A DNA stretch of 39,312 bases from Candidatus Oscillochloris fontis (lineage in GTDB: Bacteria > Chloroflexota > Chloroflexia > Chloroflexales > Chloroflexaceae): contig NZ_RYFD01000042.1 in assembly GCF_004138135.1 (NCBI RefSeq), positions 1 to 39,312 on the forward strand, given 5' to 3'. This document shows, piece by piece, positions 1 to 39,312 of the stretch. The notes below the pieces were generated by a model that saw only the letters and a program-made list of their open reading frames with translations, was not told where the DNA came from and searched no databases. The position numbers and the translations under genes were made by a program. The stretch's first letter is position 1, and every line of letters begins with the position of its first letter.

Positions 1-66
1 CCCGTTGCGGGCGTTCAAGGTGAGCGGGTGGGTAGTGCTATGTCGCAAAAAGACCTGGAAACTTAA
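1..66 (+). CDS. Possible 3' end of an upstream gene (partial)
   Basis: Frame 1 is open from the first base to a TAA at 64-66 and would give 21 residues ending ...SQKDLET. Too short to identify. Frame 2 is also open, to a TAG near 112, so the choice of frame is a guess. Between here and the next gene the DNA is AT-richer and shows nothing else that I recognise. Confidence 0.25.
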   Translation, partial: PVAGVQGERVGSAMSQKDLET

Positions 67-266
67 TTTACGGACTACTCAGCAGAGTGATACAAATAGC
101 CAACAAGAATAGGATGTAGAAGAGCAGCGGGCGACGCATATGATGCTCCTAGTAGTGAATGCACTCATGGGGTGTATCATGCGCTATTATAGAAGCCCCC
201 TCCCGCCCCGTCATTGGGAAACAATTGGGGATTGATTGGGAATTTTTGCAACATAACGAGCGTGCT

Positions 267-2792
267 ATGGCAAAGAAACGTGGAATTGCGTTCTACCGCG
301 AATGCTGTCAGCCCCCTTTGAGCCAAGAGGCTCTCGCCAAGGCTCTAGGGGTGAGCCTCAACACGATCTCTCTGTGGGAACTCAATGGTGTACCCAAAAA
401 AGCAAATCTCCTCCGCCTGATCACCTTCTTCGTTGAGCAGGGGGTTCTAACGACCTATGCCGATGCGGCTCATCTTTGGGCAGAGGCTAGGGGTGATAAG
501 CGTGAACCCTTTCCTGAACCACCAGAACTGCGTGCGCTCTTTGATCCGCGCTGGAAGTTGCCGAGCGATGCGCTCCCCGATCACGCGCCGCCCCCGCCCG
601 GTTCGCTCCTGCTGCTACGCCGTAACCCCCTCTTTATGGGGCGCGAGCCGCTGTTGCTCCGTATTGCGCAGGCGTTGAATGCCCCGGATGCGACGGTGGC
701 AATCACCGGGATCGCCGGGATCGGGAAGACCCAGCTTGCCACTGAGTTCGCCCACCGCTATGGGGCGCTCTTCCCGGCGGGTGTCTTCTGGATCAGCTTT
801 GCTGACCCCAATTCGGTAGAGAGGACGGTCGCTGATTGTTACGCGCACCCGTCCGCTGCGCTGCTACCGCTGAGCCAACGTGCCGAGCGGGTCTTGCAGA
901 CATGGCACGAACCAGAGCCGCGCCTGCTCATCTTCGATAACTGTGAGGATGAAGATCTGCTCGCCCAGTGGCGCCCCGCCCACGGTGGCAGTCGCGTGTT
1001 GCTCACCAGCCGCCGCACGCGCTGGAATGCCGCGCTGATTACCGCACGGCTGCCACTGCCAACCTTTGAGCGCTCGGTAAGTGTTGGCCTCTTGCACGCC
1101 CATCTCGATGCCGCCGGGGTTGCCGAGGTGTCTGCGCCTGCGGTTGATGCGGTTGCCCAACTGCTCGGCGATCTGCCGCTGGCGCTGCATCTGGCCGGTT
1201 CCTATGTGGCTTACCGCGCTCCCTTCTTTACGCTGGAGCAGTATTTGGCGGAATTGCACGCCCAGAGTGCGCTCGATCATCCATCACTGGAGGGCATGGG
1301 GCCGTCGCCGACCAAGCACCCCCAGCATCTGGTGCAAGTGCTGGCACTGGCGATAGCCCAACTCGATCCGGCGCAGCCGGTTGATGCCCAAGCGTCCGCC
1401 CTGCTCGCCCGCGCTGCCCACTTTGCCCCCGGCGAGCCGTTGTTGCTCGAACTCCTGCTGGCGAGTGCTAATCTGCGCCAGGATGCGGCGCAGCCAGCCC
1501 TCAAGCGTCTGGTGGGCGACCTAGGGCTGCTGGAGGCCACGGCCAGCAATACGGTGCGGGTCCACCGGCTGATTGCCGAGTTCGTCCGCAAGAGTCCGCA
1601 TGACCCGCAGGTGCAGGCCGATGTGGAACGGGCCAGCCTCGATCTGGCCCAGCGCTTTAGTGATGGTGGGGAGGCTGCGCCAGCGGGGTTGCTCACCCAC
1701 CTGCGGGCCGTGGCGAGTGCCGCCCAGCTACGCCACGATCTGGGCGCTGTCCAACTCGCCAATGCACTGGGCTGGCAGCTCTATCTCTCCCGCGACTTTG
1801 CGGCCTCAGTTGAGTGGCTGGCATGGTCGCGCACCACGCTACAGGCAAGTGCGCAGCCCGATCCGGCCATGCTGTGCGAAACGCTGGAACTGCTCGCGCT
1901 GGCGCATCAGATGTACAACGAACAGACCGAACAAGCCGAAGCCTACTATAGCGAGGCGCTGGCGCTCTGCGAACAGACCTATAGCCCGGAGCATCCCAGA
2001 AGTGCCGATCTGGCCAACAACCTGGGCTACTTCATCGCCTTCCATCGCAACGACTACGACCGCGCCTACCACCTGCTGCGCCACGCCGTCGCGGTGCGCC
2101 GCCGCGAGTATGGGCTAGCCCAGGGCAACACCGCCCGTAGTCTACGCAACCTGGGCTTTGCGGTCTTTAGGCAGGGGCGCTACCGCGCTGCGATGCGTTA
2201 CCTGCGCCTCGCGCTACGCTGCTTCGAGTGCGCCGAGGGTAGCTTTGCCATTGCCCGCGCCCAGACCCTCATGCATATGGCCGATGTCGCCCTGGCCTGC
2301 AACGATCCGCGTGCCGAGGAGTATGTGAGTGCCATGTTCGATCTGCGCGAGGCCGAGCGCAAGGCGGAAGATGGCGAGATGGCCGAGAGCTACTGGTATG
2401 TGGCGCGGGTGGCGCTGGCCCAGGGCAACACTGCTGCGGCAACCGAGGCATTCACCAAGGCCGAGCAGATCTACGCACAACGTGCGTGGCCCGATCACTA
2501 CGTGTTGGCGCGTATGCGCGGCGATCAGGCACGGCTGGCCTTGCAGCAGGGCAATCCCGCTGCTGCTGCCGCGTACATTGCACAAGCCCAGCACCACTGG
2601 GAACAGATCAGCCCCGACCATGCGGATCGTGCCGAGTCCTACCTGATTACTGCATACATCGCTCTCGCTCAGGGCGATCATGCGGCGGCACGCAGCCACA
2701 TGCTGCGCGCCGTGGCCATGCGCGAGGCGGTGTTGGGGGCTGAACACCCAGCCACGCGGGCAGCACGGGGTAACTGTTCACACTTCCCCTAG
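267..2792 (+). CDS. STAND/NB-ARC NTPase with XRE-like N-terminus and TPR repeats
   Basis: Probable signal-transduction ATPase of the STAND class; ligand and output are unknown. The N-terminus carries a helix-turn-helix of XRE type (LSQEALAKALGVSLNTISLW). An NB-ARC module follows, with Walker A GIAGIGKTQ, Walker B LLIFDN, a VLLTSR sensor and the GLPL-like LPLALHLAG. The C-terminal ~350 residues are helical and TPR-like (for example EQAEAYYSEALALCEQTYSPEHP and the following units). The frame is open from an ATG at 159, but I prefer the ATG at 267 (MAKKRG) because the HTH begins just after it; neither has a strong ribosome site. The last seven residues (GNCSHFP) are encoded by an inserted repeat at 2770-2886. 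Joining the flanks at the duplicated AGCACGG restores a longer end, ...RKVLAGLDAAAL. Family assignment is firm, role uncertain (regulation or defence). Confidence 0.85.
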   Translation: MAKKRGIAFYRECCQPPLSQEALAKALGVSLNTISLWELNGVPKKANLLRLITFFVEQGVLTTYADAAHLWAEARGDKREPFPEPPELRALFDPRWKLPSDALPDHAPPPPGSLLLLRRNPLFMGREPLLLRIAQALNAPDATVAITGIAGIGKTQLATEFAHRYGALFPAGVFWISFADPNSVERTVADCYAHPSAALLPLSQRAERVLQTWHEPEPRLLIFDNCEDEDLLAQWRPAHGGSRVLLTSRRTRWNAALITARLPLPTFERSVSVGLLHAHLDAAGVAEVSAPAVDAVAQLLGDLPLALHLAGSYVAYRAPFFTLEQYLAELHAQSALDHPSLEGMGPSPTKHPQHLVQVLALAIAQLDPAQPVDAQASALLARAAHFAPGEPLLLELLLASANLRQDAAQPALKRLVGDLGLLEATASNTVRVHRLIAEFVRKSPHDPQVQADVERASLDLAQRFSDGGEAAPAGLLTHLRAVASAAQLRHDLGAVQLANALGWQLYLSRDFAASVEWLAWSRTTLQASAQPDPAMLCETLELLALAHQMYNEQTEQAEAYYSEALALCEQTYSPEHPRSADLANNLGYFIAFHRNDYDRAYHLLRHAVAVRRREYGLAQGNTARSLRNLGFAVFRQGRYRAAMRYLRLALRCFECAEGSFAIARAQTLMHMADVALACNDPRAEEYVSAMFDLREAERKAEDGEMAESYWYVARVALAQGNTAAATEAFTKAEQIYAQRAWPDHYVLARMRGDQARLALQQGNPAAAAAYIAQAQHHWEQISPDHADRAESYLITAYIALAQGDHAAARSHMLRAVAMREAVLGAEHPATRAARGNCSHFP

Positions 2793-2893
2793 CCTCCATG
2801 TTGTAACGCGAAGGCGCAAGCCTATACCAAAACCTTCGCGCCTTCGCGTGAGCCTAAAGCCTTTTACCCCAAGTGTGAACAGTTACAGCACGG
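2769..2893. mobile_element. MITE-like insertion with 16-bp TIRs and 7-bp duplication
   Basis: Perfect 16-bp terminal inverted repeats GTAACTGTTCACACTT (2770-2785) and AAGTGTGAACAGTTAC (2871-2886) enclose a 12-bp stem, ACGCGAAGGCGC (2806-2817) with GCGCCTTCGCGT (2838-2849). AGCACGG occurs just outside both ends (2762-2768 and 2887-2893), as expected of a target duplication. There is no coding capacity, so this is a non-autonomous element. It supplies the stop codon of the STAND gene. Removing the element plus one duplication (125 bp) fuses the upstream frame to KVLAGLDAAAL and a TAA at 2927. Confidence 0.8.
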
Positions 2894-2924
2894 AAAGTGC
2901 TGGCGGGGCTAGATGCTGCTGCGT

Positions 2925-2930
2925 TATAAT
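2925..2930 (+). promoter_or_regulatory. -10 box for the DUF4058 gene
   Basis: A perfect TATAAT lies 28 bases before the DUF4058 start. No good -35 hexamer is visible 16-18 bases upstream. The hexamer overlaps the restored stop codon of the STAND gene as it would have been before the insertion. Confidence 0.4.
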
Positions 2931-2958
2931 GATCGCACATGGCATGGAGGATTAATCT

Positions 2959-3756
2959 ATGGGCGCACCATTTCCGGGCATGGACCCCTTTTTAGAAGAA
3001 CCGAGTGGCTGGACAAGCGTGCATCACCGGCTGATTAGTGTCATCAGCGACACACTGATCGAGCAGGTGGCTCCGCACTTTTCCGTGTCTATTGAGGAGC
3101 GGGTCTATATCACTGATGACGACACTCCCGCTATGCGCCAGAGCATCGCCCCCGACATCTTCCTTGTGCAACGGCCCGCACCACCTCCACCCCAATCTAC
3201 CGCTATAGCAACCATAACCCCCGCTACCATCATCGAGCGCCTTCCCGCATCCCTAGAGGTGCGTGATCGCTACATCACCATTTACGACCGACGCAACCGT
3301 GAATTGGTGACGATCATCGAGATCCTATCGCCATGGAATAAAGCGCGTGGCACACGCGGTAATCGCGAGTTTTTGTCCAAACGTACAGCGGTCTTTTCGA
3401 CTGATACGCACTGGATTGAGATTGATCTCCTGCGAGCAGGTGAGCGGCCAGAAGAGGTTGCGAGCCAGAGCGACTACTACGTCCTCCTGCGCCGAGGCAA
3501 CGCAGGCAGCCGCTTGGAGGTCTGGTATATCGATCTTCGCGACCCACTCCCACGCATCAGTGTGCCGCTGCGTGCCCTCCATGCAGACATCGTGCTTGAT
3601 CTGCAAGCCGCGTTTACTCTGCTCTATAACCGTGCGCACTACGCCGAGGATATAGACTACACCCGCCCCGTGCCACCACCAGCACTCCGACCCGCCGATG
3701 CGGCATGGGTTGCTCAGTCTATTACGCAGTGGCAGAATAACAGCAAACATCTCTAG
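2959..3756 (+). CDS. DUF4058 family protein
   Basis: 265 residues with the hallmark start MGAPFPGMDPFLE followed by WTSVHHRLI, typical of the DUF4058 family found in cyanobacteria and Chloroflexota. The core ELVTIIEILSPWNK...FLSKRTAVF...HWIEIDLLRAGERP has the spacing of acidic residues and lysine that resembles PD-(D/E)XK nuclease-like folds such as Uma2; that is inference, not a demonstrated activity. No signal peptide or membrane segment. The start is set by a GGAGG eight bases upstream. The gene is alone on this strand and converges on lexA. Confidence 0.8.
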   Translation: MGAPFPGMDPFLEEPSGWTSVHHRLISVISDTLIEQVAPHFSVSIEERVYITDDDTPAMRQSIAPDIFLVQRPAPPPPQSTAIATITPATIIERLPASLEVRDRYITIYDRRNRELVTIIEILSPWNKARGTRGNREFLSKRTAVFSTDTHWIEIDLLRAGERPEEVASQSDYYVLLRRGNAGSRLEVWYIDLRDPLPRISVPLRALHADIVLDLQAAFTLLYNRAHYAEDIDYTRPVPPPALRPADAAWVAQSITQWQNNSKHL

Positions 3757-3787
3757 GGTTGCTACACCAATGATCGTTTAAGACCAT

Positions 3788-3832
3788 TCAAGAGACATAG
3801 TCCGGTTGATATGTTAGTTGTGGACTAGCCAT
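3788..3832 (-). CDS. Possible 14-codon leader or truncated ORF
   Basis: On the minus strand a strong Shine-Dalgarno (GGAGGTGGAGG) is followed by an ATG at 3832 and a 14-residue frame, MASPQLTYQPDYVS, ending in TGA. The palindrome at 3860-3881 lies 27 bases upstream of this ATG. This could be a leader peptide or the stump of a gene whose remainder was replaced by the DUF4058 locus. No homology is recognised. Confidence 0.3.
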   Translation of the reverse strand: MASPQLTYQPDYVS

Positions 3833-3859
3833 GATAATCCTCCACCTCCAGGATTCGCA

Positions 3860-3881
3860 CACTGGTCACATGTGACCAGTG
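3860..3881. promoter_or_regulatory. 22-bp perfect palindrome, putative operator
   Basis: CACTGGTCACA is followed directly by its reverse complement TGTGACCAGTG, with no loop and no T-tract, so it looks like a dimeric repressor site and not a terminator. The half-site TGGTC resembles those of FadR/GntR-type regulators, but the central spacing differs. It sits between the lexA stop and the mini-ORF on the minus strand. Confidence 0.5.
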
Positions 3882-3940
3882 GATATAACAAGATGGGGAC
3901 GTATGCACATCCCCATCCCAGATGACACCCTATCTATTCC

Positions 3941-4588
3941 TTAAAACAGCGAGCGCAACACCCCGACAACCCGCCCCTGGATACGCACATTCTCCGCCAT
4001 GGTGAAGATCGGCTGCATGGTGCTGTTGGCCGGTTGCAAACGCACCCGCCCATTCTCCTGGTAGAACTTCTTCAATGTCACCGCGTTCTCGTCGAGCAAG
4101 AGCGCGGCCACCATGTCGCCGTTGTTGGCCGAGTCCTGGCGCCGCAGCAGCACAATATCACCATCGTCAATCAGCGCGTCAATCATCGAAAGCCCACGCA
4201 CCTTGAGTGCATAGACATCCTTCAACTTCTCGGCACTCGCCAGATCTAACGGCACATCAACCTTGTCCGCCGCTTCAACATCCACCTCCTCCGGGTCGGG
4301 GAGCGGCTGGCCAGCCGTGATGATGCCGAGTAACGGCACCTGATGTGCCACGTTATGCACACCTAGCGTATTGGGGAGGGTGATACCCCGCGATACCTTC
4401 CCCTGCCGGTTGATCTTGCCCTTGTCCTGCAACGCCTTCAGATTGTAGGCAACTACCGAAGTGGAGGAGATCTTCAGGTCGGTCTGAATGTCGCGGATGG
4501 CGGGCCAGTAACCATGCTTGGCGAAAAATTCCTGGATGTAGTTCAGGATCTTCTCCTGGCGGGTCGAGAGACCATCAGCAGATCGCAT
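3941..4588 (-). CDS. lexA: LexA repressor
   Basis: SOS-response repressor with self-cleaving S24 peptidase domain, 215 residues. The N-terminal winged helix has the LexA signature LSTRQEKILNYIQEFF and a recognition-helix region near SSTSVVAYNLKAL. The cleavage site Ala92-Gly93 lies in GIITAGQPLP. The catalytic serine is S134 (RGLSMIDALI) and the lysine K173 (VTLKKF). An in-frame ATG at 4726 exists, but the start at 4588 has an AAGGA eight bases upstream and gives the normal family length. The promoter lies at 4697-4726 with a LexA-box-like sequence over the predicted transcription start, consistent with autoregulation. Confidence 0.95.
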   Translation of the reverse strand: MRSADGLSTRQEKILNYIQEFFAKHGYWPAIRDIQTDLKISSTSVVAYNLKALQDKGKINRQGKVSRGITLPNTLGVHNVAHQVPLLGIITAGQPLPDPEEVDVEAADKVDVPLDLASAEKLKDVYALKVRGLSMIDALIDDGDIVLLRRQDSANNGDMVAALLLDENAVTLKKFYQENGRVRLQPANSTMQPIFTMAENVRIQGRVVGVLRSLF

Positions 4589-4681
4589 AGCCTGTGTCCT
4601 TTCATAGGCCGCAGCCAGGACGGCCAGCGGCGATACGTGCATACGACGGCCTGAATCTGAAGACCGTAGCTCCATCAGACA

Positions 4682-4693
4682 GAACGTATGTAG
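4682..4693 (-). promoter_or_regulatory. Candidate LexA box
   Basis: The minus strand reads CTACATACGTTC, which matches the Gram-positive/DinR-type core GAACATATGTTC at 9 of 12 positions with one half-site perfect. It spans the predicted transcription start of lexA, the expected place for autorepression. The exact LexA box of this lineage is not known to me. Confidence 0.45.
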
Positions 4694-4696
4694 TAG

Positions 4697-4726
4697 ATTA
4701 TACCAACCAAACACTTGTGCTGTCAA
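4697..4726 (-). promoter_or_regulatory. lexA promoter (-35 TTGACA, -10 TATAAT)
   Basis: Read on the minus strand, TTGACA (4721-4726) and TATAAT (4697-4702) are perfect sigma-70-type hexamers separated by 18 bases. They lie about 110 bases upstream of the lexA start. The three-hairpin element begins 20 bases upstream of the -35. Confidence 0.75.
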
Positions 4727-4745
4727 GTAGTTTTTGAAACCCCAT

Positions 4746-4896
4746 CAGGGCATGTGCAAAGTCCTTGGGGCTGCACCCCAAGCCCCATTTTTTGTGGTGT
4801 TTTGGCGGCTTCGCCGCCAAAACACCACAAAAAATTCTGCGGGGGCGGCTGCGCCGCCCCCGCACCCCCACCGGAGGTGACTTTGCACATGCCCTG
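4746..4896. mobile_element. Three-hairpin MITE-like element, copy A, with 10-bp duplication
   Basis: 151 bp, ending in inverted repeats CAGGGCATGTGCAAAGTC (left) and its complement at the right. Inside are three strong stems: one around CCTTGGGGCTGCACCCCAAG, a central stem GTGGTGTTTTGGCGGC / GCCGCCAAAACACCAC, and GCGGGGGCGGC / GCCGCCCCCGC. GAAACCCCAT is repeated exactly at 4736-4745 and 4897-4906, directly abutting both ends, as a 10-bp target duplication. No coding capacity. It separates the divergent lexA and ROK kinase promoters. The copy at 19159-19311 is closely related. Confidence 0.8.
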
Positions 4897-4905
4897 GAAA
4901 CCCCA

Positions 4906-4914
4906 TGCTACAAT
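4906..4914 (+). promoter_or_regulatory. Extended -10 of the ROK kinase gene
   Basis: TGCTACAAT is an extended -10 element ending six bases before the ATG at 4921. The transcript would therefore start at or next to the start codon (leaderless), and no Shine-Dalgarno is visible. Any -35 would lie in the right end of the inserted element. Confidence 0.5.
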
Positions 4915-4920
4915 AGCCCC

Positions 4921-5859
4921 ATGAAGTATGTGATTGGGGTTGATATTGGCGGCACTCAACTACGTTGTGCCCTCATCAATAGTGCCGGGGCCATCCTGGC
5001 CCATACGCGAACCCGTAGCCACGCCGATCAGGGGCCGGCTGCGGTCATTGGCCGCGTCCTCGATCTGATTGCCCAGATCCAAGCCCAGGTGCCCAGCAAT
5101 GGCCAGGTGCTCGGCATTGGTGTCGGTGCCCCCGGTCCGCTCGATCCTGAACAGGGGATCATCTTTGCTGCCCCCAATATGCCCGGGTGGAATCAGATCC
5201 CGCTACGCGATACGCTCGCCCAATCCACGGGTCTGCCGGTCTGGGTAGATAATGATGCCAATGCTGCCGCGCTCGGTGAGTGGCGGTTTGGTGCTGGTCA
5301 TCATGCGCACCACCTCGTCTATGTGACAGTGAGCACCGGCATTGGGGGTGGGGTGATCATCGCCGACCGCCTGCTCCACGGGCGTCTGGGCGCAGCAACC
5401 GAGGTCGGTTCGATTCTCCTTGATCCAGCCCGCGTGACCCGCTGGGAGGATCTGGCCTCTGGGAGCGCACTGGGCCGTGCGGCGGCCGCCGCGATGCCCG
5501 ATCATCCCCAGAGTCTCTTGCATACACTGGCCAGCCCCACCACCATCACCGCCGCCCATGTGGCGCAGGCCGCCGCTGCTCACGATGTCCTCGCCACCCA
5601 ACTCATGCAGCGCGAAGCCCATCTGCTCGGTATCGGCTTCGCCTCACTCCTGCACCTCTTTAGCCCGGAAGTGCTGCTAGTGGGTGGGAGTGTCATCCTC
5701 GAAAATCCAACCCTGCTCGAACAGGCCCGTACCATCGCTTATGCCCACGTCCTAACTGATCTCTACCGCGAGGTACCGATTCTGCCTGCCAGCCTTGGTG
5801 ATGAAGCCGGGGTGATTGGTGCCGCTACGTTGGCCCTCGAAGCCGTCGGCTGCCGGTGA
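4921..5859 (+). CDS. ROK family sugar kinase (glucokinase-like)
   Basis: 312-residue ATP-dependent sugar kinase of the ROK family, most likely acting on glucose or a related hexose in the cytoplasm. The N-terminus has the phosphate-binding GVDIGGTQLRCALI. The catalytic aspartate lies in VDNDANAAALGEWRFGAG, followed by VTVSTGIGGGVIIADRLLHG. After ATEVGS the usual CxCGxxGCxE zinc motif is absent (sequence RVTRWEDLASGSAL), and the family's EIGH histidine is a serine here; zinc-free ROK kinases are known. The frame extends upstream into the repeat element, but the start at 4921 begins the conserved domain exactly and follows an extended -10. Confidence 0.85.
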   Translation: MKYVIGVDIGGTQLRCALINSAGAILAHTRTRSHADQGPAAVIGRVLDLIAQIQAQVPSNGQVLGIGVGAPGPLDPEQGIIFAAPNMPGWNQIPLRDTLAQSTGLPVWVDNDANAAALGEWRFGAGHHAHHLVYVTVSTGIGGGVIIADRLLHGRLGAATEVGSILLDPARVTRWEDLASGSALGRAAAAAMPDHPQSLLHTLASPTTITAAHVAQAAAAHDVLATQLMQREAHLLGIGFASLLHLFSPEVLLVGGSVILENPTLLEQARTIAYAHVLTDLYREVPILPASLGDEAGVIGAATLALEAVGCR

Positions 5860-5860
5860 T

Positions 5861-5933
5861 GTAGGGGCGAAGCATCGCCCTCCATAGAGTAGGAGAACTC
5901 GAACGAGTTTGGAGGGCGATACTTCGCCCCTAC
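5861..5933. repeat. Long imperfect inverted repeat (GTAGGGGCGA palindrome)
   Basis: GTAGGGGCGAAGCATCGCC (from 5861) pairs with GGCGATACTTCGCCCCTAC (to 5933); the stem is about 24 bp with a ~25-bp apical part that itself contains a small stem (AACTCGAACGAGTT). It begins immediately after the ROK kinase stop and probably also works as its terminator. Sequences of this GTAGGGGCGA type recur in the window (13249, 19321). Confidence 0.7.
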
Positions 5934-5997
5934 GGGATGATCGGGGAACCCGGCGATAATGGGGTTTCCAATCGTGAATAGCCTAACCTTGATTCAT

Positions 5998-7425
5998 ATG
6001 CAGTTTCCTGATACAACCATCAATCCGCAATCACGCATCGTAGCTCAGCAACGCACCCTCCGCATTGCCTGGATGACCCTATTCGGCTTTCTCCTCCTCT
6101 TTCTGAGCTTGATCGGTTGGACGATCTATGCCGGGTGGCAGTTCTACCAATCTGCGGTCATTCCGCGTGATGCAACGGTGATTGTGCGTGGCCCCGCCGA
6201 GTGGATCAGTTGGCAACCCGCCAACCGCAGTGTCTTCCAAGGTATCAATGACCAGCAGGTGATTCGTCCCGGTGATAGTGTGCGTATTGTCACCAAGGCT
6301 GGTTATGGCCAGATTGCGAGTATCCGCCTCTTTGATGAGAGCCAGATTGATCTCTGGGCCGGGGCCGATCTCCGTATCGAGACGCTAGAAACGAGCCGTT
6401 GGAGCGATCAGACCCAACAGGTCACTATTCACCAAAGTGGTGGCTATGTGCGCTATGATCTCCGCGCTGGGCAGCCCTACCAGCAGGTGCGCTTTCGGGT
6501 CATCGTGGGCAATACGATCCTCGATCTAACCCCCGGTGGGAGTTATAGCGTCGATCTACGCCCAACTGAACGCAGCATCAATACTCTGCCTGGCACCGAG
6601 ATCGCGTCTTTTATCACCGATGTGGCCGTGCGGAGCGGTACACTGATCATCCAGCGCTCAAATGGTGCGCGTGTTGTCTTAGGCGCACGCCAACGGGTTG
6701 AGGTTGATCCTTCTGGGATGCCGGGCTTACCTGTCCCCGCCCGTTGGGAACTGATCCGTGACGGTGGCTTCTCGCAGTTTAGCGAGGCTGAATATAATAA
6801 CACCACTCAATCGGATGGCTCCGAATTGGCCCGTTCTTCCACCTGGCAGGTCTACTCCGGCCCGGCCCTACCGCTTGAACAACAAGGCTTCTTCCGCCTC
6901 TCTTCCATCTGTCGCCCACCGATGGTAGATCAGAGTTGCTCGCCATCCGAACGCCGCATCGCTGCGTGGTTCTACCGTGCCGGTGCGCAAACCACTGGCT
7001 TTATCACCGGAATTAAGCAGCAGCTTGGCTATGCTGGGGCCGGGATTGATATTTCAGAGTATCGCCGCCTCACCTTCTCACTCTGGACACGTATCCTCGA
7101 TCAGTCCATTGAGGATGTCGGCGAACGAGGCAGCGAGTGCCCAGTCATGATCCGCTTCCTGGCGCGTGAGGAGAGTCCCAATGATCCCGATCTGGAGAAG
7201 GTGGTCTGCCTCTATACCGATGCGAATGATCTACCGCCTCGCGTCCATGCACAGGATGTCTACTACTACCGGTTGCAGAAAGCCGAATGGACCCACTTCA
7301 CGATCAACCTGCGCGATGTGCCATGGTTGCCCGACCATCGCTATCTGCAAGGTATCCAGATCTATGCCAATGGCCACGATTATAATGCCCTCGTCGCCGA
7401 TGTCTCCCTGATTGGTGAACAATGA
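5998..7425 (+). CDS. FecR-like membrane-anchored protein
   Basis: 475 residues from the ATG at 5998 (an in-frame ATG at 5959 is possible). A short cytoplasmic tail precedes one membrane helix at about residues 23-45 (IAWMTLFGFLLLFLSLIGWTIYAGWQ), with the rest outside. The region around residues 70-250 has the beta-rich pattern of FecR domains (RLFDESQIDLWAGADLRIETLE, VRSGTLIIQRSNGARVVLGARQRVEV). The C-terminal half starts WELIRDGGFSQF and resembles a jelly-roll carbohydrate-binding-like fold. The function is unknown. Its TGA overlaps the ATG of acpS by four bases (ATGA), so the two are translationally coupled. Confidence 0.7.
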   Translation: MQFPDTTINPQSRIVAQQRTLRIAWMTLFGFLLLFLSLIGWTIYAGWQFYQSAVIPRDATVIVRGPAEWISWQPANRSVFQGINDQQVIRPGDSVRIVTKAGYGQIASIRLFDESQIDLWAGADLRIETLETSRWSDQTQQVTIHQSGGYVRYDLRAGQPYQQVRFRVIVGNTILDLTPGGSYSVDLRPTERSINTLPGTEIASFITDVAVRSGTLIIQRSNGARVVLGARQRVEVDPSGMPGLPVPARWELIRDGGFSQFSEAEYNNTTQSDGSELARSSTWQVYSGPALPLEQQGFFRLSSICRPPMVDQSCSPSERRIAAWFYRAGAQTTGFITGIKQQLGYAGAGIDISEYRRLTFSLWTRILDQSIEDVGERGSECPVMIRFLAREESPNDPDLEKVVCLYTDANDLPPRVHAQDVYYYRLQKAEWTHFTINLRDVPWLPDHRYLQGIQIYANGHDYNALVADVSLIGEQ

Positions 7426-7829
7426 TCTACCACGGAGTTGATATCATCGAGATTCAGCGTATCCGCCGCGCCATTGAGCGCTGGGGCGAACGTTTCTTGC
7501 GTCGCGTCTTTACCAGTGCTGAACTACAGGATTGTGCTGCACTTGGCCCTCATCCAAGCTACCAATCGCTGGCCGGACGCTGGGCCGCCAAGGAGGCCGC
7601 CGCCAAGGCTCTCGGCGTTGGGCTAAGTGGGATGAGTGCGGCCACTTCGCTCAACGAGCGCCCCGGCATGACCGATATTGAGGTGCTGCGCGAACCAGAC
7701 GGGCGGCCCGCTCTGCGCCTGCATGGCCCCGCTGCGGCCCGTGCCACCCACCTACAGATCACGAGCATCGCATTGAGTATCTCGCATAGTGGTGCATATG
7801 CGCTGGCTAGTGTGGTAGCACTAGCCTGA
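7422..7829 (+). CDS. acpS: Holo-[acyl-carrier-protein] synthase
   Basis: Transfers 4'-phosphopantetheine from CoA to the serine of acyl carrier protein. 135 residues, normal for the family. The Mg2+-binding motif GVDIIEIQRI is at the N-terminus, and the second metal ligand is in RWAAKEAAAKALGVG. The C-terminus SIALSISHSGAYALASVV is the usual strand pair. It overlaps the preceding membrane-protein gene by ATGA. Confidence 0.93.
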   Translation: MIYHGVDIIEIQRIRRAIERWGERFLRRVFTSAELQDCAALGPHPSYQSLAGRWAAKEAAAKALGVGLSGMSAATSLNERPGMTDIEVLREPDGRPALRLHGPAAARATHLQITSIALSISHSGAYALASVVALA

Positions 7830-7885
7830 TCTCTGGTTATACTTCCCCCATCTCAAACGTCATCATAAACAGAAAGGTCTTGTGC

Positions 7886-8743
7886 ATGAACGCCGACCAC
7901 TCCCCGCCCACCCGCCTCGCTCTACCACTCAGCGCCGAGGGCTACGCTCATGCCAACGAGGCGTTCCGCCAGTGCTGGACCGCCGACCGTGCCGAGGTAC
8001 TGGCCTTTATGCGGCAACATCTCCCCACAACGTCCGCCAACAATCTCCACGTTCTGGGTTTCGGCGTCGGTGATGGTGAATTCGATGTACAGATCATTGC
8101 TGCGCTGCGTGCAGCCTTTCCCACCACGACGATCAATTATATCGCCGTTGAACCCAACACGGCCCAGTTGCAGCGTTTTGCCGAACGCATGCGCACCGAG
8201 GCCGTCCAACTAACCCAGCACCCACTCCAAGCTGAGGAGTACACCGTTGAAGGGGAGTTCGATCTGATCCACTATATCCATGCGCTCTACCATATGCCCG
8301 GTAGTGAAGCGCGCCTGCTGCGCGATGCACTGGCTGGACTGCGTCCAGGAGGCAAGCTCCTCATCGCCCTCTCGTCCGAGCGAGGCGGGATCTACCAACT
8401 TATGGGGCAATTCTGGGAACGAATTGACTACAGCTTCTTCACCACTGGCCTCTTTGGCCAAGAGAGCCTGCGCGCCACCCTCGCCGAAATCGGCGTACCC
8501 TACACCGCCGAGATCTACCCCGATGTGGCGATTGATGTCGGGCCATGCTTTGATCCCGACTCAGATCTGGGGCGGCATTTGCTCAATTTTTTGCTGCAAG
8601 CCGCAATTGATCAGGCTCCAGAAGATCTCCGCCAGGATGTTCTCGATGCACTCGATGCGCTCGCTCCCAACATTGATGGGCGGCGTTTGCTCTCCCACCC
8701 CAGTGGGGTCTTTGTGGTTACCCCACCACCGGCGGGGGTGTAG
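7886..8743 (+). CDS. Class I SAM methyltransferase, HNMT-like
   Basis: 285 residues. Motif I is HVLGFGVGDGEFDVQII and an acidic motif II follows in INYIAVEPNTAQL; this resembles the histamine N-methyltransferase-like group of class I methyltransferases. The substrate is unknown. The later YIHALYHMPGSEARLLRDALAGLRPGGKLLIALSS matches motifs IV-VI. The start is the ATG at 7886, with AGAAAGG eight bases upstream; a TTG two codons earlier is less likely. The stop codon lies inside the stem of the 8730-8777 hairpin. Confidence 0.8.
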   Translation: MNADHSPPTRLALPLSAEGYAHANEAFRQCWTADRAEVLAFMRQHLPTTSANNLHVLGFGVGDGEFDVQIIAALRAAFPTTTINYIAVEPNTAQLQRFAERMRTEAVQLTQHPLQAEEYTVEGEFDLIHYIHALYHMPGSEARLLRDALAGLRPGGKLLIALSSERGGIYQLMGQFWERIDYSFFTTGLFGQESLRATLAEIGVPYTAEIYPDVAIDVGPCFDPDSDLGRHLLNFLLQAAIDQAPEDLRQDVLDALDALAPNIDGRRLLSHPSGVFVVTPPPAGV

Positions 8744-8777
8744 AGACGCAATATCTTGCGTCTCTACACCCCCGCCG
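8730..8777. terminator. 22-bp perfect hairpin overlapping the methyltransferase stop
   Basis: CGGCGGGGGTGTAGAGACGC (from 8730) plus AA forms a perfect 22-bp stem with 8756-8777 around the loop TATC. The inner part, GTAGAGACGCAA/TTGCGTCTCTAC, belongs to a type of palindrome that recurs in filamentous bacteria. It probably ends transcription before nnr, although no T-run follows. Confidence 0.6.
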
Positions 8778-8785
8778 AAATACGG

Positions 8786-8791
8786 TACAAT
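8786..8791 (+). promoter_or_regulatory. -10 of nnr, short or absent leader
   Basis: TACAAT ends nine bases before the ATG at 8800. No Shine-Dalgarno can fit, so the mRNA is probably leaderless, as suggested for the ROK kinase gene. Confidence 0.4.
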
Positions 8792-8799
8792 ACGTACGT

Positions 8800-10416
8800 A
8801 TGAAACTGGTAACAACCGCACAAATGCGGGCGCTCGAACATGCCGCCGTTGAGAGCGGTACCACATGGGCCGGGTTGATGGAACAGGCGGGGCTGGGCGT
8901 CGCCCAGATAGCTGTCCGTTATATCCGTCGCGGTGCCCGTATTCTTGTTCTGGTTGGCCCCGGTAATAATGGTGGCGATGGGCTGGTCGCTGCCCGCCAT
9001 CTGTACGATGTCGGCAGCACCATCCAACTCTATTGCTGGAATCGCCCCTTTAATCCTCACGATGCCAACCATCAACAGTGTCGCCAACGCGGGATTCCTG
9101 AACTCGCAGCCGAAGATGATCCTGATCAAGCAGCCCTCCAAGCTGCATTGCAGAGCGCCGATCTCGTTATTGATGCCCTCCTGGGTGCCGGGGTCAAACG
9201 CCCGGTAGCAGGCGAATTGGCCCGTATTGTTGAGACGGTGAATAGGGCGCGTTTGGAACGTGGCCCCGGCTGTCAGATTCTGGCGGTTGATCTACCAACC
9301 GGCGTTGATACCGAAACCGGCATGATCTATGGGGTGGCCATTCGTGCCGATGTGAGTGTCGCAACCGGGGCGATCAAACGCGGGATGCTCTTTCATCCAG
9401 GGCGTGCAGCGGTCGGCAAGATCCGTTTGGCCCCCATCGGGATACCCCCACACAACCTGGAGGCAGTTATGAGTGAATTGTTGACAGCGGATTATGCCCG
9501 CTCACTCCTTCCCAAACGACCCAGTGCCGCCCATAAGGGGCTATTTGGCAAGGTGCTGATTGTCGGCGGTTCGCTCCATTACCCCGGAGCTGCGAGCCTC
9601 GCATGCGCCGGGGCGGGTCGCGTGGGTGCCGGATTAGTAACCCTCGCGGCTGGCCGTACCGTGCTCGGTTTGGGTGGGCGTGGCCCCGAAACAACCCTCC
9701 TCCCGGTTGCAGAGAGTGAATGGGGTACGCTTGGCCCTAGTGCCGTCGAGGAGATCGCGAAGGCATTGGAAGGCTACCAATCCTTGCTGATTGGCCCCGG
9801 CCTCGGTACTGCCGAACCTACCAAGGAGTTTATCCGCCGCTTCTTTGGGCTGCAACAGCCTAAGGCCCGTAACCAAGTCGGCTTCTTGCCGCTCCCAGCA
9901 AACCCCGTACTAAGCAATTCTACCAGCATCCCGCTGTCCCCGACGGTAGTTGATGCCGATGCCCTCAACCTACTCGCCAGTATTGAGGATTGGCCCGATC
10001 ATATTCCCCACGAACGCTGCATCTTGACCCCGCACCCCGGTGAGATGCGCCGCTTGCTCAAGCTCGATCAGCTTCCTGCGGATCTCACCACATGTGCCAG
10101 CGGAGCGGCCCAAGCCTGGGGACAAGTGGTGGTGCTCAAAGGAGCCACTACGGTTATCGCCCACCCCGATGGACGCACGCTGATCTACGATGGCTCCAAT
10201 CCGGCCCTCGCCACTGCCGGGACAGGTGATGTCCTCGCGGGGGCAATTGCGGGACTCTTGGCCCAAGGGCTGAACCTCTTCGATGCCGCCAGCCTCGGTG
10301 TCTACCTCCACGGGGCCGCCGGGGTTCGCGTTCGTGATGAGATGGGCGATGCCGGAGCGCTCGCATCCGATCTGCTCCCCCAGTTGCCCCTGGCGATCCG
10401 TGCCCTACGCGGATGA
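8800..10416 (+). CDS. nnr: Bifunctional NAD(P)H-hydrate epimerase / ADP-dependent dehydratase
   Basis: 538 residues, the normal size of the fused metabolite-repair enzyme. The N-terminal YjeF_N epimerase (about 1-220) has VGPGNNGGDGLVAARHL and DALLGAGVKRPV. The C-terminal carbohydrate-kinase-like dehydratase (about 240-538) has GKVLIVGGSLHYPGAASL, the LTPHPGEMRRLL motif, VVLKGATTVI and the ATP-binding NPALATAGTGDVLAGAIAGLLAQG. Together they restore hydrated NADH and NADPH. First gene of a tight co-directional group with pdp, fmdB and ftsY. Confidence 0.94.
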   Translation: MKLVTTAQMRALEHAAVESGTTWAGLMEQAGLGVAQIAVRYIRRGARILVLVGPGNNGGDGLVAARHLYDVGSTIQLYCWNRPFNPHDANHQQCRQRGIPELAAEDDPDQAALQAALQSADLVIDALLGAGVKRPVAGELARIVETVNRARLERGPGCQILAVDLPTGVDTETGMIYGVAIRADVSVATGAIKRGMLFHPGRAAVGKIRLAPIGIPPHNLEAVMSELLTADYARSLLPKRPSAAHKGLFGKVLIVGGSLHYPGAASLACAGAGRVGAGLVTLAAGRTVLGLGGRGPETTLLPVAESEWGTLGPSAVEEIAKALEGYQSLLIGPGLGTAEPTKEFIRRFFGLQQPKARNQVGFLPLPANPVLSNSTSIPLSPTVVDADALNLLASIEDWPDHIPHERCILTPHPGEMRRLLKLDQLPADLTTCASGAAQAWGQVVVLKGATTVIAHPDGRTLIYDGSNPALATAGTGDVLAGAIAGLLAQGLNLFDAASLGVYLHGAAGVRVRDEMGDAGALASDLLPQLPLAIRALRG

Positions 10417-10434
10417 TAGTGACGGAGTACCTTC

Positions 10435-11745
10435 ATGCGCGCTGTTGACCTGATCGCGAAGAAGCGAGATGGTGTTGCTCTCTCCAGTGATGAGATCCGC
10501 TGGATGATCTCCAACTATGCCAGCGGGGCGATCCCCGATTATCAGATGAGCGCCTGGGCCATGGCGGTGGTCTGGCGCGGTATGGATGATCGCGAAACCG
10601 CCGATCTCACCATGGCCATGGCCGAGAGTGGCGATATGCTCGATCTCCACGATCTTGTGCCGCTTACAGTGGATAAGCACTCGACCGGTGGGGTTGGTGA
10701 TAAGACGACGCTGCTGCTCGCCCCGATGATCGCGGCAGTCGGCCTGCCTATGGCCAAGATGAGCGGGCGTGGTCTCGGTTTTAGTGGTGGAACGGTGGAT
10801 AAGCTTGAGAGTATCCCCGGCCTACGCACCAACCTGAGTGCCGAGGAGTTCCGCCACGCCGTGCACGAAATCGGTCTGGTCATCGCTGCCCAGAGTGGCG
10901 ATCTCGCCCCCGCCGATAAGAAACTCTATGCCCTGCGTGATGTCACCGCAACGGTCGAATCAATCCCGCTGATCGCCGCGAGTGTGATGAGTAAGAAACT
11001 CGCCGCTGGGGCCGATTGTATCGTGCTGGATGTCAAGTATGGCCGTGGCGCGTTTATGCACACGCCCGCTGCGGCCCGCACCCTGGCCCGCACGATGGTG
11101 GCGATTGGCACCCATGCCGGGCGGCGCGTTGCCGCAACCATCAGTTCGATGCAACAGCCGCTCGGCTTCGCCATCGGCAATGCGCTTGAGGTGCGCGAAG
11201 CTATCGCCGCCCTGCGCGGCCACGGCCCCGCCGATCTGGTTGAACTCTGCCTGACTCTGGGCACCCAGTTGGTGCGCCTGACCGGGCTACGCGATAATGA
11301 CGCTGCGGCACGTTCACTCCTCCAGGAAGCACTCGCAAGTGGTGCGGCATGGCAGCGCTTTACGCAAATGATTGCCCACCAGGGCGGCGATATTCGGGTG
11401 ATTGAAGACCCGGATCGCCTCCCGACAGCCCCGGTGCAACTGAACCTGATTGCCCGCAAGGCTGGCTATGTGACCGCGATTGATGGTCAGGCGTTGGGGA
11501 TGGTCTGCAACCAACTCGGTGGTGGTCGTCAACGCACCGAGGATCGCATTGATCCCCGCGTGGGCCTCATGCTCCAAGCCAAAGTGGGTGCTGCGGTCAC
11601 GCTCGACTCGCCACTCTTAACCATTCACGCCGCTAGTATCCCCGATGCCGAACGGGTGATACCCCAACTCTTGCACGCCTATCAGATTGAGTCATCACCA
11701 GTGGCTGTCCCGCCCTTGATTGAGGATATCGTACTCGAAGGATGA
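10435..11745 (+). CDS. pdp: Pyrimidine-nucleoside phosphorylase
   Basis: 436 residues. Phosphorolysis of uridine and thymidine in nucleoside salvage. The family signature is KMSGRGLGFSGGTVDKLESIPG, with the phosphate-binding KHSTGGVGDKTTL and the later KYGRGAFMHTPAAARTLA. The C-terminal alpha/beta domain is intact (GYVTAIDGQALGMVCNQLGGGR). The frequent HTGGT of thymidine phosphorylases reads FSGGT here, so the broader pyrimidine-specific name is used. A GGAG precedes the start, and nnr ends 18 bases upstream. Confidence 0.92.
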   Translation: MRAVDLIAKKRDGVALSSDEIRWMISNYASGAIPDYQMSAWAMAVVWRGMDDRETADLTMAMAESGDMLDLHDLVPLTVDKHSTGGVGDKTTLLLAPMIAAVGLPMAKMSGRGLGFSGGTVDKLESIPGLRTNLSAEEFRHAVHEIGLVIAAQSGDLAPADKKLYALRDVTATVESIPLIAASVMSKKLAAGADCIVLDVKYGRGAFMHTPAAARTLARTMVAIGTHAGRRVAATISSMQQPLGFAIGNALEVREAIAALRGHGPADLVELCLTLGTQLVRLTGLRDNDAAARSLLQEALASGAAWQRFTQMIAHQGGDIRVIEDPDRLPTAPVQLNLIARKAGYVTAIDGQALGMVCNQLGGGRQRTEDRIDPRVGLMLQAKVGAAVTLDSPLLTIHAASIPDAERVIPQLLHAYQIESSPVAVPPLIEDIVLEG

Positions 11746-11751
11746 TCGCCG

Positions 11752-12126
11752 ATGCCGATCTATGAATATCGCTGCCCCGCCTGTGCGGGCCGCTTCCAAA
11801 AGCTGGTGCGCGGCTTTGGTGATCCGCCCGGCCTCACCTGCCCACGCTGCGGGAATCAGCAAGTGCAACGCGCCATCTCACGCTTCGCCACTCTTAAATC
11901 TGAAGAGGCCCGCCTTGATGCGATGGCCGATCCCAGCACCTTCGCTGGCCTCGATGAAAATGACCCGCGCTCCATCGCCCGCTGGGCCAAGCGCATGGGC
12001 AAAGAACTCGGAGAAGAAGCTGGCGAGGATTGGGACGAGATGGTTGATCAGATGCTGGAAGAAGAACGCTCTGCCGAGGATGCCGGTACACCACCTCAGC
12101 AATCCAATAACCTCGGTTGGGGCTAG
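11752..12126 (+). CDS. FmdB-family zinc ribbon protein
   Basis: 124 residues. The N-terminus MPIYEYRCPACAGRFQKL with a second pair, CPRCG, is the typical FmdB/Zn-ribbon regulator motif (two CxxC). The rest is acidic and helical, without known domains, and longer than the minimal ~70-90 residues. It may be a transcriptional or assembly factor; the role is unproven. AAGGA precedes the start, and the gene lies six bases after pdp. Confidence 0.85.
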   Translation: MPIYEYRCPACAGRFQKLVRGFGDPPGLTCPRCGNQQVQRAISRFATLKSEEARLDAMADPSTFAGLDENDPRSIARWAKRMGKELGEEAGEDWDEMVDQMLEEERSAEDAGTPPQQSNNLGWG

Positions 12127-12141
12127 TCAAAAGGAATACCA

Positions 12142-13110
12142 ATGTTCAAACGCCTGTTTGGCCGTGGACAGGATACCCCGCGCACCGAAGAAGAGGCAAA
12201 GGTCGAAGAGGCCCAGGTCTCCCAGAGCCTCGAAAAGTCACGCCAGGGGATCTTCGGGCATATCTCCAAGCTCTTCGCCAACGATGACCCGATCACCGAT
12301 GAGTTATGGGACGAACTCGAAGAATCACTCATCCAGGGTGATGTTGGCCTCGAAACCACCCTCTATCTCGTCAATCGTACCAAAGACCGCGTCAATCGCC
12401 ATGGTACGAAAAAGGCCCGCGAAGTCCGCGATATGCTCAAAGCCGAGATGGTACGTACCTTCCAGGAATTTGCCGGGCAAAAGACGATCAATGCCCGCCC
12501 CTATATCGTGCTAGTGGTGGGCGTGAATGGGGCCGGAAAGACAACCCTGATCGCCAAACTCGCCCACCGCTACAAGCAGCGCTTCGGCAAGAAGGTGCTC
12601 CTCGCTGCGGGTGACACCTTCCGCGCCGCTGCGACCGAGCAGCTTGAAACCTGGGCCGCCCGTGCTGGTGTGCCCTGCGTCAGTATGGGCCAAGGGGCCG
12701 ATTCCGCCGCTGTGGTCTATAAGGGGCTGGATGCCGCGCTTGAGCAGGATGTTGATGTCCTGATCATTGATACCGCTGGCCGTCTGCAAGCCAAATTTAA
12801 CCTGATGAAGGAACTGGAGAAGATCCGCAACATCATCCAGCGCAAGATCCCCGATGCCCCCCACGAGGTGCTGCTGGTGATTGATGCCACCACCGGCCAG
12901 AACGGGGTGCTTCAGGCCAAAGCCTTCCTCCAGTCGGCAAGTGTCACCGATGTGGCCGTCACTAAGCTTGATGGTACCGCCAAAGGTGGGATCGCCTTCG
13001 CCATTGCCCAGGATATCGAGCGCCCCATTCGCTATATCGGCACCGGCGAGAAGATTGAAGACTTAGCAATGTTCGATTCGCAGTCCTTCGTGGATGCGCT
13101 CTTTGCGTAG
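12142..13110 (+). CDS. ftsY: Signal recognition particle receptor FtsY
   Basis: 322 residues. GTPase docking SRP-ribosome complexes at the membrane. A short acidic A region (about 1-45) precedes the N helices and the G domain. G motifs: GVNGAGKTT (127-135), [35 protein letters not shown] and [10 protein letters not shown]. The A region is much shorter than in Enterobacteria, as in many Chloroflexota and Gram-positives. AAAGGA precedes the start; last gene of the nnr group. Confidence 0.96.
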
Positions 13111-13114
13111 CTGC

Positions 13115-13230
13115 AAGTTACGCCTCCCGGCGGAGGTTCGGAGGAGGCTTCACCTCCCCCGAAAACTTCTTTTTCTCGTATGTTGGCGGCGAAGTCGCCA
13201 ACATACGAGAAAAAAGTGGGTCTGGGGCGT
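13115..13230. repeat. Three-hairpin element, copy C (decayed ends)
   Basis: Fills the space between ftsY and the FHA gene. In order: TGCAAGTTACG (an eroded form of the TGCAAAGTCAC end of copy A, opposite orientation), CCTCCCGGCGGAGG, the central stem at 13170-13214 and GGGGCGTAGCCCC. The central stem has T- and A-runs on its two sides and probably terminates both convergent genes. Confidence 0.6.
13170..13214. terminator. Bidirectional terminator between ftsY and the FHA gene
   Basis: TTTTTCTCGTATGTTGGCG pairs perfectly with CGCCAACATACGAGAAAAA around GCGAAGT. With T-runs on either strand it suits convergent genes. Confidence 0.7.
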
Positions 13231-13248
13231 AGCCCCAAGAGGAGTATA

Positions 13249-13268
13249 GGGCGCGTCGCGACGCGCCC
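13249..13268. terminator. 20-bp perfect GC palindrome
   Basis: GGGCGCGTCGCGACGCGCCC, directly abutting the FHA gene stop (13269-13271). It forms a strong stem at the 3' end of that mRNA and continues into CCTAC, like the GTAGGGGCG-type palindromes elsewhere. Confidence 0.5.
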
Positions 13269-13907
13269 CTACATCTCCAACACATACCCCAAGCCCCGCC
13301 GCGTCTTGATTGGATCAATCGTCGCATCCACATGGCGAATCCGCGCCCGCAACCCCGCCACGAGCATATCCAGCGCAGCCGCATGCTGCGCCACCTCATA
13401 GGGCTGGCCCCAGATCTGTTGCGCACACTCGTCACGGGTGCAGAGCCGCCCACTGTTCCGATAGAGCAACAACAGGAGCCGCGATTGCCCCGGTGTCAGA
13501 TCCAACACCCGCCCATCCAGCAAAAAGACCATCAACTGATCATCATAGCGCAGCCCCCGTGTAGGGACATAGGTATCCTGTGGATCAACAAACTTGAGGA
13601 TCGAAGAGCCACTACCCAGGCCAATCAGATCATCATGGTCGAGGGTGTAGGGTGCGCTGATCAACCGACCATTCACATAGGTGCCATTGGCACTCTCGTC
13701 ATCAATCAGCAGATAACGTAACCCAACCCGCTCAACGCGCGCATGGCGGCGTGAAACCTCACGTCGCTGAACCACCACATCACAGTCCGAACCCCGCCCA
13801 ATGGTTATCACCGTGCCGCGCAGCGAGAACTCAGATGGTTGAACCACATGGTCGTTCAGCGCAAGGAGCAGCGCGACCGGTTCTGCTACCTGTTCTAGTT
13901 CAGGCAT
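13269..13907 (-). CDS. FHA domain protein with C-terminal winged-helix DNA-binding domain
   Basis: 212 residues from the ATG at 13907, just downstream of GGGGGTAGGT; an upstream ATG at 13922 would add five. The FHA phosphothreonine-binding fold shows VITIGRGSDCDVVV, VSRRHARV and ESANGTYVNG. The C-terminus is an OmpR/PhoB-type winged helix (LTPGQSRLLLLLYRNSGRLCTRDECAQQIWGQPYEV...IDPIKTRRGLGYVLEM). There is no receiver domain, so the likely input is a Ser/Thr kinase and not a histidine kinase. The target is unknown. Confidence 0.85.
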   Translation of the reverse strand: MPELEQVAEPVALLLALNDHVVQPSEFSLRGTVITIGRGSDCDVVVQRREVSRRHARVERVGLRYLLIDDESANGTYVNGRLISAPYTLDHDDLIGLGSGSSILKFVDPQDTYVPTRGLRYDDQLMVFLLDGRVLDLTPGQSRLLLLLYRNSGRLCTRDECAQQIWGQPYEVAQHAAALDMLVAGLRARIRHVDATIDPIKTRRGLGYVLEM

Positions 13908-13961
13908 ACCTACCCCCGACACATGTTTGCTCTCTCCAACTATAGCACGCTTGGCAACTGT

Positions 13962-14157
13962 TTATCCTCCGCTGGGGGTTCGGGGGTTGCTGCGCCGCAG
14001 CGGGGGCTTCGGGGGCCGCAGGCCCCCGGAAAAACCTTGTTTCTTGGGGTGGTGTTTGGCGGCTTCGCCGCCAAACACCACCCCAAGAAACTCTTTTCTG
14101 GGCGTAGCCCCCAAATCTACTTTTGGTGGTCGGTGGGGCGGCGTAGCCGCCCCACCG
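13962..14157. repeat. Three-hairpin element, copy E, extended
   Basis: Contains CCTCCGCTGGGGGTTCGGGG, a stem near GGGGGCCGCAGGCCCCC, a 24-bp central stem (14041-14091, GGTGGTGTTTGGCGGC / GCCGCCAAACACCACC) and an extra stem CGGTGGGGCGGC / GCCGCCCCACCG (14131-14157). The right-hand part encodes the last ~11 residues and the stop of the glycosyltransferase. Terminal inverted repeats are no longer clear. Confidence 0.55.
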
Positions 14158-15367
14158 CCTGCACCACCTCGATAATCCGCTCGGCGCGCCGCGCATAGGT
14201 GTGCTCGGCGGCAAGTGCCCGCCGCGCTGCGTTGGCCTCATGATCACCACTAGCCGCTAACGCCGCCACTAACGCCGCCGTCAGCCCCTCCAGATCGCGT
14301 CGGGGGAAGGTGTAGCTCAAGTCGGGTGGCACGATCTCGGCCAAGGCGGGCATCTCCGGCAAGACAATCGGCTGGCCCAATGCCATATACTCAAAGAGCT
14401 TGAGCGGCGAGGCGGTCACATCCGTCACCGTGTCGGGGATGGCCAACACATCGGCGGCCCCCAACACCGTCAACACCTCGGCCTGGGGCCGGGGCGGCAA
14501 GAGGGCCAGCATGGGGCGCCCATTGCGCTGGGGTAGCTCACCCGTCCCCGCCCAGATCGCCCACCCCCAACCCTCCGCCTGCTGGCGCAGCGCGGCGCGT
14601 TCCGCCTCGCGCCCCCCCACCAGCACCAGGGTCAGGTCGGGGTAGCGCTGCGCCAAGTTCTGCCCCGCCGCTACCAGCCCATCCAACCAGCGGTGCGCAA
14701 AGGTCATCCCCGCGTAGGCGATCAGCGGGCCATGCGCCGGTAGCCCCAGCACCGCCCGGCATGTCGCCCGATCCTGCGGCGCAAAGATGCGCTGATCATA
14801 GGCGTCGGGCACCACATAGACCTCCTCCGCCCGCCGCCAGCCGATCTGGCTCACCAGCCGCCGGAAGTCCTCGGTGAGCGAAACCACCGCCGCCGAGCGG
14901 GTCAGCGCCACCCGATCAATCAGGTGTAACAGCCCTTCGGCCCAACGCTCCTTGGCCCGCGAGGGGTTGCGCGCCTCAAGATCATGCGCCTCATAGATCA
15001 CCGGCACGCCCAGCAACGGCCCGTACACGCCCGCCCACCACGCCGCACAGATCACTTGGCGCACATAGACCGCCTCGATCTGGCGGGCGTGAGGCGCAAG
15101 GCGCAACGCGGTCATCAGCGCAAAGGCGCTATGCTCCAGGTAGTAGAGCAGCGTACTCTTGTAGAGCCGCGAGAGCTTGCCAATCGCAGGCCGGGGCAAA
15201 TGGCACGCCCCCACCTCTTCAAAACGGCTCGGCTCACGCCCCCAACGCGGAATGAAGGCGCGGGTATCCGGGCGGCGCACGCGCAATTCGCGCAGGGTGG
15301 TGTAGGTCTGGAGCGCATTAGCAGATTGGAGGGTCAGGCTGGTTGGGTAGGCAATATAGACGATCAT
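14117..15367 (-). CDS. GT4-type glycosyltransferase
   Basis: 416 residues, GT-B fold. The N-terminal domain begins MIVYIAYPTSLTLQSANALQ and contains VIYEAHDLEA. The sugar-nucleotide domain has LIAYAGMTFAHRWLDGL, LTLVLVGG and the C-terminal D...SPLKLFEYMALGQPIVLPEMPALAE, the acidic E-x7-E-like motif of family GT4. Donor and acceptor are unknown; surface polysaccharide or glycolipid synthesis is possible. The final residues GRLRRPTDHQK come from repeat copy E. A terminator-like stem lies 24 bases upstream of the ATG, separating it from bchD. Confidence 0.85.
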   Translation of the reverse strand: MIVYIAYPTSLTLQSANALQTYTTLRELRVRRPDTRAFIPRWGREPSRFEEVGACHLPRPAIGKLSRLYKSTLLYYLEHSAFALMTALRLAPHARQIEAVYVRQVICAAWWAGVYGPLLGVPVIYEAHDLEARNPSRAKERWAEGLLHLIDRVALTRSAAVVSLTEDFRRLVSQIGWRRAEEVYVVPDAYDQRIFAPQDRATCRAVLGLPAHGPLIAYAGMTFAHRWLDGLVAAGQNLAQRYPDLTLVLVGGREAERAALRQQAEGWGWAIWAGTGELPQRNGRPMLALLPPRPQAEVLTVLGAADVLAIPDTVTDVTASPLKLFEYMALGQPIVLPEMPALAEIVPPDLSYTFPRRDLEGLTAALVAALAASGDHEANAARRALAAEHTYARRAERIIEVVQAVGRLRRPTDHQK

Positions 15368-15379
15368 ATTTGTGCTAGA

Positions 15380-15412
15380 AAAATAGGATAGGGGCGGCTG
15401 ATGAGCCGCCCC
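15380..15412 (-). terminator. Terminator-like stem between bchD and the glycosyltransferase
   Basis: On the minus strand GGGGCGGCT-CATC-AGCCGCCCC is followed by TATCCTATTTTT, a classic stem plus U-run. It would stop read-through from the bch genes. Confidence 0.6.
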
Positions 15413-15423
15413 ATGCGTGTGAA

Positions 15424-15517
15424 ATTACGCCTCCCGGCGGAGGTTCGAGGGAGGCTCCCCCGAAGAACTCTTTTTCTCGTATGTTGGCGGCTTCGCCGCC
15501 AACATACGAGAAAAAAG
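15424..15517. repeat. Three-hairpin element, copy D (decayed)
   Basis: GAAATTACGCCTCCCGGCGG matches the start of copy C, and the central stem at 15471-15515 (TTTTTCTCGTATGTTGGCGG / CCGCCAACATACGAGAAAAA) has the same sequence as copy C's stem. The third stem is reduced. It lies directly downstream of bchD, so the central stem probably acts as its terminator. Confidence 0.6.
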
Positions 15518-15542
15518 CAGATCCGCCCCAAGCGGAAATCGC

Positions 15543-17510
15543 CTAAGACTCGCTACTACTCGCATCAATCACCGCGTTAGCGATCTGGTCGGCACGCCCC
15601 TGCGGCAGGTAGACATAGCGCCCACCCAACCACGCGGCCAGTTGCTGGGCCTCGCCACGCGAAACGTAGCTGCGCTGGGTGTCAATCACCACCGCGCCAA
15701 TGCCCGCCGACTTGAGCCGACTGCACAAGGTCTGCACCTCCATGCGCGCCTGAGCCATGCGCTCATCCTTACCCTGGCCGGGCATCGGCTGGAGCGGCAC
15801 ATTCGGACGGCCATCGGTAATCAGCACCAGCGTGGTGCGGTGAATACCCCGCGAGCGCGCCTGCTCAGCCACCTGGTAGGCCGAAAGCAACGCGGCTGCC
15901 AGGGGCGTCCCGCCACCCGTCGGCAAGACATCGAGCGCTCGTTTGGCCAACTCGACACTTTGCGATGGCGGTAGGAGCACGTCGGCGCGATCACCCCGGA
16001 AGGCAAGCAGCGCGACGTGGTCGCGGTGGACATACGCTTGCTGGAGCAGCGCATTCACCGCGCCCTTGGCCTGACGCATGCGGTGCAGCGCCATCGAGCC
16101 ACTCGCATCAACCACAAAGCAGAAGAGCGTTCCGGCCTTACTGCGGAACTTCTTAATGTGCAGATCATCGGCCCGCAGACGAATCCGCGCCTGACGTTCG
16201 GCGGCCTTGCGGCGGCCTTCGAGCAGTTGGCGTTCAACCTCGGACTTGCGCGAATTCTGCCACGGCGCTGCGGCGCGCAAGGTTGCCACCACATCCAAGC
16301 GCCCCTGCCCCGGCAAACCGGGGATCGAACGGATGTGACGGCCACGGTTGCCAGAGGTATTGCCACGCGAACCACTGCGCCCACTGCGGCGGATACTGAA
16401 GGGCGTTGAGAGTACATCCGGTGGCACCTCGGCATCCAGCGCCGAGAGTACCAGATCCTCCACCGTCAGATCATCCTCTGGGGGTGGCGGCGGCTCCTCC
16501 TCCTGCTCCTCGTCCTCCGGCTTGTCCTCATTACTCGGTGGCGGCGGCTGCTCCGGCTCCGGCGGCTGCTCCTGTTCCGGCGGCGGCTCCGGCTCAAACT
16601 CCGGGGCGCGTGTCGCACGCGGCACCATCACAAAGCGCACCGCCCGCTCCAGATCCTCTTCGTTCACCTCCTCGCGCCCAACCAGTGCCGCCGAAGCCAG
16701 CGCCGCCCGCACCGCGAAGATGTCAGCCCGATGCCCCTCAACGCCCAACGCCAAACCGGCCTGGCTAATCTGCATCAGGTGGTGATCACTAATCTTGACC
16801 GAGGGCAACAACTCGCGCGCCGCCATAATGGTGGCCGCCAGCAATGCCTCCTCTTCATCATACGGGTTCTCGGCCTTTGCAGCCGCACGGATCTTGACCT
16901 TCGACTTGAGTCGCGCAACCGCATCGGCGTCCAAGTTGCGCCGCACGACTTCAGCCCGCGAGCGCGTCGGAGCCTGACCAATCGGGGCCACAATCAGACC
17001 CACGCGATCCAACAAGTGACGGCGCGGCGGTCCCTCAGCCGGATCATAGGTCGAGATGAGCGCAAAGCGCGCCAACTCCACCACGCTCAGACCTTCACGC
17101 TCAACCCGCACCACGCCACTATCCAAGGCCGACAGCAGATGGTTGATCGTGCTATCATCAAGCAGATTGACCCCATCGGCGTAGAGCAGGCCACCATCCG
17201 CACGCGCCAGCAGACCGCTGCGCAACACCCGTTCACCACGAGAGAGCGTGGCTTCAAGATCGAGGCCGCCCAACAAGCGATCTTCAGTTACCCCTACCGG
17301 CAACTCCACAAAGGGTGGCGGGGGGCCATCCACCGCCATACCAAAGAGGCGGAAGAAACTCCGGGCCAGGGTACTCTTCCCGGTGCCGACTCCAGCCGCG
17401 ATCACCACCCCACCGAGGAGCGGATCAACCGCGAGCAGCAAAAGCGCCTGACGCGCCGTATCGAGACCGACGAGCGCAGAAAAGGGCAGGGCCGTATGCG
17501 TAGCTTTCAC
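15543..17510 (-). CDS. bchD: Magnesium chelatase subunit D
   Basis: 655 residues. With BchI it forms the AAA+ double ring that drives Mg2+ insertion into protoporphyrin IX by BchH. N-terminal AAA+ domain with an intact-looking Walker A (GVGTGKST); a proline/acid-rich linker (PEPPPEQEQPPEPEQPPPP and a following acidic run); and a C-terminal von Willebrand A domain with MIDAS motif DASGS, TPLAAALLSAY and ITDGRPN. I prefer a GTG start at 17510, six bases after GAGG; an ATG at 17528 would add six residues and lacks a ribosome site. Most BchD proteins have a degenerate ATP site, so the good Walker A deserves a note. Confidence 0.95.
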   Translation of the reverse strand: MKATHTALPFSALVGLDTARQALLLLAVDPLLGGVVIAAGVGTGKSTLARSFFRLFGMAVDGPPPPFVELPVGVTEDRLLGGLDLEATLSRGERVLRSGLLARADGGLLYADGVNLLDDSTINHLLSALDSGVVRVEREGLSVVELARFALISTYDPAEGPPRRHLLDRVGLIVAPIGQAPTRSRAEVVRRNLDADAVARLKSKVKIRAAAKAENPYDEEEALLAATIMAARELLPSVKISDHHLMQISQAGLALGVEGHRADIFAVRAALASAALVGREEVNEEDLERAVRFVMVPRATRAPEFEPEPPPEQEQPPEPEQPPPPSNEDKPEDEEQEEEPPPPPEDDLTVEDLVLSALDAEVPPDVLSTPFSIRRSGRSGSRGNTSGNRGRHIRSIPGLPGQGRLDVVATLRAAAPWQNSRKSEVERQLLEGRRKAAERQARIRLRADDLHIKKFRSKAGTLFCFVVDASGSMALHRMRQAKGAVNALLQQAYVHRDHVALLAFRGDRADVLLPPSQSVELAKRALDVLPTGGGTPLAAALLSAYQVAEQARSRGIHRTTLVLITDGRPNVPLQPMPGQGKDERMAQARMEVQTLCSRLKSAGIGAVVIDTQRSYVSRGEAQQLAAWLGGRYVYLPQGRADQIANAVIDASSSES

Positions 17511-17534
17511 GAAACACCTCGTGCGCATAGATCA

Positions 17535-17565
17535 TGCGGCGGGCAACAGCATATTGCCCGCCGCA
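17535..17565 (-). other. Intercistronic hairpin between bchI and bchD
   Basis: TGCGGCGGGCAA / TTGCCCGCCGCA, a perfect 12-bp stem with a 7-base loop, starting nine bases after the bchI stop and ending before the bchD ribosome site. No T-run, so it more likely protects or sets the ratio of the two messages than terminates. Confidence 0.55.
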
Positions 17566-17573
17566 CCATCCAT

Positions 17574-18674
17574 TTACGCCAGCACTTCTTCCACCGCCCG
17601 CTCGATCCGCACCGCATCGTCCTGGGTCTCCAGGGGGTCTTTGCGTAAGCGGTGACGCAGGGCAAGGATGGCGATGCGCCGCACGTCCTCAAGCTTCACC
17701 TCGTTATGGCCCTCAACGGCGGCCAGTGCAGTGGCCGTTCGGCTGAGCGTCAACTCACCACGGTGGCCGTCAATCTCCAACTTGACACACAACTCGGCGA
17801 TCTTATAGAGCACCGGGTCAGGCAGCACCACATCGGGCAGGCGCTTCTGGGCACCCTTGATCTTGCGCTGGAGCTTAGCGGTCTCCTTATCCCATTTGGC
17901 CGCAAAGGCAAATGGGTCGGCGTCATAGTCCCGCCGACGGCGCACGATCTCAACCCGCTCCTCCACGTTGGTAATCGTGGTGATACGCGCATGCAGACCG
18001 AAGCGGTCGAGCAACTGCGGACGCAGATCGCCCTCTTCGGGGTTGCCGCTACCTACCAACACAAAGCGGGCGGGGTGGCGGATGCTGATACCTTCGCGCT
18101 CAACCACATTGGTACCGCTGGCCGCTACGTCGAGCAGCACGTCCACCAAATGGTCTTCGAGCAGGTTGACCTCATCAATATAGAGGAAGCCACGGTTGGC
18201 ACGCGCCAACAGGCCCGGCGCAAACGCCTGGACACCCTGCGTCAGAGCGCGCTCAATATCGAGCGTACCACAGACCCGATCCTCCGTCGCGCCGAGCGGT
18301 AGGTCAACCACCGGCACCGGGATCGTCACCGTCGTGGTCTTCACCGGCGTCTTCTTGCCATCGCTGCTGGTGCAGCGCTCGCAGAGGCCAGCGGTGCGCT
18401 CAGGGGCACACGAGTAGGGGCAACCGGCCACCGCCTTGATCGGCGGCAACATCGCGGCCAACGCACGCACAGCCGTACTCTTGGCCGTACCACGATGACC
18501 CATGACCATCACACCACCAATCGTCGGGCTGACCACACACAGCAGCAGGGCCAGTTTCAGTTCTTCCTGACCAACGATGGCAGTAAACGGATACGGAGGA
18601 ACAGGGGCGTTCGGGGTGGGTGCAGTACCATTGGGCGACGCCTGCGGCAGCGTCTCAAGAGTCTCTTTCGACAT
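17574..18674 (-). CDS. bchI: Magnesium chelatase subunit I
   Basis: 366 residues. AAA+ ATPase motor of Mg-chelatase, first committed step of bacteriochlorophyll synthesis. Walker A GHRGTAKS (59-66), the family start YPFTAIVGQEELKLALLL, Walker B FLYIDEVNLL, the conserved NPEEGDLRPQLLDRFGLHA and the arginine-rich C-terminal lid. A CAPERTAGLCERC insertion after Walker A with paired cysteines is common to BchI/ChlI. Upstream of bchD with 63 bases between. Confidence 0.97.
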   Translation of the reverse strand: MSKETLETLPQASPNGTAPTPNAPVPPYPFTAIVGQEELKLALLLCVVSPTIGGVMVMGHRGTAKSTAVRALAAMLPPIKAVAGCPYSCAPERTAGLCERCTSSDGKKTPVKTTTVTIPVPVVDLPLGATEDRVCGTLDIERALTQGVQAFAPGLLARANRGFLYIDEVNLLEDHLVDVLLDVAASGTNVVEREGISIRHPARFVLVGSGNPEEGDLRPQLLDRFGLHARITTITNVEERVEIVRRRRDYDADPFAFAAKWDKETAKLQRKIKGAQKRLPDVVLPDPVLYKIAELCVKLEIDGHRGELTLSRTATALAAVEGHNEVKLEDVRRIAILALRHRLRKDPLETQDDAVRIERAVEEVLA

Positions 18675-18722
18675 AGAAATTACTCATAGCGATCAGCAAC
18701 ATGGCCGAATCGCACGAACCAA

Positions 18723-18754
18723 GGGCTCTGGAGACAAACATCCCTCCAGAGCCC
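18723..18754 (-). other. Hairpin between the 68-aa gene and bchI
   Basis: GGGCTCTGGAG / CTCCAGAGCCC, 11-bp perfect stem with a 10-base loop. No T-run on the minus strand, so it may be a processing or stability element in the polycistronic message. Confidence 0.5.
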
Positions 18755-18806
18755 CTGCATCGGGCGCGGGGCAATTCCCACGCTACCTACCAGGTGCAAA
18801 GAGCCG

Positions 18807-19013
18807 TTACCAACTATTAGAAGGAGTCTTAGTCTCTGTCCCCGCAGCGGGCTTGCGATCTTTGTTGCGGGTACGACGAGCAAACGCCGTCACGTTGGTC
18901 CACAAGAATGTCAGAGCCAACGCGATAACCGTACACAAAAACGTGATCCAACACATCAACGCAGGAGCGATCGGGCCGATCATTTGCGTGGCTTCACCGA
19001 GACCGCTTGGCAT
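18807..19013 (-). CDS. Small single-helix membrane protein in the bch cluster
   Basis: 68 residues beginning MPSGLGEATQMIGPIAPALM. One membrane segment (about 12-38, PIAPALMCWITFLCTVIALALTFLW) then a basic C-terminus (ARRTRNKDRK), so probably N-out/C-in. AGGAG lies eight bases before the ATG. No family recognised; it is not a light-harvesting alpha or beta chain by its histidine content (none). Position inside the bch cluster, followed by bchI, suggests a role in pigment synthesis or assembly. Confidence 0.7.
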   Translation of the reverse strand: MPSGLGEATQMIGPIAPALMCWITFLCTVIALALTFLWTNVTAFARRTRNKDRKPAAGTETKTPSNSW

Positions 19014-19158
19014 AGCTTACTCCTGGTGGCACCCCAACGTCGAATTGGCGTAGAGGGCATGAACACTTCACGCATCTTTATGTCTTGCCGAACTTGGAAT
19101 TTCTGGTTCTATTCTACCACATGTCGGCAATGGGGTGGAATAACCTCCGAGACATTGT

Positions 19159-19311
19159 CAGGGCATGTGCAATGTCATTGGGGCTGTGCCCCAAACCTTC
19201 ATTTTTGTTGTGTTTTGGCGGCTTCGCCGCCAAAACACAACAAAAAATATCTTCGGGGGCGGCTTCGCCGCCCCCCAAACCCCCACCGGAGGTGACTTTG
19301 CACATGCCCTG
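19159..19311. mobile_element. Three-hairpin MITE-like element, copy B, with imperfect 10-bp duplication
   Basis: 153 bp, same orientation as copy A and of nearly the same sequence: ends CAGGGCATGTGCAATGTC and its near complement, stems GGGGCTGTGCCCC, GTTTTGGCGGC / GCCGCCAAAAC and GGGGGCGGC / GCCGCCCCC. The flanks GAGACATTGT (19149-19158) and GGGAGATTGT (19312-19321) match at 8 of 10 positions, an aged target duplication. It lies within the bch cluster between the 55-aa and 68-aa genes. Confidence 0.75.
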
Positions 19312-19346
19312 GGGAGATTGTAGGGACGAGGCATCGCCTCTACTAC

Positions 19347-19514
19347 CTACCTCCGCCAGAGCGGATTGACTAGATCCGGCATCTCGATGCCCGACTCGGT
19401 GTATGTATGGCTCAACGTCCAACAGCGGGCGACCAACCACCAGCGTAAGCGCAGATACCACGGGGCACGGACATAGTCGATCTGGGTCGTCTGGGGGTGT
19501 ATCTGGAGCGCCAT
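19347..19514 (-). CDS. 55-residue Trp-rich small protein downstream of bchX
   Basis: Starts with the ATG at 19514 behind GAGGTGAG and reads MALQIHPQTTQIDYVRAPWY, then an arginine/tryptophan stretch (LRLRWWLVARCW), ending DLVNPLWRR and TAG. Five tryptophans in 55 residues, no clear full membrane helix. It lies 53 bases after bchX on the same strand. No family recognised. The other frame over this stretch is longer but lacks a ribosome site and runs into the repeat element, so this one is preferred. Confidence 0.55.
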   Translation of the reverse strand: MALQIHPQTTQIDYVRAPWYLRLRWWLVARCWTLSHTYTESGIEMPDLVNPLWRR

Positions 19515-19567
19515 AGCTCACCTCACAGGCCACGCCTGGCTCCATGGTCAAACGCAGCACGTAACAC

Positions 19568-20770
19568 TCAACGGTAGAGCGGACTCGCCGGACGACGCAG
19601 ATCGACATAGCGATAGGTTTCGCCAGACTTCTGCAACGCGGCGAGAATGGCCATCTTGCTATCAAGCTCACGCTCATCACCAAAGCAGATGGTCGTATGA
19701 CCGTCAATCGTCAGGGTCATGCCCTTTTTCGGATCGTGGTTGGCGTCGGTGACATACAGGCCCAACTCGGTGAGCAGGCGCGCCACCACCCGCCCAGTTG
19801 GGGCATCAAACAGCACCGGAGCCTCTGTCGGAGGCAACGCAGGCACCGCCAGGGTTACGGGGCGCTGGTTCCCGAAGAGCTCGGTCGAACTCGCTCCCGC
19901 CGGTACAATATCCGGCTCCTCAGCCCCAAAGACGTTGAGGAACTCGTCATACTCCAACGGGTGTACCTGATCCATCGCGACCGTCGGCAGGCTACGCTCA
20001 ATAATCTGCTGCGCCAGCCGATCAAATATCGCGTTGAAGTCTTCATCTACCAGCGCGAGTTTGCAGGCATCGGCCATCTCGCGGATCTTACGATCCAGCG
20101 GGATGCTGGCCAGCACCGGCAGGTTGATACGCTCGGCGAAGCGCGCCGCCACCCCGCTGCCATCATCGCGGTTGACGACGAGACCCACCAAGCGCGTGTG
20201 CCCGCCCATACTCGCAAAGTACTTGGCGGCACTAGCAATATTGTTGGCCGCGTAGAGGCTCTGGCGATCATTGCCGCACAAAATGATCACCTCCTCGGCC
20301 AACGAGCGCGAGAGCGGGGTCGCAAAGCCACCACACACCACATCACCCAAGAAGTCCATCACCACATAGTCGAGCGCCCACTGGCTGAGGCCAAACTTCT
20401 CGAGCAGGTCGAAGCCAAAGGTGATGCCACGCCCACCACAGCCGCGCCCCACCTCCGGGCCACCAATCTCACAGCCATAGACCGTAGCCGCTCCATCCAT
20501 GATCGCGGTCTTAAAGACCACATGCTCAACCTGAAGCGCATCCTCGCGACCCTCGGCCTTGTAGGTACGCCAGACATCGCCCAGCGTGGGCAGGCTCACG
20601 CCCCCGAACAGCGCATTACAACTATCGTGCTTGGGATCGCAACCGAGTTGCAAGACCCGATTGCCGAGCAGAGCCAACTTACTGACCAGATTGGTGGTGA
20701 AGAATGACTTGCCCATACCGCCCTTGCCATAGACGGCGATCATACGGGCCGATGGAGATGTACGCGCCAT
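19568..20770 (-). CDS. bchX: Chlorophyllide a reductase iron protein BchX, with C-terminal extension
   Basis: 400 residues. NifH-like ATPase that feeds electrons to BchYZ to reduce ring B of chlorophyllide a. P-loop GKGGMGKS (15-22); [4Fe-4S] cysteines C111 (GRGCGG) and C146 (DVVCGG). The signature EIGGPEVGRGCGGRGI is that of BchX, not BchL. The NifH-like core ends near FLNVF (277-281). About 110 residues follow, ending FGDERELDSKM...YVDLRRPASPLYR, which resembles the end of FtsQ/DivIB proteins. An in-frame longer start at 20980 would overlap bchC; the ATG at 20770 lies 13 bases after the bchC stop. Confidence 0.93.
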   Translation of the reverse strand: MARTSPSARMIAVYGKGGMGKSFFTTNLVSKLALLGNRVLQLGCDPKHDSCNALFGGVSLPTLGDVWRTYKAEGREDALQVEHVVFKTAIMDGAATVYGCEIGGPEVGRGCGGRGITFGFDLLEKFGLSQWALDYVVMDFLGDVVCGGFATPLSRSLAEEVIILCGNDRQSLYAANNIASAAKYFASMGGHTRLVGLVVNRDDGSGVAARFAERINLPVLASIPLDRKIREMADACKLALVDEDFNAIFDRLAQQIIERSLPTVAMDQVHPLEYDEFLNVFGAEEPDIVPAGASSTELFGNQRPVTLAVPALPPTEAPVLFDAPTGRVVARLLTELGLYVTDANHDPKKGMTLTIDGHTTICFGDERELDSKMAILAALQKSGETYRYVDLRRPASPLYR

Positions 20771-20783
20771 AGAGTTCTCGCTT

Positions 20784-21770
20784 CTAGCCCTCAGTCTCTG
20801 GTTGCGGCCATTCCACCACCACCTTGAGGCATGCCGGGTCCTCAAAGGCGAGCCGATAGGCGGCTTGGATGCGATCCAGCGGCACACGATGGGTGAGCAA
20901 GCCACTGACATCCAACTCACCCGCAGCGAGCATATCGCGCACCCGTGGCAGATCGCCATCGGGGCCAAACTGCCACTCACGGGCGATCAGGATCTGGGCC
21001 TCGCGCATGAAGAGCGGCGCGTAGGGCAGATTCATGGTGTCGTAGTAACCGAGCAACAAGACCCGCCCGTGGTTGGCGAGCAGCGGCAACGCCCCAGAGA
21101 GTGCGGTCATCGAGCCGGTGGCCTCGATCAGCACATTGATGTTGGCGTCACTAATCGCCTCATCGAGCAATTCGCGGTTAATATCCACCACCTGATCAGC
21201 CTGTGAGTGCGCCAAACGCACCGCCACCCGGTCGGCTACCGCCACAAAGGCGGCCCCCGCCAAACGCGCCAGACGCGCCGCCAACTGGCCCACAATCCCC
21301 TGGCCAAGCACTAGCACGCGATCTGTCGTGCGGATGTTGGCAAGATTAATGCCATGCAACGCAGTTGCCGCCAGCGCCAGGATCACTCCATTGACCGGAT
21401 TGATCGTTCCTAGCGGAATGACTCGTTCGGCCTCGGCGCTAATAAACTCGCTCTGACCGCCCCATGCCGGATTGACCCCCTGGAAACAGCGAGCACCACC
21501 GATGTAGACCCACTGACCGAGCAGATCCTTAGGGGCCTTCTTGCCCACTTGGATCACCTGACCCACGGTTTCGTACCCCGGCACCACCGGGAAGAGCAAC
21601 TGCGGCTGAGGCAAACGCCCATCGAGCAACATCCGCTCCGTCCCGGCACTGATCGAGGTATAGGCAGTACGGATCAGCACATCCCCCGCCCGTGGCTCCG
21701 TTACCTGCACGGTGCGGAGTTCAACCACATTGCGTCGCGGGATCACCACCGCACGAGATTTGATCGGCAT
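20784..21770 (-). CDS. bchC: 3-hydroxyethyl bacteriochlorophyllide a dehydrogenase
   Basis: 328 residues. Oxidises the 3-hydroxyethyl group to the 3-acetyl group of bacteriochlorophyll a, using NAD+. MDR-like fold without catalytic zinc: SISAGTERMLLDGRLPQP, PVVPGYETVGQVIQVG, GGARCFQGVNPAWGGQSEF, then the NAD-binding RVLVLGQGIVGQLAARLA. AAGGA precedes the ATG. Directly upstream of bchX and downstream of bchF, the order of successive steps on the side chains. Confidence 0.94.
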   Translation of the reverse strand: MPIKSRAVVIPRRNVVELRTVQVTEPRAGDVLIRTAYTSISAGTERMLLDGRLPQPQLLFPVVPGYETVGQVIQVGKKAPKDLLGQWVYIGGARCFQGVNPAWGGQSEFISAEAERVIPLGTINPVNGVILALAATALHGINLANIRTTDRVLVLGQGIVGQLAARLARLAGAAFVAVADRVAVRLAHSQADQVVDINRELLDEAISDANINVLIEATGSMTALSGALPLLANHGRVLLLGYYDTMNLPYAPLFMREAQILIAREWQFGPDGDLPRVRDMLAAGELDVSGLLTHRVPLDRIQAAYRLAFEDPACLKVVVEWPQPETEG

Positions 21771-21785
21771 AGTGTGCCGTCCTTG

Positions 21786-22268
21786 CTAGTTCTGCATTGA
21801 CGTGGCCGCAGCCTCAGCCCGCTTGAGCGCACTGCGCTGTTGGGCGGAACGAACCCCACGCACGAGAAACTGTGCGGCATTGAAGAGGTAAGAGACATAG
21901 GCAAAGACCATCACCCACATCACGGTGCGATCATCGGCCCCCATCCACTGGGCGACAAAGTAGGCATTATGGGTAATGATCGCGATCAGGTTGCCGAGAT
22001 CCTCCCAGAAGAACTCCTTCGCCATAAAGTAGTGGTCGTACATGTCGTACTCCCACAGCATGCCCGTGATCGTCAAGGCCCAGATCAACGTAATCTTGAT
22101 CCAGATGCTGATCGTCGCAGCCCAATAGCCCTGGCCAGTGGTGAGGTAATAGATCACCAAACCAAAGCTAATCAGGAAGGCCACAAACTGGATGGGTGCC
22201 AGAATGATCTGCACCTTCGTCCATTTGGAACGGGCACGACGAGCGAGTTGATCCTCGGTGTACATCAT
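21786..22268 (-). CDS. bchF: 3-vinyl bacteriochlorophyllide hydratase
   Basis: 160 residues from the ATG at 22268 (MMYTEDQLARRARSKWTKVQ); an upstream in-frame ATG at 22313 would overlap the MFS gene. Adds water to the 3-vinyl group, the step before BchC. Family pattern YTEDQLARR...W..VQIILAPIQFVAFLISFGLVIYYL, then WIKITLIWALTITGMLWE and FFWEDLGNLIAIITHNAYFVAQW; four predicted membrane helices. An AGGATAAGAG sequence lies upstream of the start. Seven bases after the MFS gene and 15 before bchC. Confidence 0.92.
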   Translation of the reverse strand: MMYTEDQLARRARSKWTKVQIILAPIQFVAFLISFGLVIYYLTTGQGYWAATISIWIKITLIWALTITGMLWEYDMYDHYFMAKEFFWEDLGNLIAIITHNAYFVAQWMGADDRTVMWVMVFAYVSYLFNAAQFLVRGVRSAQQRSALKRAEAAATSMQN

Positions 22269-22275
22269 AGAACTC

Positions 22276-23631
22276 TTATCCTGCGGTATCCATTGCAAGT
22301 GCGGTTGAGACATCGCGGCGGCTCAGACCCTTAAACTCCTGCACACTCACCCCGCGCAGGATAAGCACAGCCCCAACCATTAGTATGGCCTCGAAGCCAA
22401 AGATCATGGCATAGCCGATTTGGTAACTAATACCGATCTGCTCCATCAGTACCGTCACCAGTGCCCCACTAACGACATTAGCCAGCCCATTGCCCAGACC
22501 CTGCGCCATGCCCCACATGCCCATATAGAGCCCGGCCTGACCTGCGATAGTCATCTCCATCATCATCGAGAGGCTACCGACATTAAAGAAGCCAATCGCC
22601 AGACCCATCAGCAACAAAGCAGGGGTGATCAAACTAGCTTGATGGATGAAACTAGAGACAGCGATCACCCCCAACCCGATCGCAATCCCTACCGCACCAA
22701 TCGAGGCAATCGTCTTCTTGGCAACCGGAACAAAGTTGGAGAAGAGACCGATCCCGAACATACCCAACAGCGCCCCAGCGCCCCATGCCTGCTGGAAGGC
22801 CGCCGTCTGCTTCTGGGGCATATCAAAGACCTGCTTGCCAAACGGTTCGAGGATGGCATCCTGCAAGAAGATGCCCATAATCCCCAGCAACACATAGAAG
22901 AAGAAGTTACGGGCCTGGGTATTCTCACCCATGATACGCGCTGCCACCCGCAACGTCCCCAGCGGCGAATCGGTCTCAGCCGGTTGGGCGGCCATCAACT
23001 TGGCGTGTTCTTCCTTGCTGATACGCGACTCAACCCCGATTAGGCCAACAAACATGGTGCCCAACACCACAAACGGGGTGAGGTTATACAGACTCTGCAT
23101 CGCCTCTGGCGTATAGTGGGGCATGATCACCTGCGAGACAATTGAAGAGCCAATCCCACTAATGATCACCGCCGCCCACACCACCGCCACCGCGCCACCG
23201 CGTGACTTCTCAGGAATGACCTCGGCAATCAGGGCGTTGGAGGAACTGCCATTCATGGCCATCGCCATCCCGAAGAAGCCGATCAAGAAGAAGGCTTCGA
23301 CCGTCGCCACAAGGCTCTGCTCGCCCAAACCAACCGCAATCGAGGGCAGGAAGAGCATCGGAACCGAGGCCAAAAGCCCACTGAGCAGAATGTAGGGGCT
23401 ACGCCGGAAGCCCAGAATGGGATGCCGATCCGAAAGACGCCCCCAGTAGGGGTAGAGGAAAGAGATGAAGTGGTGCAAGCCGATCAGGGAGGTGACAATC
23501 ACCGCAATCGCTTTGAGATCCCCAATCGCAACGCGATTAAAGTTGAAGGTGAGCAGCGCAAACATCCAACCCGCCCCCACCCGCGTAATCGCTAGTTGGA
23601 TCGTCTTGATGATAATCCGCACAGCAGACAT
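22276..23631 (-). CDS. PucC/LhaA-type BCD family major facilitator
   Basis: 451 residues with about 12 membrane helices. Members of the bacteriochlorophyll-delivery (BCD/PucC/LhaA) branch of MFS transporters assemble light-harvesting complexes or move pigment. Characteristic pieces: VGAGWMFALLTFNFNRVAIGDL, YWGRLSDRHPILGFRRSPYI, AMNGSSSNALIAEVIPEKSRGGAVAV, and the late helix GLYMGMWGMAQGLGNGLANVVSGAL. The true start is the ATG at 23631, eight bases after AGAGAGG; the open frame upstream to 23799 is non-coding. First gene of the bch operon. Confidence 0.9.
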   Translation of the reverse strand: MSAVRIIIKTIQLAITRVGAGWMFALLTFNFNRVAIGDLKAIAVIVTSLIGLHHFISFLYPYWGRLSDRHPILGFRRSPYILLSGLLASVPMLFLPSIAVGLGEQSLVATVEAFFLIGFFGMAMAMNGSSSNALIAEVIPEKSRGGAVAVVWAAVIISGIGSSIVSQVIMPHYTPEAMQSLYNLTPFVVLGTMFVGLIGVESRISKEEHAKLMAAQPAETDSPLGTLRVAARIMGENTQARNFFFYVLLGIMGIFLQDAILEPFGKQVFDMPQKQTAAFQQAWGAGALLGMFGIGLFSNFVPVAKKTIASIGAVGIAIGLGVIAVSSFIHQASLITPALLLMGLAIGFFNVGSLSMMMEMTIAGQAGLYMGMWGMAQGLGNGLANVVSGALVTVLMEQIGISYQIGYAMIFGFEAILMVGAVLILRGVSVQEFKGLSRRDVSTALAMDTAG

Positions 23632-23883
23632 CGAGCTAACCTCTCTTCTTGATGACATATATGATGAAGATACAATCCAGAGGTGCAGTTGAGGGGGAAT
23701 GAAGATCCATAGCAGCGCCGTGGTGTTGCATACCACTACACTCGACATCCCCAGACAACACCGTCCTAGGCGATAGTGTACACAAGACCGCCGAATCACA
23801 GCGTACCGCCCCAGACAAGGGGATGGTGTGCGATGGGGAGCGCTGCGTCGCTTGCATTTCTATGGCAATTTGATCGTGGGCGG

Positions 23884-23912
23884 AGTATAGCATAGCCATC
23901 CAAAACCTTCAA
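23884..23912 (-). promoter_or_regulatory. Proximal promoter of the pucC-bch operon
   Basis: Minus strand: TTGAAG (23907-23912), 17 bases, TATACT (23884-23889) with an extended TG (TGCTATACT). It lies about 250 bases before the MFS start, leaving a long leader. Confidence 0.5.
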
Positions 23913-23939
23913 TATCTACAAAAGCCGTGCAAGTGCTTG

Positions 23940-23968
23940 ATACTAAAAAACTCGGTATGATATGTCAA
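23940..23968 (-). promoter_or_regulatory. Distal promoter of the pucC-bch operon
   Basis: Minus strand: TTGACA (23963-23968), 17 bases, TAGTAT (23940-23945). The -35 is perfect and the spacing ideal. Confidence 0.5.
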
Positions 23969-24372
23969 ATTTTATTTATGAGAGACAGATAAGAATTCCG
24001 TTTTAATGCCCTATTTTTGTTTTAGATTGACAGAATAACAAGATAGTTTAGCTATAAAAGCAATTCATTCGTAATGCGAAGGAAAAAGTTGCACAGGTTA
24101 GCGTTCCGGCGTCATATCCGGCATCCCCGACCGGCGTCCTTCGGATCGCCTTCGGCTCCCCTCAGGGTGACAACGCCCTTTCCGCCACGGGTGAGACCCG
24201 TTGGTTCCATGCATGTAATGTCTACAAACTATAGTAGAATAGCCCAACATTCTTCATCGCATACCGATACGTTCTGGTAAGACTCGGCACATATACTGCA
24301 AGGCCCATTGTCTCTTTGGAAACTCGTGATAGCGGTAACGAAGTAAGTAGTAGCCAACTGTAAGGCGCACCT

Positions 24373-27300
24373 ATGTCACCTCGCATGCGACATTCCCTGC
24401 CGATCTCATTGTTCCTCATCGCAATCATTGTCTTGACGCTGCTGCCAGTTGGTCTCGCGCTCGCCGCACCCACCAGCACGCTGGATGTCCGCATTAGTAC
24501 CAGCACCCCGGTGGTGGGAAGTGGCGACTGGGCGGTGATTAAGGTGGACTATAGTTGTTCGTCCATCTATAACACCACCTGTGATGATGTGGTGGTCTCG
24601 GTGCCAATTCCACCAGAACTGAGCCAGTTGGTACAGGATGTGCAGGTGCTCGATCTGAGTGGCGATACCGACGCAACCTACAGTCCTACTACGGCAACAT
24701 GGACGTTTACTGATGATATTGCGCCTGGTAGTGCCGGTACATTTACGCTGATGGTGCGCTTCCCACGCGGGGCCACGCCCGATGGAGCCACGGCTACCCT
24801 GCGTGCCTCGGCCACCAGCACCAGCGCCCCGCCGGTCACCTCCAAACCGCTTACCCTCACCGCCACCGCCGAACCACGCACCCGCGCCGATAAGCGCTTT
24901 GTGTCGGGTGGGGTGCTCGATATCAATACGGTTTATCGGGTTGAGGTGTGTGTACCCGGTACGGTTGGGGTGGTGGATGTTACCGATCTTGACATCCGCG
25001 ATACCTTGCCCGCAGGGGCTGAGTTTGTGAGTGCTACGGGTGGGGGTGTCTACAGTGCTGGCACCATCACCTGGGCTGACCGGGACATCATGGTTAGTGC
25101 GGGTGAATCTTGTGTGGGCTACGATGTCACGGTGCGCTTCCCCGATGCTACCTTTAATGTTGGTAACGAGATCCGCAATGACATGGAGGCCGATGTCACC
25201 TATAACAATGGCGCAACCGCCTTCCTGAGCGATTTTGATCTGCGGCTCATTCAGCCACCGACACCGAACCCTGGGTTTAGTAAGAATGGCCCGACTTCGG
25301 CATCTATTGGGGATATTGTCACCTATACCTTTACCTCCACCAATGCTGGTACCAGCCCGCTCGATGCGGGCCATACGATTACCGATCCGATCCCGGCTGA
25401 GTTGGAAGTGACCCGTATTACGGCGGGTACCCATAACCAAGCCCCTACGGTGATCCGGCTCCAGATTGAGTATCAGATTGATGGTACGACGACATGGAAC
25501 CCGGTGCCCGGTTCACCCTTTACCAGTGGCGCATGTTTCAATATCGTTCCTAACACCGGCGGCAGTTGTGCTGACATCACCCTCGGTGTGGGTGAGCGGA
25601 TTACCGCCCTGCGCTATACCTACCTCGATGCACTCCCCTACGGCTTTGCGGCCACCAATAACGGCTTTACTGCCGAGGTGATCAGTTCACCAATCAACCA
25701 GATTATTGTCAATACCGCCGATGCGCGCTATAGCTACAATGGCTATGAGATCCTGCGCCCGAGCGAGCGCCGTACCCGCGTGGTGGATAACTCTGATCCC
25801 GGTGCGCGGCCAACCCTCGGTAAGGCGGTCGATCCCAGTACGGTACAGTCAGGCGATGTTATCACCTATACCCTGACCCTGGTTAATAACAATAACAACT
25901 CCACGCCATTGATCAACCCCCAGATCTCCGACTTGTTGATCAACGAACTGCTCTATGTGGCGGGCAGCCAGGATATGATCCATGCGCCCGTTGGTACACC
26001 AGATCCTACATTTGAGCTTATTCCAAACTATAACGGTACCGGGAAAACATTGCTGAACTGGCAATGGGACAGCTACAGTCTGCCGCCGGGTGAAACAATC
26101 GAAATTGAGTTCCAGGCCCAGATTGCGCCCTATACCCCCGCGCAGTCGCTCAGTAATACCGCCTACCTCGCCGGTTGGGGCAACCAACCCGGCGATATTT
26201 GGATTGATAGTTGTACTGATAGTAGCCCCGATACCTACGACTTTGATAATGACGGGAATACCCAGGAGCAGATCTGTAGCTCGACGATTTCGAGCGTCAG
26301 CCTCGCTGCGGCAGCCAAAAGTGGCTCGCACAAGTTGGTGATGGGCCAACTCGATACCAAGTGGACCTACGATCCTGAGTTTGGCTATACCGTGCCCGGT
26401 GGAAGTGCCACCTACCAACTCACGATCACCAATACGGGCACCATCCCGATTGGGGAAATCACCCTGCTCGACATCTTGCCCTGGGTGGGTGACGTAGGTG
26501 TGCGTAGTTTTCAGCAAGACCGTGGCACCGAATGGCGGCCCTTCCTGGCCGAACCGATCACGGTTCCCTCCGGGGCGAGTGTCTTCTATAGCACCCAGAC
26601 CAACCCCTGCCGCGCCCCCGATCTGAGTGTTGACCCAACGGATGACTCGCCTGGCTGTACCGCGCCGGTCTGGAGTAGCACGCCACCCGCTGATATTACG
26701 ACGGTGCAGTCGTTTAAGGTTGAGTTTGGCGATCTGATCCTCATGCCCGAAGAGTCGGTGACGCTCACCGTCTCTATGCAGGCACCCTATAGCGATCCCG
26801 CCTTCCCTCCCGACCATAACCTGATTGCATGGAACTCGTTTGGCTACCGCGCACGGGCGATCAATTCGACCGAGTACCTGCTCTCCTCCGATCCACCGCG
26901 CGTCGGGATTAAGCGTGAAGCGTCCCAGCCTCCAGGGTATGGCAATTATGTCTGGTTGGATAACGACAAGGATGGGATCCAAGATGCTGGCGAACCCGGT
27001 ATCAATGGTGCCCGCGTAGACCTCTTCCTTGATGATGATGGTGTCCCCGGCCCGAGTGCGGGTGATACCTTCATTGGTACGAAAGTTACCGGGCCGGATG
27101 ATGCCGGTAATCCCGGTTACTACCTCTTCTCCGAGTCGTTTCCGTCCACCGATCCGCGTTACCCCGGCTACCTTGAACCCGGCGACTACTACGCCCAGTT
27201 TACCCCGCCGCTCGGCTATGGGCGCACGATTGCTGATCAGGGTGGTGATGGCACCGACTCCGATGCGAACCAGACCACTGGCCTGACGGCGGTTACTACC

Positions 27301-30300
27301 CTGGCAGCGGGTGAGATTGATCTGACCTGGGACGCTGGTGTCACCGCCAGCACCGCCGTGGGTAACTATGTCTGGATTGACCGTAATGCTAATGGTCTCC
27401 AAGACGAAGCCCCCGGCGATGGCGTCAATGGGGTGACGGTGCGCCTCTATACGAGTGGCGGTGTCCTCGTTGGTACCACCACCACCCATAACGATCCCTT
27501 TGGCCAGCCCGGTTACTATGTCTTCGATAACCTGACCCCTGGTAATTATTATGTCGAGTTTGTCGCACCGAGCGGCTTCACCTTCACCGACCAAAATAGC
27601 GGCAATGATGCCGCCGATAGTGATGCGAACCCCGCTAATGGGCGGACTGCGACCTTCACCCTGCTTGCCAACCAGTACGATCCCAACTGGGACGCCGGCT
27701 TGATCGTGACCGCCGGTACCCTGCAACTGGGCAATCTGGTCTGGCGCGATCTAGATAATAACGGGCGCTATGATCCGAGTGCGGGCGAGTCGGGCATCAA
27801 TGGCGTTACGGTCAGCCTCTACCGCGACAGTAACAACGATGGGGTGCCTGATCCCGGCGAACATGTGGGCGACACGACCACCAGTACCCACCTCGGTCAA
27901 CCCGGTTGGTACCAGTTTAGTAATCTGGAGGCTGGAAGCTATATTGCCGTCCTTGAGGCGAGTAACTTCGCCTTTGATGGCGCACTGCGCGATCTGCGAA
28001 CCAGCACCGGCAATGATCCCGCGCCCGACCCCGACACTGACATTGACCAGGACGATAATGGCTTTACTCAGGGTGCGCGGATCATCAGCCAACCGATTAC
28101 CCTCAGCGCCAATGGCGAACCGAACACCATTGTTGATGGTGATGATCGTAATGCTAACCAGACCCTCGACTTTGGTCTGATTGGTGGAGCCGCGCTGGGT
28201 AATCGAGTCTGGTTTGATACCGATAGTGATGGTGTTCAGGATGTTGGTGAGTTGGGCGTGGCCGGGATTACGGTTGAACTGCTCAACGACGTTGGCACCG
28301 TGCTCAAGACCACCACCACCAATGCCGATGGCATCTACGGCTTTGCCGACCTTGCCCCCGGCGATTATCGGGTGCGCTTCAGCGACCTGCCGAGTGGCCA
28401 CACCTTCACCAGCCTGAATAGTGGCAGCGATACGGGCCTCGACTCGGACGCCAATCCGGGTACCGGCACCACGGTGCTTACCACACTGGTTCTGAATGAG
28501 ACCGACCTGAGTTGGGATGCCGGTTTGGTCGCAGCCCTTTCCAGTTTGGGCAACCGGGCCTGGGACGACCTGGATCGGGATGGAATTCAGGATGCGGGCG
28601 AACCCGGCATCAATGGGGTGACGGCCTCGCTCTACCGTGCCGATGGTACCTTTGTGACCAGTACCGTTACCGCAAATGTTGCCGGTGAAGATGGTATCTA
28701 CGGCTTTAGCAACCTGCCCCCCGGCGACTACTATGTGGTCTTTAGTAATCCGCCCGCTGGCTATGCGATCAGCCCGATCAACACCGGCACTGATGACACC
28801 ATTGACAGCGATGCGGATCGGGTAACTGGGCAGACAGCGATCACCACGCTCCTTCCCGGTGAGAATGACCCGACCTGGGATCTGGGCATCTTCACCTATG
28901 CCAGTATTGGCGACCGAGTGTGGAATGACTATGACCGCAACGGGGTTCAGGATGGCGGCGAGAGTGGCGTGCCAAATGTGACGGTGCGGCTCTACCAGCC
29001 GGGGAGTAGCATCCCGCTTGCCAGCACTACCACCAACAGTAGTGGTAATTACAGCTTTAGCGGCCTGATCCCGGATCGTGAGTACTATGTCGAGTTTGTC
29101 ATGCCCTCTGGTTACAAGCCGACTGGCCAGAACGTAGGGGCAGACGATGGTATCGATTCGGATGCCAGCCTCTTAACCTTCCAGACCATTCCGACCGAGT
29201 TATCTACGGGTGAGAACGATATTACCTGGGACTTCGGTATCTACCAGACGGCCAGCATCAGTAATCTGGCCTGGCTCGATCTGGATGCCGATGGTGTTCA
29301 GGATGCCAACGAGACCAATGGCGTGCCGGGGGTGCAGGTCATCCTGTATAACCAGGTCGGCAGCGCGATTGATAGCACCGTCACCAATACGAGTGGTATC
29401 TACAACTTTTCGGGCCTCGAACCGGGGATCTATTCGCTGCGCTTCCTATTGCCAGACACCTACATCCTAAGCCCGCAGGATGCGGGTGGGAATGATGCCA
29501 CTGATTCGGATGCCGCGCCAGTCACCTTCACCACAATCCAGACCGAACTCATCCCCGGTGAGAATGACATGACCTGGGATATCGGCCTCTTCCAGCCCTC
29601 AGCGCTGGGCGACCGGGTCTGGCATGATGTGAACGGGAATGGTGTACAAGACCCCGGCGAGGATGGGATTGAGAATGTTGTCGTCACCCTCTACACTCCC
29701 GGCCCGGACGGGGTGATTGGTGGTGGCGATGATGTAGCGGTGGGGTCACCGGACACCACCGATGCGGACGGGAACTACCGCTTCGACAATCTCGCCCCCG
29801 GCACCTACTATGTGGTCTTTGGGGCAACCCCCGGCTATACCAATGTCTCGCCGGCCAACAGCCCAAGCGGGGATAGTGACAATAATAGCGACGCCGACCA
29901 AACAACACGCACCACCCCGCTGATCACGCTACCCTCTAGCACCAGCGACATGAGTTGGGACATGGGCGTCTACAACACCGTTGGGCTGGGTAATTATGTT
30001 TGGGTTGATACGAATGCCGACGGTATCCAGAATGAACCGGCCAGCAACGGCGTGAATGGGGTCACGGTTAGCCTCTACACCATCAACGGCATGTTCGTGG
30101 GTACGGACACAACCGAAAATGATGGCTTGGGCAACCCCGGTTACTACCTCTTCCCCGATCTAGCACCCGGTAACTACTACGTGGTCTTTAGCGACATCCC
30201 CGCCGATCATGTCTTTACCCAGCGCGATCAGGGCGGTGACAACGCGCTAGATAGTGATGTCCTCCAAGTGATCACCGGCCTTGGCGAGATCACCGGCGTC

Positions 30301-33300
30301 AGCAGCATGATCAGCCTGAGTTCCGGCCAACCCGACGACCTCACCTGGGATGCCGGTATTTTCCCGGTGATCAGTGTTGGTGATGTGGTGTGGCTGGACG
30401 CCAATGCGAATGGTATCCAAGACCCTGACGAGCGGGTGTATACCGATGTCAATGGCAATGGAAATATAGATGTGGGTGAGACACCCGGCGTGGCGGGGGT
30501 GCGGGTTGAACTCTACAACGATAGCGGCGATCTGGTTGATGTGACCTACACCAACCTGGATGGCAACTACCTCTTTGAGGGTCTCTTCCCCGACACCTAC
30601 CACATTGTCTTTAGCAATATTCCGGCGGGCTACCAGCGCAGCCCGGAGAATCGCGGCGCAGATGATGCCGTGGATAGCGATGCCGATAGTAGTTACACCA
30701 TCCCCGATTTCCCCACCCCGGCCACCGATCTGACCCGCGATATGGGGCTGTATGAGTTGGCCAGCATTGGCGATTATGTCTGGCATGATGTCAACGCCAA
30801 CGGTGTTCAGGAAGCGGGCGAGCCACCGATTGCCAATGTGAGCGTGCGCTTGGTGGGCACCGATGGCACCGGCGCGGCGGTTGATCTGAACACCACCACC
30901 GATAGCAACGGCTACTACCGCTTCCAGAATCTGGTGCCCGGTAACTACCACGTCGAGTTCACCATGCCCGCTGGCTATGATCGCGCCAGTGCGCCGGATC
31001 GTGGCACGGATAACACTCTGGATAGTGATATTGACACCACCACCCTGCGCACGCCCGACACCGAACTGCGCAGTGGTGAGAATGATCTGACCTGGGATGC
31101 TGGGTTCTACTCCGTCCTCCGGCTGGGCAACTTGGTCTGGCATGATCTGAATAACAATGGCCTCGCCGATGATGGTGCCACCGGCATTCCGAATGTCGAT
31201 GTGGTGCTGACCGGCACCGACGGCTTGGGAAATCTGGTCAACCTCACTGACACCACGGATAGCAACGGGTTGTATCTCTTCGAGAACCTTATGCCCGGCG
31301 AGTATGTGGTGACGATTCCGGCCAGCAACTTCAGTGGCGCAGGGGCACTTGCCGCAACCAGCAATCAGCCCGCCTACGTCAGCAGTAGCGGCACCAACGG
31401 GAGCCTGAGTGGCCCCTATGAACCCGCCGCCGACCCCGACAACAACACCGACAACAACGACAATGGTACCCTGAGTGGTAGTGCCGTGGTGGCTCAGCCG
31501 ATCACACTGCGCTCGCAGGATGAGCCACTTGTGGCGGTTGACACCGACGACAACAACGGCAACCTGACGGTGGACTTCGGCTTCTTCCGCCCGCTCAGCC
31601 TAGGCAATCTGGTCTGGAATGACCTGAATAACAATGGCCTAGTTGATGGTGGCGAGAGCGGCATTGATAATGTCACGGTTCAACTCTACCGCGACGACGG
31701 TGACAATACATACGATGCGGGCGATACCCTGATCACAACCGATACCACTAGTGGCGGTGGCCTCTACAACTTTGAGAATCTGGCCGGCGGCAACTACTTT
31801 GTGATCATCCCGGCCAGCAACTTTAGCGGAACCAACGCCCTAGCCGCGAGTGGCGGTATGGCCGCCTACCGCAGCAGCACCGGGATCAATGGCAGTGCCA
31901 CTGGCCCCTACGAGGCACCCAGCGCGAACGATCTGGACAACAACGATGACGGCACAACCATCGGGAGTGATGTTGTCTCGTTCATGGTCACGTTGAGTGA
32001 TGGTGGCGAGCCACCTAGTGGCGTGGATACTGATGGTCTCAATGGCAACCAGACCGTAGACTTCGGCTTCTTCCGCCCGGCCCGATTGGGTAATCTGGTC
32101 TGGCTTGACCGTGACGCCGACGGGATTCAGGATGGCGGCGATGAGACCGGCATCAATGGTGTTACCGTCACGCTGCTGGATAGCGCCGGAAGCCCGGTGG
32201 ACGGCGACCCGGTCGCACTAGGAACCCAAGCGATCACCACCGTAACGGCGGGCGGCGGCACCTATCAGTTCACCAATCTGGCTCCTGGCGATTACCGGGT
32301 GGGCTTCACGCCACCCGCCGACTACTACCATAGCCGCACCGGGGCGGGTACCGCCGCCACCGATAGCGACGCTGATCCGGCCACCGGCTGGACCGCAACC
32401 ACGACGCTCACCCCCGGCGAGAGTGATCAGACCTGGGATACCGGCCTCTACCAAAAAGTACGGTTGGGCAATCTGGTCTGGGATGATCTGAATAACAATG
32501 GCCTCGCCGATGATGGGGCCACCGGCATTGAAGATGTCGAGGTGGTACTCACCGGCACCGATGGCGCGGGAAATACGGTCAACCTCACTGATACCACTGA
32601 TAGTAACGGGTTGTATCTCTTCGACAACCTCGTGCCCGGTATCTATACCGTCACCATCCCGGCGATCAACTTTACCGGGGCCGGGGCGCTGGCACCCAGT
32701 GGAGATCGTCCCGCCTACCGCAGCAGTACCGGCACCAACGGGAGTGCAACGGGGACGTATCAAGTCGCGCCCGACCCAGATAACAACACCAACAATGATG
32801 ACAACGGCAGCACCAGCGGCAGTGATGTGGCGGCGCTTCCCGTCACGCTGCGCTCGCAGGATGAGCCGCTGGTGGCGGTTGATACCGATGATAACAACGG
32901 CAACCTGACAGTAGACTTCGGCTTCTTCCGTCCGCTCAGCCTGGGCAATCTGGTCTGGAATGATCTGGACAACGATAAGACCTTTGATAGCGGGACGGAA
33001 AACGGGATTAACGGGGTGAGGGTAGAACTCTACCTCGACACTGACAGCAATAACGTCTACACCGCTGGTACCGACACGCTCGTCACCTGGACGACAACCG
33101 ATGTCAACGGCAACTACCTCTTCGACAACCTCATCCCCGGCAACTATGTAGTGGTCATTCCAGCCACCAACTTTGGGGCGGGTGGGGCGCTGCGCTACTT
33201 CCGCAGCAGCGACAGTGGAGCAGCGACCGATAGCGCCACCGACCCCGACACCGGCGACACGAATAATGACGACAACGGCGTCGGCCCAAGTAGTGGTGTC

Positions 33301-36300
33301 GCTACGGCACTGGTAAGCAGTGGCGCGGTGACGCTCAGCCTGAATGGCGAGCCGATCAACGACGGCGACACCAACAGCAACAGCAACCTCGCGCTCGATT
33401 TCGGCTTCTACAGCCTGAGTGTGGGTAACTTGGTGTGGCGCGATGACGATAATGATGGTATCAAAGATGCTACTGAGACGGGCTTTGATGGGTTGACCGT
33501 CGTTCTCTACTATGATGCCGATAATGATGGCATCATTGACACCTCTGCGGAAACAATCCTTACCAGCAACGACGGCCACTACTTCTTCGGGGGACTGCGC
33601 AGCGGTGGCAACTACGAGATCCGCGTGACGACCCCTGGTGCCGATTGGGTTTCCAGCACAGGTGGTGCCAACGGAGTTGCGACTGGTCCCTACGAGCCAG
33701 GGCTTGACCCGGATGCCCCGGATAACGATGTAGTTGACAACAACGACAATGGAACCCAGCAGGCTGGTGCGAATACCGTCAGCAGCCCGATCTTCCAGGT
33801 CAACGTCGGCACAGCGCCAACCACCGAGAGCGACTTGGTTATGCCCACCGGCGTAACCGACCCGGCGGCGAACAATAGCTCCAACCTGAGCATTGACTTC
33901 GGCCTCTTCAACCATGCCCGCATGGGTGATTTGGTCTGGATTGATACCAACGGTAATGGGGTGCAGGATGCGAGCGAGACGACGGGTGTAGCCGGAATTA
34001 CGGTGACGCTGTATGACAGTGGTGGCACTGAGATCGCTCATACAGACACGGATTCAAACGGCCTCTACAGCTTCAGCTACCTGAATCCGGGTGACTACTA
34101 TGTCATCTTCGATCTCGGCGACATCTCACCCGACTTTGCAGTAAGCCCGGCCAATGCAGGTGGCACCGCCGCGACCAACAGCGACGCCAGCCAGACCACC
34201 GGCCAGACCAGCACCTTCACGCTAACCTACGGCGATAACGACACCGACTGGGACATGGGCATCTACCCACGGGTGAGCTTGGGCAACTTGATCTGGGACG
34301 ATCTTGACAATGATGGTCTCGCAGATGTGGGTGAGCCAGGGATTCCCAATGTACAGGTTGATCTCTACAACGACACCAACAGCAATGGCACCTACGACGC
34401 AGGTACTGACACGTTTGTAGTGAGCCAGGACACCAATGGCACCGGCAACTACCTCTTCACCCGGCTGGAGCAGGGCGACTACCTCGTGGTCATCCCGGCG
34501 AGCGAGTTTGCCAGCGGTGGGCCGCTCTACCGCTACCGCAGCAGCACGGGTCAAAATGGACTCGGTATTAATGTCTACGAGCCAGCCCCCGACCCGGATG
34601 ATGGCGTCGGTGCGCCTACGGCCAACAATACCAACAATGACGATAACGGTACCGACCATGGGGATGGTTACACCTTCACACGGGCGATCTCGCTCAACCC
34701 CAGCTATGAACCGACTAATGACGGTGACACCGACCCGAACACCAACCTGACCCTAGATCTGGGTTTCTTCCAGAACCTGAACCTGGGCAACTTGGTGTGG
34801 GAAGATACGGATAATAACGGTATCTATGATAGTGGCGAACCGCTGCTGGATAACGTGCTGGTTGAACTCTACATGGACGATGGTGATGGCAGTTACGACG
34901 CGGGCGACAGCCTGATCAATACCACCACCACCGGTATCAATGGTATCTACAACTTCGATGACCTCATTCCCGGCAACTACATCGTCGTACTACCGGCCAG
35001 CAACTTCAATGCTGGTGGACGGCTAGAGGCCACTGGTGGCCTCGCGGCCTACCGCAGCAGCACGGGCGTTAATGGGGTTGCCACTGGCCCGTATGAGGGT
35101 GCGGGCATCGCCGATCCCGACAACGATCTGGACAACCGCGATGACGGTACCACCATCGGTAGTGTCGTGGCCAGCCTGCCGATCACACTGGCTCGCAATC
35201 TGGAGCCACCGGTTGTTGATGATGGCGACGGTACCAACGGCAATCAGACCGTAGACTTCGGCCTCTTCCGCCCGGCCAGCCTGGGGGATCGGGTCTGGAA
35301 CGATCTGAACGCGAACGGTATCCAGGATGCGGGTGAAGTGGGGATTACGGGTGTCATCGTGAGCCTGCTTGATGGCAGCGGTAACCCCGTCCTTGATGCG
35401 GCGAGTAATCCGATTACCGCGACGACCGATGGCACCGGTGCCTATCGCTTTGATAATCTCATCCCCGGTACCTATAGCGTCAGTTTTACCAAACCGGCCA
35501 CCTACATCTCTACACTGGTGGATCAGGGGGCTGATGCTGCTGCCGATAGCGATGCCGACCGCAGCACGGGTGTGGCGACGGGCACCACCACACTGGTTGA
35601 GGGGCAACATGATCCGAACTGGGACGCGGGCTTCTACCGACCGATCAGTATCGGGAATCAGGTCTGGTACGACACTAACAATAATAATGCACGTGGTGGA
35701 ACTGAAGTAGGCATCAATGGGGTGCAGGTTGAACTCTTCTATGATGCAAATAATGATGGGAGTATCAGCGGGGCTGAAACTACCCCGGTCGCGGTGACGA
35801 CCACCGCTGCCGATGGCACCTACCTCTTCACCACCCGCAACAACACCAACTCAGAACTACTCAACCCTGGCACCTACCGCGTGGGTATCCCGGCGAGCCA
35901 GTTTGAGCCGGTGGCGGGTGTGCTACGCGGTTACTACAGCAGCCGCGTCACGATGACGAACGCTGGAGTCTTGACCGAGACCGGCCCGCCCGATCCCGAC
36001 ACCAATGCGAGCGACACGGACGACAATGGTGCCCGCCAGACCAGCGGCTTCTACAACGGCGGCGTGCTGAGCCTGCCGGTGACGATTGTGGCTGGCAGCG
36101 AGCCAATTAACGAGAACCCCGACGTTGACCCGAATACCGCCGAGCGCCCGGATAACAGCGACAACCAGACGGTGGACTTCGGGTTCTACACGGCGAGTGT
36201 GGGCAATATCGTCTGGGACGACAATGGTAGTGGAACCCTCGCCGATGGTCTCCGTAACGGAGCAGAGTCGGGGATAGCCAACGTGCGCGTGCGCCTGTTT

Positions 36301-39300
36301 GCCCAGAATGGCAGCACCGAGATCCCGGTTGGCCCGGATGGGTTGCTGGGTACCAGCGATGATGCCACGGGCGGGATGCTGACCGATCCTGCCGGCAACT
36401 ACAGCTTCGGGCGCTTGCCTGGGGGAAACTACCGCGTGCAGATCGAGCTGCCGACGGGATATGTGAGTACCCGCGATACGGCGCAGAGCGCTACGCCGAG
36501 CGGCAATACCGATAACGATGATAACGGAATCGGGAGTGACCAGACGGCCACCACGGTGATGAGTAATGAATTCACGTTGGTGCCGGGGGGCGAGCCAAGT
36601 GTTGATAATAACACGGGCAGTAGCGACGATCCCACGATTGACTTTGGTATCGTGCGCGACTATTCGCTGGGCAACCGCGTCTGGGAAGACCTCGACAATG
36701 ATGGCCTGTTGAACAATGGTGAGATCGGGCTGGACGGGGTCGTTGTGCGGCTCTACATGGCCGATGGCACTACCCGCGCCAGCCACATCACCGGTGTGCA
36801 GGTGGCCGATCAGACCACAATAAATGGTGGCTACTATCGCTTCGACAACCTGCCCGCAGGCGACTACATTGTCGAGGTGTTGGCGGCCAACTTCATCAAT
36901 AACAATCCGCTGCGTGGCTACTTCAGCAGCACCGGGGCGGGCCAAGAGGCTGACCCGGATGGTGGCAGCGATAGCAACGATAATGGCCTAGACACCTCGG
37001 TGGCCGGGGCGACCCGGAGCGCGGTGGTGACGTTGGGTGAGGGGAGCGGCATCCTTGAGCCAACTGGCGATAATGACCCCGTCACCAACCCGCTCGACAG
37101 CAGCGAAGCGCCCGATGCTCAGTCAAACCGCACCGTGGATTTCGGCTTTGTGCCGATCTACTCGCTGGGCAACCGGGTCTGGCATGACACCAATAACAAC
37201 GGGCTGATGGATGGTACCGAAACCGGCATCGAAGATGTCACCGTGCGGCTCTACGAGGCCGATGGAACGACACAGGCACGTGATATCCTAGGTAATCTGG
37301 TGGCCAACCAGGATACCGACGCCAACGGCTACTACCGCTTCGATAACCTGCTGGCGGGTGACTACATCGTGGAGATCGTAGACACCAACTTTACTGGTAC
37401 TGGTGCATTGGTGACCTACGTCAGCAGCAGCGGCGCGGAGACTGACCCCAATAGCGACGGCGACCGCAACGACAATGGCCTGGACATCCCGGTGCTTGGG
37501 GCCATCCAGAGTGGCGTGGTGACGCTCGGTGGCAACGCCGAACCAAGCACCGACAACGATCCGGCGACCAACCCGGAAGTCGGGGAATCGCGTAATGACC
37601 GCTCGAACCGCACGCTGGACTTCGGGTTCTACCAGCCGGTGAGTATCGGTAATCGGGTCTGGTACGACACGGATAACAGCCGCACCTTCGATGTCGGCGA
37701 ACAAGGCATCAATGGTGTGCGCGTCGAACTCTTCTTCGATGCGGATGGCAACGGCAGCATTGGGGCAGGCGAGACCAGCCCGGTGGCGGTGGCCTTCACT
37801 GCCGCTGATGGCACCTACCTCTTCACCCAACTGACCGATAGTGACGGTAACCCGCTGGCGACAGCGCAACTGCTGCGCCCCGGCACCTATGTGGTGGGTA
37901 TCCCGGCGAGCGAGTTGACGGGCGCACTGCGTGGCCTCTTCAGCAGCGGGACGACCATTGACCTCAGTGGTGCCCGCAGTGAGACCGCGCCCGCCGATCC
38001 CGATGGAACACCGGATGTTGACGGCGATGACAACGGGCAACTCCAGATCAGCGGCTTCTACAATGGGGGCGTGCTGAGTCTGCCGCTGACGGTGGAGGCG
38101 CTGAACCAGCTAACCGGTGAGAACCCGGACAGCGACCCCAACCCCAGCTATCGCCCGGATAGCAGCGACAACCAGACCGTGGACTTCGGGTTCTATGGGA
38201 TGAGCCTGGGCAACTTGGTGTGGCTGGATGACGGTAACGGTGGTGGTACCGCCAACGACGGCATCCGCAACGGCAATGAAGCGGGGATTACCGGGGTCAC
38301 CGTGCGGCTGCTCGCCAGTGACGGCACGGTGCTGCAAACCACCGCGACCGACGCCAATGGGCGCTACCTCTTCACCGGCTTGGCCGAGGGAACCTATTCT
38401 GTTAGCGTAGCGATCCCCAACGGCCTCCAGTCGAGCCGCGACCCGGCACAGGCGGGGACACCCAATGCGCTCGATAATGACGACAATGGTGTTATTGTCA
38501 ATCCGACCACGATGCAGAGCGTCCCGGTGATCCTGGATGCAGGCGCAGCCCCGACGGGTGAGATCGATCAAGGCGTGACGACCGGGGCGGGTATGGGCAA
38601 CCCGGTGCAGACTGACAACCCCAATACCCTGGATGAGAACTCTAACCTGCACGTGGACTTCGGCTTTGTGCCGCTGGACTGGGGCGACTTGCCCGCGCCG
38701 TATGCGACCCTGAACGCCAACAATGGCCCGCGCCACGGCCTGACCACCGGCCTCCAGATTGGCGCAACGGTGGACACCGAGACTGACGGCCAGCCCAGCG
38801 CTGCCGCTGATGGCGACGGTGCGGACGAGGATGGCGTCAGCTTCCCGACCTTCTACACCGGGTTGCCCGCCAACGTCACCGTGAATGTCACCAACACCAC
38901 CGGACGTGACGCGACCCTGTACGGCTTCATGGACTTCAACGGCGATGGCGACTTTGCCGACGCAGGGGAGACGGTCACGCTGGCCATCCCCGATAGCACC
39001 ACCGGCAACCAGACCCTCACCTTCAATGTACCGAATGATGCGGTGGTGGGCAGCCAACTGGGTGCGCGCTTCCGCCTGAGCAGTGATCCGAGCCTGACCG
39101 CGACTGGCCCGGCCAGTGACGGTGAGGTTGAGGACTACCTGATTACCATCACCCCGACCTACAGCCTGGGCAACCGGGTCTGGCACGACACCAATAACAA
39201 CGGGCTGATGGACAGCGGCGAAGCCGGCATTGAAGACGTGACCGTGCGCCTGCTCGACAGCGCGGGCAACCCCGTCACCAATCTGACCGGGATGGGCACC

Positions 39301-39312
39301 GCAACCACCGAC
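24373..39312 (+). CDS. Giant secreted SdrD_B-repeat surface protein (5' part, runs off the window)
   Basis: One frame is open for 4,980 codons from the ATG at 24373 to the last base; I read it line by line and met no stop, so the protein is larger than about 4,980 residues. AAGG lies seven bases before the ATG and an in-frame TAA at 24361 closes the upstream side. Residues 1 to ~31 form a signal peptide (PISLFLIAIIVLTLLPVGLALA, cut near LALA-AP). About 300-850 hold DUF11/Ig-like domains (GDIVTYTFTSTNAG, GDVITYTLTLVNNN, GSATYQLTITNTG). Residues 856 to ~4765 are 27 SdrD_B-like repeats, then a GEVED domain and a 28th repeat. Probably an extracellular adhesin or sheath/filament scaffold stabilised by calcium. 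The C-terminal anchor is not visible. The bch operon is divergent. Confidence 0.92.
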   Translation, partial: MSPRMRHSLPISLFLIAIIVLTLLPVGLALAAPTSTLDVRISTSTPVVGSGDWAVIKVDYSCSSIYNTTCDDVVVSVPIPPELSQLVQDVQVLDLSGDTDATYSPTTATWTFTDDIAPGSAGTFTLMVRFPRGATPDGATATLRASATSTSAPPVTSKPLTLTATAEPRTRADKRFVSGGVLDINTVYRVEVCVPGTVGVVDVTDLDIRDTLPAGAEFVSATGGGVYSAGTITWADRDIMVSAGESCVGYDVTVRFPDATFNVGNEIRNDMEADVTYNNGATAFLSDFDLRLIQPPTPNPGFSKNGPTSASIGDIVTYTFTSTNAGTSPLDAGHTITDPIPAELEVTRITAGTHNQAPTVIRLQIEYQIDGTTTWNPVPGSPFTSGACFNIVPNTGGSCADITLGVGERITALRYTYLDALPYGFAATNNGFTAEVISSPINQIIVNTADARYSYNGYEILRPSERRTRVVDNSDPGARPTLGKAVDPSTVQSGDVITYTLTLVNNNNNSTPLINPQISDLLINELLYVAGSQDMIHAPVGTPDPTFELIPNYNGTGKTLLNWQWDSYSLPPGETIEIEFQAQIAPYTPAQSLSNTAYLAGWGNQPGDIWIDSCTDSSPDTYDFDNDGNTQEQICSSTISSVSLAAAAKSGSHKLVMGQLDTKWTYDPEFGYTVPGGSATYQLTITNTGTIPIGEITLLDILPWVGDVGVRSFQQDRGTEWRPFLAEPITVPSGASVFYSTQTNPCRAPDLSVDPTDDSPGCTAPVWSSTPPADITTVQSFKVEFGDLILMPEESVTLTVSMQAPYSDPAFPPDHNLIAWNSFGYRARAINSTEYLLSSDPPRVGIKREASQPPGYGNYVWLDNDKDGIQDAGEPGINGARVDLFLDDDGVPGPSAGDTFIGTKVTGPDDAGNPGYYLFSESFPSTDPRYPGYLEPGDYYAQFTPPLGYGRTIADQGGDGTDSDANQTTGLTAVTTLAAGEIDLTWDAGVTASTAVGNYVWIDRNANGLQDEAPGDGVNGVTVRLYTSGGVLVGTTTTHNDPFGQPGYYVFDNLTPGNYYVEFVAPSGFTFTDQNSGNDAADSDANPANGRTATFTLLANQYDPNWDAGLIVTAGTLQLGNLVWRDLDNNGRYDPSAGESGINGVTVSLYRDSNNDGVPDPGEHVGDTTTSTHLGQPGWYQFSNLEAGSYIAVLEASNFAFDGALRDLRTSTGNDPAPDPDTDIDQDDNGFTQGARIISQPITLSANGEPNTIVDGDDRNANQTLDFGLIGGAALGNRVWFDTDSDGVQDVGELGVAGITVELLNDVGTVLKTTTTNADGIYGFADLAPGDYRVRFSDLPSGHTFTSLNSGSDTGLDSDANPGTGTTVLTTLVLNETDLSWDAGLVAALSSLGNRAWDDLDRDGIQDAGEPGINGVTASLYRADGTFVTSTVTANVAGEDGIYGFSNLPPGDYYVVFSNPPAGYAISPINTGTDDTIDSDADRVTGQTAITTLLPGENDPTWDLGIFTYASIGDRVWNDYDRNGVQDGGESGVPNVTVRLYQPGSSIPLASTTTNSSGNYSFSGLIPDREYYVEFVMPSGYKPTGQNVGADDGIDSDASLLTFQTIPTELSTGENDITWDFGIYQTASISNLAWLDLDADGVQDANETNGVPGVQVILYNQVGSAIDSTVTNTSGIYNFSGLEPGIYSLRFLLPDTYILSPQDAGGNDATDSDAAPVTFTTIQTELIPGENDMTWDIGLFQPSALGDRVWHDVNGNGVQDPGEDGIENVVVTLYTPGPDGVIGGGDDVAVGSPDTTDADGNYRFDNLAPGTYYVVFGATPGYTNVSPANSPSGDSDNNSDADQTTRTTPLITLPSSTSDMSWDMGVYNTVGLGNYVWVDTNADGIQNEPASNGVNGVTVSLYTINGMFVGTDTTENDGLGNPGYYLFPDLAPGNYYVVFSDIPADHVFTQRDQGGDNALDSDVLQVITGLGEITGVSSMISLSSGQPDDLTWDAGIFPVISVGDVVWLDANANGIQDPDERVYTDVNGNGNIDVGETPGVAGVRVELYNDSGDLVDVTYTNLDGNYLFEGLFPDTYHIVFSNIPAGYQRSPENRGADDAVDSDADSSYTIPDFPTPATDLTRDMGLYELASIGDYVWHDVNANGVQEAGEPPIANVSVRLVGTDGTGAAVDLNTTTDSNGYYRFQNLVPGNYHVEFTMPAGYDRASAPDRGTDNTLDSDIDTTTLRTPDTELRSGENDLTWDAGFYSVLRLGNLVWHDLNNNGLADDGATGIPNVDVVLTGTDGLGNLVNLTDTTDSNGLYLFENLMPGEYVVTIPASNFSGAGALAATSNQPAYVSSSGTNGSLSGPYEPAADPDNNTDNNDNGTLSGSAVVAQPITLRSQDEPLVAVDTDDNNGNLTVDFGFFRPLSLGNLVWNDLNNNGLVDGGESGIDNVTVQLYRDDGDNTYDAGDTLITTDTTSGGGLYNFENLAGGNYFVIIPASNFSGTNALAASGGMAAYRSSTGINGSATGPYEAPSANDLDNNDDGTTIGSDVVSFMVTLSDGGEPPSGVDTDGLNGNQTVDFGFFRPARLGNLVWLDRDADGIQDGGDETGINGVTVTLLDSAGSPVDGDPVALGTQAITTVTAGGGTYQFTNLAPGDYRVGFTPPADYYHSRTGAGTAATDSDADPATGWTATTTLTPGESDQTWDTGLYQKVRLGNLVWDDLNNNGLADDGATGIEDVEVVLTGTDGAGNTVNLTDTTDSNGLYLFDNLVPGIYTVTIPAINFTGAGALAPSGDRPAYRSSTGTNGSATGTYQVAPDPDNNTNNDDNGSTSGSDVAALPVTLRSQDEPLVAVDTDDNNGNLTVDFGFFRPLSLGNLVWNDLDNDKTFDSGTENGINGVRVELYLDTDSNNVYTAGTDTLVTWTTTDVNGNYLFDNLIPGNYVVVIPATNFGAGGALRYFRSSDSGAATDSATDPDTGDTNNDDNGVGPSSGVATALVSSGAVTLSLNGEPINDGDTNSNSNLALDFGFYSLSVGNLVWRDDDNDGIKDATETGFDGLTVVLYYDADNDGIIDTSAETILTSNDGHYFFGGLRSGGNYEIRVTTPGADWVSSTGGANGVATGPYEPGLDPDAPDNDVVDNNDNGTQQAGANTVSSPIFQVNVGTAPTTESDLVMPTGVTDPAANNSSNLSIDFGLFNHARMGDLVWIDTNGNGVQDASETTGVAGITVTLYDSGGTEIAHTDTDSNGLYSFSYLNPGDYYVIFDLGDISPDFAVSPANAGGTAATNSDASQTTGQTSTFTLTYGDNDTDWDMGIYPRVSLGNLIWDDLDNDGLADVGEPGIPNVQVDLYNDTNSNGTYDAGTDTFVVSQDTNGTGNYLFTRLEQGDYLVVIPASEFASGGPLYRYRSSTGQNGLGINVYEPAPDPDDGVGAPTANNTNNDDNGTDHGDGYTFTRAISLNPSYEPTNDGDTDPNTNLTLDLGFFQNLNLGNLVWEDTDNNGIYDSGEPLLDNVLVELYMDDGDGSYDAGDSLINTTTTGINGIYNFDDLIPGNYIVVLPASNFNAGGRLEATGGLAAYRSSTGVNGVATGPYEGAGIADPDNDLDNRDDGTTIGSVVASLPITLARNLEPPVVDDGDGTNGNQTVDFGLFRPASLGDRVWNDLNANGIQDAGEVGITGVIVSLLDGSGNPVLDAASNPITATTDGTGAYRFDNLIPGTYSVSFTKPATYISTLVDQGADAAADSDADRSTGVATGTTTLVEGQHDPNWDAGFYRPISIGNQVWYDTNNNNARGGTEVGINGVQVELFYDANNDGSISGAETTPVAVTTTAADGTYLFTTRNNTNSELLNPGTYRVGIPASQFEPVAGVLRGYYSSRVTMTNAGVLTETGPPDPDTNASDTDDNGARQTSGFYNGGVLSLPVTIVAGSEPINENPDVDPNTAERPDNSDNQTVDFGFYTASVGNIVWDDNGSGTLADGLRNGAESGIANVRVRLFAQNGSTEIPVGPDGLLGTSDDATGGMLTDPAGNYSFGRLPGGNYRVQIELPTGYVSTRDTAQSATPSGNTDNDDNGIGSDQTATTVMSNEFTLVPGGEPSVDNNTGSSDDPTIDFGIVRDYSLGNRVWEDLDNDGLLNNGEIGLDGVVVRLYMADGTTRASHITGVQVADQTTINGGYYRFDNLPAGDYIVEVLAANFINNNPLRGYFSSTGAGQEADPDGGSDSNDNGLDTSVAGATRSAVVTLGEGSGILEPTGDNDPVTNPLDSSEAPDAQSNRTVDFGFVPIYSLGNRVWHDTNNNGLMDGTETGIEDVTVRLYEADGTTQARDILGNLVANQDTDANGYYRFDNLLAGDYIVEIVDTNFTGTGALVTYVSSSGAETDPNSDGDRNDNGLDIPVLGAIQSGVVTLGGNAEPSTDNDPATNPEVGESRNDRSNRTLDFGFYQPVSIGNRVWYDTDNSRTFDVGEQGINGVRVELFFDADGNGSIGAGETSPVAVAFTAADGTYLFTQLTDSDGNPLATAQLLRPGTYVVGIPASELTGALRGLFSSGTTIDLSGARSETAPADPDGTPDVDGDDNGQLQISGFYNGGVLSLPLTVEALNQLTGENPDSDPNPSYRPDSSDNQTVDFGFYGMSLGNLVWLDDGNGGGTANDGIRNGNEAGITGVTVRLLASDGTVLQTTATDANGRYLFTGLAEGTYSVSVAIPNGLQSSRDPAQAGTPNALDNDDNGVIVNPTTMQSVPVILDAGAAPTGEIDQGVTTGAGMGNPVQTDNPNTLDENSNLHVDFGFVPLDWGDLPAPYATLNANNGPRHGLTTGLQIGATVDTETDGQPSAAADGDGADEDGVSFPTFYTGLPANVTVNVTNTTGRDATLYGFMDFNGDGDFADAGETVTLAIPDSTTGNQTLTFNVPNDAVVGSQLGARFRLSSDPSLTATGPASDGEVEDYLITITPTYSLGNRVWHDTNNNGLMDSGEAGIEDVTVRLLDSAGNPVTNLTGMGTATTD
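31123..31599 (+). repeat. Duplicated repeat block, copy 1 (unit 12)
   Basis: Exactly 477 bp, the same length as copy 2 at 32464-32940. Long stretches agree at the DNA level, for example GGCCTCGCCGATGATGG and CTGCGCTCGCAGGATGAGCC. The first ~20 bases of unit 13 are also repeated at the start of unit 16. Confidence 0.8.
32464..32940 (+). repeat. Duplicated repeat block, copy 2 (unit 15)
   Basis: Partner of 31123-31599, offset by 1,341 bp. Differences are mainly third-position changes and small substitutions in the TGPYE region; the C-terminal 100 bp are almost unchanged. Confidence 0.8.
38677..39153 (+). other. GEVED domain in the giant protein
   Basis: Starts DWGDLPAPYATLNANNGPRH, continues TDGQPSAAADGDGADEDGV and GFMDFNGDGDFADAGE, and ends GARFRLSSDP...SDGEVEDYLITI. 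That closing GEVEDY is the signature of the GEVED domain of bacterial surface proteins. It interrupts the repeat array before unit 28. Confidence 0.85.
39166..39312 (+). repeat. 28th SdrD_B-like unit, cut by the window edge
   Basis: LGNRVWHDTNNNGLMDSGEA continues in frame to the last base. At its start it is nearly identical to unit 25 (37165), including CACCAATAACAACGGGCTGA in both, suggesting recent copying. Confidence 0.85.

Follow-up and report, generated by a model that had tools for sequence, protein, structure and literature searches.

The window analysed here, 39,312 bases in length, is the whole of contig C129 from a draft genome of 4.46 Mb in 139 contigs. On its minus strand lie genes that Pfam assigns to the PucC, BCHF, zinc-dehydrogenase and NifH families, together with two Mg-chelatase-like genes; the zinc-dehydrogenase and NifH-family genes appear to occupy the positions of bchC and bchX, respectively. 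To the right of all of these, a single plus-strand reading frame extends from an ATG to the edge of the contig (Table 1) and is free of in-frame stops throughout in the assembled sequence, as had been claimed in an earlier note made from the sequence alone. Since the window is a complete contig, it is the assembly that truncates this frame. The note also held that lists of open reading frames miss the gene, which is true of tools that discard unterminated frames and not of others; the antisense frames within it are probably shadows. Rfam and tRNA scans of the whole window were empty, and Tandem Repeats Finder reported no array in the DNA of the giant gene. For the intergenic stretch 24105-24200, searches of 246 loci with an exact 30-base probe gave a single hit, in locus L032, which is the window, and hence no further copy; a probe of 34 bases found none inside the window, nor was an inverted repeat seen in 23800-24400.

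Table 1. Features of the giant gene and its divergent neighbour in the window.
Feature	Position	Strand	Basis and remarks
PucC-family gene, divergent left neighbour	22276..23799	-	Pfam; beside the giant gene in G003, G005, G032 and G035
AAGG, plausible ribosome-binding site	24362..24365	+	By reading; 7 bases 5' of the ATG
Giant gene	24373..39312	+	ATG start; 4,980 codons, no stop before the contig edge
Signal peptide region, about residues 1-33	24373..24471	+	Sequence reading; aligns in relatives
N-terminal head, Ig/DUF11-like domain chain to about residue 854 (about 820 residues)	24472..26934	+	Pfam, NCBIfam, structure model, Foldseek
27 complete SdrD_B repeats, from residue 856	26938..38544	+	Pfam, regular expression
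GEVED domain, residues 4849-4925	38917..39147	+	Pfam, 49.6 bits against a cut-off of 24.4
28th SdrD_B repeat, truncated at the contig edge	39166..39312	+	Regular expression, Pfam

The 826 N-terminal residues of the frame, its head, are 64-65% identical to sequences in G003 and G005, two genomes of the window's own genus with frames of 4,489 and 6,426 codons, which makes chance or sequencing error untenable as an explanation. The ribosome site and signal peptide proposed in the note are both credible: the AAGG motif is plausibly placed, and the N-terminus reads as a signal peptide (a judgement made by reading, with no trained predictor and no computed cleavage site), with a helix at residues 13-22 in the structure model. 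The view that a phototrophic filament secretes this giant repeat protein likewise holds up, as bacteriochlorophyll genes adjoin the gene and its relatives carry the names Oscillochloris, Chloroploca and Chloroflexus. The giant is genuine, a secreted protein some 6,000 residues long or longer and mostly made of one repeated domain.

The 3' end of the gene almost certainly lies on contig C8 of the same genome. This contig starts inside a repeat, in frame, and continues for 972 residues to a stop, with one cut and six complete SdrD_B repeats followed by an FN3-like domain and a tail; the expectation of more repeats past the edge was thus borne out, and the visible total, to which a gap must be added, comes to 5,952 residues. 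The part of the protein encoded in the window has 10 cysteines, and the C8 part has none. Beyond the stop on C8 are a response regulator/kinase gene, an RmlD-like gene and a glycosyltransferase gene (named by reading). In G003, G005, G032 and G035, tblastn places the PucC, BchF, dehydrogenase and NifH-family genes on one flank of the giant, at 53-90% identity. On the opposite flank it finds C8's kinase and RmlD genes, at 48-72% identity, with the glycosyltransferase next in three of the four and, in G005, beyond the stretch examined. Because one locus holds both sets of neighbours in four genomes, C8 can be joined to the gene of the window. In G045 and G023 no such neighbours were seen in the DNA surrounding the giant; the G023 gene is near a contig end.

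It could be argued instead that C8 carries a second, paralogous repeat gene and that the gene of the window ends elsewhere, since C129 runs to about position 43 of the SdrD_B profile and C8 begins at position 34, an overlap in repeat register that rules out a direct join. This overlap implies that at least part of one repeat is missing between the contigs; the gap is roughly estimated at 100 to 1,050 residues, or about 1,045 when mapped on G005, a figure that is rough because the repeat units differ. Two observations make a paralogue very improbable, however. SdrD_B matches in this genome are confined to four contigs, C129, C8, C136 and C132 (the last below cut-off), among which C8 alone begins within a strong repeat, and both neighbour sets share a single locus in the four relatives.

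With C8 as its end, the giant contains at least 33 SdrD_B domains. The family (PF17210) was matched by 29 stretches in the window part (1,940.7 bits against a cut-off of 29.7) and by seven in the C8 part (574.8 bits), both parts being members by score. DUF11, GEVED and SdrD_B, the three families named in the earlier note, all score above their Pfam cut-offs, and its figure of 27 complete repeats was reproduced with a regular expression, which counts 28 starts, 27 of them complete and one cut by the edge. Repeat lengths in the window fall into two classes, of about 115-140 and 155-190 residues. Among 31 units compared, the median identity was 42% and the maximum 79%, values that indicate an old array. 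An acidic loop of the form W-D-x-N-x-N-G recurs in these 31 units, with W and the first D in 31, [DN] and [DNS] in 30 each and G in 27, although the regular expression itself demands D, and W or V, in this loop. B repeats of the Staphylococcus aureus protein SdrD bind Ca2+, and the stalk formed by the domains of the giant is probably Ca2+-stiffened.

The head is less easily characterized. DUF11 was found in two stretches of the window part (28.0 bits against a cut-off of 24.6), and an RrgB isopeptide-type domain reached 33.6 bits against an NCBIfam cut-off of 30, its best stretch spanning residues 480-599. The structure model of the head is weak (mean pLDDT 67, pTM 0.35), and Foldseek searches with it returned many Ig-chain proteins, antigen I/II C-terminal domains first, at low TM-scores; a PDB profile search with the head gave no matches. 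The predicted fold is taken only as an Ig-like chain and nothing more specific. A scan of genome contigs with the head found at least 42 loci. Outside Chloroflexales, among the matches listed, the head aligns, often partially, at 23-41% identity with proteins of Saprospiraceae, Methylococcaceae, Hassallia, Ca. Albibeggiatoa, Caldilineaceae, Spirosoma-type bacteria, Streptomyces and others. The frames seen there have 0 to 6 B-repeat starts, in contrast to the long array of the giant, and where their C-termini are visible they differ too: by reading, L120 has a T9SS-like end, L143 an LPxTG-like end with a helix, and L145 and L146 another helix-type end, while the remaining frames show no recognisable end or run past the locus. 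This is suggestive of head-domain relatives carrying, in some frames, the C-terminal ends typical of their lineages.

Closer relatives are similar in architecture and very different in length. The head search matched 24 of 61 genomes at E <= 0.001, several of them weakly. Giants terminated by a stop have 5,995 residues in G035, 5,546 in G032, 11,826 in G023, 3,623 in G045 and 6,411 in G005, with start positions taken mechanically. In three of the four relatives with conserved neighbours the giant occupies one open frame; in the draft genome G003 it is divided into two, of 4,489 and 2,073 residues (G003:C1:113349-133068, minus strand), reflecting either a real break or an assembly error. All five complete relatives and the C-terminal piece from G003 have the same FN3-like domain followed by an end of the form [IV]x[LVM]P[LI][VI]xR. 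Near-identical repeat units occur in G023 (16 pairs above 90% identity) and in G035 (two pairs identical to two decimals), which argues that stalk length changes by duplication of domains. The longest frame, that of Candidatus Chloroploca mongolica (G023:C103:397-35877, minus strand), has a very regular run of 116/117-residue repeats close to its end, and 14 DUF11 stretches were found in the 2,743-residue part of it that was scanned.

The likeness of the giant to SdrD is considerable. Both have B repeats of the same family with the same acidic loop, and both run from a signal peptide through an Ig-like head to a B-repeat stalk. SdrD is also the best match in the PDB, by sequence for a single repeat (E 6.8e-27) and by fold for the C-terminal fragment, the SdrD_B part of whose model superposes on SdrD 4jdz with an rmsd of 2.4 A over 120-122 columns. 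SdrD itself, however, has few B repeats. The giant has at least 33, a different head and a YLP-box end, and it is without LPXTG; the SD-dipeptide region of SdrD was not noticed in it on reading. That the giant is a sortase-anchored MSCRAMM like SdrD is accordingly a reading to which we give hardly any credence, despite its SdrD_B repeats and the sortase genes of the genome. Its window part falls well short of the NCBIfam whole-protein models for the MSCRAMMs SdrC/SdrD (NF000535, 928.2 bits against 1,700; the SdrD model NF012181, 1,059.4 against 2,500), neither the window part nor the C8 part contains an LP.T[GASN] motif, no hydrophobic stretch occurs in the last 35 residues, and the C-terminus on C8 contradicts such anchoring. 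Sortase-family genes number four in this genome, and each of 21 genomes searched has at least one, so that sortase anchoring is available to the organism, but the giant lacks the signal for it. A second comparison is with the ice adhesin of Marinomonas, which leaves the cell by type I export. One report describes that 1.5-MDa protein as a giant repeat adhesin with many Ca2+-dependent Ig-like repeats (PMC4083281); the principle of its stalk is the same, but the repeat is different.

None of the C-terminal anchors named in the earlier note (a sorting signal, a T9SS-like domain or a membrane helix) was found, and the giant has a YLP-box tail instead. No T9SS domain was detected by Pfam in the C8 part or by NCBIfam in the last 233 residues, and the exosortase gene PF09721 is absent from all 21 genomes searched, this one included. 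Anchoring by LPXTG, by exosortase/PEP-CTERM and by T9SS was ruled out by the missing motif, gene and domain. The protein ends in RIYLPLVVR and, with C8 as the 3' end, on which this result depends, matches NF050076, the "YLP-box putative sorting motif" (cut-off 15), at 16.0 bits with the last 233 residues and 20.8 bits with the last 30; the last 30 residues also reach 16.8 bits with NF053834 (cut-off 10). The giant is thus above the cut-offs of both YLP-box families, but these models span only the last 10-11 residues and five of the six relatives' giants are under the NF050076 cut-off. Only the giant of G005 exceeds it; that of G045 scores 12.6 against 15, and no match is given by those of G003, G023 and the two Chloroflexus-type genomes G035 and G032, whose giants end in VPIIQR. 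All six nevertheless have P at position -5, R at -1 and hydrophobic residues in a comparable arrangement. In a model of the last 233 residues, the FN3-like domain is followed by two final blocks with the tail, which is poorly ordered there (mean pLDDT 51 and 55).

Similar tails recur elsewhere in this genome. Searched with a wide DNA pattern, the tail turns up in 22 places against five for a reversed control, and 20 of the 22, the giant included, are at a true stop, all ending frames of at least 100 residues. With a narrow pattern there are 20 occurrences, ten of them directly before a stop (binomial 6e-9 with 3/64). Ends like that of the giant are carried by 19 further proteins, of which 16 of the 18 with a visible N-terminus have a signal-peptide-like start. 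Fifteen of the 19 were scanned and include a choice-of-anchor protein, peptidases C11, C39, M4 and M23, amidases, FG-GAP, RCC1 and beta-propeller proteins and a glutamine cyclotransferase. Over four genomes, signal-peptide-like starts were seen in 42 of 49 tail proteins with a visible N-terminus, against 20 of 114 other frames (frames of at least 150 residues from the same stretches); by genome the figures are 15/17, 13/13, 7/9 and 7/10 for tail proteins and 8/27, 3/20, 3/23 and 6/44 for the others. All of these signal-peptide calls were made with our own hydrophobicity rules in place of a trained predictor, and some seem to err in one direction or the other, L210 being missed and L217 and L219 doubtful. 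Coverage extended to all 19 non-giant true-stop places in this genome (one frame of 100 residues being under the size limit), 14 of 17 narrow places in G005 (15 among those listed, one being the giant), all nine places in G042 and 16 of 17 in G035, where the other is the giant. The four genomes gave 53 tails, of which NF050076 matches 38 and NF053834 31 at E <= 10. Because the tail proteins were picked by pattern, there is some circularity in the conservation of their last seven positions; position -8, selected only through a loose alternative of the regular expression, is V or I in 37 of the 53.

The narrow pattern was also counted across genomes. In 24 genomes of the order it occurs 124 times and its reversed control 20 times; in the other 227 genomes the figures are 67 and 83, which leaves the tail without support from this pattern as a phylum-wide signal. 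The single exception among the 227 is G071, with 10 against 1 (6 against 8 with a looser pattern). Genus g9, probably Chloroflexus, has 6 against 5 with the narrow pattern and 80 against 32 with the looser one, which in the window's own genome gives only 12 matches against seven controls. In genus g20 (G038, G041, G047, G050 and G053), which we take to be possibly Herpetosiphon, the pattern is rarer than its control, opposite to most of the order (3 against 7 narrow, 19 against 60 looser), and the eight places in G053 include one tail frame, without a signal peptide.

The reading that we favour, with a probability of roughly 70%, is that the giant is a Sec-exported surface rod, probably stiffened by Ca2+ and held at the cell by its tail; its anatomy, its conservation, its linkage and the tail with the other proteins that bear it are established by the analysis, and from there we infer its surface location, its Ca2+ binding, its adhesive or sheath role and the function of its tail. 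The signal peptide would direct the protein through Sec, the head of Ig/DUF11-like domains would form the tip of the rod, and the SdrD_B domains with their acidic loops, at least 33 in number, would make up a long stalk, probably Ca2+-stiffened, with the FN3-like domain closing the chain. The flexible C-terminal YLP-box (RIYLPLVVR-COOH), itself a putative motif, may then be read by an export or retention factor that keeps the giant at the envelope, and gain and loss of whole domains would alter the length of the stalk. The role in a sheath, in adhesion or in gliding proposed in the earlier note is a possible one, consistent with this anatomy.

The main competitor is a released protein of a sheath or fibrillar layer, the rods building an extracellular matrix and the tail serving export and not anchoring. 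The presence of enzymes among the tail proteins of this genome (the C11, C39, M4 and M23 peptidases and the amidases) would suit it, as would the dense fibrillar layer of the mesophilic relative Ca. Viridilinea mediisalina, which, in a cryo-ET study, meshes with a planar density some 72 nm away from its outer layer (PMC7332563). That species may or may not have the gene, however, and no lattice-forming domain was recognised in the giant, so we regard release as unlikely, if still a serious contender. The same study reports an outer-membrane-like layer in two of three Chloroflexota strains and states that no key LPS, Lol or bamA genes were found (PMC7332563). A wider conjecture, more speculative still, is that phototrophic Chloroflexales and some relatives use the YLP-box as a C-terminal sorting code that needs no helix, and that their atypical envelope has a machine, so far undescribed, to read it; the giant, a domain-duplicating rod encoded beside photosynthesis genes, would be its largest structural client and would build an outer fibrillar coat or bind the cells of the filament together.

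Among the open-licence papers listed, none came up that treats this protein, SdrD in Chloroflexus or a bacterial YLP-box. Its repeats, its giant size and its tail were each known singly; what is new is their combination, the conserved place and the size range. It belongs, as a very large representative, to the SdrD_B surface proteins and differs from the rest in the YLP-box end, in the head and in its conserved genomic site. The giant is conserved, occurs in Chloroflexus-type genomes too and has an end like the YLP-box; it therefore gives the study of envelope retention in Chloroflexota a big, readily detected client on which the action of the tail can be tested. A single order, moreover, spans stalks of 3,623 to 11,826 residues that vary by whole domains.

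The other two contigs with SdrD_B matches have features of their own. On C132 (locus L030, 1-3848), neighbouring genes have the YLP-box ends VYLPIIRK and VYLPLIRR; the first starts beyond the contig edge and the second has an M23 peptidase domain. On C136 (locus L029, 2697-7454, minus strand), a frame of 1,585 residues contains two SdrD_B stretches and, by reading, DUF11-like repeats; the genes beside it resemble, again by reading, a CpaB/CpaF pilus-type cluster.
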